This document shows, piece by piece, positions 1 to 64,000 of a DNA stretch of 64,000 nt (position 1 is the stretch's first letter; every line of letters begins with the position of its first letter). The stretch is from NCBI GenBank assembly GCA_017557885.1, contig JAFYXV010000011.1, positions 1 to 64,000 of the forward strand, written 5' to 3'. The notes under the pieces are model-generated. The model saw only the letters and a list, made by a program, of their open reading frames with translations, had not been told where the DNA came from and made no database searches. The stretch comes from a bacterium. Lineage in GTDB: Bacteria > Auribacterota > UBA3054. A program made the position numbers and the translations under genes.

Positions 1-527
1 ATGCCGTTGCAGCCGAAGAGGTCGTAGGACTCGCGGTAGTTCACGGTCTGCCAGAAGGCGAAGACCTTGGCGCAGGAGTACGGGCTCCTGGGATGGAAGG
101 GCGTGGTCTCCTTCTGGGGGGTTTCCTGAACGAGGCCGTACATCTCGCTGCTGGAAGCCTGGTAGAAGCGGGGCTTGTTGTCCAATCTGCGGATGGCCTC
201 CAGAAGGTTCAGGCAGCCCATGGCCACCGTGTCAACGGTATAGACCGGCTCGTCGAAGGAAACTCTCACGTGGCTCTGGGCGCCCAGATTGTAAACTTCG
301 TCGGGCTTGATATCCAGCACCAGCTCTCTCAAGCGGGTGGCGTCCGTCAGGTCGCCGTATTCCAGTTTCAGCTTGGGATCGTTGTAGATGTGCTCGATGC
401 GTTTCGTGTTGAAGGAGGAGGAACGGCGGATGATGCCGTAAACTTCATAGCCCTTATTCAGCAGAAGTTCCGCCAGATAAGACCCGTCCTGACCGGTGAT
501 GCCGGAGACCAAAGCTTTTTTTGTCAT
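1..527 (-). CDS. gmd: GDP-mannose 4,6-dehydratase (3' end outside window)
   Basis: The first 175 codons of a short-chain dehydrogenase/reductase-fold nucleotide-sugar enzyme; the gene runs off the left edge. The N-terminus begins [20 protein letters not shown], which holds the NAD(P)-binding GxxGxxG region (GITGQDG), followed by [10 protein letters not shown] and the catalytic-region stretch ASSSEMYG with PRSPYSCAK further on (the YxxxK dyad), all typical of Gmd. The enzyme converts GDP-mannose to GDP-4-keto-6-deoxymannose in the cytosol, the first step to GDP-fucose and related deoxyhexoses for LPS or capsule. ATG at 527 follows a poor SD; a promoter lies 50 bp upstream. Identity is firm; the C-terminal half cannot be checked. 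Confidence 0.93.
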
Positions 528-576
528 AGCGTTGCGAGGTTAAAGTTATCTTATTTTAAAAAGTTATATATTGGAT

Positions 577-605
577 ATTATACTAAAAGCGCCCTCGGAA
601 ACCAA
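577..605 (-). promoter_or_regulatory. Promoter of gmd
   Basis: Reading the minus strand, TTGGTT (605-600) is separated by exactly 17 bp from TATAAT (582-577), placing transcription start near 570, about 43 nt before the gmd ATG. The 528-732 intergenic region is AT-rich and carries divergent promoters for gmd and the gene at 733. Confidence 0.6.
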
Positions 606-669
606 TACCGCGGCGGAAACGGATGCGGAGAAAGGACGTCCGGACAGAATTTGGCTTTTTGTTTTTTAT

Positions 670-698
670 TTGCAACTTTTCTCTATTTTTGGTAGATT
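670..698 (+). promoter_or_regulatory. Promoter of the first PEP-CTERM giant
   Basis: TTGCAA (670-675), 17 bp, TAGATT (693-698), with TTTTTGG just before the -10 (a TGn extended -10). The start ATG at 733 has an AAGGA SD at 723-727. Confidence 0.5.
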
Positions 699-732
699 TA
701 ATATGTAAACAATAACCAATTGAAGGATCCTT

Positions 733-3700
733 ATGAAAAAACTCCTTATTCTTGCGGCGGTCCTTTTCCTTGGCTCTTACGCCATGGCGGACTCCGTGCT
801 TTTCGAAACTAATTTCGACGATCTGGAACTCGGCGCAATCGTCGCCAATTACCCCTCCGTCTGGTCATATTGCTACGGCGCTCCCGCAGATGAAAACAAT
901 ACCGTTGAGGTGGTGGAAGGCGGCGCCGGCGGCGAAGGCCGCTGCCTCCGCTACAACACCACGGACAAGTGGCTCTCCACCCACGCGAAAATTCCCAACA
1001 GTGAGAACCACTCCCTGACCAATGACTTCAAGGTCTCCTTCAAGGTCAATTTCGCCAGGATGGGGCAGGTAAATTTTAACTCCAACGACGGCATGGGAGA
1101 AATGATCTTCAGGAAGGACGGAGACTACGCTTTTAAGATCGGCAGCTCCGGAACCATTGGTTTCTCAAGCACCAACAGCTGCCCCATGGACGAGTGGATC
1201 CCTGTTTCATATGTCATGAACGGCACCCCCGGCAACAGGAAACTTTTGTCCGTGCAGTTCGGCGAAGCCACATATGAAGATTTGGACATTCTTATCAGCT
1301 CTAACCAGGAAAAAGACTGGTTCCCCAACTTCCGCTTCTTTAACTGGGGCAACATCGACGTATGTTTGGACGATCTGAAAGTTGAATTAGTCCCCCGCAA
1401 CGTGGGCGACGTTCAGCTGACCATCACCGGCGACAACAGGCTCGATTTCAACACCGATACGGTGACCGTTCGCCTCTTCAACGAGGGCACCCAGGAAGGC
1501 GAAGTGACAATTTCAAGCGGCGCCGCCTTCATGAAGCTGAACGGAGAATCTAGCTACGTCAAGACTATGGCCGGCGGATCCTATGAAGACCTCGTCGTCA
1601 CCATCGACCGCTCCGCCATGGGCAACGACTACTACTGCGCCAAGGTCAGCGCTGTCTGCGGCGGCGTTGAAGCCAGTTATCCCATCTTCATCCAGTCCGG
1701 CATCGAAGGCGAAGGCTACACCTACTACAGGGACCACTTCGGCGAACTGGAAATGGGCAAGGACATCAAATCCGTGGATCCCGCCTGGCGTAACGGCTAC
1801 GGCGCCCCCGCCACCTCCCCCATAGTTGATCTGAACGGCGAAAAAGTCCTGCAGATCAATTACAAGGATTACGCCGCTTTCCATATCAAATGCGACACTT
1901 TGGAAGGCACCAGCGAAAGCTACAACTACAGAGTCTCCTTCAAAGGCCTCATCCCCAGCGGCTGCGAATCCTACAACCAGTACAACCTGGGCTCCACCAC
2001 CGACGGCGGCGTCAACCACGAAGTGACCATGCGCTATTCGGAAGAAGCGGGCGGCGTCATCTTCGCCAATATGGGCAACACCTGTCCCCTGGACGAGTGG
2101 TTCGACGTTTCCTACGTCTTCAACTTCACGCCGGACAACGCCCGCATGATCTCCATCACCTTTGGTGACGTGACCTCCAATCTGAACCTGCTGATCGGCA
2201 ATGCCAACGGCAACAAAGACTATTTCAACTATATGCGCTTCTTCGGCTGGTGCAACGCCAACAGCGCGCCCATCTATATCAAGGACTTCGTTATCGACTC
2301 CATAGCTCGCCCCGACGTAGGCCCGCAGCTGGAAGTCGGCAAGGGCGGCCAGGTTTTGCTGGCTGAAAAGACCGCGACTCTTACCGTCCTGAACGCCGGC
2401 ACCGGCAACCTCAGCTTCTCGGCTGAAGTGACCCAGGGCGGCGGCTGGCTCTCCATCAGGGAAGCCGACGAAGAGACCGGCGTCCTGGAAGACACCATCG
2501 AGGGCAGCGGAAGTAAGAAGTACACCATGGACATTTCCCGCGACGACCTCGGCAACACCTACGGCTTCGGCCAGGTGACCGTGACCGGCGCCGGCGCTGA
2601 AAAGACCGTGAACTTCTTCGTGCAGTCCGAGGACGAAACGGGCGCCACGCTGTACTACAACGATTTTGATTCCATGGAGCTCGGCAACATCAAGAACACC
2701 GACCCGGCCTGGATCGGCGGCGCCGAAGGCACCGTGGTGGTGGATCCCATCACCGGCGGCTCCTGCCTGGAGATCATCGGCGACAACCAGAACCTGCACG
2801 CCATCTGCAAGGCTCCGGAAGGCTCCTCCAAGAAGTTCAACTACACCTGCTCCATGAAGCTTAAACTGCCCACCGGCGCCACGGGCCCCTACTTCGTGAC
2901 CGGCAACGACCTCGGCCACTACATCGGCGAATACGGCATCTCCGTGACCGACGACAAGAAGCTCAAAGTCGGGTGCTCCAACTGCGACAACAACCCGTTG
3001 CAGGGCGTCACCGCCCCCTTGGGCGAATGGGTGGATTTCGCCTACACCTACAACGCCGACCCCTTAAACTGCCGCCTGCTCTCCATGACGCTGGGCGAAG
3101 TTACCGTGGAATGCAGCGAGCCCATCACCGGCTCCAGGGGCGACTACGACTTCTTCAACGAGTTCCGCTTCTACATCTTCGGCAACGGCGATCATCAGCC
3201 CATCTACATCGACGACTTCAGAGTCAGCATGGATCCCAAGGACACCTCCAAACCCGGCGTCATGGACATCCGCTGCGAATACAACCCGATCCCCTACACA
3301 TTAGATGCCACGACGATCAACATATTGAACGCCGGCGGCCGCTCCTTCGACTTCACTGCGGAAGTCCTCCAGGGCGCCAGCTGGCTGACGCTCAGCACCT
3401 ATGAAGGGACTGTGGACAGCTCCTTCACCATGACAGCCACTGCCAACAGGGGTAAACTTGGCTACGGCTTCCATCGCGCCATCGTGAAATTCGTGAGCTC
3501 TGAGGGCGAAACGAAGGTCTTCACCATCGGCGTGCAGGCCGGCAGCGCGGAAGAGGGCTACGTCCTCTACGCTTCCGACATCAACAGCCTGAAACTTTCC
3601 GAAATAACGGATGAAGAGGTCATAAACGAGCTTTCTGAGCAGGACGCCTGCTTCGACCGCGTGACCAGCCACAACTGCGCCGCCATCGCCCTTGACCCCA

Positions 3701-4371
3701 AGGACAGCACGCAGAAAGTTATCCAGATGATCAACGCCAACGACTGGGACAAGTACTGCGGCTACATCCTGAACGTCAACGCCCCGGCGGAATCCGCTGA
3801 GGATTATGACGTCGTGGTGGGCATGAAGATGCTCATCCCCGAGACCTATGTGGATCTGCCGGAAGAAGAATACGAGCACCCCTATGCGGCCTTCTTCGTC
3901 AGCCAGGACAACAGCCACCGCATCAACGAGCTCTATTTCTATCTCGATCAGGAAGGCGGAACGCTGAACGTCTTCCCCGAACTGCCGGACATCCAGAACA
4001 CCAACTGGTGGATCGAGAACGTGGAAAGCTCCGCTCCTGTTCCCAACAACGAGTGGTTCACCTACTACACCCGCTTCAACTGCAAGCTCGTCGACTATCA
4101 GTACAAGCGCTTCTACGCTTTCACCTTCGGTGACAACGAGTACCATATGGAAGGCTCCGACCAGATCCTTGATTATCCCAACGGCATCAGCGAAAAGGCT
4201 CTCGCCAACGAAGAGATGCCCACCATCAAGTTCTGGTCCTACCGCGACAACGCCAACATCCTCCTGAAGGACATCACCGTGGCTCTCGTTCCGCACAACG
4301 CGATCCCCGAGCCCGCGGTCCTCGGTTTGCTTGCGCTGCTGGCTCTGGCCTTCGCAAGAAAGCAGAGATAA
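733..4371 (+). CDS. Giant modular secreted PEP-CTERM protein, copy 1
   Basis: A 1212-aa exported surface or matrix protein. A Sec signal peptide (about residues 1-19, ending AMA/DS) is followed by four repeats of a roughly 200-aa lectin/LamG-like beta-sandwich, each opening with a YxxxFDxxELG-type line and closing with a DDLxV-type strand. Three BACON-like Ig domains of about 100 aa separate them (near 226-325, 527-640 and 840-940). The C-terminus is IPEP, a hydrophobic helix and a basic end ARKQR: a PEP-CTERM signal, known to be recognised by exosortases for sorting to the outer surface. Function is inferred as glycan or surface adhesion; no catalytic motif is visible. A close paralogue follows directly. 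ATG 733 is chosen for its SD and signal peptide. Confidence 0.85.
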   Translation: MKKLLILAAVLFLGSYAMADSVLFETNFDDLELGAIVANYPSVWSYCYGAPADENNTVEVVEGGAGGEGRCLRYNTTDKWLSTHAKIPNSENHSLTNDFKVSFKVNFARMGQVNFNSNDGMGEMIFRKDGDYAFKIGSSGTIGFSSTNSCPMDEWIPVSYVMNGTPGNRKLLSVQFGEATYEDLDILISSNQEKDWFPNFRFFNWGNIDVCLDDLKVELVPRNVGDVQLTITGDNRLDFNTDTVTVRLFNEGTQEGEVTISSGAAFMKLNGESSYVKTMAGGSYEDLVVTIDRSAMGNDYYCAKVSAVCGGVEASYPIFIQSGIEGEGYTYYRDHFGELEMGKDIKSVDPAWRNGYGAPATSPIVDLNGEKVLQINYKDYAAFHIKCDTLEGTSESYNYRVSFKGLIPSGCESYNQYNLGSTTDGGVNHEVTMRYSEEAGGVIFANMGNTCPLDEWFDVSYVFNFTPDNARMISITFGDVTSNLNLLIGNANGNKDYFNYMRFFGWCNANSAPIYIKDFVIDSIARPDVGPQLEVGKGGQVLLAEKTATLTVLNAGTGNLSFSAEVTQGGGWLSIREADEETGVLEDTIEGSGSKKYTMDISRDDLGNTYGFGQVTVTGAGAEKTVNFFVQSEDETGATLYYNDFDSMELGNIKNTDPAWIGGAEGTVVVDPITGGSCLEIIGDNQNLHAICKAPEGSSKKFNYTCSMKLKLPTGATGPYFVTGNDLGHYIGEYGISVTDDKKLKVGCSNCDNNPLQGVTAPLGEWVDFAYTYNADPLNCRLLSMTLGEVTVECSEPITGSRGDYDFFNEFRFYIFGNGDHQPIYIDDFRVSMDPKDTSKPGVMDIRCEYNPIPYTLDATTINILNAGGRSFDFTAEVLQGASWLTLSTYEGTVDSSFTMTATANRGKLGYGFHRAIVKFVSSEGETKVFTIGVQAGSAEEGYVLYASDINSLKLSEITDEEVINELSEQDACFDRVTSHNCAAIALDPKDSTQKVIQMINANDWDKYCGYILNVNAPAESAEDYDVVVGMKMLIPETYVDLPEEEYEHPYAAFFVSQDNSHRINELYFYLDQEGGTLNVFPELPDIQNTNWWIENVESSAPVPNNEWFTYYTRFNCKLVDYQYKRFYAFTFGDNEYHMEGSDQILDYPNGISEKALANEEMPTIKFWSYRDNANILLKDITVALVPHNAIPEPAVLGLLALLALAFARKQR

Positions 4372-4390
4372 GCCTGGCATAGTTTAGGCA

Positions 4391-4424
4391 AAAAAGGGCT
4401 TCCCGCAAGGGAAGCCTTTTTTTT
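4391..4424 (+). terminator. Intrinsic terminator
   Basis: An 8-bp stem GGCTTCCC/GGGAAGCC (4397-4404/4409-4416) with a GCAA tetraloop is followed by eight T, 25 bp after the stop codon. The A-run on the other side adds pairing. Confidence 0.92.
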
Positions 4425-4451
4425 GCAAATAATTTTTCTTTCTAGTAAAAT
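4423..4451 (+). promoter_or_regulatory. Promoter of the second PEP-CTERM giant
   Basis: TTGCAA (4423-4428), 17 bp, TAAAAT (4446-4451). The -35 hexamer is the same as in front of copy 1 and starts inside the T-run of copy 1's terminator, so the two paralogues appear to be separate transcription units with matching promoters. Confidence 0.6.
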
Positions 4452-4478
4452 TTAGGTGAACCAACGCAGGTATGAGTT

Positions 4479-7400
4479 ATGAAAAAACTGCTTATATTCA
4501 CGGCGCTCTTCTTTTTGGGCGCCTCCGCCTTTGCGGATTCCGTCCTCTACGAGACCAATTTCGACAGTATGGAGCTGGGGCCGATCTTCGAGAATTATTC
4601 CGACAGTTGGTACAAATACTACGGCTCCGTCAACGAGGATAACTATATGAACGTGGTGGAGGGAGGCTGCGGAGGAACAGGCCGCTCGCTGCGTTACCAC
4701 TCCTCGGGATATACGATGGCCACCAGGACCAGGATACCGAATAACGAAAATCATTCGCTCACCAAGGACTTCAGGGTCACCTTCATGGTGAACTTTACGA
4801 AGGTCGATAAGATCTCCTTCAACTCCAACGAGGGCGCCGGGGAGCTGCTTTTTTTAAAAAGCGGCGAAGACAAATTTTATATCGAGGGCGGAGACTTCAG
4901 CTTCTCCACCACCAACAGCTGCCCCGTGGGAGAGTGGGTTACGGTCAGCTACACCCTGAACCTGACTCCCGGCAACAGAAAACTTCTTTATCTGAAGTTC
5001 GGCAACGTCGCCTATGAAGACCTGAACGTCCCGATCAATTCCGACGTTGAGGAAGACGCCTTCCCCAATTTCCTTTTCTTCCAATGGGCGGAATCGGAGG
5101 TCAGCATCGATGATTTGAAGATAGAATTGCTTGACCGCAGCGTAGGCGACGTCCAGCTCGCCCTGACCGGAAACAACCGCATTTCGCTTGGCAGTAATTC
5201 CGCCGCGATAAGGCTCATCAACGAAGGCAAAGAGCCCGGAGAAATTACTATAACGAGCGACTCCGCCTTCGTAAAGATCAACGGGCAAGAGAGCTTCGTG
5301 AAAACTTTGGTAGGCGGCGCCTCCACCACCTTGAACATCACCGTTGACCGATCAGAAATGGGCAACGACTATTACATGGCCAATATCAAATGCTCCTGCG
5401 GCTCAATAGAAGCGAGTTATCCCCTCTTCATCCAGTCAGGCGTGGAGGGCGAAGGCTACACCTACTACAGAAGCCACTTCAACGAGTTCGAGACCGGGAA
5501 AGACATAAGGGCGGTCGATCCCGCCTGGAAAAACGGCTACGGCTCACCGGACAATTCCCCCATCGTGGAAATGGACGGCGAAAAAGCCCTGCAGATCAAT
5601 TACAAAAGTTACAACGCCTTCCACGTAAAGTGCGACACCAAAGCCGGCACCTGCGATTCCTACAACTACCGCGTCTCCTTCAAAGGATACGTCCCCAGCG
5701 GCGGCGAAAAATACAATCAGTACAACCTGGGCTCAACCGCCACGGTAAGCGGCAGCGAAGTCATCAACCAGGAGCTGCCCATGGTTTACAATGAAGGAAG
5801 AGGCGGCGTCACCTTCACCCACATGGGCAACGTTTGCCCCCTGGACGAATGGTTCGACGTTTCCTACGTCTTCAACTACCAGCCCGACAACTGCCGGCTT
5901 ATTTCCATCACCTTCGGAGACGTGGTCTCCAACTTAAATTACCTCCTTCCCAACGCCTCCGGAAACCATGATTATTTCAACTGGTTCCGCTTCTTCGGCT
6001 GGTGCGAAGCAAACAGCGCGCCAATCTTTGTAAAAGACCTAGTCATAGATTCCGTAGCGCGGCCCGACGTGGGCCCGGAACTGGAAGTCAGCAAAGGCGG
6101 CCAGATTTTCCTTGATGAAAGCGTATCCTCTTTGACTGTTCTGAACAGCGGGACCGGGAACCTCCCCTTCCGGGCGGAAGTAACGCGTGGCGGAGGGTGG
6201 CTCTCCATCAGGGAGGCCGACGAAGAGACCGGCATCCTGGAAGACACTATCGTTGGCAGCGGCTCCAAGAAATACACCCTGGACATAGTGCGGGCTGACC
6301 TCGGCAATTCCTACGGCTTTGGACAGGTGACCGTGACGGGCGCCGGCGATACCAAGGTCGTGAATTACTTTGTGCAGTCCGGAGACGAGACCGGCGCCAC
6401 GCTGTATTTCAACGACTTCGACTCTATGGAGCTTGGCAATATCAAAAACAGCGATCCTGCCTGGACCGGCGGCGCCGAGGGCCGCGTGGTCGTGGATTCC
6501 GACGGCTCCTGTCTGGAAGTCGTGGGCAGCGACCAGCAGCTGCACGCCATCGTTAAAGCTAAGGAAGGCTCCTCCGCCAACTACAACTATGTCGTCAGGA
6601 TGAAACTGAAATTCCCGGTTGGCGCCACAGGCCCCTTCTTCATCACCGGCACCGACCTCTCCCACCCCCAGGGCGAATACGGGCTCGTAGTCAATAACGA
6701 CAGCGTCGGCGTGGACACCAGGAACTGCAGCAACAATCCCCTCGCCGGCGTGACCGTGCCGGCTGGCGAATGGTTCGAGCTTGCCTACACCTACAACGGC
6801 GACCCCTTGAACAAGCGCCTGCTCAATTTGACCTTGGGCGAAAACACCATAGAGTGCAGCGAGCCCATCAACATCGGCGACAAATACGATTTCTTCAACG
6901 AATTCCGCTTCTATGTTTTCTCCAACGGCGAACATCAGCCCTTCTATGTGGACGATCTCTATATCGGCTTGGAACCAAAGGATGCTTCCAAACCCGGCGT
7001 CATGGACATAAAATGCCTTACTAACCCCATCCCCTATACGGAAAGCGGCACGACTATCAACATCTTGAACGCCGGCGGCCGGGCCTTCACCTACACCGCC
7101 GTGGTGCAGCAGGGGGGCGAATGGCTGACGCTAAGTTCGTACGCCGGGACCGTCGGCAGTTCGGACTCTCTTACCGTCAGCATCGACCGCTCCAAACTTG
7201 GTTACGGCTTCCACCGCGCCGTAGTTAAATTCACAAGCAGCGAGGGAGAAACGAAAAAGCTTACGATCGGCGTGCAGTCAGGCAGCGCGGAAGAGGGCTA
7301 TGTTCTCTACGCTTCGGACATCAATAGTCTCAAACTGTCCGAAGTCGGCGAAGAAGAAGTGACCAACGAGCTCAGCGAGCAGGACGCCTGCTGGGACCGC

Positions 7401-8105
7401 GTCACGCTGCACAACCGCGCCGCCGTGTCGCTTGATCCCAAGGGCAGCAATGAGAAGTGCATCCGGATGATCAACGCCAACGACTGGAGCAAATACTCGG
7501 GCTACCTGTTGAACGTCAACGCCCCCGCGGAAGCCGCCTCGGATTACGACATCATAGTTGGCATGAAGATGCTCATCCCCGACACCTACGTGAATTTGCC
7601 GGAAGAGGAATACGAGCATCCCTACGCGGCTTTCTTCGTCAGCCAGGACAACGAGCACCGCCAGAACGAACTCTACTTCTATCTCGATCAGGAAGGCGGA
7701 ACGCTGAACGTCTTCCCCGAACTTTCCGATATCCAGAATACCAACTGGTGGCAGGAAAACGCGGAAAGTTCCGCTCCCGTTCCCAACAACGAGTGGTTCG
7801 CCTACTACACCCGCTTCAGCACCAAACTCGTAGATTACCAGTACAAACGCTTCTACGCTTTCACCTTCGGCGGGAACGAGTACCATCTGGAAGGCTCCGA
7901 TCAGATCATTGATTACCCAAACGGCATCAGCGAAAAGGCCCTGGCCAACGAAGCCATGCCGACCATCAAGTTCTGGTCCTACCGCGACAACGCCAACATC
8001 CTCATGAAGGATATCACCGTGGCGCTGGTTCCCCACGACGCTATTCCCGAGCCCGCCTTGTTCGGCCTGCTGGCTCTCATAGGCCTCTTGCTGAAGCGGC
8101 GCTGA
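4479..8105 (+). CDS. Giant modular secreted PEP-CTERM protein, copy 2
   Basis: A 1208-aa paralogue of the upstream protein with the same order of parts: signal peptide (MKKLLIFTALFFLGASAFA), lectin-like modules beginning YETNFDSMELG, YYRSHFNEFETG, YFNDFDSMELG and YASDINSLKLS, three BACON-like spacers, and a C-terminal IPEPALFGLLALIGLLLKRR sorting signal. The two proteins align end to end with almost no gaps, and the fourth module is the most alike, so this is a recent whole-gene tandem duplication with some gene conversion possible. Function is presumed surface binding. The start ATG has only a weak SD (GCAGG). Confidence 0.85.
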   Translation: MKKLLIFTALFFLGASAFADSVLYETNFDSMELGPIFENYSDSWYKYYGSVNEDNYMNVVEGGCGGTGRSLRYHSSGYTMATRTRIPNNENHSLTKDFRVTFMVNFTKVDKISFNSNEGAGELLFLKSGEDKFYIEGGDFSFSTTNSCPVGEWVTVSYTLNLTPGNRKLLYLKFGNVAYEDLNVPINSDVEEDAFPNFLFFQWAESEVSIDDLKIELLDRSVGDVQLALTGNNRISLGSNSAAIRLINEGKEPGEITITSDSAFVKINGQESFVKTLVGGASTTLNITVDRSEMGNDYYMANIKCSCGSIEASYPLFIQSGVEGEGYTYYRSHFNEFETGKDIRAVDPAWKNGYGSPDNSPIVEMDGEKALQINYKSYNAFHVKCDTKAGTCDSYNYRVSFKGYVPSGGEKYNQYNLGSTATVSGSEVINQELPMVYNEGRGGVTFTHMGNVCPLDEWFDVSYVFNYQPDNCRLISITFGDVVSNLNYLLPNASGNHDYFNWFRFFGWCEANSAPIFVKDLVIDSVARPDVGPELEVSKGGQIFLDESVSSLTVLNSGTGNLPFRAEVTRGGGWLSIREADEETGILEDTIVGSGSKKYTLDIVRADLGNSYGFGQVTVTGAGDTKVVNYFVQSGDETGATLYFNDFDSMELGNIKNSDPAWTGGAEGRVVVDSDGSCLEVVGSDQQLHAIVKAKEGSSANYNYVVRMKLKFPVGATGPFFITGTDLSHPQGEYGLVVNNDSVGVDTRNCSNNPLAGVTVPAGEWFELAYTYNGDPLNKRLLNLTLGENTIECSEPINIGDKYDFFNEFRFYVFSNGEHQPFYVDDLYIGLEPKDASKPGVMDIKCLTNPIPYTESGTTINILNAGGRAFTYTAVVQQGGEWLTLSSYAGTVGSSDSLTVSIDRSKLGYGFHRAVVKFTSSEGETKKLTIGVQSGSAEEGYVLYASDINSLKLSEVGEEEVTNELSEQDACWDRVTLHNRAAVSLDPKGSNEKCIRMINANDWSKYSGYLLNVNAPAEAASDYDIIVGMKMLIPDTYVNLPEEEYEHPYAAFFVSQDNEHRQNELYFYLDQEGGTLNVFPELSDIQNTNWWQENAESSAPVPNNEWFAYYTRFSTKLVDYQYKRFYAFTFGGNEYHLEGSDQIIDYPNGISEKALANEAMPTIKFWSYRDNANILMKDITVALVPHDAIPEPALFGLLALIGLLLKRR

Positions 8106-8126
8106 AGGTTGATTTAGCCGCAAGCG

Positions 8127-8159
8127 GATCCCCGGGTTTTTCCCGGGGATCTTTTTTTT
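8127..8159 (+). terminator. Intrinsic terminator
   Basis: A perfect 10-bp stem GATCCCCGGG/CCCGGGGATC (8127-8136/8142-8151) with a T5 loop and an eight-T tail, 22 bp after the stop of copy 2. Confidence 0.93.
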
Positions 8160-8239
8160 ATGCCTAAGTCTTCTATCTCAAATTTGCATATAATTGCTCA
8201 TTTAATGGAAAAAATTGACTCCTCATTTTCGCTAGCCCC

Positions 8240-8268
8240 TTGATTTTTTATTTTTGTTATGGTAGAAT
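8240..8268 (+). promoter_or_regulatory. Strong promoter with no coding gene behind it
   Basis: TTGATT (8240-8245), 17 bp, TAGAAT (8263-8268), with TGG directly before the -10 (extended -10). No plausible plus-strand coding gene follows; an intrinsic terminator lies about 160 bp downstream, which points to a small RNA. Confidence 0.7.
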
Positions 8269-8274
8269 GTTCCT

Positions 8275-8438
8275 GAAACAAAAATAAGATGGATATTTGA
8301 AAAGTTAAAAAGTTTAAATATTCAATCAAATAGTTTTCCCCCCAAGTCTCGTTTTGAGTCTCTACTTATCTCAGTGCATCCAATCTCTGCGAGACATTTT
8401 TCCCCCCGAGAGGAGGCGCAAGCCTCCTCTCTTTTTTT
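8275..8438 (+). ncRNA. Candidate structured small RNA
   Basis: About 164 nt lie between a strong promoter and a strong terminator, with no open frame that has a usable start. Visible structure: an AU-rich hairpin (8288-8326) of about 14 pairs with one mismatch and G-U pairs; then the motif TTTTCCCCCC (8334-8343), a GTCTCG/CGAGAC stem (8346-8351 with 8390-8395) closing a domain with an inner TGAG/CTCA stem; then a second TTTTTCCCCCC (8397-8407); then the terminator hairpin. The two C6 tracts symmetrically flank the middle domain and look unpaired, as in C-rich sRNAs that bind purine-rich SD sequences. It does not match tmRNA, 6S, RNase P or SRP RNA as far as I can tell. Family unknown; transcription is inferred. 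Confidence 0.6.
8408..8438 (+). terminator. Terminator of the candidate small RNA
   Basis: A perfect 10-bp stem GAGAGGAGGC/GCCTCCTCTC (8408-8417/8422-8431), GCAA loop, seven T. Confidence 0.93.
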
Positions 8439-8451
8439 ATTTTCAGCGCAT

Positions 8452-8480
8452 AAAAAAAGAGCCCGCCTTGCGGCGGGCTC
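8452..8480 (-). terminator. Terminator of the perR-rubrerythrin operon
   Basis: On the minus strand, GAGCCCGCC/GGCGGGCTC (8480-8472/8467-8459) with a GCAA loop and seven T (8458-8452). It is only 14 bp from the small-RNA terminator on the other strand, so the two units converge. Confidence 0.93.
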
Positions 8481-8502
8481 GCAAATCAAGAGAAAGGGTG
8501 GA

Positions 8503-9708
8503 TCAATAATTTTCCGCCCTGAGCTTGAAGTAAGATTGAGGATGGGCGCAGACCGGGCAGACTTCCGGAGCCTGTTTGCCGAAATGCAGATGCCCGCAGT
8601 TGGCGCATTCCCAGACCATGTCGCCGTCCTTGGAGAAGACCAGGCCGCCTTTCACGTTGGCGAGGAGCTTGCGATAGCGTTCCTCGTGGGCCTTTTCAAT
8701 CGCCGCGACGCCCTCGAAGAGCTTGGCGATGGCTTCGAAGCCCTCTTCCCTGGCTTCCTTGGCGAAAGTGGCGTACATGTCGGTCCACTCGTAATTCTCG
8801 CCTTCCGCGGCGGCCAGAAGATTCTCTTCCGTGGTGCCGATGCCGCCGTTCAAAAGCTTGAACCAGAGTTTGGCGTGCTCTTTTTCATTCTCGGCGGTTT
8901 CCAAAAAGATCTTGGCGATCTGTTCATAGCCGTCCTTTTTCGCTTTGGAGGCGAAGTAGGTGTACTTGTTGCGAGCCTGGGACTCGCCGGCAAAAGCGGT
9001 CTGAAGATTGGCTTCAGTTTTGGTGCCTTTAAGATCCATAGTGTTACTCCTTTGTATTGGTTCAGTAGTAGGTTTTTCTTCGTCTTGTATTTCCACGAGC
9101 TCGAAATCCGCCGCGCCGTGCTTGCAAAGTGGGCAGATAAAATCCGGAGGCAAATTCTCGCCTTCGTAGATATAGCCGCAGATCTTGCAGCGCCAGACTT
9201 TCTTCCCGGATCTGGGGGCGGGCGCCGGCTTGGGTTTCAGGTTCGAATGGTAATAAGCGTAGGTCAGAGGCTCGCTTTCGGAAAGTTCGCCGCTCTCCAA
9301 GATGGAGGCGATGAAAAGCACGTGGCTCCCAAGATCCTTGGCCTCCTCCACTTTGCAGCTTATGTATGCGCAGGCCTTCTCCTTGAGATAGACTATCCCG
9401 GAGGCGCTCACGGCGCAGGAATAATTCTTGAATTTCTCCACGCCGGATGCCCTGCTGGACTGGAAGCCGAAATTCTTGATAAGCTCGAAATCGGCGCTCT
9501 TGTCAAGCAAGCTGACGTTGAAGAGCCCGCTTTTCAGAATCGCCTCGCAGGTGTAATTCTGCTTATTGACGGCCAAGGTCACCTTGGCGGGAGAGACCGT
9601 GACCTGGCAGAGTGTGTTCACGATGCAGCCGACGTCTTTCCCGCTCTCGTCTTTGGAGGCGGCGACGAAAAGGCCGTAGGTAATTTTTGTCAAGGGATCC
9701 TGCGCCAT
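8503..9708 (-). CDS. Flavin reductase - rubredoxin - rubrerythrin fusion
   Basis: A 401-aa three-part electron-transfer protein for oxygen and peroxide removal in an anaerobe. Residues 1-160 are a flavin reductase/FMN-binding split-barrel domain like the high-molecular-weight rubredoxin Hrb; 168-212 are a rubredoxin ([10 protein letters not shown] ... CPLCKHG); 224-401 are a complete rubrerythrin with ferritin-like diiron helices ([31 protein letters not shown]) and its own C-terminal rubredoxin ([10 protein letters not shown] ... CPVCAHP). NAD(P)H electrons would pass through flavin and iron centres to reduce peroxide to water. The linker before residue 224 still holds an SD and an ATG, so a separate 178-aa rubrerythrin may also be made. 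It lies 3 nt behind perR with a GGGAGGA SD. Confidence 0.92.
9037..9054 (-). promoter_or_regulatory. Internal SD and ATG inside the fusion gene
   Basis: On the minus strand AAAGGAGT (9053-9046), 6-7 nt, then ATG (9039-9037), in frame with the fusion. [12 protein letters not shown] is the usual N-terminus of free-standing rubrerythrin. The segment reads through as [10 protein letters not shown] in the 401-aa protein, so a former intergenic spacer seems to have become coding. Confidence 0.75.
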
Positions 9709-9711
9709 GGT

Positions 9712-10077
9712 TTATTCCTCCCGTTGGCAGTTGGGGCAGACAAAATAAACTTTCATTTCGTAGCCGCTCACCCTGGCGCCCAGTTTGGCCTCCAAGGCCT
9801 CTTTGGTCTGCAGGGAAGGTACGTCATAGACTTTTCCGCAATCGAGGCAAATAAGGTGGTCGTGGGGCTCCGTAAAGCCGTCGTAGCGGTCGGGAGCGTC
9901 CTCCATGGGTATCCGGCGGACCTTTTTCTCGTCGCAGAGGAGCTTAAGATTGCGATAGACCGTGCCCAGGGCCAAGGCCGGCACTCTCCTCCTGGCCAGG
10001 AGGAGGATCTCGTCCGCCGTGGGATGGGTCCTGACTTTTCTCAGAACGTCCAGTATGACTTCTTTTTGTCTGCTCAT
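9712..10077 (-). CDS. perR: PerR/Fur-family peroxide-responsive repressor
   Basis: A 121-aa metal-dependent repressor. The N-terminal winged helix (1-75: MSRQKEVILDVLRKVRTHPTADEI, ALGTVYRNLKLL) binds DNA, and the C-terminal dimer domain has the metal-site residues EPHDHLIC plus two CxxC zinc motifs (CLDC and CPNC). In this family iron-catalysed histidine oxidation releases DNA. Its position in front of rubrerythrin and a palindromic box in its own promoter support PerR rather than Fur; zinc uptake regulator is less likely. It is the first gene of the operon; its stop lies in the SD of the next gene. Confidence 0.88.
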   Translation of the reverse strand: MSRQKEVILDVLRKVRTHPTADEILLLARRRVPALALGTVYRNLKLLCDEKKVRRIPMEDAPDRYDGFTEPHDHLICLDCGKVYDVPSLQTKEALEAKLGARVSGYEMKVYFVCPNCQREE

Positions 10078-10083
10078 AATTTA

Positions 10084-10130
10084 GGAATGATTATCATTTC
10101 CATTATAGAGAGAAAACGGAAGAAAGTCAA
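10084..10130 (-). promoter_or_regulatory. perR promoter with Fur/PerR-type operator
   Basis: A consensus promoter on the minus strand: TTGACT (10130-10125), 17 bp, TATAAT (10107-10102). Just downstream, over the expected start, sits the dyad AATGATTATCATT (10086-10098), perfect 6-1-6 and close to the known Fur/Per box. Autorepression with induction by peroxide is the obvious model. The leader is under 20 nt and perR lacks a clear SD. Confidence 0.85.
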
Positions 10131-10171
10131 GGAAAGAGCCGCGAACATTCCGGGCGAAGGCCGCAAGGAAT

Positions 10172-13100
10172 TTATTTCTCGTAGATCTCGACCTCGGCCA
10201 CATGCCCGGCGGGATTGTCCGTGTTCTTAACTATCGTGATCATGACGTAGCGGGCCTTCTGGGGTTCCACTGTGATCTCGTCGCCGTCCTTGGTGGCCAG
10301 ACAGTCATCCTTGGAGAAGATCTCCTTCCAGTTGTGCATGTCGTTGGAGACGCTGTAGCGGTAGCTGTAGCAGCGCTTGCCGTCGTGGAAGAAATAAGTG
10401 TGGAGCCTGGAGAACTCCGTCTCCTCGCCCAGATCGATGACGGCCCACTGGGGATGCGGAGGCGCGCCGCTCCACATGGAGGTGGCGCAGTCCGTGTCGC
10501 CGTCCACCAGCTGATATTCCGTGGGATTTTCCGAAGGCGAGGTGAAGACCGGCTTGTTGTAGGCCAGATCCCCCACCTTGCCATGGGCCCTGGGAATGCC
10601 CTGGTGCCAGCAGTCCCTTTCCCCTAAGAGCGTGCATTCGAAGAAGCGCTTGACACTACCCTCGAAGGTGACTTTGACTTTCTTTATGGAAGTCTGCTTG
10701 AAGGTGCAGACGAAGGAAGTCCCGTGGATGGGAAGTTCGGGCGCCGCGGAATCCCCCACCAGGATCTCTTCGCCGTCGGCTTTGGTGACGTAAACCTTGG
10801 CTTTGGCTTCCGCGATGTCAAGCCCGAAGAGCTTCACGCAGTAGGCCTGGGTGGGTTCCTCCAGGCTGCACTCGAACCAGGGCTCTTTGTCGTCGGATGC
10901 GGGAGCCCAGTATTTGGGAGTCTTCGGGCTGGTCAGGCCGTCGTTGATAGCCTTGTGGTCGGCTTTTTCCGCGGTGCTGGAGCAAAGGATGGGCAGGAAG
11001 GTCATCAAGCCCTCCTGGCTCTTCAGCTGCTGGTCCCTCACCTGACGCTCGTCGAAGGTCTGCAGTTTCTTTTCCGGGAAAGATTCCCAGAGGGCGGTGA
11101 AGGGATTTTCTTTCCGCCACTCGTTGAAGCGCCGGGCATATTCGTCTATGAACCATTTCACCGTGGTGGAATAGGTGGGGAAAGGTTTGTTGGAACGCTT
11201 GAAGTACATTATCACTTCTTTGGCGGTCAAAGGGATCTCCACATAGTTGTCCGGCCCTATGGAAACGTCTTTGCCGTCCACGGTGACGGTGGCTCTCAGG
11301 GCGTAGTAGGGAACCTTGATGAAAACTTTCCTGGGCAGTCCCCAGGCGCCGCCCTTCTGATCCAGGTTCAGGTTGACTTTCAAACCGTCCGGCCGGCCCT
11401 GGGCCACCAGATCGACGTTGCCGAAGAGAGTGTTGAAGCGCCTTGCCACGATCTCTTTGCCGGGCAGCGTCCAGGAGGGCGCGGTGGCGGACAAAAGATA
11501 AAGGTTGCTGACCTCGTCCTCCCTGACCAGCATGTTGCGGATAAGGGAGACGTATTTCACGTGCCCCCAGCCGTGGGGCGCGAAATTGCCGCCGAAATCG
11601 CGGTTGGACCAGGGATCCAGGCAGAACTCGAAAAAGCCGTGGGTGGAGGAGGTGTGCAGAAGGACGCCGTAAAGATCCTTGACCACGTTCTCGTCGCGGC
11701 CCATGTAAAGATCCGCCATGGAGGCTTTCATAGTGTTGTAGTGGTGGAGCGAATTGACGCCCAGGGCGTTGAACATGATGAGCCCTTCCTCGCTCCAGTC
11801 GATGTTCCTGATGTAATCGATGGTCTTTTTGACGCGCTCGTCATGGCTTCCCATGACGAAGGTCGGATAAGAGGCTTCCATGTTGCCCCAGTGCGCGCCG
11901 CTCTTGCCCGTGTCGATGCCCGGCGGAATGAAGCCGTTGGTGGCGATGGCGGCGTTGACGTGGTACATCATGTTGGAGATGAAATTGTCGGCGTAGGCGC
12001 GGTACTTTTTGGATTCCTCTTCCTCGCCCCGCTCCTTGGCGCAGCTTGCCATCATCTCGAAGGCTTTGGCGTTGTAAAAATTGTGCGCCGTGTAGTGGCC
12101 GGTGATGCCCTCGTTGTCGTAGGGGCCCATGGCGGGCATCAGCTTCAAGGGATCGTTGGCGATGACGTTGGTGACGTAGTTGAAGTTCTTCACCAGCCTG
12201 GGCCACATCCTGTCCAGATACTCTCTGTCCTTCGTCTTGTAGTACCACATCAGGATGGCGTAGGGCCCGATGTTCTCCTGGTCATTGTAGAAGCGGCCGT
12301 CATCGTGTTGGACCTTCTCATAGTAAAGGGCGACTTTTTTGCCTTCCTCAGGCAGCCCCGCGAAAAGCCAGGACCAGCTGAAATACATGGAGTCCCTGGG
12401 GAAAAAGCCGGTGTACTGCATTTCGTTGACGCCCTGGGAATAATAGCCGTTGCCCTCGTCGTCCCGGGAAATAGCCATGTTGATGAGGCTGGTCCAGAAG
12501 GTGGCCTCCACCTTTTCCTCGGGGATCTTCAGTTCCACCGTTCTTTCCAGCAGCCTGTCCCAGTCTTCCTTGGCTTCCTGCAGCTTTCTGTCGAAGAAGG
12601 CCGGGTCTTCCAGCATATTGAGCATGGTGGCGGCGGCCGTCCAGTTGGTGGGGGCGTTGGGCATCAGGAAAGTCAGGCTGCTGCTTTCCCCCGGATACAG
12701 ATCGATCGCATAGCGGGAAAGGCAGACCGGCGTAGTCTCAGTCACGGCGTACTTGGAGCCGCGGAAAGTCCCCTCGTAAGGATTGTCGATGGTGGCGGAG
12801 ATGCTTCTGGAGGGGTGCTTGGGGACCATGGCCAGGATCTCGTCGTTCCTTAAGACCGCGTCGCCGCGGAATTCGTAAGTCGATTCGCGCTGGAAAGCGT
12901 AGTCCCGGGAGGCTTCGATGCGGGGCGTCAGTCCTTTGTGCCGGAAGCCGGAAGCGAGGAAAGCCGTTTTTTTGCCGCTGGTGGTGTTCTCCATGGTCAC
13001 TCTCGTCAGGGCGTACAACGGGCTGCGGGGATCTTCCCTGTCGAGGGTGAAAGCGAACATCTTGAAGTTGTATCTTATTCCCAGCTTCTCCAGGGTGTAG

Positions 13101-13381
13101 TTGACTATCGGGTAAATGTTGTCTTCCAGATAACGGTTGCGGTTGTGGGTGGGCTCCAGTTCCGGGCCGTACAGGAACATCATTTCCGCGGCTCTGTTGT
13201 AAAGGTAGCCCTCCGCGGTGACCATGAAGCCCTTGGGGGCGTCCATAACGCCAAGCTGGTCGGTGGGGCGGCTGTAGTAGCAGAAGGGTTTCTCAAGGTC
13301 GATCTCCGGGGAGACCATGGGTTCGGCGAAGACCGCCGCGGCGGCCAAAACTAAAGCAAGAGTGACTAAGGCTGATCTCAT
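10172..13381 (-). CDS. Secreted six-hairpin glycosidase-like protein with discoidin domains, copy 1
   Basis: A 1069-aa exported protein. Signal peptide 1-19 (AAAAVFA); an N-terminal beta-sandwich (about 25-290); an (alpha/alpha)6 catalytic-type core (about 295-640) with FPRDSMYFSWSWLF, GRFYNDQENIGPYAIL, DNEGITGHYTAHNFYNAKAF and APHGWGHV; a short beta region; then two discoidin (F5/8 C, CBM32-like) domains near 795-930 and 945-1069 (WSGAPPHPQWAVIDLGE). The fold is shared by GH15, GH63, GH78, GH94 and GH127 clans; I cannot place the family and did not identify the catalytic acids. It probably acts on plant or host glycans in the periplasm or outside. A close paralogue lies directly upstream. 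I see no clear terminator after it. Confidence 0.75.
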   Translation of the reverse strand: MRSALVTLALVLAAAAVFAEPMVSPEIDLEKPFCYYSRPTDQLGVMDAPKGFMVTAEGYLYNRAAEMMFLYGPELEPTHNRNRYLEDNIYPIVNYTLEKLGIRYNFKMFAFTLDREDPRSPLYALTRVTMENTTSGKKTAFLASGFRHKGLTPRIEASRDYAFQRESTYEFRGDAVLRNDEILAMVPKHPSRSISATIDNPYEGTFRGSKYAVTETTPVCLSRYAIDLYPGESSSLTFLMPNAPTNWTAAATMLNMLEDPAFFDRKLQEAKEDWDRLLERTVELKIPEEKVEATFWTSLINMAISRDDEGNGYYSQGVNEMQYTGFFPRDSMYFSWSWLFAGLPEEGKKVALYYEKVQHDDGRFYNDQENIGPYAILMWYYKTKDREYLDRMWPRLVKNFNYVTNVIANDPLKLMPAMGPYDNEGITGHYTAHNFYNAKAFEMMASCAKERGEEEESKKYRAYADNFISNMMYHVNAAIATNGFIPPGIDTGKSGAHWGNMEASYPTFVMGSHDERVKKTIDYIRNIDWSEEGLIMFNALGVNSLHHYNTMKASMADLYMGRDENVVKDLYGVLLHTSSTHGFFEFCLDPWSNRDFGGNFAPHGWGHVKYVSLIRNMLVREDEVSNLYLLSATAPSWTLPGKEIVARRFNTLFGNVDLVAQGRPDGLKVNLNLDQKGGAWGLPRKVFIKVPYYALRATVTVDGKDVSIGPDNYVEIPLTAKEVIMYFKRSNKPFPTYSTTVKWFIDEYARRFNEWRKENPFTALWESFPEKKLQTFDERQVRDQQLKSQEGLMTFLPILCSSTAEKADHKAINDGLTSPKTPKYWAPASDDKEPWFECSLEEPTQAYCVKLFGLDIAEAKAKVYVTKADGEEILVGDSAAPELPIHGTSFVCTFKQTSIKKVKVTFEGSVKRFFECTLLGERDCWHQGIPRAHGKVGDLAYNKPVFTSPSENPTEYQLVDGDTDCATSMWSGAPPHPQWAVIDLGEETEFSRLHTYFFHDGKRCYSYRYSVSNDMHNWKEIFSKDDCLATKDGDEITVEPQKARYVMITIVKNTDNPAGHVAEVEIYEK

Positions 13382-13471
13382 TGGGTTTCCGTTATCTTTA
13401 AACGCCGCGAACCGAAGCGAAGAGCCGCCAGGACATGACGTAAATGTTACTATTAATAAAAATTGAAGGTT

Positions 13472-13500
13472 ATTATATCAAAAAACGGTTTTTTATTCAA
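13472..13500 (-). promoter_or_regulatory. Promoter of glycosidase-like copy 1
   Basis: On the minus strand TTGAAT (13500-13495), 17 bp, TATAAT (13477-13472), with TGA before the -10. This leaves a leader of about 85 nt before the ATG at 13381, in which I see no strong hairpin. Confidence 0.65.
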
Positions 13501-13523
13501 TTTATTTTTTCGCTCTTTTGGGC

Positions 13524-13554
13524 AAAAAAACAGGCCCTCCGGAAAGAGGGCCTG
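13524..13554 (-). terminator. Terminator of the envelope-glycosidase operon
   Basis: A 9-bp stem CAGGCCCTC/GAGGGCCTG (13554-13546/13539-13531) followed on the minus strand by seven T (13530-13524), 27 bp after the stop of copy 2. The copy 1 promoter follows at once. Confidence 0.92.
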
Positions 13555-13580
13555 ATGTATGCGCGGCAAACAGAAAACTG

Positions 13581-16500
13581 TCAGTAAACTTCGATCTCCG
13601 CGGCGTGGCCGCCGGGATTCACAGTGTTCTTTTCAATTACGAGCATGACGTAGCGGGCCTTCTGCTTCTCAAAATTTCCCTCGTCCCCTTCCTTGCAGTA
13701 ATTGGAGCAGATGTCGTCCCTTTTCACGACTTCCTTCCAGGAGGAAAGGTCCTCGGATATTTTGCAGCAGTAGCCGTAGTGGCGGTGGTCGTGGGTGTAG
13801 AGGTAAGTTTTGATCTTAGATATCTCCTCGGGCTTGCCCAGGTCGATTATGGCCCACTGGGGATGAGGCGGAGCGCCGCTCCAGTAGTTGGGTTCGCTGG
13901 TTGTTTCGCCGTCCACCAAAAAGCTGCCGACGTATCCCCTTTCGTGCGGGGAGGTGAAGACCGGGCGGCCGTAGGCCAGGTTGCCGGCTTTCTTGTCCCC
14001 TCTCAGGCCGCCTCTTTGCCAAATGTCGGAATGAGCCAGAAGCTGGCATTCCGAAACGGCAAAGCCCGTTCCTTCGAAGACGACTTTGACTTTCTTTACC
14101 ATCGTTTCCGGGAAGAGGCAGACGAAAAGGTCGGGCCTGGCGGGAACGCCCGGTTTTTCAGGGTCTCCCACAAGGGTTTCCACGTCGTCCTCGTTCGTCA
14201 CGAAGACCTTTACATTAGGCTTGTCGAGGCCGCGGCCGAAAAGTCTGACGCAGCCGGCCAAGACGGGCTTCTTCAGTTCGCACTCAAAGCTCGACTCCTG
14301 GACGTCGGGCGCCGGACGCCAGGCTCTGCCCTGGTTGGGATCGGTCACGCCGTCGTTGATGGTCTTAGGATCGCTGTTGTTGGCTACAGATGAGGCCGTG
14401 ACAGGCTGGAAGGTCATGAGGCCTTCCTTTTCTTTCAGCTTGTCGTTTTTCTGCTGGCGTTTGACAGAGCGCTCAAGGCTCTTCTCCGGGAAGCATTCCC
14501 AAAGATCGTCCATGGGATGCTCTTTTCTCCAAGCGGCGAAACGCTTGGCGTATTCCTCAACGTACCAGTCCACGGTGCTCTCGTAGGTCTGGTAAGGCCC
14601 GTCGGGGCGGTCGAAAGTGAGTTCCACTTCCTTGACGTCAAAGGGCACTTCCACCTGGCCGTCCTCAATAGCCGCATCTTTGCCGTCCACTTTGGCCTTG
14701 GCATTCAGGGCGTAATAAGGAACCTTGACGAAGACCTTGTTGGGCTTGCCCCAGACGCCGCCCTTTTGATCAAGCGAGATTTCGATCTTCATGCCTTCCT
14801 CCGTTCCCTTGGCCACGAGATCGACGTTGCCGAAGAGCGAGGTGAAGCGCTTGGCCACGATCTCTTCCCCGGGCAGCGTCCAGGTGGGAGCGGTGGCGGA
14901 CAAGAGATAAAGGTTGCTCACCTCGTCTTCACGGACCATCATGCTGCGGACAAGCGACAGATACTTCACGTGTCCCCAGCCGTGGGGCGTGAAGTTGTGG
15001 GCGAAGTCGCGGTTCTGCCAGGGATTCAGGCAAAATTCGAAGAGCGCGTGGGTGGAGGAGGTGTGGAGCAGCACTCCGTAAAGGTCTTTTATGACGTTTT
15101 CGTCGCGGCCCAAATAAAGGTCCGCCATAGAGGCCTTCATGGTGTTGTAGTGATGCAGGCAGTCCCAGCCCAGGGCGCGGAACATGATGAGCCCTTCGTC
15201 GCTCCAGTCATATTCCCTGATATGGTCGATGGTCTTTCTGACGCGCTCGTCCTTGGAACCGAAGATGAAGGTCGGATAGCTCGTCTCCATATTGCCCCAG
15301 TGGGCGCCGTCCGTTCCGGTGTCAAGGCCCGGCGTAATGTATCCGTACTTATCGACCACGTCGTTAAGATGGCTGACAAGGTTGGAGTAGAAATTCTCGT
15401 AGTAGGCCTGGAACTTTTTCGACTCTTCCTCCAGGCCCAGGTCCTTGGCGGCGGAAGCCAGATAACGGAAGGCCTTGGCGTTGTAAAAATTGTGGGCGGT
15501 GTAGTGGCCCGTTATGCCTTCGTTGTCGTAGGGACCCATCTTCGGCATCAGCTTCAGAGGGTCGTTGGCGATGATGTTGGTGGTGTAGGTGTAGTTGCTC
15601 AAAAGGTGCGGCCACACCTGCTTCAGGAAGTCCATGTCCTTGGTCTTCTGGTACCACATCAGAATGGCATAAGAGCAGATGTTCTCCTGGTCGTTGTAGA
15701 AGCGGCCGCTGTCCTCCTGCTGGCGGATGTATTGATCGACAACTTTTCTGCCTTCGTCAGGCATACCGGCATAGTACCAGCCCCAGCTAAAGTACATCAT
15801 ATCCCGGGGCACGAACATGTAGTACTGCATCTCGTTGACGCCCTGGTAATAGGTGCCGTCGCCCTGGTCGTCGCGGGAAATCGCCATGTTGATAAGGGAG
15901 GTGTAGAAGGCGTTCTGGACTTTCTTTTCCGGAAGCCTCAGCTCCACCGCCTTATTGAGAAGTTTGTCCCAGTCTTCCTTCACTTCCGTGAGCTTTTTAT
16001 CGAAGACCGCGGGATCGAGGTAAGCCTCCAGTTCCGCCGTCTCGTTGGTGGAAGCGGGAACGTTGGGGAAAAGGAAAGTCAGGCTCTTCTTTTCCTTCGG
16101 CTGGAGGTTTATTTCGTAGCGCGCCACTCCCCAGGGGGCCGTTTCCGTAACGGCCAGCTCGTAGCCCCGGAAAGCGCCCGTATAGGGATTGTCGATGGTG
16201 GCGGAGATGCTTCTGCCGGGATCATCCTGGTAAAGGGCTACGATCAGATCGTCCCTCAGGGCCGCGTTGCCCCTGAATTCATAAAGGGAGCCGCGGCTGA
16301 AGGGGAAACTGTTGTTCTGGTCGATTCGCCTGGTGACGCCCTTGTGGCGCGTTCCCACGCCGAAATAGGCGGTGTTCTCACTGTCCTTGGTATTCTCCAA
16401 TTCCACTTTCACAAAAGCGTACAGAGTGCTTCTGGGGACTTCCCTTTCCTTGGTGAAGGCGAACATCTTGAAATTGTATTTCACCCCGAGCTTTTCCAGG

Positions 16501-16796
16501 CTGTAGCTCAGGATTGGGTAAACGTCGTCCTCGAAGACGCGGTTGCGGTTGTGGGTGGGCTCGTATTCCGGACCGTACATGAACATCAACTCCGCCGCCC
16601 TGCTGTAAAGATACCCCTCCGCCGTCACCATGAAGGCGTAGGGCGCGTCCCAAACGCCCAGCTGGTCCGTGGGCCGGCTGTAGTAACAGAAAGGTTTCGC
16701 CTCGTCAATTTCAGGCGAGGCCATGGGGAAAACGTAGGCCGCCAGGGCCGAAAGAGAAACAAAGCAGAGCGCAATTGCGAGCAGATGTTTTTTCAT
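13581..16796 (-). CDS. Secreted six-hairpin glycosidase-like protein with discoidin domains, copy 2
   Basis: A 1071-aa paralogue of the protein at 10172-13381 with the same layout: signal peptide (ALCFVSLSALA), N-terminal sandwich, (alpha/alpha)6 core with FVPRDMMYFSWGWYYAG, GRFYNDQENICSYAIL and DNEGITGHYTAHNFYNAKAF, and two C-terminal discoidin domains ending WSGAPPHPQWAIIDLG. The core is strikingly conserved, whereas the discoidin domains have diverged more, which suggests different binding targets with the same chemistry. It begins 13 nt after waaF with an AAGGA SD, so it is probably the last gene of the upstream envelope operon, while copy 1 has its own promoter. Confidence 0.75.
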   Translation of the reverse strand: MKKHLLAIALCFVSLSALAAYVFPMASPEIDEAKPFCYYSRPTDQLGVWDAPYAFMVTAEGYLYSRAAELMFMYGPEYEPTHNRNRVFEDDVYPILSYSLEKLGVKYNFKMFAFTKEREVPRSTLYAFVKVELENTKDSENTAYFGVGTRHKGVTRRIDQNNSFPFSRGSLYEFRGNAALRDDLIVALYQDDPGRSISATIDNPYTGAFRGYELAVTETAPWGVARYEINLQPKEKKSLTFLFPNVPASTNETAELEAYLDPAVFDKKLTEVKEDWDKLLNKAVELRLPEKKVQNAFYTSLINMAISRDDQGDGTYYQGVNEMQYYMFVPRDMMYFSWGWYYAGMPDEGRKVVDQYIRQQEDSGRFYNDQENICSYAILMWYQKTKDMDFLKQVWPHLLSNYTYTTNIIANDPLKLMPKMGPYDNEGITGHYTAHNFYNAKAFRYLASAAKDLGLEEESKKFQAYYENFYSNLVSHLNDVVDKYGYITPGLDTGTDGAHWGNMETSYPTFIFGSKDERVRKTIDHIREYDWSDEGLIMFRALGWDCLHHYNTMKASMADLYLGRDENVIKDLYGVLLHTSSTHALFEFCLNPWQNRDFAHNFTPHGWGHVKYLSLVRSMMVREDEVSNLYLLSATAPTWTLPGEEIVAKRFTSLFGNVDLVAKGTEEGMKIEISLDQKGGVWGKPNKVFVKVPYYALNAKAKVDGKDAAIEDGQVEVPFDVKEVELTFDRPDGPYQTYESTVDWYVEEYAKRFAAWRKEHPMDDLWECFPEKSLERSVKRQQKNDKLKEKEGLMTFQPVTASSVANNSDPKTINDGVTDPNQGRAWRPAPDVQESSFECELKKPVLAGCVRLFGRGLDKPNVKVFVTNEDDVETLVGDPEKPGVPARPDLFVCLFPETMVKKVKVVFEGTGFAVSECQLLAHSDIWQRGGLRGDKKAGNLAYGRPVFTSPHERGYVGSFLVDGETTSEPNYWSGAPPHPQWAIIDLGKPEEISKIKTYLYTHDHRHYGYCCKISEDLSSWKEVVKRDDICSNYCKEGDEGNFEKQKARYVMLVIEKNTVNPGGHAAEIEVY

Positions 16797-16809
16797 GTGT
16801 CCTTAAGGT

Positions 16810-17850
16810 TTATTTATTGATTTGTAATTTTTCTTTGGCAGCGTTCAAGACCATATCCACGCTGACGGCTTTCATGCAGCGGTGGTCGCTCTCGCAGACT
16901 CTCCGGCAGCGCTTGTGGCAGTCGTGGTCGCCGCGCAAAAGAACGTTGTTTGTTCCCAGCGGAGCGGTCCTCAGCCAGTTGGTGGGGCCGAAGATGGCGA
17001 CGACCGGCGTTTTAACGACCGCGCCCAGATGCATGGTGCCGGTGTCGTTGGTGATCAATACTTTCGCTTTTTTCAAGACGGCCGCCAGCTCAAAGAGCGT
17101 GGTCTTCCCGGAGAGATCCTGGCAGAAGGATTCCTCCCCTTCCTCGCCCTTGACCTGCGAGGCGATCTCAGAGCAGACGGCCTGGTCGCCTTTACCGCCG
17201 ACCAGATAGCAAGCGAGGCCGGTCTCTTTGTGCAGTTTTTTTATCGTCTCGACGTAGCTTTCTGGGAGCCAGCATTTGGCTGTGCCGTAATTGGCGCCCG
17301 GGCAGACGACGAAATAATTTTCCCTCAGCCCTTTTGCGTATTCCACGCCTTCCTCAGGAATTCTGATCTCGGCGTCCAGGGTGTGGTCCACCGCATGGTG
17401 CACCAGTTTTTCCACAAGATAAAGCTGGCAGTGGGGCTGCTGCTCCCCGTCCAGGTGATGCGGGAAGGGCACCTTGCGGTTCAGAAGCATTCCCCTGTGA
17501 TATGTCCCCCAGCCCAGGCGGCGCCTGATCCTGGCAAGGAAAGGCACCAAGGCGGCGTCGAAGGAATTCGGAAAAATGAGCGCCATATCGAAATGCATTT
17601 TCTTAAGCTCCTGCCCCAGGTCCCAGCGGTCGTCCAGGCCCTTCAGCCCCTTCCCTATCTCGAAAGGAATGACTTCGTCCACATAGGGGCACATCCTCCA
17701 AACATCCGCCACGGACTTTTTCGCCAAAACGGCGATGTGAGCGTTGGGCCGGTTTTTCCTGAGTTCTCTCACCGCCGGCATCGCCAGCACGCAGTCCCCC
17801 AGCCAGTTGGGGGAACGCAGCAGGATCCTGTAGCGGGAAAAATCAGCCAT
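16810..17850 (-). CDS. waaF: ADP-heptose:LPS heptosyltransferase (GT9)
   Basis: A 346-aa cytosolic glycosyltransferase of family GT9 that adds heptose to the LPS inner core. Seen: the N-terminal RSPNWLGDCVLAMPAVRELR acceptor-site motif, VVCPGANYGTAKCWLPESY in the middle, and the C-terminal nucleotide-binding LITNDTGTMHLGAVVKTPVV followed by FGPTNW. These fit WaaF/RfaF better than WaaC. The C-terminus has a cluster of cysteines (CHKRCRRVCESDHRC) seen in many WaaF proteins. ATG 17850 is chosen over a GTG one codon earlier because AAGGAG is correctly spaced. The start overlaps the stop of the acyltransferase gene (TGATG). Confidence 0.9.
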   Translation of the reverse strand: MADFSRYRILLRSPNWLGDCVLAMPAVRELRKNRPNAHIAVLAKKSVADVWRMCPYVDEVIPFEIGKGLKGLDDRWDLGQELKKMHFDMALIFPNSFDAALVPFLARIRRRLGWGTYHRGMLLNRKVPFPHHLDGEQQPHCQLYLVEKLVHHAVDHTLDAEIRIPEEGVEYAKGLRENYFVVCPGANYGTAKCWLPESYVETIKKLHKETGLACYLVGGKGDQAVCSEIASQVKGEEGEESFCQDLSGKTTLFELAAVLKKAKVLITNDTGTMHLGAVVKTPVVAIFGPTNWLRTAPLGTNNVLLRGDHDCHKRCRRVCESDHRCMKAVSVDMVLNAAKEKLQINK

Positions 17851-19640
17851 CACTGCTCCTTTATTTCCGGATGAAGCTTAGTATAGCTCTTGCGCCACTT
17901 GCGATGGGCCCAGAGATAATTTTCCGGCGCCCTTCTGATCTCCTGTTCAAGGCAGGACATCGCGCGCTGAGTCGCTTCCCTGATGTCCTTTTCGGCATCG
18001 TCGGTCTCGGCGACGAAGAAAGGCTCGTAAACGTATGCCTGGAAATGGTGGTCCGGCAGTTCCCGGCAGAAAGCCGGAACTATGGGGCAGTGGGTCATCC
18101 TGGCCAGGGCCGCGGCGGCGCCGGTGGTGGAGCAGACTCTGCCCATGAAGACCGTGGGCACGCCGCCCTTGCCGGCGTACTGATCGGCCACCAGCCCGAT
18201 CTCGCCGCCTTTCCTCAAGGCCCTGATGAGCGGGCGCAGAGCGTCTTTCTTGCTGACGAGCTTAAGCCCGATCTTCACCCTGATGGCGGCGATATGCCTG
18301 TAGATAAGCTTATTGCGGAAGGGGCGGCCGACGGCCGTGAAGTCGCCGCCCAAAAGCGTGCTTGTCCAGCTCTGGGTTTCCCAGTTGCCGTAATGCGCCG
18401 TGAAGTAAACGATGCCGCCGCTGCCCATGGCGTGAGCCTTGGAGACGCGGTCAACGTGCATGGTCTCGAAACCGCTGGGAACCCTCTTGATGAGCCGCGG
18501 CATGATAAGGACGCCGATGGCCACGCGCATGAGATTTCTGAAACTGGCTTTGGCGATGCGCCTCACTTCCTCGCCGCTCTTTTCCGGGAAAGCGTGCCTG
18601 ATATTGTCGATGGCGATGGCGCGCTTTTTAACGCCCAGATAATAGGAGATGTTTCCCAGGATATCAGCCGCCCGGTAGCAGCCGTCTATGCTCATCTTCG
18701 AGCAAATGAACTTGAGCGTAAGGAAGACCGAATAACCTATGAGCCCCACGACATAGGCTGTTTCTATAACAACGATCACCCAGCCGAGGACGCCGGTGGC
18801 CACGAACTTCTCGCCCAGGAGCCACTGCAGACCCGTCGCGGCGGCGGCCTCCTTGTCATAGGGCCAGATGCGGCCCGTCACCTTGATGGTGAAGACCCAG
18901 CCGCAGTGGGTGGCGATAGCCGGCCACAAAGATCCCGTCTTCATGGTGAGCCCGCAGAGCATCAGAGAGCAGACGAAAAGACCTATGAAGCCCGGGACGA
19001 TCACCTGCCAGTCGCAGATGGGTCTCAAAAAGAGCGCCATGTGGTAGAAGCCGGCCAAAGGATCGGTGCCGACGAAATTCGCCTGGGCGACTTTTATGCT
19101 CTTTAAAAAATGGTCGAGGCTGAAAATGTGAAGCGAGGCGAAGATCAAGGATGTGAAAAGAGCGGAATACATGCTCCTGAAGCGCGTCTTGAAGGACGAA
19201 AACAAAAGCCCGCGGAAGATCGTCTCCTCCATAAAAGCCACGACAAAAGAGGAAAGCAGGGCTATAGCGCTCTTGGAGAGAATGTAGCTCCAACTCCTTT
19301 CCTGGTAATGCCGGAATCCGGCTAAATACTGGAGGACCGTCATGAAGGCGATCGTGAGGACGGCGACGATGATCCAGCTGCCGAACTCGTTTTTTATATG
19401 CTGGCGCTTGTAATAGACCTTGTACGGGATCTCTATTCCCAGCTTCTTCCAGAAAATTAAAAACACCAGGACTTCGGAAACAAGGAAAACTCTGTTGAAG
19501 ACCTTGCGGAAAATGAAAGCCTTTGTCAGATCCAATTGGCTCGTCACCCTATAGACCCAGGGGGCCGCGATCATCGCGGCAAACAGGCCTATGAGCGCCA
19601 AGAGGGCGATCAGTTTTATGTTGACTTTTTTCTCCGCCAT
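17850..19640 (-). CDS. CPBP intramembrane protease - LpxL-type acyltransferase fusion
   Basis: A 596-aa membrane protein. Residues 1-290 contain several hydrophobic helices and the CPBP/CAAX-protease motifs MEETIFRG (EExxxR), FASLH (FxxxH) and a later ATHCGW. Residues 310-596 are a lipid A secondary acyltransferase (LpxL/HtrB family) with NIRHAFPE, the catalytic HYGNWE (HxxxxE), GLVADQYAGKGG and PIVPAF. The second half would add an acyl chain to Kdo2-lipid A at the inner membrane; the first half cleaves or binds membrane substrates in its family. I see no stop or SD between them, so this is a true single frame. It is coupled to waaF and to the upstream gene by 1-nt overlaps. A sequencing error joining two genes is possible but less likely. 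Confidence 0.85.
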   Translation of the reverse strand: MAEKKVNIKLIALLALIGLFAAMIAAPWVYRVTSQLDLTKAFIFRKVFNRVFLVSEVLVFLIFWKKLGIEIPYKVYYKRQHIKNEFGSWIIVAVLTIAFMTVLQYLAGFRHYQERSWSYILSKSAIALLSSFVVAFMEETIFRGLLFSSFKTRFRSMYSALFTSLIFASLHIFSLDHFLKSIKVAQANFVGTDPLAGFYHMALFLRPICDWQVIVPGFIGLFVCSLMLCGLTMKTGSLWPAIATHCGWVFTIKVTGRIWPYDKEAAAATGLQWLLGEKFVATGVLGWVIVVIETAYVVGLIGYSVFLTLKFICSKMSIDGCYRAADILGNISYYLGVKKRAIAIDNIRHAFPEKSGEEVRRIAKASFRNLMRVAIGVLIMPRLIKRVPSGFETMHVDRVSKAHAMGSGGIVYFTAHYGNWETQSWTSTLLGGDFTAVGRPFRNKLIYRHIAAIRVKIGLKLVSKKDALRPLIRALRKGGEIGLVADQYAGKGGVPTVFMGRVCSTTGAAAALARMTHCPIVPAFCRELPDHHFQAYVYEPFFVAETDDAEKDIREATQRAMSCLEQEIRRAPENYLWAHRKWRKSYTKLHPEIKEQ

Positions 19641-20920
19641 CACTTCTTCGCTTCTTTTTCCTTCTCTTCCGTTTCGTCCTTTTCTTCCTTCAGCTCATCT
19701 ATGCGCTTCCCAAGTTCGGATTCCGAAGCGGTGTTGAAACCTTCCATGACGTAGCGGACGATCCCCTTTTTGTCGATTATGAAAGTCTTGGGAATATTGT
19801 CTATGTCGTAGGTCTTGACCATTTCCCTTTTCGGATCGGCGTAAATGATGGTGTTCAATCCGCGCTGGAAAGCCGCCAGCGTCTTCATGTCCTGCTGGTC
19901 CGATACGTTGACGAACTGGACGCCGGTGCCGGCGTATTTGGAATGCAGCTTGTCGATGGCCGCCATGTATTCCCGGCAAAGCTGGCTCCAGCTGGCGAAG
20001 AAGGTCAGGACCAGGACGCCCTTGGCTCCCGGCTTGATGATCTTATCCTTGCCGGAGAGATAATTGACCTTGATGTCCGGAGCCTTTTTCCCCAGGAGAG
20101 CGTGGTTGACGTACATGGAGGGCAGTTCCTGCAGGATGTCGAGGTTCGAGATGAAAAGGCCCTTGGGCGGCGTGTAGAAGAAGCCGCTCTCGTCCACGTA
20201 GGTGTTGACCAGCGCCCGCTTCAGGTTCATCTGGGAAAGCAGACGGCCGTAGAGGTTGTAGCGCTTGAATTCCTTTATGATCCCCTCGTTGCTGATCTTC
20301 ATGGTGACTTTATCCGGAACGAAGTTGCTGAAGCCGTAGGCGCCCATGGCGGAGGCCTGCTTGGCGATGCCCTTCAGCATTTCCGAATCGTGGCGGATGT
20401 GGCCCTCGAAATCCCAGCCCTCCGCGTTTTTCTTAACGTCCGTGAAGATGTAGTTGTAGCGCAGCCCGTCGTAGGAATTGGTCTTGGCGGGGGTCAAAAG
20501 ATAGGGCGTGGAGCGCTGCAGAAAGGAGATGAAGATGTCCCCCATGGAGGCCAGCGTCCAGAAGGAAGCCGCCACGGTCTTGCCGTTGGGGGCGATGGAG
20601 ATCTCCCAGCCGTTGGTCCCGTTGGAAAGCGTCAGCTCGTGGGCGCGGGTTATGCCCTCCATGGCGTAAGTGTAAACGTCGCTCCTGAAGCGATAGGGCG
20701 GCTCCTGAACGACCGTTCCGGACTGGATGACGTCGCCCTGGAGAGAATGCACGGTGGAGGTGAAAGCCAGATCCAGGCAGTCCACCGCCGCAAGCCTTTC
20801 CGCAATCTCGGAAAAAGCCTTGGAGATCTTCTCCGGCTCGCCGAACATGTTGACGTCCTCTTTGCTTCCCGCCCAAAGAGCCAGGGAAGATATGATCAGA
20901 GTTAAAGCAAACGCTCTCAT
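19640..20920 (-). CDS. LolA-like domain plus thioredoxin-like domain protein
   Basis: A 426-aa exported protein. After a signal peptide (MRAFALTLIISSLALWAGS) comes a beta-rich domain (about 30-240) resembling outer-membrane lipoprotein carrier/sorting proteins, then a TlpA/redoxin-like domain (about 270-405: GKKAPDIKVN, VLVLTFFASW, NIPKTFIIDKKGIV), and a charged lysine/glutamate tail. The family's WCxxC site reads WSQLC: the first, attacking cysteine is serine and only the second remains, so it is unlikely to act as a normal disulfide reductase. It lies among LPS and envelope genes and probably helps envelope assembly. SD AAGGA is 11 nt from the ATG. Confidence 0.7.
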   Translation of the reverse strand: MRAFALTLIISSLALWAGSKEDVNMFGEPEKISKAFSEIAERLAAVDCLDLAFTSTVHSLQGDVIQSGTVVQEPPYRFRSDVYTYAMEGITRAHELTLSNGTNGWEISIAPNGKTVAASFWTLASMGDIFISFLQRSTPYLLTPAKTNSYDGLRYNYIFTDVKKNAEGWDFEGHIRHDSEMLKGIAKQASAMGAYGFSNFVPDKVTMKISNEGIIKEFKRYNLYGRLLSQMNLKRALVNTYVDESGFFYTPPKGLFISNLDILQELPSMYVNHALLGKKAPDIKVNYLSGKDKIIKPGAKGVLVLTFFASWSQLCREYMAAIDKLHSKYAGTGVQFVNVSDQQDMKTLAAFQRGLNTIIYADPKREMVKTYDIDNIPKTFIIDKKGIVRYVMEGFNTASESELGKRIDELKEEKDETEEKEKEAKK

Positions 20921-20935
20921 AAAACTTAAAATTCC

Positions 20936-21988
20936 TTAGCGTTCAAAATAAAAAGGCGAATAATAGCCGGTTCTCCAGCCGCGCTTCGGCAGCTCCAGTT
21001 TTGGTGAAAAACCGCCGGTCAAGGAGAAGAGATCCTTCAGATTCTCCATGAAGTCCTTCTCTTCCGAATATTCCACTATCTCGAATTCCGAAAGCCCCAG
21101 CTCCCTGAAAGTCTTCTCCACTTCGTCCATGTAGCCGATCTTGTCCGCAAGCCCGTTCTCCACGGCCTGCTTGGCGGTGTAGATGCGCCCGTCCGCCAGT
21201 TCTTTCACCTTATCGACGCTCATGTGGCGCCCGTCCGCGATGACGCTGACGAAGCGGTCGTAGAGTTCGCCGATGACGGCGTGGACCACGTTGGAGACTT
21301 CCGGAGAGACGCTGTGCATGGGGTTCAGCATATCCTTCATGGGTCCCGAGGTGAAGGTCACGTCGGAAACTCCCAGTTTTCGCAGGGCGTCACCGTACTG
21401 GTAGGTCTGCATGATGACGCCGATGGAGCCGGTCAGGGTCGTGGGAGTTATGACGATCTTGTCGGCGTGGGAGGAGACGTAATAGCCGCCGGAGGCCGCC
21501 AGTTCCTGCATATAGACCACCACATAGCGGTTGCTGGAGGAATTCTTGAATTTCTGGACCGCCTGGTCTATGACGTCGCAGGCCGTGATTTCTCCGCCGG
21601 GGCTGTTGACGGTCAGAAGCAATCCCCTGATCCTGCTGTCTTTGGCTGATTCCTCAATGGCGTCAACGATACTTTCCGCCGAATCCTTCTTGTCTTCCCA
21701 GAAGCGGCTGCTGCGCTCCGCGAAGCTGATGGGGCCCTTTATGGAGATGTCGATGACCTGAGGCTTCAGGTCGTTGGCAGGTGCGGTCTCCTCGTTCTTG
21801 CCAGGATCGCTCAAATTCAGGGCGAAAGCCTTGATCTCGGTGGCCAGGGCGAAGATGGCGAAAGCCATCACCAGAATGGCGCCGCAAATGAGGAGCGCCC
21901 CCAGGAACCCCAGGCAGCCGCAGCTTTTTCCGCCGCGGCCGCCGGGTTCCGGAGAAACAGGCGCGTCTGGAATGTTGTTCAGATTCAT
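20936..21988 (-). CDS. sppA: Signal peptide peptidase SppA, short form
   Basis: A 350-aa S49 serine protease anchored by one transmembrane segment (about 25-52), with a cytosolic N-terminus rich in Gly/Pro and two cysteines (CGC). Motifs: NSPGGEI, the serine nucleophile in AASGGYY, TGSIGVI, and the general-base lysine in SGPMKDM, all as in Bacillus-type SppA. It degrades leftover signal peptides at the membrane, which fits the heavy secretion load of this genome. It overlaps ackA by 4 nt (ATGA), so translation is coupled. Confidence 0.92.
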   Translation of the reverse strand: MNLNNIPDAPVSPEPGGRGGKSCGCLGFLGALLICGAILVMAFAIFALATEIKAFALNLSDPGKNEETAPANDLKPQVIDISIKGPISFAERSSRFWEDKKDSAESIVDAIEESAKDSRIRGLLLTVNSPGGEITACDVIDQAVQKFKNSSSNRYVVVYMQELAASGGYYVSSHADKIVITPTTLTGSIGVIMQTYQYGDALRKLGVSDVTFTSGPMKDMLNPMHSVSPEVSNVVHAVIGELYDRFVSVIADGRHMSVDKVKELADGRIYTAKQAVENGLADKIGYMDEVEKTFRELGLSEFEIVEYSEEKDFMENLKDLFSLTGGFSPKLELPKRGWRTGYYSPFYFER

Positions 21989-23172
21989 TTATTGACCAGT
22001 TCGTAGGTTTCCAAAGCGATCATCAGCTCTTCGTTGGTGGGGATCACCCAGACGGGGATCTTGGAAGAGGACTTGGACACGCAGCCCGCGAAGCCTCTCT
22101 CCTTGTTCTTTTCGCCCAGTTCCAATCCGAGGCCGCTCAGGTTGCCGCAGACCCATTCCCGCATCTCGGCGGAATTTTCGCCGATGCCGGCGGTGAAGAC
22201 GATGGCGTCGGTCTTGGGGAGCAGCGAAACGTAGGAGCCCACGTACTTGGCGATAGAATAAGCCGTCATCTCCAGAACGAGCTTGGCCTGCGCGTTGCCT
22301 TCCTTGGCGGCGCCTTCCACGTCGCGCATGTCGCTAGAGACTTCGGAAACGCCCAAAAATCCGCTCTGCTTGTTTAAGATCTTGTTGACTTCCGCCGGAG
22401 CGATGCCGAGGTTCTCGATGAGGTACAGAACGATGGCGGGGTCGATGTCGCCGCTTCTGGTGCCCATGACGACGCCGGCCAAGGGAGTCAGGCCCATGGA
22501 GGTGTCGATGCATTTGCCGCCTTTGACGCAGGTGATGGAGGAGCCGTTGCCAAGGTGGCAGACGACGATGTTCACTTCATCCAAGGGTTTCCCGCTCATC
22601 TCGGCGTAGGCCCTGGTCACGAACTTGTGGCTGGTGCCGTGGAAACCGTAGCGCCTGATGCCGTTTTCCTTGTAGAACTTGTAGGGCAGGGCGTACTGGA
22701 AGGCCTTGGCGGGCATGGTCTGGTGGAAAGCCGTGTCGAAGACCGCCACGTTGGGAACGCCCGGCAGGGCTTTCTGGCAGGCCTTGATGCCGGCCATGTT
22801 GGCGGGGTTGTGCAGCGGAGCAAGTTTGCCGCATTCTTCGATGCAGGCTATAACTTCGTCGTTGATGACCGCGGAGGAGAAGAACTTTTCGCCGCCGTGG
22901 ACCACGCGGTGTCCGAAGGCGTCGATCTTCTGCCCTTCCTTCAGGACGTCTTTCTTCAGGGCTTCAATGACGTAAGAGACCGCTTCCGTATGGTCGGAGG
23001 CTTTTATGGGCGAGCTGGGAAGCTTCGTTTCGCCGTAGGACATCTTGAACATGGCGTCGCCGCCCAAGCCGATGCGCTCCACCAATCCTTTGGCGGCCAC
23101 GGTGCGCTCGGGAAGAGAGATTAGCTGAAATTTAAGGCTGGAACTGCCGCAGTTGATGACAAGAATAAACAT
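21985..23172 (-). CDS. ackA: Acetate kinase
   Basis: A 395-aa cytosolic ASKHA-fold kinase that makes ATP from acetyl phosphate. Full-length: the N-terminal phosphate-binding line INCGSSSLKFQLI, HRVVHGGEKF, FDTAFHQTMP with RRYGFHGTSHKFV, GNGSSI, DTSMGLTPLAG, and FTAGIGENS near the C-terminus. Phosphotransacetylase is not in the window. It sits oddly among envelope genes and overlaps sppA. SD AAGGA precedes the ATG. Confidence 0.97.
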   Translation of the reverse strand: MFILVINCGSSSLKFQLISLPERTVAAKGLVERIGLGGDAMFKMSYGETKLPSSPIKASDHTEAVSYVIEALKKDVLKEGQKIDAFGHRVVHGGEKFFSSAVINDEVIACIEECGKLAPLHNPANMAGIKACQKALPGVPNVAVFDTAFHQTMPAKAFQYALPYKFYKENGIRRYGFHGTSHKFVTRAYAEMSGKPLDEVNIVVCHLGNGSSITCVKGGKCIDTSMGLTPLAGVVMGTRSGDIDPAIVLYLIENLGIAPAEVNKILNKQSGFLGVSEVSSDMRDVEGAAKEGNAQAKLVLEMTAYSIAKYVGSYVSLLPKTDAIVFTAGIGENSAEMREWVCGNLSGLGLELGEKNKERGFAGCVSKSSSKIPVWVIPTNEELMIALETYELVNK

Positions 23173-23199
23173 TTTGTTTTCCTTAAGCTTTGTTGATAA

Positions 23200-23805
23200 T
23201 TAGAATTTTTTCCATTCGTAAGTTTTGCCGTTGCTGACTTCGACCCAGATGCCTTTGGCTTTGGCGGCGTAAACGGCAGCGTAGGTCTTCTGGATCTCGG
23301 CCACGGTCGTGTTCTGGCTCTTGGCTTCCTCTTCGTAGAAAGCCTTCCTGGCGGCGTTCAGCTTTTTGACGGCTTCCTGGGCGGCGGCGGCGACAGAGGG
23401 ATCGCACTTCTCGGGCTTGCCCACATAGGAGACATAGCCGTCCTTGTTCTCGCCGACGTAGCCGGTCTTCATATATTTGACGTAGGTGTCGGCGAAGAGC
23501 TTCTTCATCGTCTGGTAAGCCTGGGACTTCTGCTCGGCGGCTTCGCAGCTAGAGATCGAGAGAGCCGCGACAAAACGCTCCATCACTCTTACGAAAGCGG
23601 AGTCCGGCTCCGGCTCCGGCTCGTCGTCAAGTCCGGCGTAAAGATCGTCCACCACTTCCTCAGCGTGCTGATAGATGTGGATGTTTATCTCAGCGTTGAT
23701 GGCGATGGGTTTTTCGGAGTCGCCGGTGATCTTGACTTCAGGAGTGCAGGCGCAGTAGAGCGCCAGACCGATGATCGCGCAGAAGATGAGGCCTAAGTTT
23801 TTCAT
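23200..23805 (-). CDS. Lipoprotein joining YnbE-like and YdbL-like (DUF1318) regions
   Basis: A 201-aa protein with a lipoprotein-type signal (MKNLGLIFCAIIGLALYCAC). The first mature part, PEVKITGDSEKPIAINAEIN with HIYQHAEEVVDDL after it, resembles E. coli YnbE, which follows the same pattern of PI-x-I-N repeats. The C-terminal part (about 120-201: GYVGENKDGYV, AQEAVKKLNAARKAFYEEEA, GIWVEVSNGK) resembles YdbL/DUF1318. In enterobacteria ydbH-ynbE-ydbL are three genes of one operon, and YdbH-YnbE form an envelope phospholipid-transport bridge. A fused YnbE-YdbL is inferred here; no YdbH-like protein is in the window. SD AAAAGGAA. First gene of the envelope operon. Confidence 0.7.
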   Translation of the reverse strand: MKNLGLIFCAIIGLALYCACTPEVKITGDSEKPIAINAEINIHIYQHAEEVVDDLYAGLDDEPEPEPDSAFVRVMERFVAALSISSCEAAEQKSQAYQTMKKLFADTYVKYMKTGYVGENKDGYVSYVGKPEKCDPSVAAAAQEAVKKLNAARKAFYEEEAKSQNTTVAEIQKTYAAVYAAKAKGIWVEVSNGKTYEWKKF

Positions 23806-23847
23806 AGTTTTTTCCTTTTGTTTTGGATTTTATATGTTTATCTATTT

Positions 23848-23860
23848 ATTTTAGCAAAAA
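23848..23860 (-). promoter_or_regulatory. Extended -10 promoter of the envelope operon
   Basis: TTTTTGCTAAAAT on the minus strand (23860-23848), with no good -35. The start would be near 23841, about 36 nt before the ATG at 23805. The same 13-mer occurs at 50430-50418. Confidence 0.5.
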
Positions 23861-23932
23861 TCCGAACGAGGCGTCCGATGGTTCTTAAAAAGCCCAAGAG
23901 CAATGGCGGAGCGAGTTTAGGCATGCGACAGG

Positions 23933-23945
23933 TTTTTGCTATAAT
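23933..23945 (+). promoter_or_regulatory. Extended -10 promoter of the third PEP-CTERM giant
   Basis: TTTTTGCTATAAT (23933-23945), diverging from the copy on the other strand 80 bp away and differing from it in one base. No convincing -35 at 17 bp. Confidence 0.55.
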
Positions 23946-23991
23946 AAACCTGTTAAACCTTTTTCAATTTAACATAAACCCAACGGAAGTT

Positions 23992-26900
23992 ATGAAAAAA
24001 CTTTTTGTCTTCGCCCTCGCGGCGATCGCGGTTATCTCGGCCGCCAGCCTCTTCGCTGAAGAAGAGGTCATCTGGTCCGAGGATTTCAGCACCTATACCA
24101 CGGGCGATTTGATGTCCGCCCACAGCAACGAGTGGACCACCACCGGCCCCCACCTCATCGTGGAAGAGGCTGACGGCAACAAGTGCGTCAAATTCTTCGC
24201 CCCCGACGGCGAATCCTTGAAAAGCCTTAGCTTCATCAAAGTCCCCGACACCACTCCTCTCTGCGGCCGTTACTACATCCGCTTTTCCTGCAGATTGAAA
24301 CTCTTCAAGGAATCCCAGGTCATGCACGGCTTCCGCGGCCCTGAAGACTACTTCATGTTCGACTTTATCAACAAGCACGGCGACGGCTACGGCGTGGACT
24401 GCGACCGCTCCTACGGATCCCTTCTTTTCACCGACGGCCGTTTCCCCCACGAACAGTGGGCTGACTACAGCTTCCTGATGGAGATCACCCCGAGCGCCTA
24501 CCGTCTTAAAAATATGGTGGTGAACGGCGTCACCAACGAATACGACATCGCCGTCAAGATCAGCGGCAGCGGCTCCATCGGCACCAGACTCTTCTTTGGC
24601 GGCTGGGGCAACCCCGAATTTTACCTCGACGACTTCAAGATCACCAAAGTCCTTAAAGAAGGCCAGCCCGTCACCGCGGCTGTCGTCAACGGCAACCTCG
24701 ATCTGAACACCGACGAGACCACCATCAGCATCATCAACAAGGGCGCCGGCTCCTTCAATTACAAGGCCACCATCGCCAGCGGCTTTGACTTCGCTTCTCT
24801 GGAAGATGCCGAAGGCACCTGCGAAGGCGCGGCCACCGTCAAGTTCAAAGTTGACCGCACCGCCATGGGCAACCAGTACTATCACGTGCCCGTCACCATC
24901 GACGGCGGCGAAGCCGGCAGCGTCACCGTTTATGTCGGCGTGGCCAGCGGCCTCGTCCTTATGAACTGCGACTTCGAATGCTACGAGGAAGGCAAGCGCC
25001 TCCCCGACCAGGACACCCTCTGGCAGAGCAACGGCCCCCACTATGTCATCACCGACGAAGGCAGCAAGTGCATGCGCTTCTACGCTGAGGAAGGCCAGTC
25101 CCTCTACAACATCACCTACAACTCCATCCCCGACACGAAGCAGTACACCACGAACTACTACGTCAAGTTCTCCTGCCGCATGAAGGTCCTGGAAGAATCC
25201 CAGGTCATGCACGGCATCAGGAACTACTTCATGTTCGACGCCATCAACAAGCTGGGCAACGCCTACGTCGTTGACTGCCACCGCTTCTACGTCACCGAGA
25301 TGAAGCTCACCACCGGCTACTTCCCCAACGGCAAGTGGACCGACTACAGCTTCGTGATGGACATCACCCCGGGCTCCTACCGTCTGAGATCCATGACCAT
25401 CAACGGCGTGACCGACGACTTCAACCTGCCCAAGGGCGAAGAATCCGGCCAGGGCGAGATCGGCAACGCCATCTACTTCGGCGGCTGGGGCTCCCCCGAC
25501 ATCTACATCGACGACATCCAGCTTGAACTGGTCGAGAAAGAAGCCAAGCCCGAACTGGACGTCTCCTTCAACAGCAACATCGGCCTCGAGGAGACCGAGT
25601 CCATCATCACCATCATGAACCGCGGCGGCGGCACCCTGAACTACAACGTCAGCCTCGGCGCCGACTACGCCTGGGCCAGCCTGGAAGGCGCGGAAGGCTC
25701 CTGCCAGGGCTCCGCTGAAGTTAAGCTCCTCCTCGACCGCGCTGAAATGGGCGAGGAATACTACCGCGGCACCATCCATGTGGACGGCGGCGAAGCCGGC
25801 AGCCAGGACCTTAGCTTCGGCGTAGCCAGCGGCCATGTCCTCTACGGCAACGATTTTGAAATGTACACCGTGGGACAGCCCATCGTCACCCAGGACGGCG
25901 CCTGGACCGGCAACGAGGCGAACCTCATCGAGACCGACGCCTCCCAGTATCTGCGTTTGACGGAATACACCCTCAACATGACGGTCCCCGACACAACGCA
26001 ATACGCCAACAAATACATGATCCGCTTCAACTGCCGCGCCAAGGCCAACAGCTTCGACGCCCAGATCTGCCACGGCTTCAGGAACGGCTTCATGATCGAC
26101 GCCATCGACAAGTTCGGCGACGGCCATTACGTCGTTGACCTCAACCGTATGAACGGCAGCTTCATGCAGCTCACCAGCGGATGCTTCCCCCAGGGCGAAT
26201 GGTGCGACTACGGCTTCCTCCTGGATGTCAGGACCGGCGTCGTGGCCATGAAGTCCATCTGGATCAACGGCGTCACCAACGACTTCGAGCAGGCCGCCCA
26301 GAACCAGGACGGCATGAAGCTCGGCGACTTCTACATCTACGGCTGGGGCCTCCCCGATTTCTGCATCGACGACATGGAGATCACCCTGGTGGATCGCGCT
26401 GCCTATCCGGTGCCCGTTCTGCCCTCCGCCGCTCCTGTTTCCTACCGCGACACCTATGAAGCCACGGTCGTCAACGATGGCGGCGGCGCGGCCAAGACGA
26501 GCGTCACAGTCCTCGACTACACCGATTTCGTGACCGCCAAGACCTCCGGCAAGCTTGAGACCACCGATAAGGTGACCTTCACCGTCACCAGAGACGGCCT
26601 CCAGGACGGCTTCTACTACGCCCGCTTCCGCTACGCCTACGAAGGCATCGATAGCGAGATCACCGGCGCTGTGACCAGCCTGGTCTCCTTCGCGGTGGGC
26701 GGCTGGTACTACGGCACCGACTTCCAGGGCCCCTATTTCCAGGAAGGCTCCCTCAACGGCCAGCCCGGCTGGACCGCCAGCGAGGACATCCAGATCGAAA
26801 AGATCAACGGCGAAAGCTGCCTCACCTTTACCGCCAATTCCATCGCCACTTTGGCCGCATGCGTCCCGAACCAGGCCGCCTTCACCCTGCAGGGCCGCGT

Positions 26901-27387
26901 CCTGGGGGAAAGAGGCGACAGCAGCGCCTACATGAGGATCAGCACCATCGACACCTGGGGCTACAGGCCTATTTATCTGGTGAAGGACAACGACAGCCAG
27001 ACCATCAGCATCTGCTCCGTTAACGAAGCGGGCGAATTCGAGGTCCTGCTCCAGAAACCCTTCTCCGGTGAGTGGATCGACTTCAGCTTCACCATGGACA
27101 CCGACATCAACGTCGCCATGGTCACCCAGGTCACGCTGGGCGAGGATACGAAGGACGTCGAACTTACGCTGGATCCTGACTACGACTGGACTGCCATCGA
27201 TCAGTTCTCCTTCACGACCTACGTCTATGACGAAGGCGAATCCATCTCTGAGGCTGTCGCGGCTGATTCCGTTCAGACCGGATTGCACATGGCCAGACTG
27301 ATCATCCGCGATCCCGCTCTGCCCGAGCCTGCCGTCTTGGCCATCCTCGGACTCATCGCGGCTCTCGCACTTAGAAAGCGCGGCTAA
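23992..27387 (+). CDS. Giant modular secreted PEP-CTERM protein, third family member
   Basis: A 1131-aa exported protein. ATG 23992 is chosen because it starts the signal peptide (MKKLFVFALAAIAVISAASL) downstream of the promoter; the frame is open 58 codons further upstream. Four lectin-like modules (near 24-225, 323-520, 619-800, 906-1100; the first three contain a FxxYxxG opening and a GGWGxPxxYxDD or YGWGLPDF ending) alternate with BACON-like domains (NGNLDLNTDETTISIINKG and relatives). The C-terminus LPEPAVLAILGLIAALALRKRG is a PEP-CTERM signal. It is related to the pair at 733-8105 in plan, but its modules are a separate subfamily (recurrent QVMHG, MFDxINKxG). Surface adhesion or glycan binding is inferred. 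Confidence 0.85.
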   Translation: MKKLFVFALAAIAVISAASLFAEEEVIWSEDFSTYTTGDLMSAHSNEWTTTGPHLIVEEADGNKCVKFFAPDGESLKSLSFIKVPDTTPLCGRYYIRFSCRLKLFKESQVMHGFRGPEDYFMFDFINKHGDGYGVDCDRSYGSLLFTDGRFPHEQWADYSFLMEITPSAYRLKNMVVNGVTNEYDIAVKISGSGSIGTRLFFGGWGNPEFYLDDFKITKVLKEGQPVTAAVVNGNLDLNTDETTISIINKGAGSFNYKATIASGFDFASLEDAEGTCEGAATVKFKVDRTAMGNQYYHVPVTIDGGEAGSVTVYVGVASGLVLMNCDFECYEEGKRLPDQDTLWQSNGPHYVITDEGSKCMRFYAEEGQSLYNITYNSIPDTKQYTTNYYVKFSCRMKVLEESQVMHGIRNYFMFDAINKLGNAYVVDCHRFYVTEMKLTTGYFPNGKWTDYSFVMDITPGSYRLRSMTINGVTDDFNLPKGEESGQGEIGNAIYFGGWGSPDIYIDDIQLELVEKEAKPELDVSFNSNIGLEETESIITIMNRGGGTLNYNVSLGADYAWASLEGAEGSCQGSAEVKLLLDRAEMGEEYYRGTIHVDGGEAGSQDLSFGVASGHVLYGNDFEMYTVGQPIVTQDGAWTGNEANLIETDASQYLRLTEYTLNMTVPDTTQYANKYMIRFNCRAKANSFDAQICHGFRNGFMIDAIDKFGDGHYVVDLNRMNGSFMQLTSGCFPQGEWCDYGFLLDVRTGVVAMKSIWINGVTNDFEQAAQNQDGMKLGDFYIYGWGLPDFCIDDMEITLVDRAAYPVPVLPSAAPVSYRDTYEATVVNDGGGAAKTSVTVLDYTDFVTAKTSGKLETTDKVTFTVTRDGLQDGFYYARFRYAYEGIDSEITGAVTSLVSFAVGGWYYGTDFQGPYFQEGSLNGQPGWTASEDIQIEKINGESCLTFTANSIATLAACVPNQAAFTLQGRVLGERGDSSAYMRISTIDTWGYRPIYLVKDNDSQTISICSVNEAGEFEVLLQKPFSGEWIDFSFTMDTDINVAMVTQVTLGEDTKDVELTLDPDYDWTAIDQFSFTTYVYDEGESISEAVAADSVQTGLHMARLIIRDPALPEPAVLAILGLIAALALRKRG

Positions 27388-27407
27388 GCAAAAGCTGAAC
27401 GCAACAC

Positions 27408-27443
27408 AAAAAAAGCGACCCTCCCACGAGGGCCGCTTTTTTT
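27408..27443. terminator. Bidirectional terminator between convergent genes
   Basis: A stem GCGACCCTC/GAGGGCCGC (27415-27423/27428-27436), one mismatch, with seven A before and seven T after, so it can serve the PEP-CTERM gene on the plus strand and the AlbA-type gene on the minus strand. Confidence 0.85.
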
Positions 27444-27446
27444 ACA

Positions 27447-28772
27447 TCAGGCTTTCAGTATTTCCCAGTAGCCTGTTTTGTTCGAACCTATGCGCCTGAT
27501 CTTCTCCTCCAGCGACAGCTTATTCAGCGCTCTCTGCACAGTCCTGACCGTCTTTTTAAGCTTACCAGAAAGCTGCACCCTAGTCTGCTTGGGATCGGAT
27601 CTCAGAAGGTCAAAGACCTCGGATTCCGTGGACGGTTTCTTGATCTTGACCCTGTCCCTGGCATCCCTGAAAAACAGGAAAGAAAAACCGCCGTATTTCG
27701 AGGAGAAATCCGTTTTCTTCCCCTCCTTCTCGCAAAGCGCGTAAACTTTCTTGAAGCCGCTGCCGAAAGCCTCCACGTCCTTGCTCTTGTAAAGCGTGTT
27801 CAAAATAACTTTGTTGCGCGGCATCGATTTCAGCTGCTTTTTGGCGAACATCTCCGGGGTGTACTTCTCCGGGAATTCGCCGGGATTATAAATTTCCACC
27901 CTGGTGGGCGTGATCACGATCTCATTTTCGCTTACGCCCCTGTAATCGGCGTGAGCGAAAGAATTCACGATAATTTCCCTCAGAGCTTCCACAGGGATCT
28001 CCGGCACCTCCACCCGGGACGTGCCCTCCCCAAAACGAACGCTCCAGTTTATGTGCTCCTTGACGTAGGAAAAGCCTTTTTCAATAAGGTTGTAAATATT
28101 GTCCTCAAGTCGGTTGATGTCGCTGAAATTTATCCTTTCGTCCGTAACGTAAACCGCCATTTTCAGAACCACCGGCTTTTTGTTTGAGAAAAGATAATAC
28201 CCGGCGTTAGTCAAATGACCGTTCTCATACAATCCGAGTCCTGTAAGAAGTTCGGCCTCGTCATACATAGCCATCTGCGCCAAACGTCCGCAGGCAACCG
28301 CTTTCCTGTAAAAGGCGTTCAGCGCCAAATGATCTATTGATTCCATACCGTACTTCGTCAGATTGTTCTCCCACAAAGAGGACTTGTCCGTCGCCGACAT
28401 CATCTGCTTCAGTTCCTGCGGCGTCATTTCTTCCGTCCTGTCGAAGACACGTTTGAAATATCTTCCCTTTGAGGAATATGGTTTTTCCGAACCGGAAAAA
28501 TCGATTCTGACCACCGTCTTTCCGCCAAGCTTTTCTTCCCTGATCTCCGGATAGATCATAGGCTTTATCGCGCTCTTTATTTTCTTGGCAACGTCTTCCA
28601 GCGTAGAAGCGCTCACCGCCTGCCCTACCACGTCGCCTCCAGGAGCGACTCCAAAATAGACTGTTCCGTGTCCGTGCTTGTTGAGCATGCTGGCGATGTT
28701 ATCGACCGCCTTCTCCAATTCGGCTGTCGATCTCTTGAATTCCATCGTTTCTGATTCGATCCCAAGGTTCAT
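27447..28772 (-). CDS. AlbA_2-type ATP-binding transcriptional regulator
   Basis: A 441-aa protein with an N-terminal AlbA_2 (Schlafen-like DNA-binding) domain (about 8-125: ESETMEFKRST, MLNKHGHGTVYFGV, PYSSKGRYFKR), a middle GHKL ATPase-type domain (about 240-370: ALREIIVNSFAHADYRG, VEIYNPGEF), and a C-terminal winged helix (about 385-441: QTRVQLSGKLKKTVRTVQRA). Such proteins occur widely near accessory genes and some act in phage defence; the role here is unknown. Its promoter overlaps one of two long inverted repeats, suggesting it regulates itself. Composition is more AT-rich than its neighbours. Confidence 0.85.
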   Translation of the reverse strand: MNLGIESETMEFKRSTAELEKAVDNIASMLNKHGHGTVYFGVAPGGDVVGQAVSASTLEDVAKKIKSAIKPMIYPEIREEKLGGKTVVRIDFSGSEKPYSSKGRYFKRVFDRTEEMTPQELKQMMSATDKSSLWENNLTKYGMESIDHLALNAFYRKAVACGRLAQMAMYDEAELLTGLGLYENGHLTNAGYYLFSNKKPVVLKMAVYVTDERINFSDINRLEDNIYNLIEKGFSYVKEHINWSVRFGEGTSRVEVPEIPVEALREIIVNSFAHADYRGVSENEIVITPTRVEIYNPGEFPEKYTPEMFAKKQLKSMPRNKVILNTLYKSKDVEAFGSGFKKVYALCEKEGKKTDFSSKYGGFSFLFFRDARDRVKIKKPSTESEVFDLLRSDPKQTRVQLSGKLKKTVRTVQRALNKLSLEEKIRRIGSNKTGYWEILKA

Positions 28773-28784
28773 AAAACACGCTAA

Positions 28785-28826
28785 AATTTATAGTGACATT
28801 TTATTTAATAAATTTCACTATAAATT
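28785..28826. promoter_or_regulatory. Operator-like inverted repeat 1
   Basis: A perfect 12-bp inverted repeat AATTTATAGTGA (28785-28796) / TCACTATAAATT (28815-28826) with an 18-bp spacer. It starts inside the -10 of the AlbA gene's promoter and covers the transcription start. Confidence 0.7.
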
Positions 28827-28852
28827 ATACGACAATCATCTCCAAAAATCAA
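28824..28852 (-). promoter_or_regulatory. Promoter of the AlbA-type regulator
   Basis: On the minus strand TTGATT (28852-28847), 17 bp, TATAAT (28829-28824). The -10 shares three bases with the right arm of inverted repeat 1, so binding there would block the promoter. The ATG is about 45 nt from the expected start. Confidence 0.7.
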
Positions 28853-28908
28853 CATCCAGCCTAGTATATCAAATAAAATAGCGATTGTCTCGCAATTCTT
28901 ACTGCAGC

Positions 28909-28950
28909 AATTTATAGTGACATTATTAATTAGATTTGTCACTATAAATT
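28909..28950. promoter_or_regulatory. Operator-like inverted repeat 2
   Basis: The same arms as repeat 1, extended to 13 bp (AATTTATAGTGAC 28909-28921 / GTCACTATAAATT 28938-28950), spacer 16 bp. Its centre is 124 bp from that of repeat 1, close to 12 helical turns, as would suit a DNA loop. Confidence 0.7.
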
Positions 28951-28956
28951 TCAAAC

Positions 28957-28982
28957 AAAAAGCCCCAGCGCAAGCTGGGGCT
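28957..28982 (-). terminator. Terminator after the acetylesterase operon
   Basis: A perfect 9-bp stem AGCCCCAGC/GCTGGGGCT (28982-28974/28969-28961) with a TTGC loop and a short T-run (28960-28957) on the minus strand, 14 bp after the stop at 28997. Confidence 0.85.
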
Positions 28983-28996
28983 TAAAAATTAACAAA

Positions 28997-31132
28997 TTAC
29001 TTCACCAGTATCGTCAGGCGGCGGACTTTGAATTTTCCGGCGTTTGCCTGGAAGGTGTAGTCCGGGTTCTTGCCGGGATTGTTGCCGATGCCGATGTCGC
29101 AGGTGACGCCAGGCGTATTGAAATCGTTGTAAGCCATAACCGTCGATTGATTGGCTACGTCGTGGATCTGCATCGATCCGTAGTGGCCGTCATTCGGCAG
29201 CGGCTTGTCGTTGAAGTCGTAATCGTCAGCTGATCCGCCGATGTCAGGCAAACCGGGCGCGGAGGTGTAATTACCTTCCCAGAACTCAATGAGGCCGCCC
29301 TCGGAATCCGTCACTTCTTTTACCGTGGGAACGTTTGAGCGCACCGTCAGATTAGCGACTTTCTGCTGCACGACTTTGTTGGTGTAAATGGGAACGCCTA
29401 GCAGCGTAAGATCAGTTACCGGCGTGTCCATAATGGCAACGCCCCACAGGATCTGGTCTTTCTTGTTCTGGAGTTCCATAACATAGGCGACCTTCTTGGG
29501 AGCGGATGTCAAAGACCTTAGCTTGTTGACGGAGTAATTCTCCTCCGTGAACTGGCCCTTGGCCGGCAGATCGGACTGCAGAAGCACTTTGAAGCCTGTC
29601 AGTTCCGGGATCTTGAGAGCGTCTCCCAGTTTGGCCTCATCCCTTAAGACTACGCCGTTGTCGACTTCAAAGGGCGGAACGGGCAAACCCGAAACGCCGC
29701 TGTAAAGGGAACCGAAGAACGGCGCGGTCGCCAGGTAGCGGATGCTCCTGGGATTTTTCACTTCGTCGGAAGCGACGATCAGCTTCTCCCCTCTCAAGCG
29801 TGCGACTTCGTAAACTTCGTTCTTAATTTCCGCCGGGAAATACCGTCCGTCGTCTCCGGCTATTTCGAATCCTTTCGGCATGGAGCGGTCGTCGTTGTAA
29901 AAATACCAGTCGTTAGTTTCCTGGAAAGTCAAAACGAACGCGCCGTCCTTGATCTCGTAGCTAGTCAGACTGGGCGCTTCCGCCACGATGTCCTTGAAGC
30001 CGTAAACATCCTTCAGGGCATGCAGCGCCAAACGCTTCGCCACCACTTCCTTCTTGTTGGGATGGATGTCGTACATATTGCCGACGTCGCAGGTCGGAAC
30101 GAAGGCCGCGTTCTTCTCCTCACGCGCAAACTTCGCCTGGGCAAGTTCCAATTCATAGAAGCTCTGCCAGTATGGCGCCAGCTGCACGAAATACAGTTTG
30201 AAATCTGGATTCTGGAATTCCTTCGCCCAGCCGTCGTAAAGAGCGTGCATCTTGTCGCAGTAAATTTCCGCTTCCCCGGCGTTGTTGCAGCCCTGGTACC
30301 AGATGAAGCCCTGGGACGCGTAAGGCACGAAAGGCGCCACCATGGCGTTCCACAGCACAGTCGGCTGCTGCATCCACCAGGAGATCACGCCCCTGGCCAT
30401 GCTCTGATCCCACTTGTTGGTCACGGGATAATCAGCAGTTTCTTTCAGCTCAGGATGATTCTCATACCCAGATCTCGGCGTCCAGGCGTCGATATTCGTT
30501 CCGCCCCAGTCGGCGTCGATGATGCCTATCGGCACGCGAAGACTGGCATACAGCTGCAGAGCGTAATAAAAACCGATCGCCGACAGCGACCTTGAATCTT
30601 TGTTTTCCTCTTTGTGCTTTTTGAACTCTTCCGGCGTAAACTTATACCAGGGCGCCTCGATATAAGCCTGAGGATAGGCATTGTGTCCCCTGTTGACCCT
30701 AACGAAGCGCACATAGGGATTCCTGGTCATCGCAAGCATGATCTTTCCATTGGCGTCCCTGAACCTGGGGTCCGCATCCCAGATCGGGCATTCCATATTG
30801 CTCTGCCCGGAAGCGAACCACACTTCGCCCACCAGAATGTCGGACACAACAAGCTCATTCTCGCCTTCACTAATCTTCATCTCGCGCCCTTCGAAGGACG
30901 CTTCCATCGGCTCCAAATAAACCATCCAGTTACCGTTACTATCCGCCTTAGCCGACACCGACTGCCCGGCGAACTCAACCGTCACCTTGCTTCCCGGCTC
31001 CGTTTTGCCCCAAACAGGCACTTTCTTACCCTGCTGCAAAACAGCGTGGTCGCAGAAAGGCGTAGCCAGTTTCAGCTCAGCCAAACCGGGCAGTGCCAAC
31101 AAAAATAACAATGCAAAAACAAGTTTTTTCAT
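28997..31132 (-). CDS. Secreted sialate O-acetylesterase-like protein with extra C-terminal domain
   Basis: A 711-aa SGNH-fold carbohydrate esterase. Signal peptide 1-18; an N-terminal jelly-roll/Ig-like part (20-100); the catalytic SASA-type domain (about 100-480) with nucleophile motif ASGQSNMEC, DADWGGTNIDAWTP, WYQGCNN (usually WYQGExN) and the Asp/His line GNMYDIHPNKK; then a C-terminal beta-rich domain of about 200 aa (520-711, with DYDFNDKPLPNDGHYGSMQI) not found in its paralogue. It probably removes acetyl groups from sialic acid or plant polysaccharide outside the inner membrane. It follows the DUF3990 cassette by 20 nt with an AAGGAATC SD and probably shares its transcript. Confidence 0.85.
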   Translation of the reverse strand: MKKLVFALLFLLALPGLAELKLATPFCDHAVLQQGKKVPVWGKTEPGSKVTVEFAGQSVSAKADSNGNWMVYLEPMEASFEGREMKISEGENELVVSDILVGEVWFASGQSNMECPIWDADPRFRDANGKIMLAMTRNPYVRFVRVNRGHNAYPQAYIEAPWYKFTPEEFKKHKEENKDSRSLSAIGFYYALQLYASLRVPIGIIDADWGGTNIDAWTPRSGYENHPELKETADYPVTNKWDQSMARGVISWWMQQPTVLWNAMVAPFVPYASQGFIWYQGCNNAGEAEIYCDKMHALYDGWAKEFQNPDFKLYFVQLAPYWQSFYELELAQAKFAREEKNAAFVPTCDVGNMYDIHPNKKEVVAKRLALHALKDVYGFKDIVAEAPSLTSYEIKDGAFVLTFQETNDWYFYNDDRSMPKGFEIAGDDGRYFPAEIKNEVYEVARLRGEKLIVASDEVKNPRSIRYLATAPFFGSLYSGVSGLPVPPFEVDNGVVLRDEAKLGDALKIPELTGFKVLLQSDLPAKGQFTEENYSVNKLRSLTSAPKKVAYVMELQNKKDQILWGVAIMDTPVTDLTLLGVPIYTNKVVQQKVANLTVRSNVPTVKEVTDSEGGLIEFWEGNYTSAPGLPDIGGSADDYDFNDKPLPNDGHYGSMQIHDVANQSTVMAYNDFNTPGVTCDIGIGNNPGKNPDYTFQANAGKFKVRRLTILVK

Positions 31133-31152
31133 ATGATTCCTTAAGGTTTATT

Positions 31153-31362
31153 TTAAAATGCTTTTCTAGCTTTCAAATAGATATCTATATCATTATTGAT
31201 ATATTGATATCCTGTCGTGTGCAAAATATCGTAAAACTCTTCCAGATAATCCAAGACTCCGAACTTAGAAAAAAGCTCCAGCGTCTGTTTTCCAGTCAGA
31301 GCGCGATGCGCCTTGTAATTCTCAAGGCAAAAAATAACAAAAGACTTTTCCTTGCTTATCAT
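31153..31362 (-). CDS. DUF3791-type small protein
   Basis: A 69-aa protein beginning MISKEKSFVIFCLENYK and ending HTTGYQYINNDIDIYLKAR; both patterns match the small DUF3791 family as I remember it. No catalytic or membrane features. DUF3791 proteins usually sit beside DUF3990 proteins, as here. It is the last gene of the AT-rich cassette, 9 nt from the gene before. It may be the partner or antitoxin of the DUF3990 protein; that is inference. Confidence 0.7.
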   Translation of the reverse strand: MISKEKSFVIFCLENYKAHRALTGKQTLELFSKFGVLDYLEEFYDILHTTGYQYINNDIDIYLKARKAF

Positions 31363-31371
31363 ACTAACTCC

Positions 31372-31608
31372 TTAAACATCAGGAAAAACTATTTCTCCAG
31401 TTTTTTGCTCCTGCTGAAGCAGCGAATACAACATCGGCGTGCTGTAGTGCCACAATTTTGTCTCTTCCTGTTCCAGAAGAGCATATAGTTTCGAATTATA
31501 GATCTTCGTTATAGCGTCATCTTCCGAGATCTTTTCTTCCTTAACGACTTGGGCAATAAGACCGTCAATGATAATCGGCATCAATACCGTAAATTCATTT
31601 TTATTCAT
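31372..31608 (-). CDS. Small acidic helical protein of the DUF3990 cassette
   Basis: A 78-aa protein, mostly helical and acidic (IIDGLIAQVVKEEKISEDDA, YNSKLYALLEQEETKLW). I do not recognise a named family with certainty; similar small proteins are found with DUF3990 genes. Its start lies inside the end of the DUF3990 gene (8-nt overlap), a sign of tight translational coupling and of a partner or antitoxin role. Confidence 0.6.
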   Translation of the reverse strand: MNKNEFTVLMPIIIDGLIAQVVKEEKISEDDAITKIYNSKLYALLEQEETKLWHYSTPMLYSLLQQEQKTGEIVFPDV

Positions 31609-32092
31609 TGTTTATTTCCCTCGCTTCAATAAACCTTAAAAACTTTAAAGCCTTGTCGCTTCTGAAGACCCACTGCTCTTTCAGAATTTCGGTTTTAAGC
31701 CTTTTTATGGTTTCCTTTGTATCATAAACACCCTGTTCAAAGAGTGTCACCGTTTTATAAACATTATCGTCTGCTATCGGCCCTATCTGTATGTCTTCGG
31801 CCTTGCATATTTCTTTGCCTTTTCTATTGCTTACAACAAACTTCAGACATTCCTTGTCAGCCGTCTCAAAACGAAAAATATCAGTTTGTGTTTTCGCCAG
31901 ATCAAAATCAAATTCGTAAACCGACACAAAACCTAAATCCATTTTGACCCTTTTCATCTTGATCTTGGCCCAGCGAACAGCTTGCTCAAGGGTGGTCGTA
32001 GTATAAAAACCTCTGCCAAAATCAAGAAAGTTATCGCTTTGTATGATCTTTGGCTCCTTGACGATCACCGTGCTTCCATGATATATCTTCAT
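31601..32092 (-). CDS. DUF3990 protein with ADP-ribosyltransferase-like motifs
   Basis: A 163-aa cytosolic protein. MKIYHGST at the N-terminus, then DFGRGFYTTTTLEQAVRWA, then SVYEFDFD and ECLKFVVSNRKGKE match DUF3990, a family I place with ADP-ribosyltransferase/RES-like folds (His, then Tyr with Ser/Thr, then a late acidic position). Enzymes of this kind modify proteins or nucleic acids or destroy NAD and often act as toxins. It is the centre of a four-gene cassette of low G+C with overlapping genes and a strong promoter with almost no leader. Family membership is fairly firm; enzymatic activity and toxin role are inferred. Confidence 0.75.
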   Translation of the reverse strand: MKIYHGSTVIVKEPKIIQSDNFLDFGRGFYTTTTLEQAVRWAKIKMKRVKMDLGFVSVYEFDFDLAKTQTDIFRFETADKECLKFVVSNRKGKEICKAEDIQIGPIADDNVYKTVTLFEQGVYDTKETIKRLKTEILKEQWVFRSDKALKFLRFIEAREINNE

Positions 32093-32385
32093 TCCAGCGT
32101 ATCCAATATTTTGTTAATAGTTTTCTGCTCTTTTAACAGTTCCGACAACATAGTAATGTAATGCTGCCTCAAAGCAAGCAGTTCCCTAACTCTAGCCACC
32201 TTTTCTTCATCCTTTCCTATATACTCATCAAAGATCTTTCCATCTTTTCTGTATTTCAAATAATAATATCTGTTCTTCCTGCAGATCAGAGAGCCCTTGG
32301 GAAGTTCCTTTATCAAGGCCTCGTAATCGCGTATCATTGCCTCGTTGCGCTCGGCCTCGGTTTGTATCACAGTATTAATTATCAT
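32089..32385 (-). CDS. First gene of the DUF3990 cassette, unknown small protein
   Basis: A 98-aa protein from ATG 32385 (an alternative ATG lies at 32337; the frame is also open upstream to 32424, but that part precedes the transcription start). Features: a basic, tyrosine-rich middle (LICRKNRYYYLKYRKDGKIF, EYIGKDEEKV), then a coiled C-terminal helix (LLALRQHYITMLSELLKEQK). The YYYLKYRxxGKxxxxYIGK pattern resembles small beta-hairpin modules in recombinase/transposase-type nucleic-acid binders, so a DNA-binding antitoxin or regulator is possible. Its stop overlaps the DUF3990 start by 4 nt. Confidence 0.65.
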   Translation of the reverse strand: MIINTVIQTEAERNEAMIRDYEALIKELPKGSLICRKNRYYYLKYRKDGKIFDEYIGKDEEKVARVRELLALRQHYITMLSELLKEQKTINKILDTLE

Positions 32386-32391
32386 GCCAAT

Positions 32392-32420
32392 ATTATACCA
32401 CACTAAAAGCCAAAAATCAA
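32392..32420 (-). promoter_or_regulatory. Promoter of the DUF3990 cassette
   Basis: On the minus strand TTGATT (32420-32415), 17 bp, TATAAT (32397-32392). Transcription should start within a few bases of the ATG at 32385, so the first gene would be translated leaderless or from ATG 32337. Confidence 0.75.
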
Positions 32421-32494
32421 TCAAAATGTGTGAGAACGGGCCAATTCACCAACCAGTAATCAATGCATTACCAACAAGTTACAATTATCCTCTC

Positions 32495-32525
32495 AGTTAT
32501 CGTCAGCAACTTGCTGACGATAACT
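32495..32525. repeat. 31-bp perfect palindrome
   Basis: Arms AGTTATCGTCAGCAA (32495-32509) and TTGCTGACGATAACT (32511-32525) around a single base. A near copy of its core occurs 30 kb away at 62950-62976. It lies in the intergenic space between the DUF3990 cassette and the DGR-like target gene; no gene of more than trivial size is in 32426-32633. Confidence 0.8.
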
Positions 32526-32547
32526 ACACATCCCCCCAAAACCAAAA

Positions 32548-32639
32548 ACAATGTTTACAAACACTTTTTTCGGGCAAAATTTAGTGTTCCCAAACACTCT
32601 TTTCGGGCCAAAAACAATGTTTGCAAACATTGTTTAAAG
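32548..32639. repeat. Three dyads at exact 33-bp spacing
   Basis: Three related dyads have centres at 32557.5, 32590.5 and 32623.5. The first two repeat units also share TTTTCGGGC 33 bp apart. The third is a perfect 24-bp palindrome (32612-32635, arms AAACAATGTTTG/CAAACATTGTTT) that overlaps the stop codon of the minus-strand gene and is followed by T's on that strand, so it may also act as a weak terminator. Confidence 0.7.
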
Positions 32640-33500
32640 CACTACCCGAAAGCCGTAGAGGGCGCTGGCGTTGCCGGAACAGTTGCCGTCGCGGCGAGCA
32701 GAGCGGCAGTTACCCGCGCAGCTGCGCCAGCAGCCGCCCCGGAATACGCGGATCCCTGTATTCCCGGCTAAGCACCACTCCCACACGTTGCCGTGCATGT
32801 CGTAAAGGCCCCAGGAATTCGGACGATATGAGCCCACGGCCGTCGGGCCTTTGCTTTTCCAAAGATCAAGTCCCCCGTTTCCGGCATAAAGGCCGAGAAT
32901 GTCCAAATTACTGTCCGTATCGATGCTTGCTAAATTCGTCCCATTGTTCAGCGCTGTAACCGTTCCGGCTCTGCAGGCATATTCCCACTGTTCTTCTGTG
33001 GGAAGATCAAAATTCATTTTTAGTTTTGCGCGCAGTTTGCCAAGAAAAGAATAATCATCCACATCGTCGTTAGCAGGCCAAGCGGCGCCTTTTTCCCTGC
33101 CCCTGATGTCAAGGAAAGAAACATTCTGCACTGGTTTTGTATCGCCCACAAATTCGGACGGATCACACCCTGTGATAAGCTGATACTGCTTTTGCGTGAT
33201 TTCAAAAACGCCTATGTAAAAAGGCTTGTCAATTGTTACCTCATGACTGTTTTCATTGTTAAATCTTCCCAATTCATTGGTTGGGCTTCCCATGACGAAT
33301 GTTCCGGCTTCGATCCTTCTTAAGACCAGCTTTGTGGTCTTATAATCATCCGACCATCCACCCGAAGGTTCAACATCAATATAACTCACCTCACCGCTGG
33401 AAAGATCTATCGCCATATATTTAGATTTGTTCTCAGCAAATCCTGTCAAGAACACCGAGACAACAACCGCAGCGCAAGCAAAAAGAAAAAACTTTTTCAT
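32634..33500 (-). CDS. Secreted FGE/C-type-lectin-fold protein with DGR-like variable C-terminus
   Basis: A 288-aa exported protein: signal peptide (to about residue 22), short N-terminal extension, then an FGE-sulfatase/SUMF1-type domain (about 60-288) with AGTFVMGSP, YIGVFEITQKQYQ, LPTEEQWEYACRAG, GLYDMHGNVWEWC, and the end RVFRGGCW ... YGFRVVL. This fold, C-type lectin, is the commonest scaffold of DGR target proteins. Residues 257-285 consist largely of codons ending in C or T with bases varied at positions 1-2, as A-to-N mutagenesis of AAC codons produces. A binding protein with a diversified ligand surface is inferred, not an enzyme. It overlaps the upstream acetylesterase by 4 nt. Confidence 0.8.
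   Translation of the reverse strand: MKKFFLFACAAVVVSVFLTGFAENKSKYMAIDLSSGEVSYIDVEPSGGWSDDYKTTKLVLRRIEAGTFVMGSPTNELGRFNNENSHEVTIDKPFYIGVFEITQKQYQLITGCDPSEFVGDTKPVQNVSFLDIRGREKGAAWPANDDVDDYSFLGKLRAKLKMNFDLPTEEQWEYACRAGTVTALNNGTNLASIDTDSNLDILGLYAGNGGLDLWKSKGPTAVGSYRPNSWGLYDMHGNVWEWCLAGNTGIRVFRGGCWRSCAGNCRSARRDGNCSGNASALYGFRVVL
32646..32740 (-). other. Putative DGR variable region
   Basis: This codes for residues 254-285. At positions expected to vary, the codons are TGC, CGC, AGC, TGC, GGT, AAC, TGC, CGC, GAC, GGC, AAC, TGT, TCC, GGC, AAC, GCC, AGC, GCC, CTC and TAC: mostly NNC, and AAC itself is present four times. The framework WxxxxxNCRSAxR and YGFRV is conserved. This is the footprint of adenine-specific mutagenic homing. 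The template repeat and reverse transcriptase are not in the window, so they would have to act from elsewhere. Confidence 0.6.
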
Positions 33501-34987
33501 TTTTCGTTGATGATCTCGAAGGGCGGGAGCGGGAGGTTGGAGTCTTCGGAGAAGACGGAGCCGGTGTAGGGCGGCTGGGCGAGGTAGCGGAGGCTTTGGG
33601 GTTCCTTGACTTCCGGGGAGGAGACCACTAGCTGAGTTCCCCTTAAGTGGGTGTCGTCGAAGGTTTCGTTCAGAACTTTGGCCGGATGGAACTCTCCGTC
33701 CGGGCCGGCTATTTCAAAACCCTGGGGTTCGGAGCGGTCGTCGTTGTAGTAGTACCAGTTGTGGTTGTCGAAACTGAGGATGAATTTGTCGCCCTCTATG
33801 GTGTAGCCGGTTAATTTCGGGTTGTCGCAGATGATGTCATTGTAGCCGTAGTCGTTTTTAAGAGCGTGGAGAGCCAGTCTTCTGGAGACGATCTCTTTTT
33901 TGTTGGGATGTACGTCGTAGAAATTGCCGACGTCGGCGGTGGAAACAAAACCGGCATTCTTTTCGTTCTGCGCGAACTTGTGCTGGGCGAGGCGGAGCCT
34001 GTAGTACTGGTCGTCGAAGGGAGCGAGCTCCACGAAATAAATCTTGAGGTTCGGGTTCTGGAATTCTTTTGACCAGCCGTCGTACAATGCCTGCATCTTG
34101 TCGGCGTAGATCTCGTGTTCAAAGCTGTTCTGGCAGCCCTGGTACCAGATCATGCCCCTGGCGGCGTAGGGAGTGAAGGGATTTACCATGGCGTTCCAGA
34201 GAACGGTGGGCTGCTCATGGAACCAGGTGATGGCGCCCATGGCCATGGAGCCTTCCCACTTGTTGGTGACGGGATACTCGGCGAAAGCTTTGAGCGTAGG
34301 ATGATTCTCGTAGCCGGATCTCGGCGTCCAGGCGTCGATGTTGGTGCCGCCCCAGCTGGCGTCTATAATGCCGATGGGTATTTCAAGGCTGGCGTAGAGC
34401 TGAAGGGCGTAGTAGAAGGCGATGGCGGAGATGGTCTTCTTATCAGGGCTTTCGTCGTGGCATTCCGTCAGACCTTCTTTGGTGAAGGAACGCCACTTGG
34501 CGTTGATCGCCTTTTGGGGCTGGACGTTCCAGGCTCTGTGGGGCTTTATGAAGCGGATCTTGTCGTTCCTCATGATGGAGATCATCATCTTGCCGTAAGC
34601 GTCTCTGTAGCGCACACCCTGGTCCCACAGGGGGCACTCCATGTTGGATTGTCCGCTAGCCAGCCAGACTTCGCCGACTAGGATGTCATTGATTTCAACT
34701 TTCTCTCCGCTGTCAAGGGAGGTGACGGTCAGAGTTTGCCCCTCCTTGCTGGCTGTAAGGGGGGCGAGCTTGGCGGTCCAGTTGCCGTCGTAGTCGGCTT
34801 CCGCTTTGACAGTTTGTCCGGCGAATTCAACTTTCAGTTTTTCCTTGGTGCCGGCGGTGCCCCAAACGGGGACTGGCATTTCGCGCTGGAGGATGGCGTG
34901 ATCCTGGAAGGGCGTACCGAGTTTGATCTCAGCCGAGGCTTGGAAGGCTAAGAGGGCGGCAATTGAGAGAATGATGATTTGCTTCAT
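33497..34987 (-). CDS. Secreted sialate O-acetylesterase-like protein, second copy
   Basis: A 496-aa paralogue of the esterase at 28997-31132, lacking its C-terminal 200-aa domain. Signal peptide (AALLAFQASA), N-terminal beta domain, SGNH catalytic domain with LASGQSNMEC, DASWGGTNIDAWTP, WYQGCQN and GNFYDVHPNKKE. As in the first copy, Cys replaces the usual Glu in WYQGE. It is expected to remove O-acetyl groups from glycans before glycosidases act. It starts 3 nt after the alpha-galactosidase stop with AAAAAGGAA as SD, and ends overlapping the FGE-fold gene. Confidence 0.87.
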   Translation of the reverse strand: MKQIIILSIAALLAFQASAEIKLGTPFQDHAILQREMPVPVWGTAGTKEKLKVEFAGQTVKAEADYDGNWTAKLAPLTASKEGQTLTVTSLDSGEKVEINDILVGEVWLASGQSNMECPLWDQGVRYRDAYGKMMISIMRNDKIRFIKPHRAWNVQPQKAINAKWRSFTKEGLTECHDESPDKKTISAIAFYYALQLYASLEIPIGIIDASWGGTNIDAWTPRSGYENHPTLKAFAEYPVTNKWEGSMAMGAITWFHEQPTVLWNAMVNPFTPYAARGMIWYQGCQNSFEHEIYADKMQALYDGWSKEFQNPNLKIYFVELAPFDDQYYRLRLAQHKFAQNEKNAGFVSTADVGNFYDVHPNKKEIVSRRLALHALKNDYGYNDIICDNPKLTGYTIEGDKFILSFDNHNWYYYNDDRSEPQGFEIAGPDGEFHPAKVLNETFDDTHLRGTQLVVSSPEVKEPQSLRYLAQPPYTGSVFSEDSNLPLPPFEIINEK

Positions 34988-34990
34988 TTT

Positions 34991-37063
34991 TTATTCCTTT
35001 TTGTTTTTAGGGCAGTCGGGGCACTGGATCTCGCTTTCTTCTTCGCTTTCGGGATCCGGCTTGACGTTCCTGATGTCGGTTAAGCCTTCTTTGAGTTTTC
35101 CGCCCTGTTTGGGGAAGAACCTGACGAGCTGGGTGGCGTGGCTGGGAACTTCGCAGGAATAGGTCTTGGAGAAGATGCCGATGTCCTGCTGGCGCCAGAG
35201 GTCCCTGGCGAGCCAGTGGCCAGTGAGGCCGAGGCTTTCAAGGTTGGCGACTATGGTCTGTTTGGAAGGTCTCTTGGACTTGTTGAAGAAAGCCATGACG
35301 ATGGAGCCGTCGGACATGGGCTTGGCCCAGATCTCGCTCGTTTCGTCCTCTCTTATCCTGGCGGCCTGGGCGCCCAGTTCGTCCTGGTTCACTTCGATGA
35401 CTTCGTCGTTGGTCAAAAGGCTCAGGGTAAATTCGTCAAGGTCCGTGAGATCGCAGCCTATCAGCAAAGGCGAGCAGAGGATGGCCCACAAGGACACGTG
35501 GGTGTATTGTTCATTAGGGGTAAGCCTGGTGGGATGGAGGTCGCCCCAGCCGACTTTGCCGACTATAAGCATGTCTGGGTCGTTCCAGGAATCGGGGCCG
35601 CCGTAGGTCCACAGAGGAACCTGCTTTTCCAATATCTCGAACATTTTGTCCCAGGTGTCCGTGATGTCGCCGGTGGTGCGCCAGCAGCTGCCCCAAACTT
35701 CGTTGCCCCAGGTGGAGACGTCGCCCCAGCCGTACTGGCAGAGGGAAAGGAGGATGTCGCGGTTCTGATTCTTGAGCGCTTTGCCCATCACCGTGTAAGG
35801 CTTGGTCCAGTATTCTTTGCCCTGACCGGTGGCGACTCTGGAATAGGAGCACCAGTCGTACTTTAAGTAATCGTAGCCCCAGTCGGCGTAGGTCTTGGCG
35901 TCCTGCTCTTCGTGCTCCCAGCTACCAACGCAGCAGCCGCAGGTCTCTGGCCCGGGCGAGGAATAGAGGCCGATGCGCAAGCCTTTGGCATGGACAAAGT
36001 CCGCCAGGCCTTTCATGTCGGGGAAGCGCTTGTTGGGAGCGATGGTGCCGTCAGGCATTCTTTCCGGGCCCATCAGGGTGTCGTCGTGTTTTTCCCTGGG
36101 GCGGTTCTGCCAGAAGTCGTCGATGTTGATGTAGTTCCAGCCGTGGTCGGCCAGGCCGGAATTTACCATGGCTTCCGCAGCTTTTTCAATATCCTTTTGG
36201 GAGACTTTGGCGGCGAAGCAGTTCCAGCTGTTCCAGCCCATGGGCGGAGTCAGGGCGATCTTGTCCCCCACCACGAGCTTCAAAGTTCTTTTCGTTTCGC
36301 CGAGTTTGTTCTTGGCGGTGAAAGTTATTTCGTAGGTGCCCTCTTTCTTGACGCTGCCGGTCAGAATGCCGGTCTCTTTGTCAAAGCTCGTTCCTTCGGG
36401 AAGATTCTCAGCCTTGAACTCCATGGGGCGTTCGCCGGAAACTGGCAGACGGTAGATGATGGGGTGATCCGGACCTACGCCGAAAACTTTCGGGCCGTTG
36501 ATGCGCGGTGTTTTCAGGATCTTGGGGGAAAGAATGCCGAGCTGCTCGACGGCGTTCTGCACAGGCTCGATCGTAGCTCCATCCTCTGCTGTGAAGAAAG
36601 CCTGGCACCAGTCGGCGTGGTCGCACTCCTCGCCGTCGATCTTGTCTATCTCAAGCTCGAATTTTGTGGCGCCCTTGAGGTCGGCTTTCAAAGTAATGGG
36701 GCCCCTGTTTTCGTATTTGTCGCCGAGCTTCGGAGATTCCGCCACCAGTTTGTCGTCGGCGTAAACTCTGAAGATCACGTCTCCCTCTTTCTCGGCGTCG
36801 TCGTCCAAGCCGACCACCGCTTCGAAGGAAAGAACCTTGCCGTCAAGCTTAAAGCAGCCTTCGCCGGGGGAATGGGAGCCGACGCCCCTTTCGTAAACTT
36901 TGCCTTTTATAGTTAAGGGATTGCCGTCCACGCTGCGGTTCTTGGTGGCGCTCTTCCAATTCTGCCTTATGTGACCAAGCGGCAGAGTATCGAGCCAGAT
37001 GTTGGTCTCGGCCAGGACGCCGAGCGCGGCGAAAAGACTAAGTGCGAGGCAAAGTTTCTTCAT
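34991..37063 (-). CDS. Secreted NPCBM - GH27 alpha-galactosidase
   Basis: A 690-aa exported glycosidase. Signal peptide 1-18; an NPCBM carbohydrate-binding domain (about 20-165: GHIRQNWKSATKNRSVDGNP, RGVGSHSPG); an Ig-like putative binding domain (185-265); the GH27 TIM barrel (270-560) with PPMGWNSWNCF, YINIDDFW, nucleophile region YLKYDWCSY, acid/base region CWRTTGDI and DPDMLIVG; a C-terminal beta domain; and an acidic tail ending CPDCPKNKK. It releases alpha-linked galactose from galactomannan, raffinose-type sugars or host glycans. Together with the esterases on both sides it forms a small glycan-degradation cluster. Confidence 0.92.
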   Translation of the reverse strand: MKKLCLALSLFAALGVLAETNIWLDTLPLGHIRQNWKSATKNRSVDGNPLTIKGKVYERGVGSHSPGEGCFKLDGKVLSFEAVVGLDDDAEKEGDVIFRVYADDKLVAESPKLGDKYENRGPITLKADLKGATKFELEIDKIDGEECDHADWCQAFFTAEDGATIEPVQNAVEQLGILSPKILKTPRINGPKVFGVGPDHPIIYRLPVSGERPMEFKAENLPEGTSFDKETGILTGSVKKEGTYEITFTAKNKLGETKRTLKLVVGDKIALTPPMGWNSWNCFAAKVSQKDIEKAAEAMVNSGLADHGWNYINIDDFWQNRPREKHDDTLMGPERMPDGTIAPNKRFPDMKGLADFVHAKGLRIGLYSSPGPETCGCCVGSWEHEEQDAKTYADWGYDYLKYDWCSYSRVATGQGKEYWTKPYTVMGKALKNQNRDILLSLCQYGWGDVSTWGNEVWGSCWRTTGDITDTWDKMFEILEKQVPLWTYGGPDSWNDPDMLIVGKVGWGDLHPTRLTPNEQYTHVSLWAILCSPLLIGCDLTDLDEFTLSLLTNDEVIEVNQDELGAQAARIREDETSEIWAKPMSDGSIVMAFFNKSKRPSKQTIVANLESLGLTGHWLARDLWRQQDIGIFSKTYSCEVPSHATQLVRFFPKQGGKLKEGLTDIRNVKPDPESEEESEIQCPDCPKNKKE

Positions 37064-37073
37064 GTATTTCTCC

Positions 37074-38843
37074 TTATTTGTTAAAGCCTTTCTGGTTCAT
37101 GAATTCCCAGATGCGGTCCATAAAATTGTAACTGCCGGTTTGGGGGGCGGCCTTGGCCTGGAAGCAGTGGTTTCTCGTGGCGAAGGTGTGCAATTCGGAC
37201 TGAATGCCCATGCGGCGCATCTGCTCCCAAACTTTCACGGAGTTCATGGAACTCCAGCCGTCGGAGTCGCCGTGCAGGAATAAAACGGGAGGCGTGGCCC
37301 GGTCGAAGGCGAATTCTTTCACGATCCTGACATCGTCGCCGTTGCCGTCTCCGTTGTTGTTCCTGTCGATCTGGTCCGTTATGCAGTAAGCCGGGTAAAT
37401 AGCCACGCCCCACTGGACGCTGCAGGAATAGTTGTCGGTTTCGTCGATGGGCCAGTAGGCGTGGGACATCGAGTTGAGGCAGCCCATCAAAGTCAAATGT
37501 CCGCCGGCGGAGCAGCCCATGACGCCGATCATATTTGGATCAAGGCCGTATTCCGGAGCTTTTTTTCTGACGATCCTTACCGCGCGCTGCAGATCCTGCC
37601 AGGCGGAGATGTGCTTAGCCAAGGGAGGAAGCGGCCTGGGCTCGCGGTGCTTCAAGGTTACCACCGTCATGCCCTTCTCGTTCAGGTAGCGTCTGACAGG
37701 CGCCGCTTCAAAACCGTTGGGGTCGTTCCCGTAATAGCCGCCGCCGGAATAGACGATCTGGATGGACTTGGTCTTCCTCTCCTTGGGGAAGTGCCATTCG
37801 ATGTAAGGCCTCACGGTCTGATTCGTCTGAACGTCCGGCATCGCGCCCTCCGGCCAGATCTCTTCTTTTAGATATTCGCCCCTGGCATCGTCGGAGGCGA
37901 AGCGGTCCATAAGCTTTTTCTCTTTGCCCAACCTTCCGTCAAAATTCATCTGGCGCAGGAATTCCTCCGCCCGCTCAAACCAGGTGTCGTAGGGGGCGCC
38001 TTCGCAGGCCTTGGTCCCCCACTTGCCCATGAAGCCGTGGCTGCGGTCGGCGAAGAGGTGGAGTTCCGCGGGAACATGGAGTTTTCTCAAGGCCCGGTAG
38101 ATCTCCGTGGAGCCGTTGGGGGAATATAAGTCCGTGCCGCCGTGGAAAAGGCACATAGGACAGCTCCTGGCGTCGAATTTGAAGGCTTTCGTCAGCTGGA
38201 CGTCTATGGAGTTGCCGTCCCTGGTATTCGGCCCTTCCAGGCCGTCTGAGAGCGCGTAGGCCGTATAGATTGGTATGGCCCAGTTGATGTGGCAGGGCGT
38301 TTGGTCAAGCTCGTCAATAGGTTCGTAGGCGGGAGTTAGGCTGCTGACGCCCAACATGACCGTCAAGTGCGAACCGGCGGAGAAACCCAAAGCGCCGATG
38401 TTCTCGGTAGAGTAGCCTCTTTTCTTCGCTTCGCTCCTGACGATCCTGACGGCGCGCTGCCCGTCCTCCCAGGCCGTCTGGTAAATGGGAAGGCCTTTGG
38501 GACGGGGCACGCGGTAAGCGAGGTTGACGCACTGGAAGCCCAGCTCCGTCATGCGTTTCGCAATGGCGTCGATCCAGGGCATGTCGCAGCGGCACTCGTA
38601 GGCGCCGCCGGAGATGAGGATGAGGCAGCCCTTGGCGGGATTGGGTTTTTCAGGCGCGGCGTACCACTCCAGGCTCGGCGTCTCGCTTTTCACCTGATGC
38701 TCCTGAAGATCGGGCATCTTGCCTTCCGGCCAGAGAGGCGTGGTCTCGCAGTTTTCGGGGAGAGCGAAAAGCGTTTGCGCCAAAAGACAAAAGAGCGCCG
38801 TCATATTCAGTGCGGCGTTTCTGATAATGAAAAAATTATTCAT
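37074..38843 (-). CDS. Secreted tandem alpha/beta-hydrolase (double acetyl esterase)
   Basis: A 589-aa protein made of two homologous esterase domains of about 280 aa. Domain 1 (about 35-300): ISGGAYECR oxyanion region, GFSAGSH nucleophile elbow, FHGGTDLYS acid and RSHGF histidine. Domain 2 (about 320-589): YSGGGYYG, GCSAGGH, LHGDSDGWS and RNHCF. Both triads look complete. Each domain begins with the same linker (PLWPEGKMPDLQ, EIWPEGAMPDVQ). An N-terminal hydrophobic stretch (NMTALFCLLAQTLFALPE) is the likely signal peptide. It resembles xylan or pectin acetyl esterases of the BD-FAE/Axe type. SD AAGGAAAGG; 9 nt after polC. Confidence 0.87.
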   Translation of the reverse strand: MNNFFIIRNAALNMTALFCLLAQTLFALPENCETTPLWPEGKMPDLQEHQVKSETPSLEWYAAPEKPNPAKGCLILISGGAYECRCDMPWIDAIAKRMTELGFQCVNLAYRVPRPKGLPIYQTAWEDGQRAVRIVRSEAKKRGYSTENIGALGFSAGSHLTVMLGVSSLTPAYEPIDELDQTPCHINWAIPIYTAYALSDGLEGPNTRDGNSIDVQLTKAFKFDARSCPMCLFHGGTDLYSPNGSTEIYRALRKLHVPAELHLFADRSHGFMGKWGTKACEGAPYDTWFERAEEFLRQMNFDGRLGKEKKLMDRFASDDARGEYLKEEIWPEGAMPDVQTNQTVRPYIEWHFPKERKTKSIQIVYSGGGYYGNDPNGFEAAPVRRYLNEKGMTVVTLKHREPRPLPPLAKHISAWQDLQRAVRIVRKKAPEYGLDPNMIGVMGCSAGGHLTLMGCLNSMSHAYWPIDETDNYSCSVQWGVAIYPAYCITDQIDRNNNGDGNGDDVRIVKEFAFDRATPPVLFLHGDSDGWSSMNSVKVWEQMRRMGIQSELHTFATRNHCFQAKAAPQTGSYNFMDRIWEFMNQKGFNK

Positions 38844-38852
38844 AGCCTTTCC

Positions 38853-41800
38853 TTAAAAAAGCGAGAGCTGGGTGTCTTCTTTTACGGCCTCGGTTGCCTC
38901 GTTCCGGACAACTTCCTGGATATCCTTTTCAACCTTTTCTTCCGCGGGAGGTTCTTTCCGGGTGGGTGTGAGCAGGTTCGGTTTGACATACACTTCCTGC
39001 TCCTCCTTGGCTTCCGGCGCCTTTTCCTCGGCTTTCTTCGAAACGCCTCCAGAGAACATCGAGAAGAAGTCCGTCTGGCTGCTCTCCGGCATGTCGCCCA
39101 AAAGTCCGTCGGCGCTCATGGCCGCCAAAAGCGTGCTGTTGCAGCCCACCAGGCGCTGGAACTCTTCCCTGTTAGAGAAGGTGCCGACCTCTTTCCTGGC
39201 TTTTACGATGGAAGCGGCGACCGCTTCGGAAAGCCCGGGGATGGAGTTGAGGGGAGGCAGGATCTTGCCGTCCACGATGAGGCACTTCGTCGGATGAGAT
39301 TTGTATATGTCCAGGGGCAGCATCTCGAAGCCGCGGGCGTACATTTCCTGGGCCAGTTCCAAAATTTCTATGGAGACCTGGTCGTTGGCGGTGGCGTCCT
39401 TGCCCTTGTTCCTCAAGGCGTAGAGTTCCTGCCTCACGGCCTTCAAGCCCTTGGAGACAAGCGTGCTGTTCAAGTGGTCGCGCTTGATGGAGAAATACGT
39501 GGCGTAGAAAGCCAGGGGGTAATGCACCTTGCAGTAGGCGATCCTGGCGGCGTTCAATACGTAAGCCACGGCGTGGGCCTTAGGGAACATGTATTTGATC
39601 TTCTTGCAGGAATCCACGTACCAGTCGGGGACTTTTACTTTCCCCATGGCCTCTTCGTCCTCAGGCTTCAGGCCTCTTCCTTTTCTGACGCTCTCCATGA
39701 TCTTGAAAGCGTGGAAGGGCTCCATGCCCTGCCCCTTGAGGTAGAGCATGATGTCGTCTCTGGTGCAGATGACGTCGCTAAGGGTTAGCTTCAAGTTGGT
39801 GATAAGCGCTTGCGCGTTGTCGAGCCAGACGTTCGTGCCGTGGGAAAGGCCGGATATCCTGATGAGGTCCTCGATGTTTTTCGGCTTGGCGTCCATGAGC
39901 ATGCCGCGGACGAAGTTCGTGCCGAATTCCGGAATGCCAAGCGTTCCCGTGTTGCTGTCGATGTCCTCGGGCTTGACCTTCAGCGCCTCGACGCCGGTGA
40001 AGAGGCTCAGCATGGGCTGGTCGTTCAGTTCCAGCGTAGTCACGTCGAAGCCGATGTAATCACTAAGCAGCTTGATCTGGGTGGGCACATCGTGTCCAAG
40101 AATATCCAGCTTCAATAGCTGCGATTCCATCTTGTGGTAATCGAAGTGCGTGATCTTGTTCTGGGCGTCTTTCTTGTCGGCGGGATACTGCACGGGACAG
40201 AAGTCCGTAATAAGTTCGCCCTTGGGAAGAATGATCATGCCGCCGGGATGCTGGCCGGTAGTCCTCTTCACGCCCACCAGCTGGAAAATAATGTACTCCT
40301 TCATGGCGGCCGGCATCTTCAGTCCGGTCTCCTCCAGGTATTTCATGACGAAGCCGTAAGCCGTCTTGCTCTGAAGAGTCGCGATAGTCCCGGCGCGGTA
40401 AACGTTCTCGATGCCGAAAAGCTTTTCCGTATAGCGGTGAGCCTGCGCCTGGTATTCGCCGGCGAAGTTAAGGTCGATATCCGGCGTCTTGTCACCCTTG
40501 TAGCCCACGAAGGTCTCGAAGGGAATGTCGAAGCCGAAGCGCTGCATCGTTTCGCCGCAGACAGGACACTTTCTCGCAGGCAGGTCGATGCCGATCTTCT
40601 GGGTTATGCCGTCCAGCGGCGCCGTCCTGGGTTCGCCCTCGTCGTCGTAGCCGACGAACTCCGTCTTGTGGCATTTCGGACAAACGTAGTGGGCCGGCAG
40701 ACTGTTCACTTCCGTGATACCGCTCAAAAACGCTACGAAGCTCGAGCCCACGCTGCCGCGGGACCCCACGATATAACCGTCGGAAAGCGATTTCTGCACC
40801 AGCATCTGGGCCAGCATGTAAAGGTCGGCGTAGTGGTTCTCGATAATTGAGCCGATCTCGCGCTCCAATCTCATCAAGGGGATCTTGTGGGGATTCTCGC
40901 CGTAAACGGCGTGCAGCTTGCCGTAGCAAAGTTCCCTCAGGCGCTGCTCCGCGTTCTCGACCTTCGGCGGATGGAAGCCGTCGGGAATAGGCTGGAGATC
41001 CTCAAGCATCGACGCGATCATATTGGGATTCGTGATGACGATCTCTTTGGCCTTCTCTTCGCCGAGATACGCGAACTCCTCCAGCATCTTGTCCGTGGAG
41101 CGGAAATACAAAGGCGATTCAGCCTCCTCGTCGTAACCCTGGCCGGCCTGCAATATCTTTCTGGCCAGCGCGTCCTTTTCGTCCAGGATATGCACGTCGC
41201 AGGTGGCGCAGACCGGTTTGCCGTATTTTTCTCCCAATTCGCAGACCTTTTTGTTCAGCCGGATAAGGTCGTCGTTGCTCTTTATTTTGGGATACTCTAC
41301 CTTGCTCTTCAAAAAGACGTTGTTGCCCAACGGCTGGATCTCGAAGTAATCGTAAAGTTTCTGGGCCTCCTCAAAGCGCTTCTCAAATTCTCCTTCCGGA
41401 ATGAGCCCCGCGTCTCCTTTCAAGACCAGGTCGAAAAGTTCGCCCGCCACGCAGGCGCCGCCGATCACCAAACCTTCCCGGTATTGCTCAAGAATATCCC
41501 TCGGAATGAGCGGATGAGAGTAGAAATATTCCGTGTGGGAAACGGATACCAGATCGTAGATGTTGTGCAGTCCCTTGCGGTTCTTGGCGTAAATGATGAT
41601 GTGGTAGGTGTTGGCCTTGATGTCGCTGGCTTCCTGCTTGCTCATGCCGCCGGAATTCTTGCTCTCCAAACGCTTTTTCAGTTCAGCGGAGGGAATGTTG
41701 ACAAGATAGCCTTCCACACCGAACAACAATCTGATGCCGCATTTCTTGGCCTGCTTGTAAGCGTCGGGATAGATGTGCACGTTGCCGTGGTCGGTCACGC

Positions 41801-42893
41801 CGATGGCCGGATGTCCCCAGAACTTCGCCCTGGCGATAAGGTCGTTCACTTCCGTCAGCGCGTCCATGGCGCTCATTTTCGTGTGGGCATGAAGCTCCAC
41901 GCGATGCTCGGCGCTCGTCTCCGCAGGCGTCGGATCATTCGATCTTACGATGGTTTCCGCCCTCAGGAAAAGCTCGCCGCTTCTCTGGTCGGTGTCAAGC
42001 GCGCCCAAGACCTTGAGCCATTCGCCCTCTTTGATCTCGCCGACGGGGATCTTTTCCTGGCTCCCCCACTTCGGCATTTTGAAGATCTTGACGTTGACGG
42101 CGCTCTCCCCGTCCGTCAGGTAGGCCGTGTTGGGCCGACGCTCGCTCTCTTCGTTTGTGTAGGAGAAAACTTTGCCCTCGACAAGAACTTTCTGGCGTCC
42201 GCCCTCTTTTTCGTAAAGGCTGCGCATGGGAACAGGCTGGAATTTCGAGGGTATCGCGCCGTCGCCGTAAACGATCTTTTCCTGCTCTTCTTTCTGCTTG
42301 GCAAGTTTCGCGGCTCGCTCCGCTTCTTCCTTCTCCTTTTCCTGATCGTGCTCGCTGCTGAAGTCGCCCGACGCTATCTTCACTTTTCCGGCAAAACCAA
42401 GGCAAATACCGAGCAGGCGTTCCAAGGTCTCGCCGACCTTGGCGCCTGCGGCCTCCTTGGCGGTAAGATCCCCGTCCACTTCCAGAAGAATGTCGCTGCC
42501 GTCCTCCAGGACGTGATGCTGCTCTATGAGGGCCGCCTTATGGCCGCACATGGCGAAAGCGTAATTGATGATCTCCTGGAAATGCACCCGGAAAAACTCC
42601 AGGACATTGGGCGCGCTGCCTTTTTCATACAAAGGCAGAAGCAAAATCTTCGGCCTTCCCTCCTCCGGCAGAGCGTCGAGCATCTTGTTCAGATTCTGCC
42701 GCAGCGCCAGCGTAAGTTCCGTCCAGCTTTTGTCCTCGGGAAGAGCATTGAGAGGGAGTTCAAGCTCCCAGACATGCGTGTCGTCGTCGATGCCCAGACG
42801 AAGATCGCCGGGCTTTAAAAAAGAAGTGGCTGACCCGCTCAAAGGCAGGGCTCCGAAAAGGTCAGAGGGGCTGATAAACAGATACGACTTCAT
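38853..42893 (-). CDS. polC: PolC-type DNA polymerase III alpha subunit lacking the exonuclease
   Basis: A 1346-aa C-family replicative polymerase. Order: an N-terminal domain (1-200), OB-fold (about 215-320), PHP domain (330-560; HAHTKMSAMDALTEV, GVTDHGNVHIY), polymerase palm/fingers (about 640-1200; GSRGSVGSSFVAFLSG, TPDIDLNF, TTGQHPGGM), PolC zinc knuckles (CPKCHK ... CPVCGE), helix-hairpin-helix (near 1215), and a C-terminal beta-clamp peptide QLSLF. In Firmicutes PolC the DEDD exonuclease is inserted in PHP after a GVEaxLV line; here FGVEGYLVN continues straight into the rest of PHP, so the exonuclease is absent. Proofreading must come from another protein. It lies within a run of secreted-protein genes. 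Confidence 0.92.
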   Translation of the reverse strand: MKSYLFISPSDLFGALPLSGSATSFLKPGDLRLGIDDDTHVWELELPLNALPEDKSWTELTLALRQNLNKMLDALPEEGRPKILLLPLYEKGSAPNVLEFFRVHFQEIINYAFAMCGHKAALIEQHHVLEDGSDILLEVDGDLTAKEAAGAKVGETLERLLGICLGFAGKVKIASGDFSSEHDQEKEKEEAERAAKLAKQKEEQEKIVYGDGAIPSKFQPVPMRSLYEKEGGRQKVLVEGKVFSYTNEESERRPNTAYLTDGESAVNVKIFKMPKWGSQEKIPVGEIKEGEWLKVLGALDTDQRSGELFLRAETIVRSNDPTPAETSAEHRVELHAHTKMSAMDALTEVNDLIARAKFWGHPAIGVTDHGNVHIYPDAYKQAKKCGIRLLFGVEGYLVNIPSAELKKRLESKNSGGMSKQEASDIKANTYHIIIYAKNRKGLHNIYDLVSVSHTEYFYSHPLIPRDILEQYREGLVIGGACVAGELFDLVLKGDAGLIPEGEFEKRFEEAQKLYDYFEIQPLGNNVFLKSKVEYPKIKSNDDLIRLNKKVCELGEKYGKPVCATCDVHILDEKDALARKILQAGQGYDEEAESPLYFRSTDKMLEEFAYLGEEKAKEIVITNPNMIASMLEDLQPIPDGFHPPKVENAEQRLRELCYGKLHAVYGENPHKIPLMRLEREIGSIIENHYADLYMLAQMLVQKSLSDGYIVGSRGSVGSSFVAFLSGITEVNSLPAHYVCPKCHKTEFVGYDDEGEPRTAPLDGITQKIGIDLPARKCPVCGETMQRFGFDIPFETFVGYKGDKTPDIDLNFAGEYQAQAHRYTEKLFGIENVYRAGTIATLQSKTAYGFVMKYLEETGLKMPAAMKEYIIFQLVGVKRTTGQHPGGMIILPKGELITDFCPVQYPADKKDAQNKITHFDYHKMESQLLKLDILGHDVPTQIKLLSDYIGFDVTTLELNDQPMLSLFTGVEALKVKPEDIDSNTGTLGIPEFGTNFVRGMLMDAKPKNIEDLIRISGLSHGTNVWLDNAQALITNLKLTLSDVICTRDDIMLYLKGQGMEPFHAFKIMESVRKGRGLKPEDEEAMGKVKVPDWYVDSCKKIKYMFPKAHAVAYVLNAARIAYCKVHYPLAFYATYFSIKRDHLNSTLVSKGLKAVRQELYALRNKGKDATANDQVSIEILELAQEMYARGFEMLPLDIYKSHPTKCLIVDGKILPPLNSIPGLSEAVAASIVKARKEVGTFSNREEFQRLVGCNSTLLAAMSADGLLGDMPESSQTDFFSMFSGGVSKKAEEKAPEAKEEQEVYVKPNLLTPTRKEPPAEEKVEKDIQEVVRNEATEAVKEDTQLSLF

Positions 42894-42901
42894 CTCTACC
42901 C

Positions 42902-43570
42902 TTATTCGCCAAGTTTCATGAATTCAGGGTGGATGTAATTCTCGTCGCACTTCATGGTGTAGGTCACTTTGCCTTTGGAAGTGATCTTGACGTTGTGGGA
43001 AACGCCCGCTTCCTTGAATTTGCTGATGAAATTCTTGCCCTTCTTCTCGAGGAAGTAATCGGCCTCGAAAAGATAATCGCTCGGGCAGCTGTAGTCCAGG
43101 AGCTGGAGGCCGTAGCCTTCTTCGAATTTGCTGGTGTCGACGTTCTTGAAGGTGCCTGAGCATTTTATGGAGGAGGAATAGCAGTTGACGCATTCCACCA
43201 GCTTGCTCTCCAAATCTTTGGTGGCGCCGTCCCTTATGGCCAATTTCAAGGGATAGGTGCTAACTTCGTTGAATTTCAATTTCCCGTTCTTTTCTTTCCA
43301 GGAAATGTCAAAGAGATTGTCTTTTTTCCCAAAATCGAAAGACTTGAAAGGCACGTTCACGTAGGCGTTCCTAGATACGGTGCCGTAATACTTGAAGACT
43401 ATGAAAGAGTACCTGCCCCTATCGTCGCCGTCGAGTTCCTTGATGGTCTCCGCGGAAAAGGTTCCCGTAAGCTTGATGGATGTGGTCCCCTTGAACTCGC
43501 TGCCGAAAGTCTCGGCGAAAGCCTGGGCGCTCAAAAGGAGAGCGGCAAACAAAAGCAAATACTTTTTCAT
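42902..43570 (-). CDS. Tandem secreted paralogue 7
   Basis: A 222-aa exported protein of a family I do not recognise; seven members lie in a row up to 47704. Signal peptide MKKYLLLFAALLLSAQAFA, then FKGTTSIKLTGTFS at the mature N-terminus, the mid-protein IKCSGTFKNVDTSKFEEGYG, and the late KGKNFISKFKEAGVSHNVKI with KGKVTYTMKC. The repeated IKLxG / IKCSG strand suggests two similar beta-sandwich halves. ATG 43570 is used; a TTG three codons earlier is open but unneeded. It ends 8 nt before polC. Confidence 0.7.
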   Translation of the reverse strand: MKKYLLLFAALLLSAQAFAETFGSEFKGTTSIKLTGTFSAETIKELDGDDRGRYSFIVFKYYGTVSRNAYVNVPFKSFDFGKKDNLFDISWKEKNGKLKFNEVSTYPLKLAIRDGATKDLESKLVECVNCYSSSIKCSGTFKNVDTSKFEEGYGLQLLDYSCPSDYLFEADYFLEKKGKNFISKFKEAGVSHNVKITSKGKVTYTMKCDENYIHPEFMKLGE

Positions 43571-43585
43571 AGTCTTCAATATTTT

Positions 43586-44221
43586 TTATAACGCGTTGGT
43601 GAATTCCGGCCTGACGTATCTTTCGTCGCAGCTGAAGGAGAAAGTGGCCTTGCCCTTGGAAGTGACCTTGACGGTGAACTTGATGCCGTTATTGGCGCCC
43701 TTCAAGGCCAGGTTTTTGCCTACCTTTTCCAGCGCGAACTTCCTGTAGAGGAAATCCTCCTTGCTGGAGAATTCCGTGATCTGAAGCAGGTAAGCGTTCA
43801 GAAGCGGAGGATCCACGTTGGTGAAGCTGCCGGAACATTTGATGCTCGTCTTGGAGGGAGCCTCCTGTTCCAGGGTGCCCTCGTCGCTCACCACCCCGAT
43901 CCAGAGCAGGTCCATGTAGCTGGTCTTGTACTGGAACTTCTTGTTCTTCAGGGTGTACTTGATGTTTTCCCCCATGCTTTCGGAGGTGTAGACTCCTGGC
44001 TTGGTCTCAGAGACGGGCAGCGCCGAGGAGATACCGCCATGACGCTTCAATACGACGAAATTGTAGTTCGCCGGATCGTCCAGCATATGCTGGAGCTCGT
44101 CCGTTATGGTGCCGCTGAGCTTTATAGTCGTCTTGCCTTTGAAGACGCTGTCGAAAGTTTCGGCGGAGCATTCAAGGGTAAAAAGCGCCGCGAAAGCTAA
44201 TAAGAAAAGTATTTTTTTCAT
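43586..44221 (-). CDS. Tandem secreted paralogue 6
   Basis: A 211-aa exported protein. Signal peptide MKKILFLLAFAALFTLECSA; mature start FKGKTTIKLSGTITDELQHM; middle TSIKCSGSFTNVDPPLLNAY; end KGKATFSFSCDERYVRPEF, which is nearly the end of paralogue 7 (MKCDENYIHPEF). Paralogues 6 and 7 are thus the closest neighbours in sequence. No catalytic residues are evident. It overlaps the next gene upstream by 4 nt. Confidence 0.7.
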   Translation of the reverse strand: MKKILFLLAFAALFTLECSAETFDSVFKGKTTIKLSGTITDELQHMLDDPANYNFVVLKRHGGISSALPVSETKPGVYTSESMGENIKYTLKNKKFQYKTSYMDLLWIGVVSDEGTLEQEAPSKTSIKCSGSFTNVDPPLLNAYLLQITEFSSKEDFLYRKFALEKVGKNLALKGANNGIKFTVKVTSKGKATFSFSCDERYVRPEFTNAL

Positions 44222-44898
44222 TCTTCGTCATCATCTCCCGGGTCAGGGGGAGCAGGTTCGTATTCGTAGTCTATTCTCGGCTCAACGTATTCTCCTCCGA
44301 GTTTCAAAGAGGCTGAGATAATGCTTTTCGCGTTGACCGTGATCTTTACGGAGGCGCCCTTCTCTTTCTTTGAGAAAACTAAATTTTTGCCTTTCGCTTT
44401 CATGACATATGTCCAGCCGCAGAGATCATCGGACTCTGGAAGACCGTCGTGGAGGCCTATGGGGTACTCGTAGAGATCTAAATCGTGTAAGTTTTGGAGC
44501 TTACCCGAACACTTTATGCTGGCTTTATCCGGTTCGCATTCCTCGTAGTCTTCATCGTCTTCCAGACTGCCCATTGTGAAAAACAAGTTGCCGAGAGCCT
44601 TGTCAGAATAGGAATACTTTTGGCTTTTCGGATTGAAGGAAACACTAAGGTCCTTATCCTTCAAGCCATAACTACCGTTATACCAAGGATCGACAAAAAT
44701 TAGCCGGGAGAGAAATCCGTGAGGGTTGTCCTTGGTGATGCGCAGAGGCTCGCCTGAGGAGAGCTTCTCCATCATACTATCGCCGAGATATCCTTTGAGC
44801 TTTATGGTCGTGGAACCGGTGAAGTTGTTGAGCCCGGCGGCGGAGCAGAACCCCGCCAGAAGAAGAGAAAACAAAGTGAGAACAAGCGATTTTTTCAT
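44218..44898 (-). CDS. Tandem secreted paralogue 5
   Basis: A 226-aa exported protein. Signal peptide MKKSLVLTLFSLLLAGFCSA; mature start FTGSTTIKLKGYLGDSMMEK; middle ASIKCSGKLQNLHDLDLYEY; late CGWTYVMKAKGKNLVFSKKE; C-terminal acidic tail PPDPGDDDEE that the others lack. It pairs closely with paralogue 4 (same CGWTYxMxAKGKNxVxSKKE). SD AAAGG. Function unknown. Confidence 0.7.
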   Translation of the reverse strand: MKKSLVLTLFSLLLAGFCSAAGLNNFTGSTTIKLKGYLGDSMMEKLSSGEPLRITKDNPHGFLSRLIFVDPWYNGSYGLKDKDLSVSFNPKSQKYSYSDKALGNLFFTMGSLEDDEDYEECEPDKASIKCSGKLQNLHDLDLYEYPIGLHDGLPESDDLCGWTYVMKAKGKNLVFSKKEKGASVKITVNAKSIISASLKLGGEYVEPRIDYEYEPAPPDPGDDDEE

Positions 44899-44907
44899 TT
44901 TTGACCT

Positions 44908-45546
44908 TTATTCGCTTTCGCGATTGACCTGGGGCCAAGCGTAACTTTCGCTGAGCTTCAAAGACGCGGTGATTTTGCCTTTGGAGTTCAGCGTGATCTT
45001 AACGGAGGCGCCGTCCTCTTTTTTCGAGTAAACGAAGTTTTTGCCTTTCGCTTCCATGGGATATGTCCAGCCGCAGAGGTCTTCCCCGCTTTGCCCGTCG
45101 TTCAGAGCGATGTAATAATAATTTTGAAGATCATCCTCGCTTATGTCGTACAGAGTGCCCGAACATTTGAAGCCTCCTTTCATAGGGGCGGCAATTTCCA
45201 CGTCCTCCGAATCAGGTACTCTAACGGCGAAGACAACAAAAAAAGGCAGCTTGTCGGAATAGGTGTATTTCTGATTTTTCGGCTTGAAAGAAGCCTTTAT
45301 ATCCGGATTTTTCGTACCCCAGCTGCCATTTTTCTGCTGTTCCAAGAAAATCGGGCAGGTAAAGTAGCCGTTTTCGCCGTCTTTAAAAAGGTGAAGCGGT
45401 TCTCCGTCGGCGATGAGTTGCACCATACCTTCTTCCAGCTGTCCGCTGAGCTTTATGGTCGTGGAGCCTTCGAAGATAAGCAGTTTGGCGGAGCAGACGC
45501 CCGCCAGGAGAATTGTAAACAGAGCGAGAGCAAGTGATTTTTTCAT
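44908..45546 (-). CDS. Tandem secreted paralogue 4
   Basis: A 212-aa exported protein. Signal peptide MKKSLALALFTILLAGVCSA is almost the same as in paralogue 5; mature start FEGSTTIKLSGQLEEGMVQL; middle GGFKCSGTLYDISEDDLQNY; late CGWTYPMEAKGKNFVYSKKE. The similarity with paralogue 5 extends through the signal peptide, so these two are the product of a recent duplication. Gap to paralogue 5 is 9 nt. Confidence 0.7.
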   Translation of the reverse strand: MKKSLALALFTILLAGVCSAKLLIFEGSTTIKLSGQLEEGMVQLIADGEPLHLFKDGENGYFTCPIFLEQQKNGSWGTKNPDIKASFKPKNQKYTYSDKLPFFVVFAVRVPDSEDVEIAAPMKGGFKCSGTLYDISEDDLQNYYYIALNDGQSGEDLCGWTYPMEAKGKNFVYSKKEDGASVKITLNSKGKITASLKLSESYAWPQVNRESE

Positions 45547-45565
45547 ATAAATATTCCTTATGATC

Positions 45566-46183
45566 TTAGTGCTTCGGCATAAAAGTCATGGGCATCATCC
45601 AATGGCCGCTGACTTTCACGGAGAATTTGGCTTTCCTTGTCTTCTTGTTGATCTTGCCGGTAAGTTTGCGTTCCGTCGAATTGCCGTTCAGTATAAGGTT
45701 GGCGCCCTTGGTGTTCATTTTCCAGGACTCGCCGAAAAGCGTGTAGTCTCCGCCAACGTCAGTCACGCCGACCAAGGCTCCCTCTTCCAGCTCGGACTCG
45801 ATGTCGTAGGGCAGCGTGCCACTCATGCTGAAGGAATACTGACTGGGTTCCATGGAGATCGATTCTTCCTCGTTGCCGGTCTCAGGCCACAGTGTGGGCA
45901 TGTTCTTGATCTTCAGGGAGAATTTTTTGTTCTTGGGAGTGTAGCTGGCCTTGGTCGCGGAATCCTTGTATTCCCAGTTCTTTTTGCCCTTCGAAAATTT
46001 AAAGGGAGGAACAACGTACCCCGGTCCATCCTTGAGGAAGCAGAGCTCGCTGCCGTCTTCAAGCATGCTGACCATGCTTTCCGGGCATTCGCCGCCTATA
46101 GTGATGCTGGTGTTGCCTTTGAATTCCCCCGCGAAAAGCGTGGAGGCGAAAAGAAGCAGAATGAGGATAGAAAGATTTTTCAT
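45566..46183 (-). CDS. Tandem secreted paralogue 3
   Basis: A 205-aa exported protein from ATG 46183 (AAGGGT SD; 25 upstream codons are open but follow no start signal). Signal peptide MKNLSILILLLFASTLFAG; mature start FKGNTSITIGGECPESMVSM; middle YSFSMSGTLPYDIESELEEG; late SWKMNTKGANLILNGNSTER; end SVKVSGHWMMPMTF. It resembles paralogue 2 most. The 46184-46378 gap behind it contains a likely promoter for paralogues 3-7, a terminator and a vestigial start. Confidence 0.7.
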   Translation of the reverse strand: MKNLSILILLLFASTLFAGEFKGNTSITIGGECPESMVSMLEDGSELCFLKDGPGYVVPPFKFSKGKKNWEYKDSATKASYTPKNKKFSLKIKNMPTLWPETGNEEESISMEPSQYSFSMSGTLPYDIESELEEGALVGVTDVGGDYTLFGESWKMNTKGANLILNGNSTERKLTGKINKKTRKAKFSVKVSGHWMMPMTFMPKH

Positions 46184-46311
46184 GATTTTACCCTTGGTTG
46201 TTTTTTTTGAACGTAAATTTTTACGGCCGAGAACGCGATCCCCAACCGTTGTGAACACACTATAATCTAACTTTTATATTTTATAAAATTTGAATGAAAA
46301 TTGTAAGGCGC

Positions 46312-46337
46312 AAAAAAAGGCCGCGCAAACGCGCGGC
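46312..46337 (-). terminator. Terminator after tandem paralogue 2
   Basis: A 7-bp GC-only stem GCCGCGC/GCGCGGC (46337-46331/46326-46320) and seven T on the minus strand. It splits the array into paralogues 1-2 and 3-7. Confidence 0.85.
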
Positions 46338-46370
46338 GAAAAGAAGTTTTTTCATATTTGTTTATTCCTT
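46315..46370 (-). pseudogene. Vestigial start region running into a terminator
   Basis: AAGGA (46370-46366), 10 nt, then ATG at 46355 and codons for MKKLLFAARLRGLF, the usual opening of the signal peptides in this array, passing directly into the terminator hairpin at 46312-46337. It looks like the first codons of a lost array member. Confidence 0.4.
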
Positions 46371-46378
46371 TCTGTTGC

Positions 46379-47005
46379 TTAATTCTCGTTGGGACGGAAG
46401 AACCTAGGATACAGCCAGTGGCTGCTGCACTTTATGACGCATTTGGCGGACCTTTTCTTCGGCGTTATCTTAACGCTCACAGAGAGCTCCGTGCTCTTAT
46501 CGTCAAGGACCAGGTTTTTGCCCTTCTTGGTCATCTTCCAGGTAGCGCTGAAAAGGCCGTAGCCCTCCGTATAGTCGGAAAGAGCTATCTCATCTCCGGA
46601 GTCAAGAGCGCTGGAGATATCTTCCAAAAAGGTTCCGCTGCAGCTGATGGTCCCCTTTGTCAGAGGGGCTGATCCGCAATAGTCCTCGCTCTCAGTGTAC
46701 AGCGCCAGACTGGGATATTTCACCTTGATGGTTAATTTCTTGGTTTTCGGCTTGTAGGTGATCTTCATGCCGGAATCTTCGTAAGTATAGGCGTTTTTAC
46801 CTTTCTTCAGAGTCACGGGGAACGTGACGTAGTTGAAGGTATCTTTATGGATCTCGAGGATGTGGCCTTCTTCAAGCACGCTGATCATCTGTTCCGGGAC
46901 ATCGTCGCCGCTTATGTTGATGCTGACGTTGCCCTTGAACATTTGGCTGCCGTAAAGGGTGGCGGCAAAGAAAAACGCCATAAAAACCAGGGTAAGTTTT
47001 TTCAT
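46379..47005 (-). CDS. Tandem secreted paralogue 2
   Basis: A 208-aa exported protein. Signal peptide MKKLTLVFMAFFFAATLYGS; mature start FKGNVSINISGDDVPEQMIS; middle GTISCSGTFLEDISSALDSG; late SATWKMTKKGKNLVLDDKST; end CVIKCSSHWLYPRFFRP. Lys-rich (strongly basic) like the rest of the array. It follows paralogue 1 by 30 nt and is closed by an intrinsic terminator. Confidence 0.7.
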   Translation of the reverse strand: MKKLTLVFMAFFFAATLYGSQMFKGNVSINISGDDVPEQMISVLEEGHILEIHKDTFNYVTFPVTLKKGKNAYTYEDSGMKITYKPKTKKLTIKVKYPSLALYTESEDYCGSAPLTKGTISCSGTFLEDISSALDSGDEIALSDYTEGYGLFSATWKMTKKGKNLVLDDKSTELSVSVKITPKKRSAKCVIKCSSHWLYPRFFRPNEN

Positions 47006-47035
47006 GGTTTTATCCTGTGGTTGTTGGTTGCAAAA

Positions 47036-47704
47036 TTATTCTTCGGAAATAGGCTGCGTGAATTTCGGGATGACGCACTCTTGGTTCAAAGTCCAGGTCA
47101 GGGTGTACTCCTTGGTCTTGCCTGATATGGTCATCTTGATCTTCTGATCCTGGTCCTTGAAATTAAATTTCAGGTTTTTGCCCTTCACCGTGGGCATGAT
47201 CTCATAATTCTGGAAGACCTGACTGCCCTCGTTATGATATGCTTCTTTAAGCGTAACGTAGCAGGGCGGAGCCTTTATCATGCTCATTTTGCCGCTCAGC
47301 TTCACGTCTATTTCCCTTATCTGGAAATCAACGTAGCCGCCTTCTTCAGAAAGGCCGACGCCGCCTCTCAAATATTCGCTGGTGGGGATGCCCTTTATGG
47401 TCCAGGTCATTTTTCCGTTTTTAATGTTGATCAGCAGTTTCTGTTTTCCCTTTTCCTCATAACCCATGCCGCCTTTCATAGTGTCCGCCAAAACAGACTC
47501 CACAAGGTTGGTCTCGGTTTTGATGATCACGAAAGCCGCCTTCCCCTCCTTCAAGGAATCGTACCACTCGTCCTTAAGATCGCCTTTGAACATGAAGGTC
47601 GTCTTGCCTGTGAACTTTTCAGGATCGATCAGTTTTTCCCCGGCGAAGACAGTTCCGGCCGCCAAAAGCAGCAAAACAGCAATTGCAAGATGTTTTTTGA
47701 ACAT
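47036..47704 (-). CDS. Tandem secreted paralogue 1 (most divergent)
   Basis: A 222-aa exported protein and the first of the array. Signal peptide MFKKHLAIAVLLLLAAGTVFA; mature start FTGKTTFMFKGDLKDEWYDS; late PTVKGKNLKFNFKDQDQKIK; end TLNQECVIPKF. It keeps the array's KGKNLxF line and the FTGxT start but lacks the IKCSG motif (IDVKLSGKMSM in its place). SD AAGGGG six nt before the ATG. The 47705-47784 upstream stretch is AT-rich and probably holds the promoter. Confidence 0.65.
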   Translation of the reverse strand: MFKKHLAIAVLLLLAAGTVFAGEKLIDPEKFTGKTTFMFKGDLKDEWYDSLKEGKAAFVIIKTETNLVESVLADTMKGGMGYEEKGKQKLLINIKNGKMTWTIKGIPTSEYLRGGVGLSEEGGYVDFQIREIDVKLSGKMSMIKAPPCYVTLKEAYHNEGSQVFQNYEIMPTVKGKNLKFNFKDQDQKIKMTISGKTKEYTLTWTLNQECVIPKFTQPISEE

Positions 47705-47784
47705 AATATTCCCCTTGTCGGTTATTGTAATACCATCTCTTATTTTATTAAAAAACGCGGAAAAAAGTAAGGCTCAGAATTTAA

Positions 47785-47814
47785 AAAGAAAAGGCCGCGG
47801 TCACCCGCGGCCTT
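47785..47814 (-). terminator. Terminator of the beta-helix protein gene
   Basis: A perfect 10-bp stem AAGGCCGCGG/CCGCGGCCTT (47791-47800/47805-47814), followed on the minus strand by TTTTC and further T's, 20 bp after the stop at 47835. Confidence 0.85.
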
Positions 47815-47834
47815 ATTCCGGCATTATCTGATTG

Positions 47835-50387
47835 TTAGTCCTTATCTCCCGGATTCTTATAATCCTTGGCGGCTTCCGCTTCGCCCACGATCTGCGAGCC
47901 TCTGTAAACGGTATAAGTCTTGCCGGCCGTAAGATCGGGAGTGCTTATCAATATGTTGCCCTCAAGCAAGCCTCCCACGGCTTTTATCCCTTTGGCCATG
48001 GCTTCTATTGTGGAGGGGTCGTATTTGTCGGGAACAACGAACTCCGCCAGCGCTTCCTCGCCATCCTTCGCCTTTACGGTGATCCTGTCGCCGGGTTTGA
48101 ATTTTCCTTCAACGTCTATCAAAGCCTGGGAACTCTTGACTTCTGTTACGGTGTTGTTGCAGCCGCCGATGGCCATGACGCTGCCGCCGGTAAGAAGCAC
48201 TCTTTCCGTGGCGTCCAATCCTCGTTCCTTGCCGAGGCCGCCGCAAGCTACGATCGTTCCGCCCTTGATGTGCAGGTCGCCGTTGCTGTCGATGCCGTCG
48301 TTTACCTTGGAGACTAAATTGAACGTTCCGCCGTTGATCTCAATGCCGTCTGCGGCGTTGAATCCGTCGTCCCTGGCGTCTATGGTGAACGTTCCGTCGT
48401 TGATCGTCAGGATCTTTTTGCTCTCGATGCCCTCGCCGTTGTTGCCCACGGTTGAGACCCTGATGTCCCCGCCGTCAATAGTGACGTTGCCGTCAACTTT
48501 AATACCCTTGGGCGAGCTTTTATAGTCGTCGCTCACTTCGCCGGGATCGCCCTGATAATCCGTATCCTCTGTAGTTCCGTCGTTGTAGTAGAGGCCGCCT
48601 TTGGTCTTCACGGTTATGTCGCCGTCCTTGATATAAAGGTCGCCCTCGACGTTCATGCCCTTGCCGCCGGAGCCGGTGGAGGTCAAATTAAGCATGCCGC
48701 CCAAGATGTTCAGATTGCCGACGCATTTGATGCCGGCGCAGGCCGTGGTGTTGGTCTCTCCGCTGAGCCATACGATGCCCTGCCCGGCCGTATTGACCGT
48801 TATGCTGCTGCCGCTCTGGACCGTCATGTTGCCGCCGCACCTTATGCCTTTGGCGGCCTTGGCGACGGCGTTGCAGTTGATCTTAACAGTGGTATTGGTT
48901 ATCAGCATGTCGCTGTCGCACTTTATGCCCTTGACGTCGATGGCCGCGGACTTGATGTCGATGGTGCCGCCCTTCAAGAAGCACTGGCCGTCGAATTCGT
49001 CGCCTTCCAGATTGGCTTCCACCTGGATGCCGTCGTCCTCCACAGGATCAACTTTGACCGTGCCGCCGTTCATCTCGAAATACTGGCCGATGTGTAGTCC
49101 GTCGCCCTTGGCGCCCAGAACAATGATCTTGCCGGTGAATTTCTTCTTCAGTTCCATATATTCGCCGGTCTTGATAGCGTGCTTCTTGTTGCCGGTGACC
49201 GTCATCACGCCGGAGCCTGAAACTTCCGGATGCCCTTTGACAACGAAGCAGGCTTTCTGGGAGCCTTTTGCGCTGTCAACGAAGGTGTTCGTGCCCTCGA
49301 TGCCGATATTGATGCGCTTGCCGTCGTCGATATTGAAAGGTGAACCAGACGTGCTAGTGAGGTTGAGGTCCTTGATGTTGACCGTCGCTTTGAATCTGCC
49401 TGTCATGTAAAAAGACCCGTTGTCGGAGGAGCCGGTGACGTTGTAGGTTATCTCGCCAACCGTGCTGTCCGAAACACTGGCGCTCTGGGTAAGCTCCACG
49501 TCTGCGCCGTCGATCTTCACAGTCACATAATCCGTAATGTTTTCGGCTACGGAGACCGTCGCCGTATCGCCCTCGAAGACCACGTTCACAGTGTTGTCTT
49601 TCTGCGCCGTGGACTCGGCTTCGACTTTGACCTTAAAAGCACTGTAACTAATTTCGGGAGCATCCGTCAAAGCGTCCCAAGTAACTCTGTACTGTCCGGC
49701 GCCCGGCACCGTTCCTTCCGCTCCGTCGCCGGAAAGCGTCGTCAAAGCGAATTCCTTATCCTTGTCTCCCCTGCCGAAGAAAGCCACGTTGCAGGGCACG
49801 TTCGTTTTCCCGCCTATGGTGTAGTCGATATCGACCTTCCCCTCCCAGGGCCAGCGGGAGAAAATATTAACGTCGCTCACGATATCATCGGCCAGAAGGC
49901 TTCCGGCCAGGGCAAAGCATAGAACGAAGCAGGCGAAAGCTTTCCTTCTTCCAAAAAGCAAACCCAAAATAAAAAGACCGATTACAGCGAACATAGGCTC
50001 AGGCAGTATCTCCACCAAGGCCGTCTTAACGTCCAGAACGCCTTCCTCATTGGAGATGGTGTGAGTTAAAGTGTAGGTTTCCTCCGAAGAAAGTCCTTCA
50101 AAATTTCCCTCCTGATAATCCCAAACGAACTTTCCCTCGTCGCAGTCAGTAGTCGTAACGAAGATCTGCAGCGGATCTTCCTCACCGGCCGCAGCCGTTA
50201 CTTCCGCCGACCTTCCTTCTCCCGGAGCCCACTTGGTGGAATACGCCATCTCGTCGGTGGGAAGCAGCTGAATGACCGTTCCAACAGTCGTGTTGTCCAA
50301 AGCGATGATATTCGACCAGGCTTCATCCGCCAAGACCGAGACCGCGCTCAAAAGAGCCAAAACCAAAAACAAAAAAGTCTTTTTCAT
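47835..50387 (-). CDS. Beta-helix carbohydrate-binding protein with an internal PEP-CTERM signal
   Basis: An 850-aa exported protein in two parts. Part 1 (1-150): signal peptide MKKTFLFLVLALLSAVSVLA, a small beta domain, then ILPEPMFAVIGLFILGLLFG and RRK, which is a PEP-CTERM-type signal in the middle of the chain. Part 2 starts at once with a second signal-like segment (KAFACFVLCFALAGSLLADD, 149-167), then a domain with SDVNIFSRWPWEGKVDIDY (170-270), and a long right-handed beta-helix (about 280-790) of GGTxxI / GIxxxGN turns resembling the Cthe_2159 polysaccharide-binding family. The layout suggests fusion of two exported proteins or a built-in processing site. Separate transcript with its own promoter and terminator. 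Confidence 0.8.
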   Translation of the reverse strand: MKKTFLFLVLALLSAVSVLADEAWSNIIALDNTTVGTVIQLLPTDEMAYSTKWAPGEGRSAEVTAAAGEEDPLQIFVTTTDCDEGKFVWDYQEGNFEGLSSEETYTLTHTISNEEGVLDVKTALVEILPEPMFAVIGLFILGLLFGRRKAFACFVLCFALAGSLLADDIVSDVNIFSRWPWEGKVDIDYTIGGKTNVPCNVAFFGRGDKDKEFALTTLSGDGAEGTVPGAGQYRVTWDALTDAPEISYSAFKVKVEAESTAQKDNTVNVVFEGDTATVSVAENITDYVTVKIDGADVELTQSASVSDSTVGEITYNVTGSSDNGSFYMTGRFKATVNIKDLNLTSTSGSPFNIDDGKRINIGIEGTNTFVDSAKGSQKACFVVKGHPEVSGSGVMTVTGNKKHAIKTGEYMELKKKFTGKIIVLGAKGDGLHIGQYFEMNGGTVKVDPVEDDGIQVEANLEGDEFDGQCFLKGGTIDIKSAAIDVKGIKCDSDMLITNTTVKINCNAVAKAAKGIRCGGNMTVQSGSSITVNTAGQGIVWLSGETNTTACAGIKCVGNLNILGGMLNLTSTGSGGKGMNVEGDLYIKDGDITVKTKGGLYYNDGTTEDTDYQGDPGEVSDDYKSSPKGIKVDGNVTIDGGDIRVSTVGNNGEGIESKKILTINDGTFTIDARDDGFNAADGIEINGGTFNLVSKVNDGIDSNGDLHIKGGTIVACGGLGKERGLDATERVLLTGGSVMAIGGCNNTVTEVKSSQALIDVEGKFKPGDRITVKAKDGEEALAEFVVPDKYDPSTIEAMAKGIKAVGGLLEGNILISTPDLTAGKTYTVYRGSQIVGEAEAAKDYKNPGDKD

Positions 50388-50417
50388 ATCAATTCCTATT
50401 GTTTTTTACCAATGGAT

Positions 50418-50430
50418 ATTTTAGCAAAAA
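50418..50430 (-). promoter_or_regulatory. Extended -10 promoter of the beta-helix gene
   Basis: TTTTTGCTAAAAT (50430-50418) on the minus strand, the same 13-mer as at 23860-23848; start expected near 50411, about 24 nt before the ATG. No clear -35. Confidence 0.5.
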
Positions 50431-50431
50431 C

Positions 50432-50610
50432 CTAATTGGCGTTCAGCAAATTTTCGTAAATATTTTTGTCTCTTTCCGAGAAACAGCAGAAGATGACTTC
50501 CAGACCGCTGTGAGATTCCAGAAAAGCCTTGACTTCCCTCACCGCGATCTCGGACGCCTCCTCGATCGGGTAGCCGTAAACGCCTGTGGAAATGCAGGAA
50601 AAAGCAAGCG
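50432..50610 (-). pseudogene. 3' fragment of a macrodomain gene
   Basis: The frame reads [20 protein letters not shown] and on through [20 protein letters not shown] to a TAG at 50434-50432. It matches the last third of the intact macrodomain protein at 51689-52216 with conservative changes only. No start codon or N-terminal two thirds is present. It is in the same frame as ldh and separated from it by the single ldh stop codon (50632-50630). Confidence 0.85.
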
Positions 50611-50629
50611 CAAAGAATGCCTGGAGCGG

Positions 50630-51679
50630 CTAATGGCAGCGGCCGTTCTTGCGTCGCGGGCAATCGCTTTTTTTCGCTCCTCCGGTCTTCAGGCAGCGAT
50701 AGCAGATCTCGTTTTCAAGCGGTTTCCCGGCAAAATACGCGTCCAGGTTATTGAGCGTTGTCTCAGCGATATTGGCCAGCGCATCGCGGGTCAGGAAAGC
50801 CTGATGGGACGTAACGATAACGTTAGGCATGGAAATAAGCAGCGAAAGCGTTTTGTTCTGCCTGGTAACTTCCGAACGATCCTCGTAGAACCAGTCGCTT
50901 TCCTCCTCATAGACGTCCAGGCCGGCCCCTCCGACCTTTCCGTCCCTGAGCGCCGCGAGCAGCGCTTCGCTATCCACCAGTCCCCCGCGGGAAGTATTGA
51001 TAAGCGTAAAGCCTGGCTTGGCCTTGGCTATCGATTCCGCGTTGATGATATGCTTGGTCTCAGGCAAAAGCGGACAGTGCAGGCTCACCACGTCCGACTC
51101 CGCCATCAGTTTTTCCAAAGAGACGTATTCCAATCCCAGCGCGGGATTAGGGAAGGCGTCGTATGCCAGGACCTTCATGCCAAAACCCTTGCAGATGTTC
51201 GCGAAAACGCTGCCAATTTTCCCGGTGCCGATTATGCCAGCGGTTTTCCCATGAAGGTCGAAGCCCGTCAGGCCGACCAGAGAGAAATTGAAATCTCTAG
51301 TTCTGGACGCCGCTTTGTGTATGTGTCTGTTAAGTGTCAGAAGCAGCGCCGCGGCATGCTCCGCCACCGCGTAAGGAGAATAGGCCGGGACACGCACGAC
51401 CGTGAGCCCCTTCTCAAAAGCCGCCTCGAAATCGACGTTGTTATAGCCGGCGCAGCGCAGAGCCAGGATCCTTATTCCCCGCTCCACAAGACCTTCAACC
51501 ACAGTCCGGTCGATCTCGGCGTTAACGAAAGCGCAAACGCCGTCGCACCCTTCGACCAGGGGAAGCGCCTTGGCCGTGAGCCTCGTTTCAAAGTAACAGA
51601 GCTCATACCGTCCGTTGTTCAGCCTGTCGAACGATTCCTTGTCGTATTGTTTAGTGTCGAAAAAAGCAATTCTTTTCAT
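50630..51679 (-). CDS. ldhA: D-lactate dehydrogenase (D-2-hydroxyacid dehydrogenase)
   Basis: A 349-aa NAD-dependent enzyme that reduces pyruvate to D-lactate in fermentation. Motifs: RCAGYNNVD (catalytic Arg), AVAEHAAALLL, the Rossmann motif GIIGTGKIG, NTSRGGLVD, LDVYEEE (catalytic Glu) and TSHQAFLTRDAL (catalytic His). After the normal family end (about residue 325, GKPLENEI) it carries a Cys-rich tail CYRCLKTGGAKKSDCPRRKN that I do not know from LdhA and that may be remodelled sequence from the neighbouring macrodomain fragment. SD GGAGAA. It lies between the intact macrodomain gene and its 3' fragment. Confidence 0.92.
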   Translation of the reverse strand: MKRIAFFDTKQYDKESFDRLNNGRYELCYFETRLTAKALPLVEGCDGVCAFVNAEIDRTVVEGLVERGIRILALRCAGYNNVDFEAAFEKGLTVVRVPAYSPYAVAEHAAALLLTLNRHIHKAASRTRDFNFSLVGLTGFDLHGKTAGIIGTGKIGSVFANICKGFGMKVLAYDAFPNPALGLEYVSLEKLMAESDVVSLHCPLLPETKHIINAESIAKAKPGFTLINTSRGGLVDSEALLAALRDGKVGGAGLDVYEEESDWFYEDRSEVTRQNKTLSLLISMPNVIVTSHQAFLTRDALANIAETTLNNLDAYFAGKPLENEICYRCLKTGGAKKSDCPRRKNGRCH

Positions 51680-51688
51680 TTTGTTCTC

Positions 51689-52216
51689 CTACTCTTTGCC
51701 GTTTAGTATTTTTTCATAGACTGCCTTGTCCTTTTCCGAGAAGCAGCAGAAGATGACTTCCATTTCCGGGTGAGCGTCGAGAAAGGCTTTCGTTTCCCTT
51801 ACCGCTATTTCAGACGCCTCCTCGATCGGGTAACCGTAAACGCCCGTGGAGATGCAGGGAAACGCGATTGTTCCGCAGCCGTTCTCGCAAGCTAATTCCA
51901 AGGAATTCCTGTAACAGTTCGCCAGTTTTTCCGCCTCGCCCTTAGTTCCGTCGCGGTAGACCGGCCCCACCGTGTGGATGACGTATTTAGCCGGCAGCTT
52001 GAAGCCTCCGGTTATTCTGGCCTCGCCTGTCGGGCATCTGACGCCCGGGTTGACTTCGGGGACTTTGAGGCAAGCCTCGAACAGCTCCCTTCCCGCTGCC
52101 CGATGAATAGCGCCGTCCACGCCTCCCCCACCGAGCATCACCTGATTGGCGGCATTGACGATAGCATCGACCTTCAGAGTCGTGATGTCTCCCTTAACTA
52201 CGATCATCTTCGCCAT
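51689..52216 (-). CDS. Macrodomain ADP-ribose hydrolase (YmdB type)
   Basis: A 175-aa single macrodomain. [20 protein letters not shown], then [15 protein letters not shown] (ligand-binding glycine loop and catalytic Asp region), [20 protein letters not shown] and ISTGVYGYP are all canonical. Such enzymes deacetylate O-acetyl-ADP-ribose or remove ADP-ribose from proteins. It is the fourth gene of a tightly packed run (bioB, DUF4186, DUF1653, macrodomain); its ATG overlaps the previous stop (TAATG). A DUF3990 ADP-ribosyltransferase-like gene is 20 kb away; a functional link is only a possibility. Confidence 0.93.
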
Positions 52217-52443
52217 TATTCTTCCTCCAATTCAAAACGCTTTATCATTTTTCCATCGCGCTCTATCGTCTCGAAGAACATCTTCGCAGGGCGCACCCAG
52301 AGTCCGCCTTCTCCATAGAGCTGGCGATAGACGACCATTTCTTCCAAGGTCTCGGAATCCTTGGCATAACCCTCAAGGCGGTAGCGGTTGCCCTTGAAGT
52401 GCCTAAAGGTCCTGCCGATCAATTTCTTTTCTTCCTCGATCAT
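52216..52443 (-). CDS. DUF1653 small protein
   Basis: A 75-aa protein matching DUF1653: [20 protein letters not shown], then [18 protein letters not shown]. The family is a small beta-barrel of unknown role, often beside housekeeping or nucleotide-handling genes. It overlaps DUF4186 by 4 nt and the macrodomain gene by 1 nt. Confidence 0.85.
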
Positions 52444-52811
52444 TTGTTTTTCTCCTCATAAGCTTTTATATCACGCTCTATCCAGGCCATGATGAAATCA
52501 ACTATTCCCTTTTGCCGAACCTCAGGAATTGCCGTGTGCTTTTTTATCTTCCACCATTTCTCCAAGCAGCTTCGGCAGCAGGTCGCCGTCGCGTGCTGAG
52601 CCACGAAGACAGGATGCCCCTTCATGGGCGTCTGCTTTCCGTCGTTCTCTGGCTCGGCCGGAGCCAGTCTCTCGCGAATGAAATCCTCGGCGTGATGCCT
52701 TATGGTGTCAGCGCCTTTCTCAGCGAAGTATTTCCGCTCCGCGGCAGAAAGATGGAAACGCGAGCGGAACTTCGATCTCGCCAGCCTCTGGAACGCTTCT
52801 TCTGTTGTCAT
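52440..52811 (-). CDS. DUF4186 protein
   Basis: A 123-aa protein matching DUF4186: FRSRFHLSAAERKYFAEKGA, TIRHHAEDFIRERLAPA, GHPVFVAQHATATCCRSCLE and HTAIPEVRQKGIVDFIMAWI. Conserved His and Cys residues (HHAEDF, QHATATCCRSC) suggest a metal site; function unknown. It overlaps bioB and DUF1653 by 4 nt each, so the three are translationally coupled. Confidence 0.85.
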   Translation of the reverse strand: MTTEEAFQRLARSKFRSRFHLSAAERKYFAEKGADTIRHHAEDFIRERLAPAEPENDGKQTPMKGHPVFVAQHATATCCRSCLEKWWKIKKHTAIPEVRQKGIVDFIMAWIERDIKAYEEKNK

Positions 52812-53869
52812 TTCGCCAACTCTTCAAACGCGTGTCTGTAGCGTTCCATAATGCTCTTCGCCACCATTTCAAAGCGCTCGTCATCCGTAGGCCTTAGATC
52901 AGGCGCTACGTCGTAGCCTGCCAGTGCGGCGAGATGCCTGTCGTCGTCATAGTCGCCACCGGGAGTGGTCAGCAAGGGACCGACTATGCCCGCCGACATC
53001 CCGACGTAAATGCACCGTTTGGCCGTCTCGTCGCTCATGTCCCTGCGTCCGCCTGCGAACCTTAGCGGCGTTCTGGGATTAACCAGGCGCAATATGGAAA
53101 CGGAATCCACAACGCGGTCGGGAGCGAGTATCCCCTTTTCAAAGAGCGGCGTGCCCGGGATTGGATGGAGAACGTTGACCGGGATGGAATCAGGCGCGAT
53201 CTCTTTTAAGGCGAAGGCGAACTCAACGAGCTGCTCATCGCTTTCACCCATGCCGATTATGCCGCCGCAGCACAGTTTCAAGCCGAGCTCGCGAGCATGC
53301 TTTAAAGTGGCGTTCTTCTCTTCCACGGTATGCGTCGTGCAAAGATTAGGGAAATACGAGGGCGCCGTCTCGATATTGCAGTGCAGCCACTCCAGTCCGG
53401 CTTCCTGGAGACGCTCGATATGCTCTTTTGAAAGAATGCCCAATGAGGCGCAGAGATGAAGATGCGTTTTTTGCCTCAGGAGTGTCAGCGCTTCGCATAC
53501 TTCAGTTACGCCCTGCTCATCCAGGGCGCGGCCGCTGGTGACCAGACCGAAGCGCGTGGCGCCCTTAGTTTCCGCCTCCAGAGCGGCCTTGAGGCAGGCT
53601 TCCGCGCCGATCCAGGGGAAAATTTCGCAGCCGGTCTTCCAGTGGGCGGACTGGGCGCACCATTTGCAATTCTCCGAACAGAGTCCGCACTTGGCGTTGA
53701 CGATCCCGCAGAAATCAAAACGCTTGGGAGTTAGCGCCTCGGTCACCTTGTGGGCAGCCTCGTGCAGTTCATCGTGCGGCGCAATGCTCCTTAAAAGAGA
53801 GACCGCTTCCTCTTTGGTGATCTCTCCGCCCTTTATGATGCGTTCCGTTACTTCCTGAAAAACAATCAT
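52808..53869 (-). CDS. bioB: Biotin synthase
   Basis: A 353-aa radical SAM enzyme that inserts sulfur into dethiobiotin. The CxxxCxxC cluster reads CSENCKWCAQS, preceded by FCGIVNAKCGL; other BioB lines are ASLGILSKEHIERLQEAG, CNIETAPSYFPNLC (with its second cluster cysteine), GGIIGMGES, NVLHPIPGTPL and RFAGGRRDMS (Arg ligand). ATG 53869 gives the usual N-terminus; a TTG nine codons upstream is also open. No other bio genes are in the window. Confidence 0.93.
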   Translation of the reverse strand: MIVFQEVTERIIKGGEITKEEAVSLLRSIAPHDELHEAAHKVTEALTPKRFDFCGIVNAKCGLCSENCKWCAQSAHWKTGCEIFPWIGAEACLKAALEAETKGATRFGLVTSGRALDEQGVTEVCEALTLLRQKTHLHLCASLGILSKEHIERLQEAGLEWLHCNIETAPSYFPNLCTTHTVEEKNATLKHARELGLKLCCGGIIGMGESDEQLVEFAFALKEIAPDSIPVNVLHPIPGTPLFEKGILAPDRVVDSVSILRLVNPRTPLRFAGGRRDMSDETAKRCIYVGMSAGIVGPLLTTPGGDYDDDRHLAALAGYDVAPDLRPTDDERFEMVAKSIMERYRHAFEELAK

Positions 53870-53920
53870 ATCTTCCAACGTATAAAAAGGCTGCAATATA
53901 GCCTTGATATTTGGAAATTA

Positions 53921-55093
53921 TTATCTACGCCAAAGAATATCTGGGGAAGGTTTATCAGGCGCAAGGTTCAGAAGATATTTTTCCGCTGGGATGACTAAAA
54001 CATCTCCTTCCAGATATTGTCTTTCACCTCTGTATAACAATATCGCCCTCGCTTCAGGATAATCCTGTTTGAATGATTTCAATCCGCTGAAATCCTTATT
54101 ATCAAGCTTTTCTTTGTTTTTAACTTCTATAGCCACAAAATCAACTTCGTTATAAACAACAAAGTCCACTTCGACTCCCCTTGCAGTTCGCCAATAATAT
54201 AAACTTTCCGAACGTTCTGAGTAATCTAACCAAGCCAGCAAATGCTGATAGACCAGACCTTCTAACGCTATCCCCTCTATCTCGCTGGGAGCGTCAAGCG
54301 GACCTAGCGGCCGAAGCGCACGAAAAACTCCAGTGTCAAAAAAATAAAATTTAACTGTTGAAGCCATTGCTCTTTTGGCACGTTTTGTAAACACAGGAAG
54401 CGTTGAAGCAATCATTAGATCGAACAGTATCTTGAGATATCCGTCAACCGTAGTTCTTCCAACACAGCAGTCGCGCGCTATTGAACTTGAAACGAGTTGA
54501 CTTCCGTGAGAGAATGACGCAGCTTCCAAAAAACGCGCAAAAGGTCCTAATGACCTTACCAATCCCTCCTGCTGAATCTCTTCGCGCAAATAGAGCTTAA
54601 CATATGTCGAGAGCGCTGCTTTTTTTCTTTTGGATCCGTATATGATCGGCAGCATACCGTTAACAATAGCATCTTCAAGAGAAAAGGCATTCCCTAGTTC
54701 ACAGGCCATAAAGGGATGCATAGTCCTTTTTATAGCTCTGGCGGCCAAAAGATCTGCTCCCGATCGTTTTATCTTCCTGGCGCTTGAGCCGGTCAGTATG
54801 AACCGAACGTCAGGCTGTTCTTCTATTAGAGAATGAATTACGCTAAGAAGCTCTGGGATTTTTTGAATCTCATCTATGACAAAACATCCTGCGTGAGCAT
54901 TTCCTTTAACTATACCGGACAAGCTTTCAGGGCGAGATTGGAGTTGGTTGAACACATCCGGTTTCAGTAGGTCTATGGTCTCCGCATCCGGATAAACCAT
55001 TTTTAACCAAGTTGACTTTCCGGTACCCCTTGGGCCTAAAAGGAAAAAACTTTCGTCGTAACTAGGCAAACATCTGTTTATTTTGTTTATCAT
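53921..55093 (-). CDS. DUF4143-type AAA ATPase, copy A
   Basis: A 390-aa P-loop protein: Walker A GPRGTGKST (20-28), Walker B CFVIDEIQK, sensor FILTGSSARK, a winged-helix middle, and a C-terminal DUF4143 nuclease-like fold (WRTARGVEVDFVVYNEVDFV, AIEVKNKEKL with the E-x-K pattern of PD-(D/E)XK enzymes). The family is widespread as single accessory genes, of uncertain function, sometimes with toxin-like behaviour. AT-rich. It has its own promoter with a start very close to the ATG, and flanking palindromes. Confidence 0.88.
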   Translation of the reverse strand: MINKINRCLPSYDESFFLLGPRGTGKSTWLKMVYPDAETIDLLKPDVFNQLQSRPESLSGIVKGNAHAGCFVIDEIQKIPELLSVIHSLIEEQPDVRFILTGSSARKIKRSGADLLAARAIKRTMHPFMACELGNAFSLEDAIVNGMLPIIYGSKRKKAALSTYVKLYLREEIQQEGLVRSLGPFARFLEAASFSHGSQLVSSSIARDCCVGRTTVDGYLKILFDLMIASTLPVFTKRAKRAMASTVKFYFFDTGVFRALRPLGPLDAPSEIEGIALEGLVYQHLLAWLDYSERSESLYYWRTARGVEVDFVVYNEVDFVAIEVKNKEKLDNKDFSGLKSFKQDYPEARAILLYRGERQYLEGDVLVIPAEKYLLNLAPDKPSPDILWRR

Positions 55094-55100
55094 ACCTAAG

Positions 55101-55129
55101 ATTGTAGCGTATCAGTCTGCAAAAGTCAA
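55101..55129 (-). promoter_or_regulatory. Promoter of DUF4143 copy A
   Basis: On the minus strand TTGACT (55129-55124), 17 bp, TACAAT (55106-55101). The start falls within 1-3 nt of the ATG at 55093, so the mRNA is probably leaderless. Confidence 0.7.
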
Positions 55130-55130
55130 T

Positions 55131-55187
55131 GCAAATCTGCCAACGCAAATGGCAGATTTGCGCTTAATCTGCCATTATAGATGGCAG
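55131..55187. repeat. Two inverted repeats upstream of DUF4143 copy A
   Basis: The first is perfect, GCAAATCTGCCA (55131-55142) / TGGCAGATTTGC (55150-55161), and touches the -35. The second (CTGCCA 55169-55174 / TGGCAG 55182-55187) repeats the same half-site CTGCCA. They look like two operators for one regulator; nothing else is visible in 55094-55200. Confidence 0.65.
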
Positions 55188-55200
55188 TTTTACATACTTA

Positions 55201-55935
55201 TCACTTGTAATTTCTTATTCTTACGTCTATCTTGGTGTCTTTTAAAAGTTCCGCAACCTCTTTTACGGGAGTGTCGGAATAATGATACGGGAAGAGGACT
55301 TTCGGCTGGATGGCCTTGGCGACTTTAGCGGCCTGTTCCGGAGTCATGGTGTAGGGCTGGTTGACAGGCAGGAACGCTATGTCGATATCTTTAATGTCCT
55401 TCATTTCGGGAATGGGCTCGGTGTCGCCGGCAATGTAGATCCTAAGACCGTCTATGGTCAGGATGTAACCGTTGTCGCGGCCCTTGGGATGGAATTTATC
55501 CCTTCCCTTGGTCGTGTTGTAGGCTGGGACTGCTTCTATTTTTATTTCCTTGCTGATGACTTTTGTTTCGCTGTTGGTAAGGACTGTGCCGGAGCCGTAA
55601 AGCTTCTTGACGGCCTGGTTCAGGAAAATCTGAGTCCCCTCTTTCTTAAGAGCGTCTATGGCATCCTTGTCATAGTGGTCGAAGTGCTCGTGGGTGACAA
55701 GGATGATGTCAGCCTTCTTGAATTTTGAATAATCCGTCGCGGGATCCATCTTCTTCCCCACCGGATCAACATGGATCTCAAATCCGTCGTACTGGATCAG
55801 CATGGTGGCGTGCTTAATAGCCGTTATCACAACGTCCTTGCCGCTTGCGGTCTTGAAAGTGTCGGTATTCTTTTCGGATGAAAATCCGGTCATGACTCCC
55901 AGCATAATGATGCCTCCTATGATAAGATTTTTCAT
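55201..55935 (-). CDS. Exported metallo-beta-lactamase-fold hydrolase (UlaG-like)
   Basis: A 244-aa protein with an N-terminal signal-like segment (MKNLIIGGIIMLGVMTGFSS). The fold's HxHxDH motif appears as THEHFDHYDKDA; other ligands are in YIAGDTEPIP and FPYHYSD, and the ITAIKHATMLIQYDGFEI opening is typical of UlaG-like/DUF-type beta-lactamase-superfamily proteins. Substrate unknown. Last gene of the run 57715-55201, 8 nt after a flavodoxin-like gene. Confidence 0.85.
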   Translation of the reverse strand: MKNLIIGGIIMLGVMTGFSSEKNTDTFKTASGKDVVITAIKHATMLIQYDGFEIHVDPVGKKMDPATDYSKFKKADIILVTHEHFDHYDKDAIDALKKEGTQIFLNQAVKKLYGSGTVLTNSETKVISKEIKIEAVPAYNTTKGRDKFHPKGRDNGYILTIDGLRIYIAGDTEPIPEMKDIKDIDIAFLPVNQPYTMTPEQAAKVAKAIQPKVLFPYHYSDTPVKEVAELLKDTKIDVRIRNYK

Positions 55936-55943
55936 TTTACCTC

Positions 55944-56483
55944 CTATTTAACGCTTTTGCCGAGCGCCTTCGCCTTGGCAACGAACTTGGTGCCTTTCAC
56001 CGCGCCTTTTTCATAGACGCCGTCGGCCAATATTTTGCCGGCCACTTTGCTTCCTTCATAGCAGTCGAGGAAGCCTTTCAGGGGCGCCGTGCTGGTCTTG
56101 AAAGTTTTGCGGTCCGTTTCGGCCATGGTCATGATGTAATAGAAAGTCTTGTTGGTGAGCTTCGGATAGATCGCCACCGTGCGGTCTATCAGCGCCTTTA
56201 ATTGGGCGCAGACCGAGAAGAAATAGACCGGGGAGGCCAGAACGATAACGTCCGCTTTCAGCATCTTTGCGATGACAGCCTGGGCGTCGTCCTTTATGAC
56301 GCATTTGCCGGTCTTCTGGCAGGCGTAGCAGCCCGTGCAATAGCCGATCTTAAGGTCCGCTATGCGGATCTTCTCGACTTTGTTTTTCGCTTCCAGGGCG
56401 CCTTCCATAAAAGCGTCGCAGAGGATGTCGGAATTCCCGCCCTTTCTGGGCGAAGAGGAAATTATAAGAACTTTTTTGCTCAT
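55944..56483 (-). CDS. NADPH-dependent FMN reductase / iron-sulfur flavoprotein
   Basis: A 179-aa flavodoxin-fold protein. SSSPRKGGNSDIL binds FMN phosphate; CTGCYACQKTGKCVIKDDAQ carries the cysteines of the iron-sulfur flavoprotein group; ASPVYFFSVCAQLKALIDR follows. Electron transfer or quinone/nitro reduction in the cytosol of an anaerobe. SD is GGAG (ACAGGAGAAC). It forms a run with an HD hydrolase and another flavodoxin. Confidence 0.88.
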   Translation of the reverse strand: MSKKVLIISSSPRKGGNSDILCDAFMEGALEAKNKVEKIRIADLKIGYCTGCYACQKTGKCVIKDDAQAVIAKMLKADVIVLASPVYFFSVCAQLKALIDRTVAIYPKLTNKTFYYIMTMAETDRKTFKTSTAPLKGFLDCYEGSKVAGKILADGVYEKGAVKGTKFVAKAKALGKSVK

Positions 56484-56503
56484 GATTGTTGTTCTCCTGT
56501 TTG

Positions 56504-57076
56504 TCAGGGTTCGAAAGTCTGGACCGCCGCTATGGTTCGCTCGATAAGCTCGTCCAAGGTCCAGCCAAGTTGATCCGCGCCTCGTGAGATGACGTCCCTG
56601 GAGCAGCCCGCCGCGAACTTTTTGTCTTTGAATTTCTTTTTGACGCTCTTGAGATTCAGGTCCTGAGCGCTCTTCGAGGGATACATTAGGACCACCGCGC
56701 CCAAAAGCCCTGTCAGCTCGTCCACAGCGAAAAGGATCTTCTCCATTTCGTGCTCCGGGGCTATGTCGACACAGATCCCGTAGCCGTGGGAAGCCACCGC
56801 GCGATTGATCGAGTCTTCCACGCCAAACTCCCTAAGGAGCGACTGACTTTTTTGGCAGTGTTCCTGCGGCCACTGTTCAAAATCTATGTCGTGGAGAAGC
56901 CCCACGATCCCCCAGTAATCCTCTTCCTCGCCGTAGCCAAATTCCCTGGCAAAATAACGCATGGTTTTTTCCACCGTCTCGGCATGGTTAATGTGAAAGG
57001 GATCCTTATTGTAACGGCAAAGAAGTTCAAAGGCCTCGTCCCGCGTCAAATGTGTTGTTCTGTTCGTTTCCGACAT
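56504..57076 (-). CDS. HD-domain phosphohydrolase
   Basis: A 190-aa protein with metal ligands spread as in HD domains: HINHAETVEKTM (first His), GLLHDIDFEQW (HD), ASHGYG (His) and VDELTGLL (Asp). The pattern fits predicted HDIG/HDOD-like nucleotide or phosphate hydrolases with unknown substrate. It lies between two flavodoxin-fold genes, 15-20 nt from each. Confidence 0.85.
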   Translation of the reverse strand: MSETNRTTHLTRDEAFELLCRYNKDPFHINHAETVEKTMRYFAREFGYGEEEDYWGIVGLLHDIDFEQWPQEHCQKSQSLLREFGVEDSINRAVASHGYGICVDIAPEHEMEKILFAVDELTGLLGAVVLMYPSKSAQDLNLKSVKKKFKDKKFAAGCSRDVISRGADQLGWTLDELIERTIAAVQTFEP

Positions 57077-57091
57077 AGTTGATCTCCCGGT

Positions 57092-57715
57092 TCAGCGAAT
57101 AAAATGCATGGGCTGCCAGGGCTCGTCCTCGGAGCGGGGAACAGCATCTTCGCGTTTGAGGTTCTTGAGGAGCCAGGCCATGTTGCGTCCAAGGGTGCGC
57201 ATGGTCTGCATACCCTCGGTATCCTTCCCGCTCTCCCCTTCCTCGCGCCCGAAGACAATGTTCCAATACTGCGAGGTGACGATTGGGCAGTTCAGCATCT
57301 CGAAAGGCATGTTCATGCACTGATAAGAGGCCGTGGAGCCGCCGCGCCGGCATACCGCAACGGAAGCCGCCGGTTTGCACCTCACGTGTTGGCGCCCTGC
57401 GACGCAGACGCGCTGCCACACGGCGAGAAACGCACCGTTGGGCTGGCCGTAGTAAACAGGAGCGCCTATAACAATGCCGTCGGAGTCTTTCAGCTTTTCA
57501 ATGATCCCGTTGGCGACGTCGTCAGCGAAAACGCATTTGCCGAGCTCTTTAGTCATACACTGGAAGCAGGCGATGCAGCCTCTCACCGGTTTGTTGCCGA
57601 TCCAGACTATTTCAGTCTCGAGCCCTTCTTTTTCAAGGCTTCCCGCCACTTCCTGCAAAGCCCGCATGGTGTTGCCGTTCTTCCTGGGGCTTCCGTTAAC
57701 CAATAAAACTTTCAT
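57092..57715 (-). CDS. Flavodoxin-family NAD(P)H oxidoreductase
   Basis: A 207-aa flavodoxin-fold protein. LLVNGSPRKNGNTMRALQEV binds FMN; CIACFQCMTKELGKCVFADD has the iron-sulfur flavoprotein cysteines; GIVIGAPVYYGQPNGAFLAV follows. The C-terminal half reads GRNMAWLLKNLKRED. A second member of the same family is two genes away, so they probably form a redox pair. SD AGGAGG. It starts 25 nt after the AbiE toxin gene. Confidence 0.88.
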   Translation of the reverse strand: MKVLLVNGSPRKNGNTMRALQEVAGSLEKEGLETEIVWIGNKPVRGCIACFQCMTKELGKCVFADDVANGIIEKLKDSDGIVIGAPVYYGQPNGAFLAVWQRVCVAGRQHVRCKPAASVAVCRRGGSTASYQCMNMPFEMLNCPIVTSQYWNIVFGREEGESGKDTEGMQTMRTLGRNMAWLLKNLKREDAVPRSEDEPWQPMHFIR

Positions 57716-57740
57716 TTTGCCTCCTTGCTTATTTCACAGT

Positions 57741-58523
57741 TTATAGCGAATCTACGAACTTTGGGAAACGCGTCACTAGTTCGGCGCGTTCCTGGCGGAA
57801 CAGAAGATGCTCCACATCGCGGCGTTTTAGTTCCAGATCCACAGACTTCGCCTTAGTCTTCAACGCAGTCTTCAGCGACTTGAGATCGACAATTTTCGGA
57901 TATGATGTTTTGAAGAATGAATAGTCCGGCTCGGTTCGCTGCAGCAGAAACATCGTGTCGTAAAAATCGCGCCCCTTGCCGCGCGCCAAAAGCGCCGAAA
58001 CCTTCATTGCGCAAAGCGTAGCTTCTATTGGAACGCAAACGGGAAAAAAGAACCCGCAGCGCCGAATATCTACATTTTCTTTTGCGTATTCCCTCCCCTG
58101 GTCCTGCGCCTCTATTTTCATCATGAAACGCTCTTCTTTGAATGCCGAAAGTCCCATGTCGCGCAGCAACCCGGGAAAGAGAATGCTCCGTCGCATTGCC
58201 GCTAGACGGCCGGATTCCTTATCCTTTGTCACAGCGTCAAGTCCGTTGTTTTTTAAATACGCCACAAGCGCGTCAGTAAAGCGCACAAATTCATCCGGTG
58301 AAAGTTCCTTGCAGTCAAAATCGAGATCTTCCGAGAATCTGTCGATTCCCTTGATGAGCCTCAGACTCGTACCGCCAATGAACGCCAGTTTCGGGGCCCA
58401 TTGGCTTCTAGATATCCATTCAAGCGCAAGGCACTCCACATACTCCTTGAGAATGTGCTTGGAAAATTGGCCGGAGCGCAGTTCTTCCGGAAAGAATCCC
58501 CTTATAGATTCCAGAGAGATCAT
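57741..58523 (-). CDS. abiEii: AbiEii-type nucleotidyltransferase toxin
   Basis: A 260-aa protein of the AbiEii/AbiGii family (DNA polymerase beta-like nucleotidyltransferase). The active-site line is FIGGTSLRLIKGIDRFSEDL followed by DFD; the lysine-rich C-terminal part and MKVSALLARGKGRDFYD are also typical. In the known type IV system the toxin transfers a nucleotide to tRNA or other acceptors and gives abortive phage defence. It overlaps its cognate regulator by 4 nt. Confidence 0.92.
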   Translation of the reverse strand: MISLESIRGFFPEELRSGQFSKHILKEYVECLALEWISRSQWAPKLAFIGGTSLRLIKGIDRFSEDLDFDCKELSPDEFVRFTDALVAYLKNNGLDAVTKDKESGRLAAMRRSILFPGLLRDMGLSAFKEERFMMKIEAQDQGREYAKENVDIRRCGFFFPVCVPIEATLCAMKVSALLARGKGRDFYDTMFLLQRTEPDYSFFKTSYPKIVDLKSLKTALKTKAKSVDLELKRRDVEHLLFRQERAELVTRFPKFVDSL

Positions 58524-59137
58524 AGCGAATACACCTCCTTGACAAGTTCCAAGCGCCTATTCAGAGCTTGTGAATCAAAGCGGGCGGCCATACTGTCGAG
58601 TCTGCCGTCGGCGGATATCTCCGCCAATACATCCGGATCAAGCCGCAGAGCTTCGATCTCGTCTTTTGTGTCATATTGCGGATTGAGATACAGAAAATCG
58701 CAAAGCGCCTTTTCCGGAGTCGCTATAAGGACCGGCAATCCGTCCCCCACCGTCTCAATTCTGTAGCCGAACATAAGCTGAGGCTTGACGCTGCGGTAAA
58801 AAAACTCCCCGAAATCATTCTTAAACGATTCCGTCTTGAGCGATGTCACCGAAGTATATTGAACTACGGATTCGGGAATCAGCCCGGAACGCGCCATCAC
58901 CTGTTCGCAGGAAAGATAGCTTGGCGAATATATCTTGCCCGCAAAATATTCGCCTATTCCGGACAAAGAAGCGGCATCGGCAAAAGCATACCATGAGCGC
59001 CTCAGACGCTTGATATAGCCTTTACGAAGCCATGAAAGATAATTTCTACGGCTGAAACCGGGAAACGCTGCCGCCGCCTGCTCAATGGAAAAGCAAGCAA
59101 AGTCATGGAACCGTTCTCTGAAAGTGATATAGATCAT
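58520..59137 (-). CDS. abiEi: AbiEi-type antitoxin and repressor
   Basis: A 205-aa protein: an N-terminal winged helix (FSIEQAAAAFPGFSRRNYLS, KGYIKRLRRSWYAFAD) and the AbiEi-like body (YFAGKIYSPSYLSCEQVMAR, LIATPEKALCDFLYL). ATG 59137 is used because the open frame's first ATG (59161) directly abuts the -10 and cannot be in the message. Known AbiEi proteins repress their own promoter by binding inverted repeats; a matching palindrome is present in the promoter here. Confidence 0.88.
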   Translation of the reverse strand: MIYITFRERFHDFACFSIEQAAAAFPGFSRRNYLSWLRKGYIKRLRRSWYAFADAASLSGIGEYFAGKIYSPSYLSCEQVMARSGLIPESVVQYTSVTSLKTESFKNDFGEFFYRSVKPQLMFGYRIETVGDGLPVLIATPEKALCDFLYLNPQYDTKDEIEALRLDPDVLAEISADGRLDSMAARFDSQALNRRLELVKEVYSL

Positions 59138-59161
59138 ATATTTTATTTCTAAAACGGACAT

Positions 59162-59190
59162 ATTATATCACGTTTCGGAAACGAAATCAA
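59162..59190 (-). promoter_or_regulatory. abiE promoter with palindrome in the spacer
   Basis: On the minus strand TTGATT (59190-59185), 17 bp, TATAAT (59167-59162). The spacer holds the 13-bp palindrome CGTTTCGGAAACG (59171-59183, arms 6-1-6), placed so that binding would exclude RNA polymerase: the expected layout for AbiEi autorepression. Confidence 0.8.
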
Positions 59191-59232
59191 CTGCGCTCGC
59201 ACTTCTGAGAGCAAAGCGTCCCAAAAAGTCGC

Positions 59233-59640
59233 CTATTCTTTGCTCAGTTTGAAACCGGTGCCGACGAACTGGGCGATCTCGCGGCCTGTGTCGTCCGTCA
59301 CGTCGATATTGACCACGCAGGAATTCCTGCCGTCTTTTTTGTAGCGGGCGGTCGCCGTAAGTTTCGTCCCCTTTGAGGCGGACAGATAGTTTATGCTGAC
59401 CTGCTGGGCCACCGTCGCTCTTTCCTTGTCGTTTGTGAGCGCTGCGAAAGCGAAGTCCGCCAGCGTAAAGATGGCGCCGCCCATGACGCCGCCCAGGGCG
59501 TTTTTGTGCCGATCAGTCAGAATAACGCTAGTGACAGCGTGTTCGCCGTCAAGCTCCTCTATTATCATGCCGTTTTCCGTGGCGAAGCGGTCGCCCTTGA
59601 AAAACTCCCGCGCTTCCTCGATGTTTCTTTCCGTTTTCAT
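59233..59640 (-). CDS. PaaI-type hotdog thioesterase
   Basis: A 135-aa acyl-CoA thioesterase of the PaaI/4HBT family. Hotdog core line NALGGVMGGAIFTLADFAFA with the catalytic Asp, VSINYLSASKGTKLTATARY and DVTDDTGREIAQFVGTGFKL. It probably hydrolyses aryl- or acyl-CoA. SD AAAAGGAAA. Its first 65 bp occur again at 61225-61289, on the far side of the DUF4143 gene. Confidence 0.9.
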   Translation of the reverse strand: MKTERNIEEAREFFKGDRFATENGMIIEELDGEHAVTSVILTDRHKNALGGVMGGAIFTLADFAFAALTNDKERATVAQQVSINYLSASKGTKLTATARYKKDGRNSCVVNIDVTDDTGREIAQFVGTGFKLSKE

Positions 59641-59681
59641 ACGTTTTCCTTTTTACGCTTTATCGATAAGATTCTTCCATT

Positions 59682-61007
59682 TTAAACGCTAATAGCCAAA
59701 ACTTCTTTGACGATGCGCCCAATAGCATAAAGCGGAAGGTCTATTAGAGTGTCTTGAATCATCCAAGGAGCCATTGACGTGCGCACGGCGCAAGACGGTG
59801 AGAACTGATTCATGAAGGTTCTGAGCGACTTAGCGCGAAGGTTGCGCTCCGCCTTCGCCTCAATCGGCACGATAGCACCGCTGGTTTCCGCCAGAAAATC
59901 TACCTCAGCCTGCGAATCGGCTTTAGACCAGTAGAACGGGCATATCCCTGCCGCCGCACGAAGTTCCTGCTGAACAAACTGTTCGGTCAGAGAACCCTTG
60001 AACTCAGTAAATATCCGATTCCCCTCTACAACAGTCTTTGCGTCAAGTCTTGACTGTGCGCCAAGAAGTCCAACATCTACGCCAAATAGCTTAAAGATGT
60101 GTCCTGCATAGGCGTCAAGCGGCAAGTTAGGTTTGGTTACGTTCCACACCCTATAGGCAAGGCCGGCCGCCTCAAGCCACTCGAACGGATCTTTCAAATC
60201 GCGCGAACGCATCTTATTGCCCCCAACGCTTTCCACATTGGAGGCAACGAAACGCTTGTCCTCCTTCCCGAGCTGCGAAGGGAGTGACCTCCAGACGGCG
60301 CGAATGCGCGGCACCTGTGTTTTTGGCGCGTGTTTCGCAAAATCGCGGTCGTAATCAGAGAGAATTTCCATCTGCTCCTCACGCGCTGCCGCAAACGAAC
60401 GGCTTTTCGCAAACGCCGCCACCGCCGCAGGCATACCGCCAGTGAAAAGGTAATCCTTGAGACGATGCTTCAGTGTCTCGTGAAAAGTGCTAATGAAGCG
60501 CATGTCACCTGCCCAAAGCAAGTCCGCAAGCTTTTCATCGCCAGTCGCCTCAAGGAATTCGCCAAAACACATTGGATAAAGCGTCATGAAATTAGTTTTG
60601 CCGACAGGATACCCAGTCCCTTCAATCATGGACAATCCAATCAGAGAACCAGCCGACGCTACGAAATATTCTCCCGCATCCTCCTGCCAATATTTCAACG
60701 ATCTGAGCGCAGATGGGCACAGCTGGATCTCATCAAGGATTATCAACGTATCCTTTGGCGTTATCTCAGTATTGCACAGTGCCTGAAGGCCTGAAAGAAT
60801 GCCGCGTAGGTCAAAATCTCCTTCAAAAAGCGCCTTTGCACTCTCGCTCTTATCGAAGTTGATATACGCCGTCTTGGCAAAATATGCCCGCCCAAATTCC
60901 TTGAGCAGCCACGTCTTTCCGACTTGCCTTGCTCCGCTTAGAACAAGAGGTTTGCGATTCGGTTTTTCACGCCAATTCTTTATGTTTTCAATCGAATATC
61001 GCTTCAT
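59682..61007 (-). CDS. DUF4143-type AAA ATPase, copy B
   Basis: A 441-aa P-loop protein, only distantly like copy A at 53921. Walker A LSGARQVGKTW, Walker B TLIILDEIQLC, a sensor ASAGSLIG, and a C-terminal nuclease-like part (FYWSKADSQAEVDFLAETSG, VPIEAKAERNLRAKS). ATG 61007 follows AAGGAAG by 6 nt; 20 upstream codons are open but start before the transcript does. It interrupts an MBL-rubredoxin/thioesterase pair, with a thioesterase fragment on one side and the whole gene on the other. Confidence 0.9.
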   Translation of the reverse strand: MKRYSIENIKNWREKPNRKPLVLSGARQVGKTWLLKEFGRAYFAKTAYINFDKSESAKALFEGDFDLRGILSGLQALCNTEITPKDTLIILDEIQLCPSALRSLKYWQEDAGEYFVASAGSLIGLSMIEGTGYPVGKTNFMTLYPMCFGEFLEATGDEKLADLLWAGDMRFISTFHETLKHRLKDYLFTGGMPAAVAAFAKSRSFAAAREEQMEILSDYDRDFAKHAPKTQVPRIRAVWRSLPSQLGKEDKRFVASNVESVGGNKMRSRDLKDPFEWLEAAGLAYRVWNVTKPNLPLDAYAGHIFKLFGVDVGLLGAQSRLDAKTVVEGNRIFTEFKGSLTEQFVQQELRAAAGICPFYWSKADSQAEVDFLAETSGAIVPIEAKAERNLRAKSLRTFMNQFSPSCAVRTSMAPWMIQDTLIDLPLYAIGRIVKEVLAISV

Positions 61008-61038
61008 TGCCAACTTCCTTTCAAATGTTTCTGGCAAT

Positions 61039-61067
61039 ATTATGCCATAAATTATGGCTAAAATCAA
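61039..61067 (-). promoter_or_regulatory. Promoter of DUF4143 copy B with palindrome in the spacer
   Basis: On the minus strand TTGATT (61067-61062), 17 bp, CATAAT (61044-61039) with TGG before it. The spacer contains the 15-bp palindrome GCCATAAATTATGGC (61044-61058). Same plan as the abiE promoter. The 61068-61224 stretch upstream is AT-rich and holds no gene. Confidence 0.65.
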
Positions 61068-61224
61068 TGCGAACTTTCGCTAAAATTTGGCTTTTTTTAC
61101 TACGAACATTTAACAGAATATGGCTATTTCCACGACCAACTTAATCGTCTTGGCAGCGGCTAATTGCGCAACAAACGTTAATATCCTTGTTTAGCTGAAT
61201 TATACCAAAAAAAGTTTAATGCCC

Positions 61225-61289
61225 TCCGTGACGAAGCGGTCGCCCTTGAAAAACTCCCGCGCTTCCTCGATGTTTCTTTCCGTTGCCAT
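61225..61289 (-). pseudogene. 5' fragment of the PaaI thioesterase gene
   Basis: ATG at 61289 and MATERNIEEAREFFKGDRFV, then unrelated sequence and an early stop. It matches 59576-59640 at 62 of 65 bases. It stands 7 nt behind the MBL-rubredoxin stop, where a next gene in that operon would begin, so the thioesterase probably once started here. Confidence 0.88.
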
Positions 61290-61296
61290 AAGTAAT

Positions 61297-62235
61297 TTAC
61301 GCGCGGTTGAATTTTTCCTTCGGCTGTTTGCAGCGCGGGCAGCGCCAGTCGGCCGGAAGATCCTCGAACGGTACGCCGTCGTGTTCGGCGGGATCGTACA
61401 CGTAGCCGCAGACGGAGCAGATGTATTTGCCGGTCGGCGTCTTGAAGACGATTTCCCCCGGGGGAATTACTTCCGGCGGGTTGCTGAGGTCGACAATACG
61501 CTTTTGCGCAAGGCTTTCCAGCGCTTCTGGCGTATGGGTGCCGAGGTAAACGGTCGGACGGGCGCTGCAGAAAGCGCGGACGCGGTCCAAGGTTTCGCGT
61601 GCGGCGGCCAGATCCTCGAACACGACGGAAAGCCGGTTCTCATAAAGCGCGACATCGGTATAGGTCACGTCGCCGTGGATGAGATAGAAGAGTCCGTCCG
61701 TCTCGACGGCGACGATACAATTGCCCTTGGTGTGGCCAGGCGCGGGAAGGTACGTTACGCCCGGTGCGATGCGCTGGGAAGCGGGGAACTCGTAATAGGC
61801 GCCATCAGCGAAGGTCGCCACGGTCGGATTAAAAGGCTTGATCTCGTCGGATTCCGCTTCGGCAGCGGAGCAGATGATCTGGGCGTTCGGAAACGCGCGC
61901 AGTTCGCCCGTGTGGTCGGCGTGCTTGTGGGTGATGAGGATCTTCGAGACCTGTTCCGGCTTGTAGCCTAGATCGGCGAGCGCTTCTAAATAGGTCTTGA
62001 TCTTTGAGCCGATGTAGATCCCCGCGTCCGGGTCAGCCGCCATATCGGGGTATTCGGCGGGAAGCCCCGTATCGACGAGAATGACCTCGCTGCCGGTGTC
62101 GATTACCCAGTTCTGTAGGCAGGAACGGTACTTGACCGCAGGGTCGAGACCTTCGGCGCCCTCGCCGCCAAGGGCGAACGGGCGAGTCATGAAACCATTA
62201 TCAGCAAAACGGACGGGAATGATTTTGACGCTCAT
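61297..62235 (-). CDS. Metallo-beta-lactamase-fold hydrolase fused to rubredoxin
   Basis: A 312-aa protein. Residues 1-255 are an MBL-fold domain like lactonases (VILVDTGLP, HxHxDH as [33 protein letters not shown]); residues 262-312 are a rubredoxin ([15 protein letters not shown] ... [11 protein letters not shown]). In flavodiiron proteins an MBL domain with a diiron site is coupled to flavodoxin and rubredoxin; here the flavodoxin is a separate neighbouring gene. Whether this MBL domain is a hydrolase or an oxygen/NO reductase cannot be decided from sequence; the lactonase-like ligand set favours hydrolase. Confidence 0.88.
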
Positions 62236-62247
62236 ATTGTATCTTCC

Positions 62248-62865
62248 TTATTTGGTGTTGATTCTTTCAGTTGCGAATTCTTCCAGAGCCTGGACATTTT
62301 CCCTGATGGTGGCGCCGGTGAAGGCCTTGGGAGGAAGAACCGTGGCTTTGTCGCCGACCAGTTCCGCAAAATCCTTTCCGAGGTTCTGCATTCCGCCGCT
62401 TCCGTGCGTCAAAAAGAGGCAGACTTTCTTTCCCTTCAAGGCTTCAAGATTTTTCTCAGTAAAAGTTCTGGCGGGAGGCGCAAGTGTTCCCCACCAGTTC
62501 GGCGTGCCTATGAAGACCAGATCGTATTTCTTCAGATCAAGGCCTTCTATAGGCTTTATAGGCCTTTCCAGTTTTTCTTTGCATTCGTCCTTGGCTTCGT
62601 CGCAGCAAGCTCTGAAATCGATGCTGTACGGCTTTTCCGGCAATATTTCAAAAAGGTCCGCACCGACTTTCTTGGCGATGGTCTCGGCGGCGAAGCGCGT
62701 GTTGCCCTCCGGGCTCCAGGAGAAATAAACTACGGCGATTCTGACGTTGGACGAAACGTCTTCCTTCGCTACTTCCCGCTTAGCTTCGGACTTTTCGGTT
62801 TCTTTTGTGCAGGCCGCGAAAGGCAGGACGGCCGCAAGCGTTAAGATAAGGTGCGATGCTTTCAT
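62248..62865 (-). CDS. Flavodoxin lipoprotein
   Basis: A 205-aa protein from ATG 62865 (GGAGGA SD; the 23 open codons before it are discarded). Lipoprotein signal with lipobox FAAC (MKASHLILTLAAVLPFAAC), a short charged linker, then a flavodoxin domain (VVYFSWSPEGNTRFAAETIA FMN loop, FIGTPNWWGTLAPPARTF, THGSGGMQNLGKDF). Membrane-anchored flavodoxins of this kind are common in gut anaerobes. It precedes the MBL-rubredoxin gene by 12 nt, so a redox pair is likely. Confidence 0.9.
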   Translation of the reverse strand: MKASHLILTLAAVLPFAACTKETEKSEAKREVAKEDVSSNVRIAVVYFSWSPEGNTRFAAETIAKKVGADLFEILPEKPYSIDFRACCDEAKDECKEKLERPIKPIEGLDLKKYDLVFIGTPNWWGTLAPPARTFTEKNLEALKGKKVCLFLTHGSGGMQNLGKDFAELVGDKATVLPPKAFTGATIRENVQALEEFATERINTK

Positions 62866-62899
62866 AGTTCCTCCGGATAATAACGTTAATACTTTGTTT

Positions 62900-62908
62900 A
62901 TTATAGCA
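62900..62908 (-). promoter_or_regulatory. Extended -10 promoter of the flavodoxin lipoprotein operon
   Basis: TGCTATAAT on the minus strand (62908-62900), no convincing -35. The start would be near 62893, about 28 nt before ATG 62865. Confidence 0.5.
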
Positions 62909-62949
62909 TTTAGAAGCCATCTTTCCCTCAACAACTTATTGCTCGCCCG

Positions 62950-63040
62950 TTATCATCCGCAATTTGCGGACGATAATAATTATTTGCCACAACTTGTGGC
63001 AAACAATGCGATTATCTGATTTTGACACTCGGCAAGTGTC
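62950..63040. repeat. Cluster of three palindromes
   Basis: In order: 62950-62976, arms TTATCATCCGCAA/TTGCGGACGATAA with one mismatch; 62983-63003, perfect TTTGCCACAA/TTGTGGCAAA; 63024-63040, GACACT/AGTGTC, followed by five T (63043-63047). The first is a near copy of the palindrome at 32495-32525. The three could fold as successive hairpins ending in a weak terminator on the plus strand. The 62935-63115 stretch holds no gene. Confidence 0.65.
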
Positions 63041-63118
63041 GATTTTTCCTTTCCATGCAATTTAGATAAATTATTTGTTGGCCCGATATCAAGCAATCAA
63101 GCGAAAAAATATTGACTT

Positions 63119-63127
63119 TGCTAAAAT
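63119..63127 (+). promoter_or_regulatory. Extended -10 promoter of the right-end gene
   Basis: TGCTAAAAT (63119-63127); no -35 at the usual distance. The ATG follows 38 nt later, without an SD. Confidence 0.45.
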
Positions 63128-63165
63128 AGATAACAAGATCAAATAACCGCAACCTCCTTTTTGTT

Positions 63166-64000
63166 ATGCGTATCAAAAATTTTTTCCTGATCCTGGCGCT
63201 GATCCTCTGCGCCGGTATGGCTTACGCCAAGGGCGGCGGGAAGCTTAATATCCAAGTCAACTCCGATTACGATTTCCCAATTGAGGGCTGCGTATTTTCC
63301 GTTTATGCCTCGGGCGGAGACACGCCTGTCTGCTTTTTGCGCACAGACGGTGACGGCAAGGCCACAAGCAAAAAGCTGCCGAACGGCAGTTACGTCGTAT
63401 ACAACGCCCTAATGACCATGGGACACAACAACCTCGGCTACTCCAGCTTCACCATCGACGACGGCGACGTTTACTATCACCTCATAGCGAAATCCGCTAC
63501 AGATGTCATCTGGGCTGACAGGCCGAATTCCAGTGTGGTCAAGGTATCCATTTCCGGAACGTTGTCGAAGGAGGTGCTGGCATACGTTAAAGCTTTCCCC
63601 CATGTCGCCATCATTGATCATTTAGTCCAAGGAGGATATTTCACTAGTGCCTACCCTCTTGTTTGCGCCAAAAACGGGAAAAGTGCCAGCGTCAGCAAAT
63701 ACTTTAAGAAAGAGTACGGCTCAAAAGCGAAGCTTCTGTCCTTGGGAATGTTAAGCTTTTCCTTTTCTGCCGAAGACTGCCAGGAAATGTTTGCCTTCGG
63801 TTTTTATATCGACAACGAGCTGTGGCAATACAGGCCGGATGATTTCAAGGCCAGCTGCAGCGGCAAGATCGCGATCGTGGATTGGGACACCAACTACAAG
63901 CTGGGAACCAACGGAATGTTCTGGCTCGAGACCTTCTGGCAATCGCAGAATTTTCTCTTCGGCGGGCAATCAATAGACCTTGGCGACAAGTGGAGCGGTA
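63166..64000 (+). CDS. Secreted protein with Cna-B/SpaA-like N-terminus (3' end outside window)
   Basis: 278 codons are visible and the frame stays open to the edge. Signal peptide MRIKNFFLILALILCAGMAYA; then a prealbumin-like Cna-B/SpaA-type domain (about 25-110: KLNIQVNSDYDFPIEGCVFS, TDGDGKATSKKLPNGSYVVY). The remainder (about 125-278) is not recognised; it has a few cysteines and aromatic-rich lines (FGFYIDNELWQYRP). Surface or extracellular role inferred. No SD before the ATG (CCTCCTTTTTGTT), which is common in this genome's secreted proteins. Confidence 0.7.
   Translation, partial: MRIKNFFLILALILCAGMAYAKGGGKLNIQVNSDYDFPIEGCVFSVYASGGDTPVCFLRTDGDGKATSKKLPNGSYVVYNALMTMGHNNLGYSSFTIDDGDVYYHLIAKSATDVIWADRPNSSVVKVSISGTLSKEVLAYVKAFPHVAIIDHLVQGGYFTSAYPLVCAKNGKSASVSKYFKKEYGSKAKLLSLGMLSFSFSAEDCQEMFAFGFYIDNELWQYRPDDFKASCSGKIAIVDWDTNYKLGTNGMFWLETFWQSQNFLFGGQSIDLGDKWSG

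Follow-up and report, generated by a model that had tools for sequence, protein, structure and literature searches.

The gene located at positions 33500-32634 on the minus strand of the window (the whole stretch of 64,000 nucleotides analysed here) raises the question of whether its 3' end was written by a DGR and, if so, whether this DGR still operates on it. The gene product (288 amino acids) harbors one FGE-sulfatase domain (PF03781, E 1e-30), and among relatives of solved structure the closest in sequence is TvpA (2y3c, E 4e-40), a DGR variable protein of Treponema denticola. Its AlphaFold model (pLDDT 91) structurally matches PvdO, TvpA and FGE, and its N-terminus carries a segment, MKKFFLFACAAVVVSVFLTGFA, which looks by eye like a signal peptide. 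These findings agree with the preliminary description of a secreted protein of the FGE/C-type-lectin fold, the secretion being judged from this segment. The Pfam domain and the fold are also those of the formylglycine-generating enzyme FGE/SUMF1, in which the canonical catalytic cysteine pair lies in the motif RGGSWLCHxSYC. When RGGCWRSCAGNCRSA of the window protein is compared by eye with this motif, the first cysteine is apparently missing and only the second one (in CRSA) aligns; unlike the FGE/SUMF1 pair, the remaining cysteines occupy variable NNC codons.

The final 35 codons and the stop codon of the window gene are as follows: CGG GGC GGC TGC TGG CGC AGC TGC GCG GGT AAC TGC CGC TCT GCT CGC CGC GAC GGC AAC TGT TCC GGC AAC GCC AGC GCC CTC TAC GGC TTT CGG GTA GTG CTT TAA. 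This tail keeps the framework residues RGG, W, A, CRSA, R and GFRV. Between RGG and GFR, 17/19 of the non-framework codons are NNC and the other two are NNT, as compared to 28% of C-ending codons upstream in the gene. A slightly wider count yields 17/21 C-ending codons in the variable region (VR) versus 56/200 upstream (p = 3e-6), and the proportion of C-ending codons per non-overlapping 29-codon stretch of the gene reaches 76% at the VR and at most 41% elsewhere. The NNC-rich tail and its framework had been correctly noticed in the preliminary description, except that AAC is left at three places, not four, and that the segment spans 35 codons, not 38. We place the presumed relic of the VR, from RGG to the codon preceding GFR, at positions 32655..32741 (minus strand); it has the same layout as the template of an intact DGR of the phylum, G018, described below. 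The 3' framework GFRVVL and the stop codon (32634..32654, minus strand), the expected site of the DGR initiation-of-homing region, lack the GTTCAA found at the 3' end of recently homed paralogs.

In the source genome (G000; 13 contigs, 92.7% complete), the FGE domains akin to that of the window gene number about 40, some of them in tandem, in ORFs of up to 1768 amino acids, and many FGE domains also occur in each of the seven congeners compared, all of which are ruminant-gut MAGs. The NNC signature was individually significant (p < 0.01) in 19 of the 28 paralogous C-termini tested, and over these 28 C-termini the hypervariable codons are C-ending in 67% of the cases, versus 32% upstream. This preference holds within synonymous families, the C-ending codon being used in the variable positions for 65/71 Tyr (versus 44% upstream), 54/61 Gly (versus 47%) and 44/52 Asp (versus 42%), so that the choice of amino acids does not explain the NNC excess. 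Neither is this excess intrinsic to the FGE fold, because, among FGE relatives from other bacteria, C enrichment was significant (p < 0.01) in 34/63 C-termini and several others have only 5-16% of C-ending codons. Separately, two otherwise diverged paralogs of the source genome, C7:83.6k and C7:87.6k (L120, positions 3636 and 7609), have in common an exact 111-nt tract, which ends three codons into the VR.

Four paralogs (C7:134.1k, C7:135.2k, C9:17.0k and C9:18.1k) have in common a cassette that extends from TGTTCTC followed by CGGGGCGGG to GGCTTTCGTATAGCCCTAGTTCAA, a 3' end that the window gene lacks. Their framework DNA is 100% identical and so is the 24-nt 3' end, whereas outside the cassette they are 66-77% identical upstream and mostly near chance downstream. 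In the 17 codons from RGG to CRSAxR, the variable columns are distributed as six at the first codon position, four at the second and none at the third, while upstream of the cassette the third positions differ in 48-61% of the codons. The NNC share of the four cassettes is 91-96%. As judged from these sequences, this pattern appears to be the footprint of mutagenic retrohoming, which would explain it; mutation and selection, or conversion alone, does not. VRs with identical framework DNA differ in length, from 13 to 19 codons after CRSAxR (L122 (C7), 2960 and 4070; L126 (C9), 5664 and 6810). Plain copying of one fixed template would not produce such a variation; slippage on AAC repeats or the use of several templates could be its source. 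The congener G006 possesses its own set of VRs, with a different framework, which are 95-98% uniform within this genome.

A complete DGR occurs in G018, a member of another family of the phylum (L299, G018:C25:1-15000, positions 1-1990). It comprises a PEP-CTERM-like FGE target with its VR, an Avd (NF033474, PF22296), a reverse transcriptase (RT) with the GLPIGNLTSQ motif and a template repeat (TR), RGLRGGSWNNNANNLPSSNRNNNNPTNENNNIGFRV, with 13/13 of the VR/TR mismatches falling at TR adenines. The template layout, RGGSWNNNANN....NRNNNNP...NNNIGFRV, places the variable positions where the window gene varies. This intact DGR (contig C25) and its relative in G025 thus resemble the window gene by their FGE target and the arrangement of its variable positions; the G018 system differs from it in that Avd, RT and TR adjoin the target, the framework is LPSS instead of CRSA and the target has a PEP-CTERM-like tail. 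The G018 RT is 96% identical to that of G025, which belongs to a different genus, and this identity suggests a recent transfer and mobility. Since the same methods, including the repeat scan, recovered the complete G018 DGR, our search methods work. Elsewhere, an adenine-biased near-repeat at L180 (Kiritimatiellae RGIG2765; 5861-5997 and +1804), with 14/14 mismatches at A, probably represents a further DGR with an FGE target, and L151 also carries adenine-biased repeats. Together, the codon-position signature, the fold, the homing footprint in four paralogs and the shared layout of the intact DGRs of relatives provide good support for the proposal that the tail of the window gene is, by origin, a DGR variable region.

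The core of such a DGR was searched for in the source genome and its congeners. With the RT family PF00078, the best match in the source genome is at chance level (E 0.15) and no DGR reverse transcriptase was found; this weak RVT_1 match, at C7:135606 beside an FGE gene, was not retained as an RT. The seven congeners similarly yielded no DGR RT. An RT-like ORF of 628 amino acids in G006 (L067 745-2631, G006:C178), found in this congener only, has a QGGALSP motif and is not of the DGR type. A protein search with the G018 Avd produced clear matches in G018, G025 and G039, and none in the genus of the source genome. Regarding the template, a degenerate pattern accepting an A or the same base at each position of the window VR, with at most 3 mismatches, matched only the VR itself in the source genome; the search for a template with the conserved CRSA motif returned only VRs or nothing in the source genome, its relatives and IMG/VR; the shared 3' end of the cassettes was found across the genus only in the four VRs, and IMG/VR gave no template for it; and the template model had no match among the phages and plasmids of INPHARED and PLSDB. 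Adenine-biased near-repeats at loci of the L003/L013 type were rejected as templates, their spacing being that of tandem FGE domains. Hence, both items that the preliminary description had proposed to look for in the genome, an adenine-biased template repeat and a DGR reverse transcriptase, were found neither in the 13 contigs of the source assembly nor in the seven congeners. Absence from one genome that is 92.7% complete is no proof, as the core could sit in the missing DNA; that a chromosomal core was missed by chance across eight genomes is unlikely. As neither a template nor an RT was seen, and there is no TR/VR pair to read, we deduce adenine specificity in the genus from the codon positions.

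Whether the VR is still changing can be judged from the one close ortholog of the window gene, which occurs in the sister species G007 (86% amino-acid identity). In this pair, the VR changes are distributed as 3/1/10 over codon positions 1/2/3 (32 codons), and the divergence amounts to 14.6% of the sites in the VR versus 13.0% upstream; in this one ortholog pair, the VR has therefore not varied in excess of the remainder of the gene. Most ortholog groups across the congeners are frozen in the same way. In a few groups, such as L233/L250/L263/L279, by contrast, variation in the VR exceeds what is seen in the remaining parts of the gene. In one group with 99.2-99.8% upstream identity, the 96-base VR has 3-5 base differences, all at positions 1-2 of NNC codons. 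In another group, strong divergence is confined to the linker and the VR, with signs of recombination, and the G003/G004 orthologs have identical VRs and a replaced linker. So, on the evidence of these comparisons, diversification appears to have been recent in some lineages and loci and to have stopped at the window gene. The adjustable, currently diversified target that had been suggested is not supported, given the lack of a detectable RT, TR or Avd, the third-position changes in the VR, the missing GTTCAA end and a VR whose divergence in the G007 ortholog was not faster than elsewhere in the gene.

The surroundings of the window gene bear on another earlier suggestion, namely its expression together with acetylesterases and an alpha-galactosidase. 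Upstream lie, all on the minus strand, a SASA-family (sialic-acid-type) acetylesterase gene (33497..34987; PF03629), which overlaps the window gene by 4 bp; a gene encoding NPCBM and alpha-galactosidase domains (34991..37063; PF16499, PF08305, PF17801); and a tandem alpha/beta-hydrolase gene (37074..38843), BD-FAE/acetylxylan-esterase-like according to sequence and domain searches. The linkage is thus real in the source genome, yet G007 does not share it: there, the esterase gene is set apart from the FGE gene by an ORF of 106 amino acids and a terminator-like sequence (L134:3607-4052), together with a separate ribosome-binding site. Because of these intervening elements, co-expression with the esterase is at most a feature of the source genome, and that a glycan is the ligand of the window protein is only a guess. 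By eye, the 106-amino-acid ORF of G007 looks like an antirepressor/BRO-type fragment, and it is not present in the window. Right after the stop codon, a hairpin with a 10-bp stem followed by a T run (32611..32635, minus strand) is also present in the G007 ortholog, where a T-A to C-G change affects both sides of the stem; it is likely a transcription terminator, judging from its sequence. We also considered this palindrome as a DGR cruciform, an interpretation less favoured than a terminator in view of the T run and of the both-sided change in G007. Further downstream (31601-32424, minus strand) are two small ORFs of 163 and 111 amino acids, which overlap and, by eye, resemble a DUF3990/DUF3791-type pair.

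We propose that the window gene is probably an orphaned DGR target, the tail of which was written by a DGR whose core is absent from the assembly and from the seven congeners, presumably lost or located off the chromosome, and the copy of which is now frozen. In this process, a template RNA bearing AAC (Asn) codons would have been reverse-transcribed with random bases incorporated opposite its adenines, and the cDNA would have replaced the 3' end of the window gene, thereby rewriting the C-terminal binding face of the protein. Many of the about 40 FGE domains of the genome would have been targeted likewise, and the window copy would have been fixed since the split from the G007 lineage, turning it into an ordinary invariant ligand-binding protein. 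Counter to this reading are the two NNT codons among the 19 variable codons of the window gene, the unequal lengths of VRs that have identical frameworks, the fact that no template or RT was seen, and the incompleteness of the assembly. The main competing view, which we regard as possible while giving it clearly less credit, is that of a live DGR that acts in trans on some FGE genes from a core outside the assembly (in a plasmid, a phage, an island or an unbinned contig); in this view, the window gene would be retired or seldom used as a target. The pristine state of the four cassettes of the source genome, with their NNC share above 90% and identical frameworks, the ortholog group in which nearly identical genes differ at NNC positions 1-2 of the VR, and the mobility suggested by the nearly identical RTs of two genera of the phylum all speak for it, as do the trans action and hidden structural variants known in Thiohalocapsa (PMC10907252). 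This view has to contend, however, with eight genomes devoid of RT, TR and Avd, with the lack of a matching template in IMG/VR, INPHARED and PLSDB, and with the frozen state of most ortholog groups. A broader version of it, which is more doubtful still, would be that this gut-bacterial genus keeps up to about 40 secreted lectin-fold domains that are still rewritten in trans by a mobile-element DGR absent from the chromosomal assemblies, with AAC-repeat slippage varying the loop length by whole codons.

Two other explanations dispense with reverse transcription at present or altogether. Recombination or gene conversion among the about 40 paralogous domains might shuffle an archive of old VRs, as could be thought from the exact 111-nt tract of C7:83.6k and C7:87.6k that ends at the VR start, the G003/G004 orthologs with the same VR and a replaced linker, and the variation in VR length. 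We find it improbable, since conversion would move the variable codons together with the framework, whereas the four cassettes share all framework bases and differ at most variable codons, and no long tracts of variable codons are common to non-orthologous VRs. Positive selection of the ordinary kind, acting on a binding loop and combined with a local codon bias, is far less credible, even though the variable residues (Y, D, G, S, N) are loop-friendly and FGE C-termini hold a conserved motif anyway: the third positions are invariant and positions 1 and 2 vary, which is the reverse of what mutation and selection produce; the C preference exceeds that of upstream regions within nearly every amino acid; and there are FGE relatives that lack the signature.

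If the window gene is indeed an orphaned target, the target side of a DGR can be large, can be recognised by codon statistics alone and can lie apart from its engine. Applied to other genomes, this codon test could reveal targets that are orphaned or diversified in trans. DGR surveys that start from the RT overlook targets with a core located elsewhere or lost, as pointed out for remote targets by Roux et al. 2021 (PMC8144416). The genus would also offer a natural experiment on how hypervariable binding proteins, dozens of them, fare when they are no longer diversified.

Remote targets have been described in cyanobacterial DGRs, which have variable proteins encoded away from the core, dispersed CLec paralogs and 3'-end VRs, one of them described as having no RT close by and retaining a remnant of TR-VR homology (Vallota-Eastman et al. 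2020, PMC7517822). The source genome resembles them in its dispersed CLec paralogs and 3'-end VRs; it differs from them in that the cyanobacterial genomes hold the DGR core and their targets are mostly predicted to be cytosolic, whereas here the core was not found and the window protein is probably secreted. The direct precedent is provided by the RT-less strains of Treponema denticola, which keep 2-6 leftover DGR targets of the TvpA family (Nimkulrat et al. 2016, PMC4891356). As in the source genome, these are secreted or surface FGE/C-type-lectin-fold proteins with adenine-derived VRs, dispersed in a strain that has neither RT nor TR. The two cases differ in that the T. denticola templates are known from sister strains, whereas here none is known and the core was found in no sampled member of the genus, and in that the VR lengths vary in the source genome. 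The present case is of the same kind on a larger scale, with about 40 FGE domains instead of 2-6 target genes per strain, and it is remarkable in that it has so many targets, that homing was recent although no RT is visible, and that its VRs vary in length.
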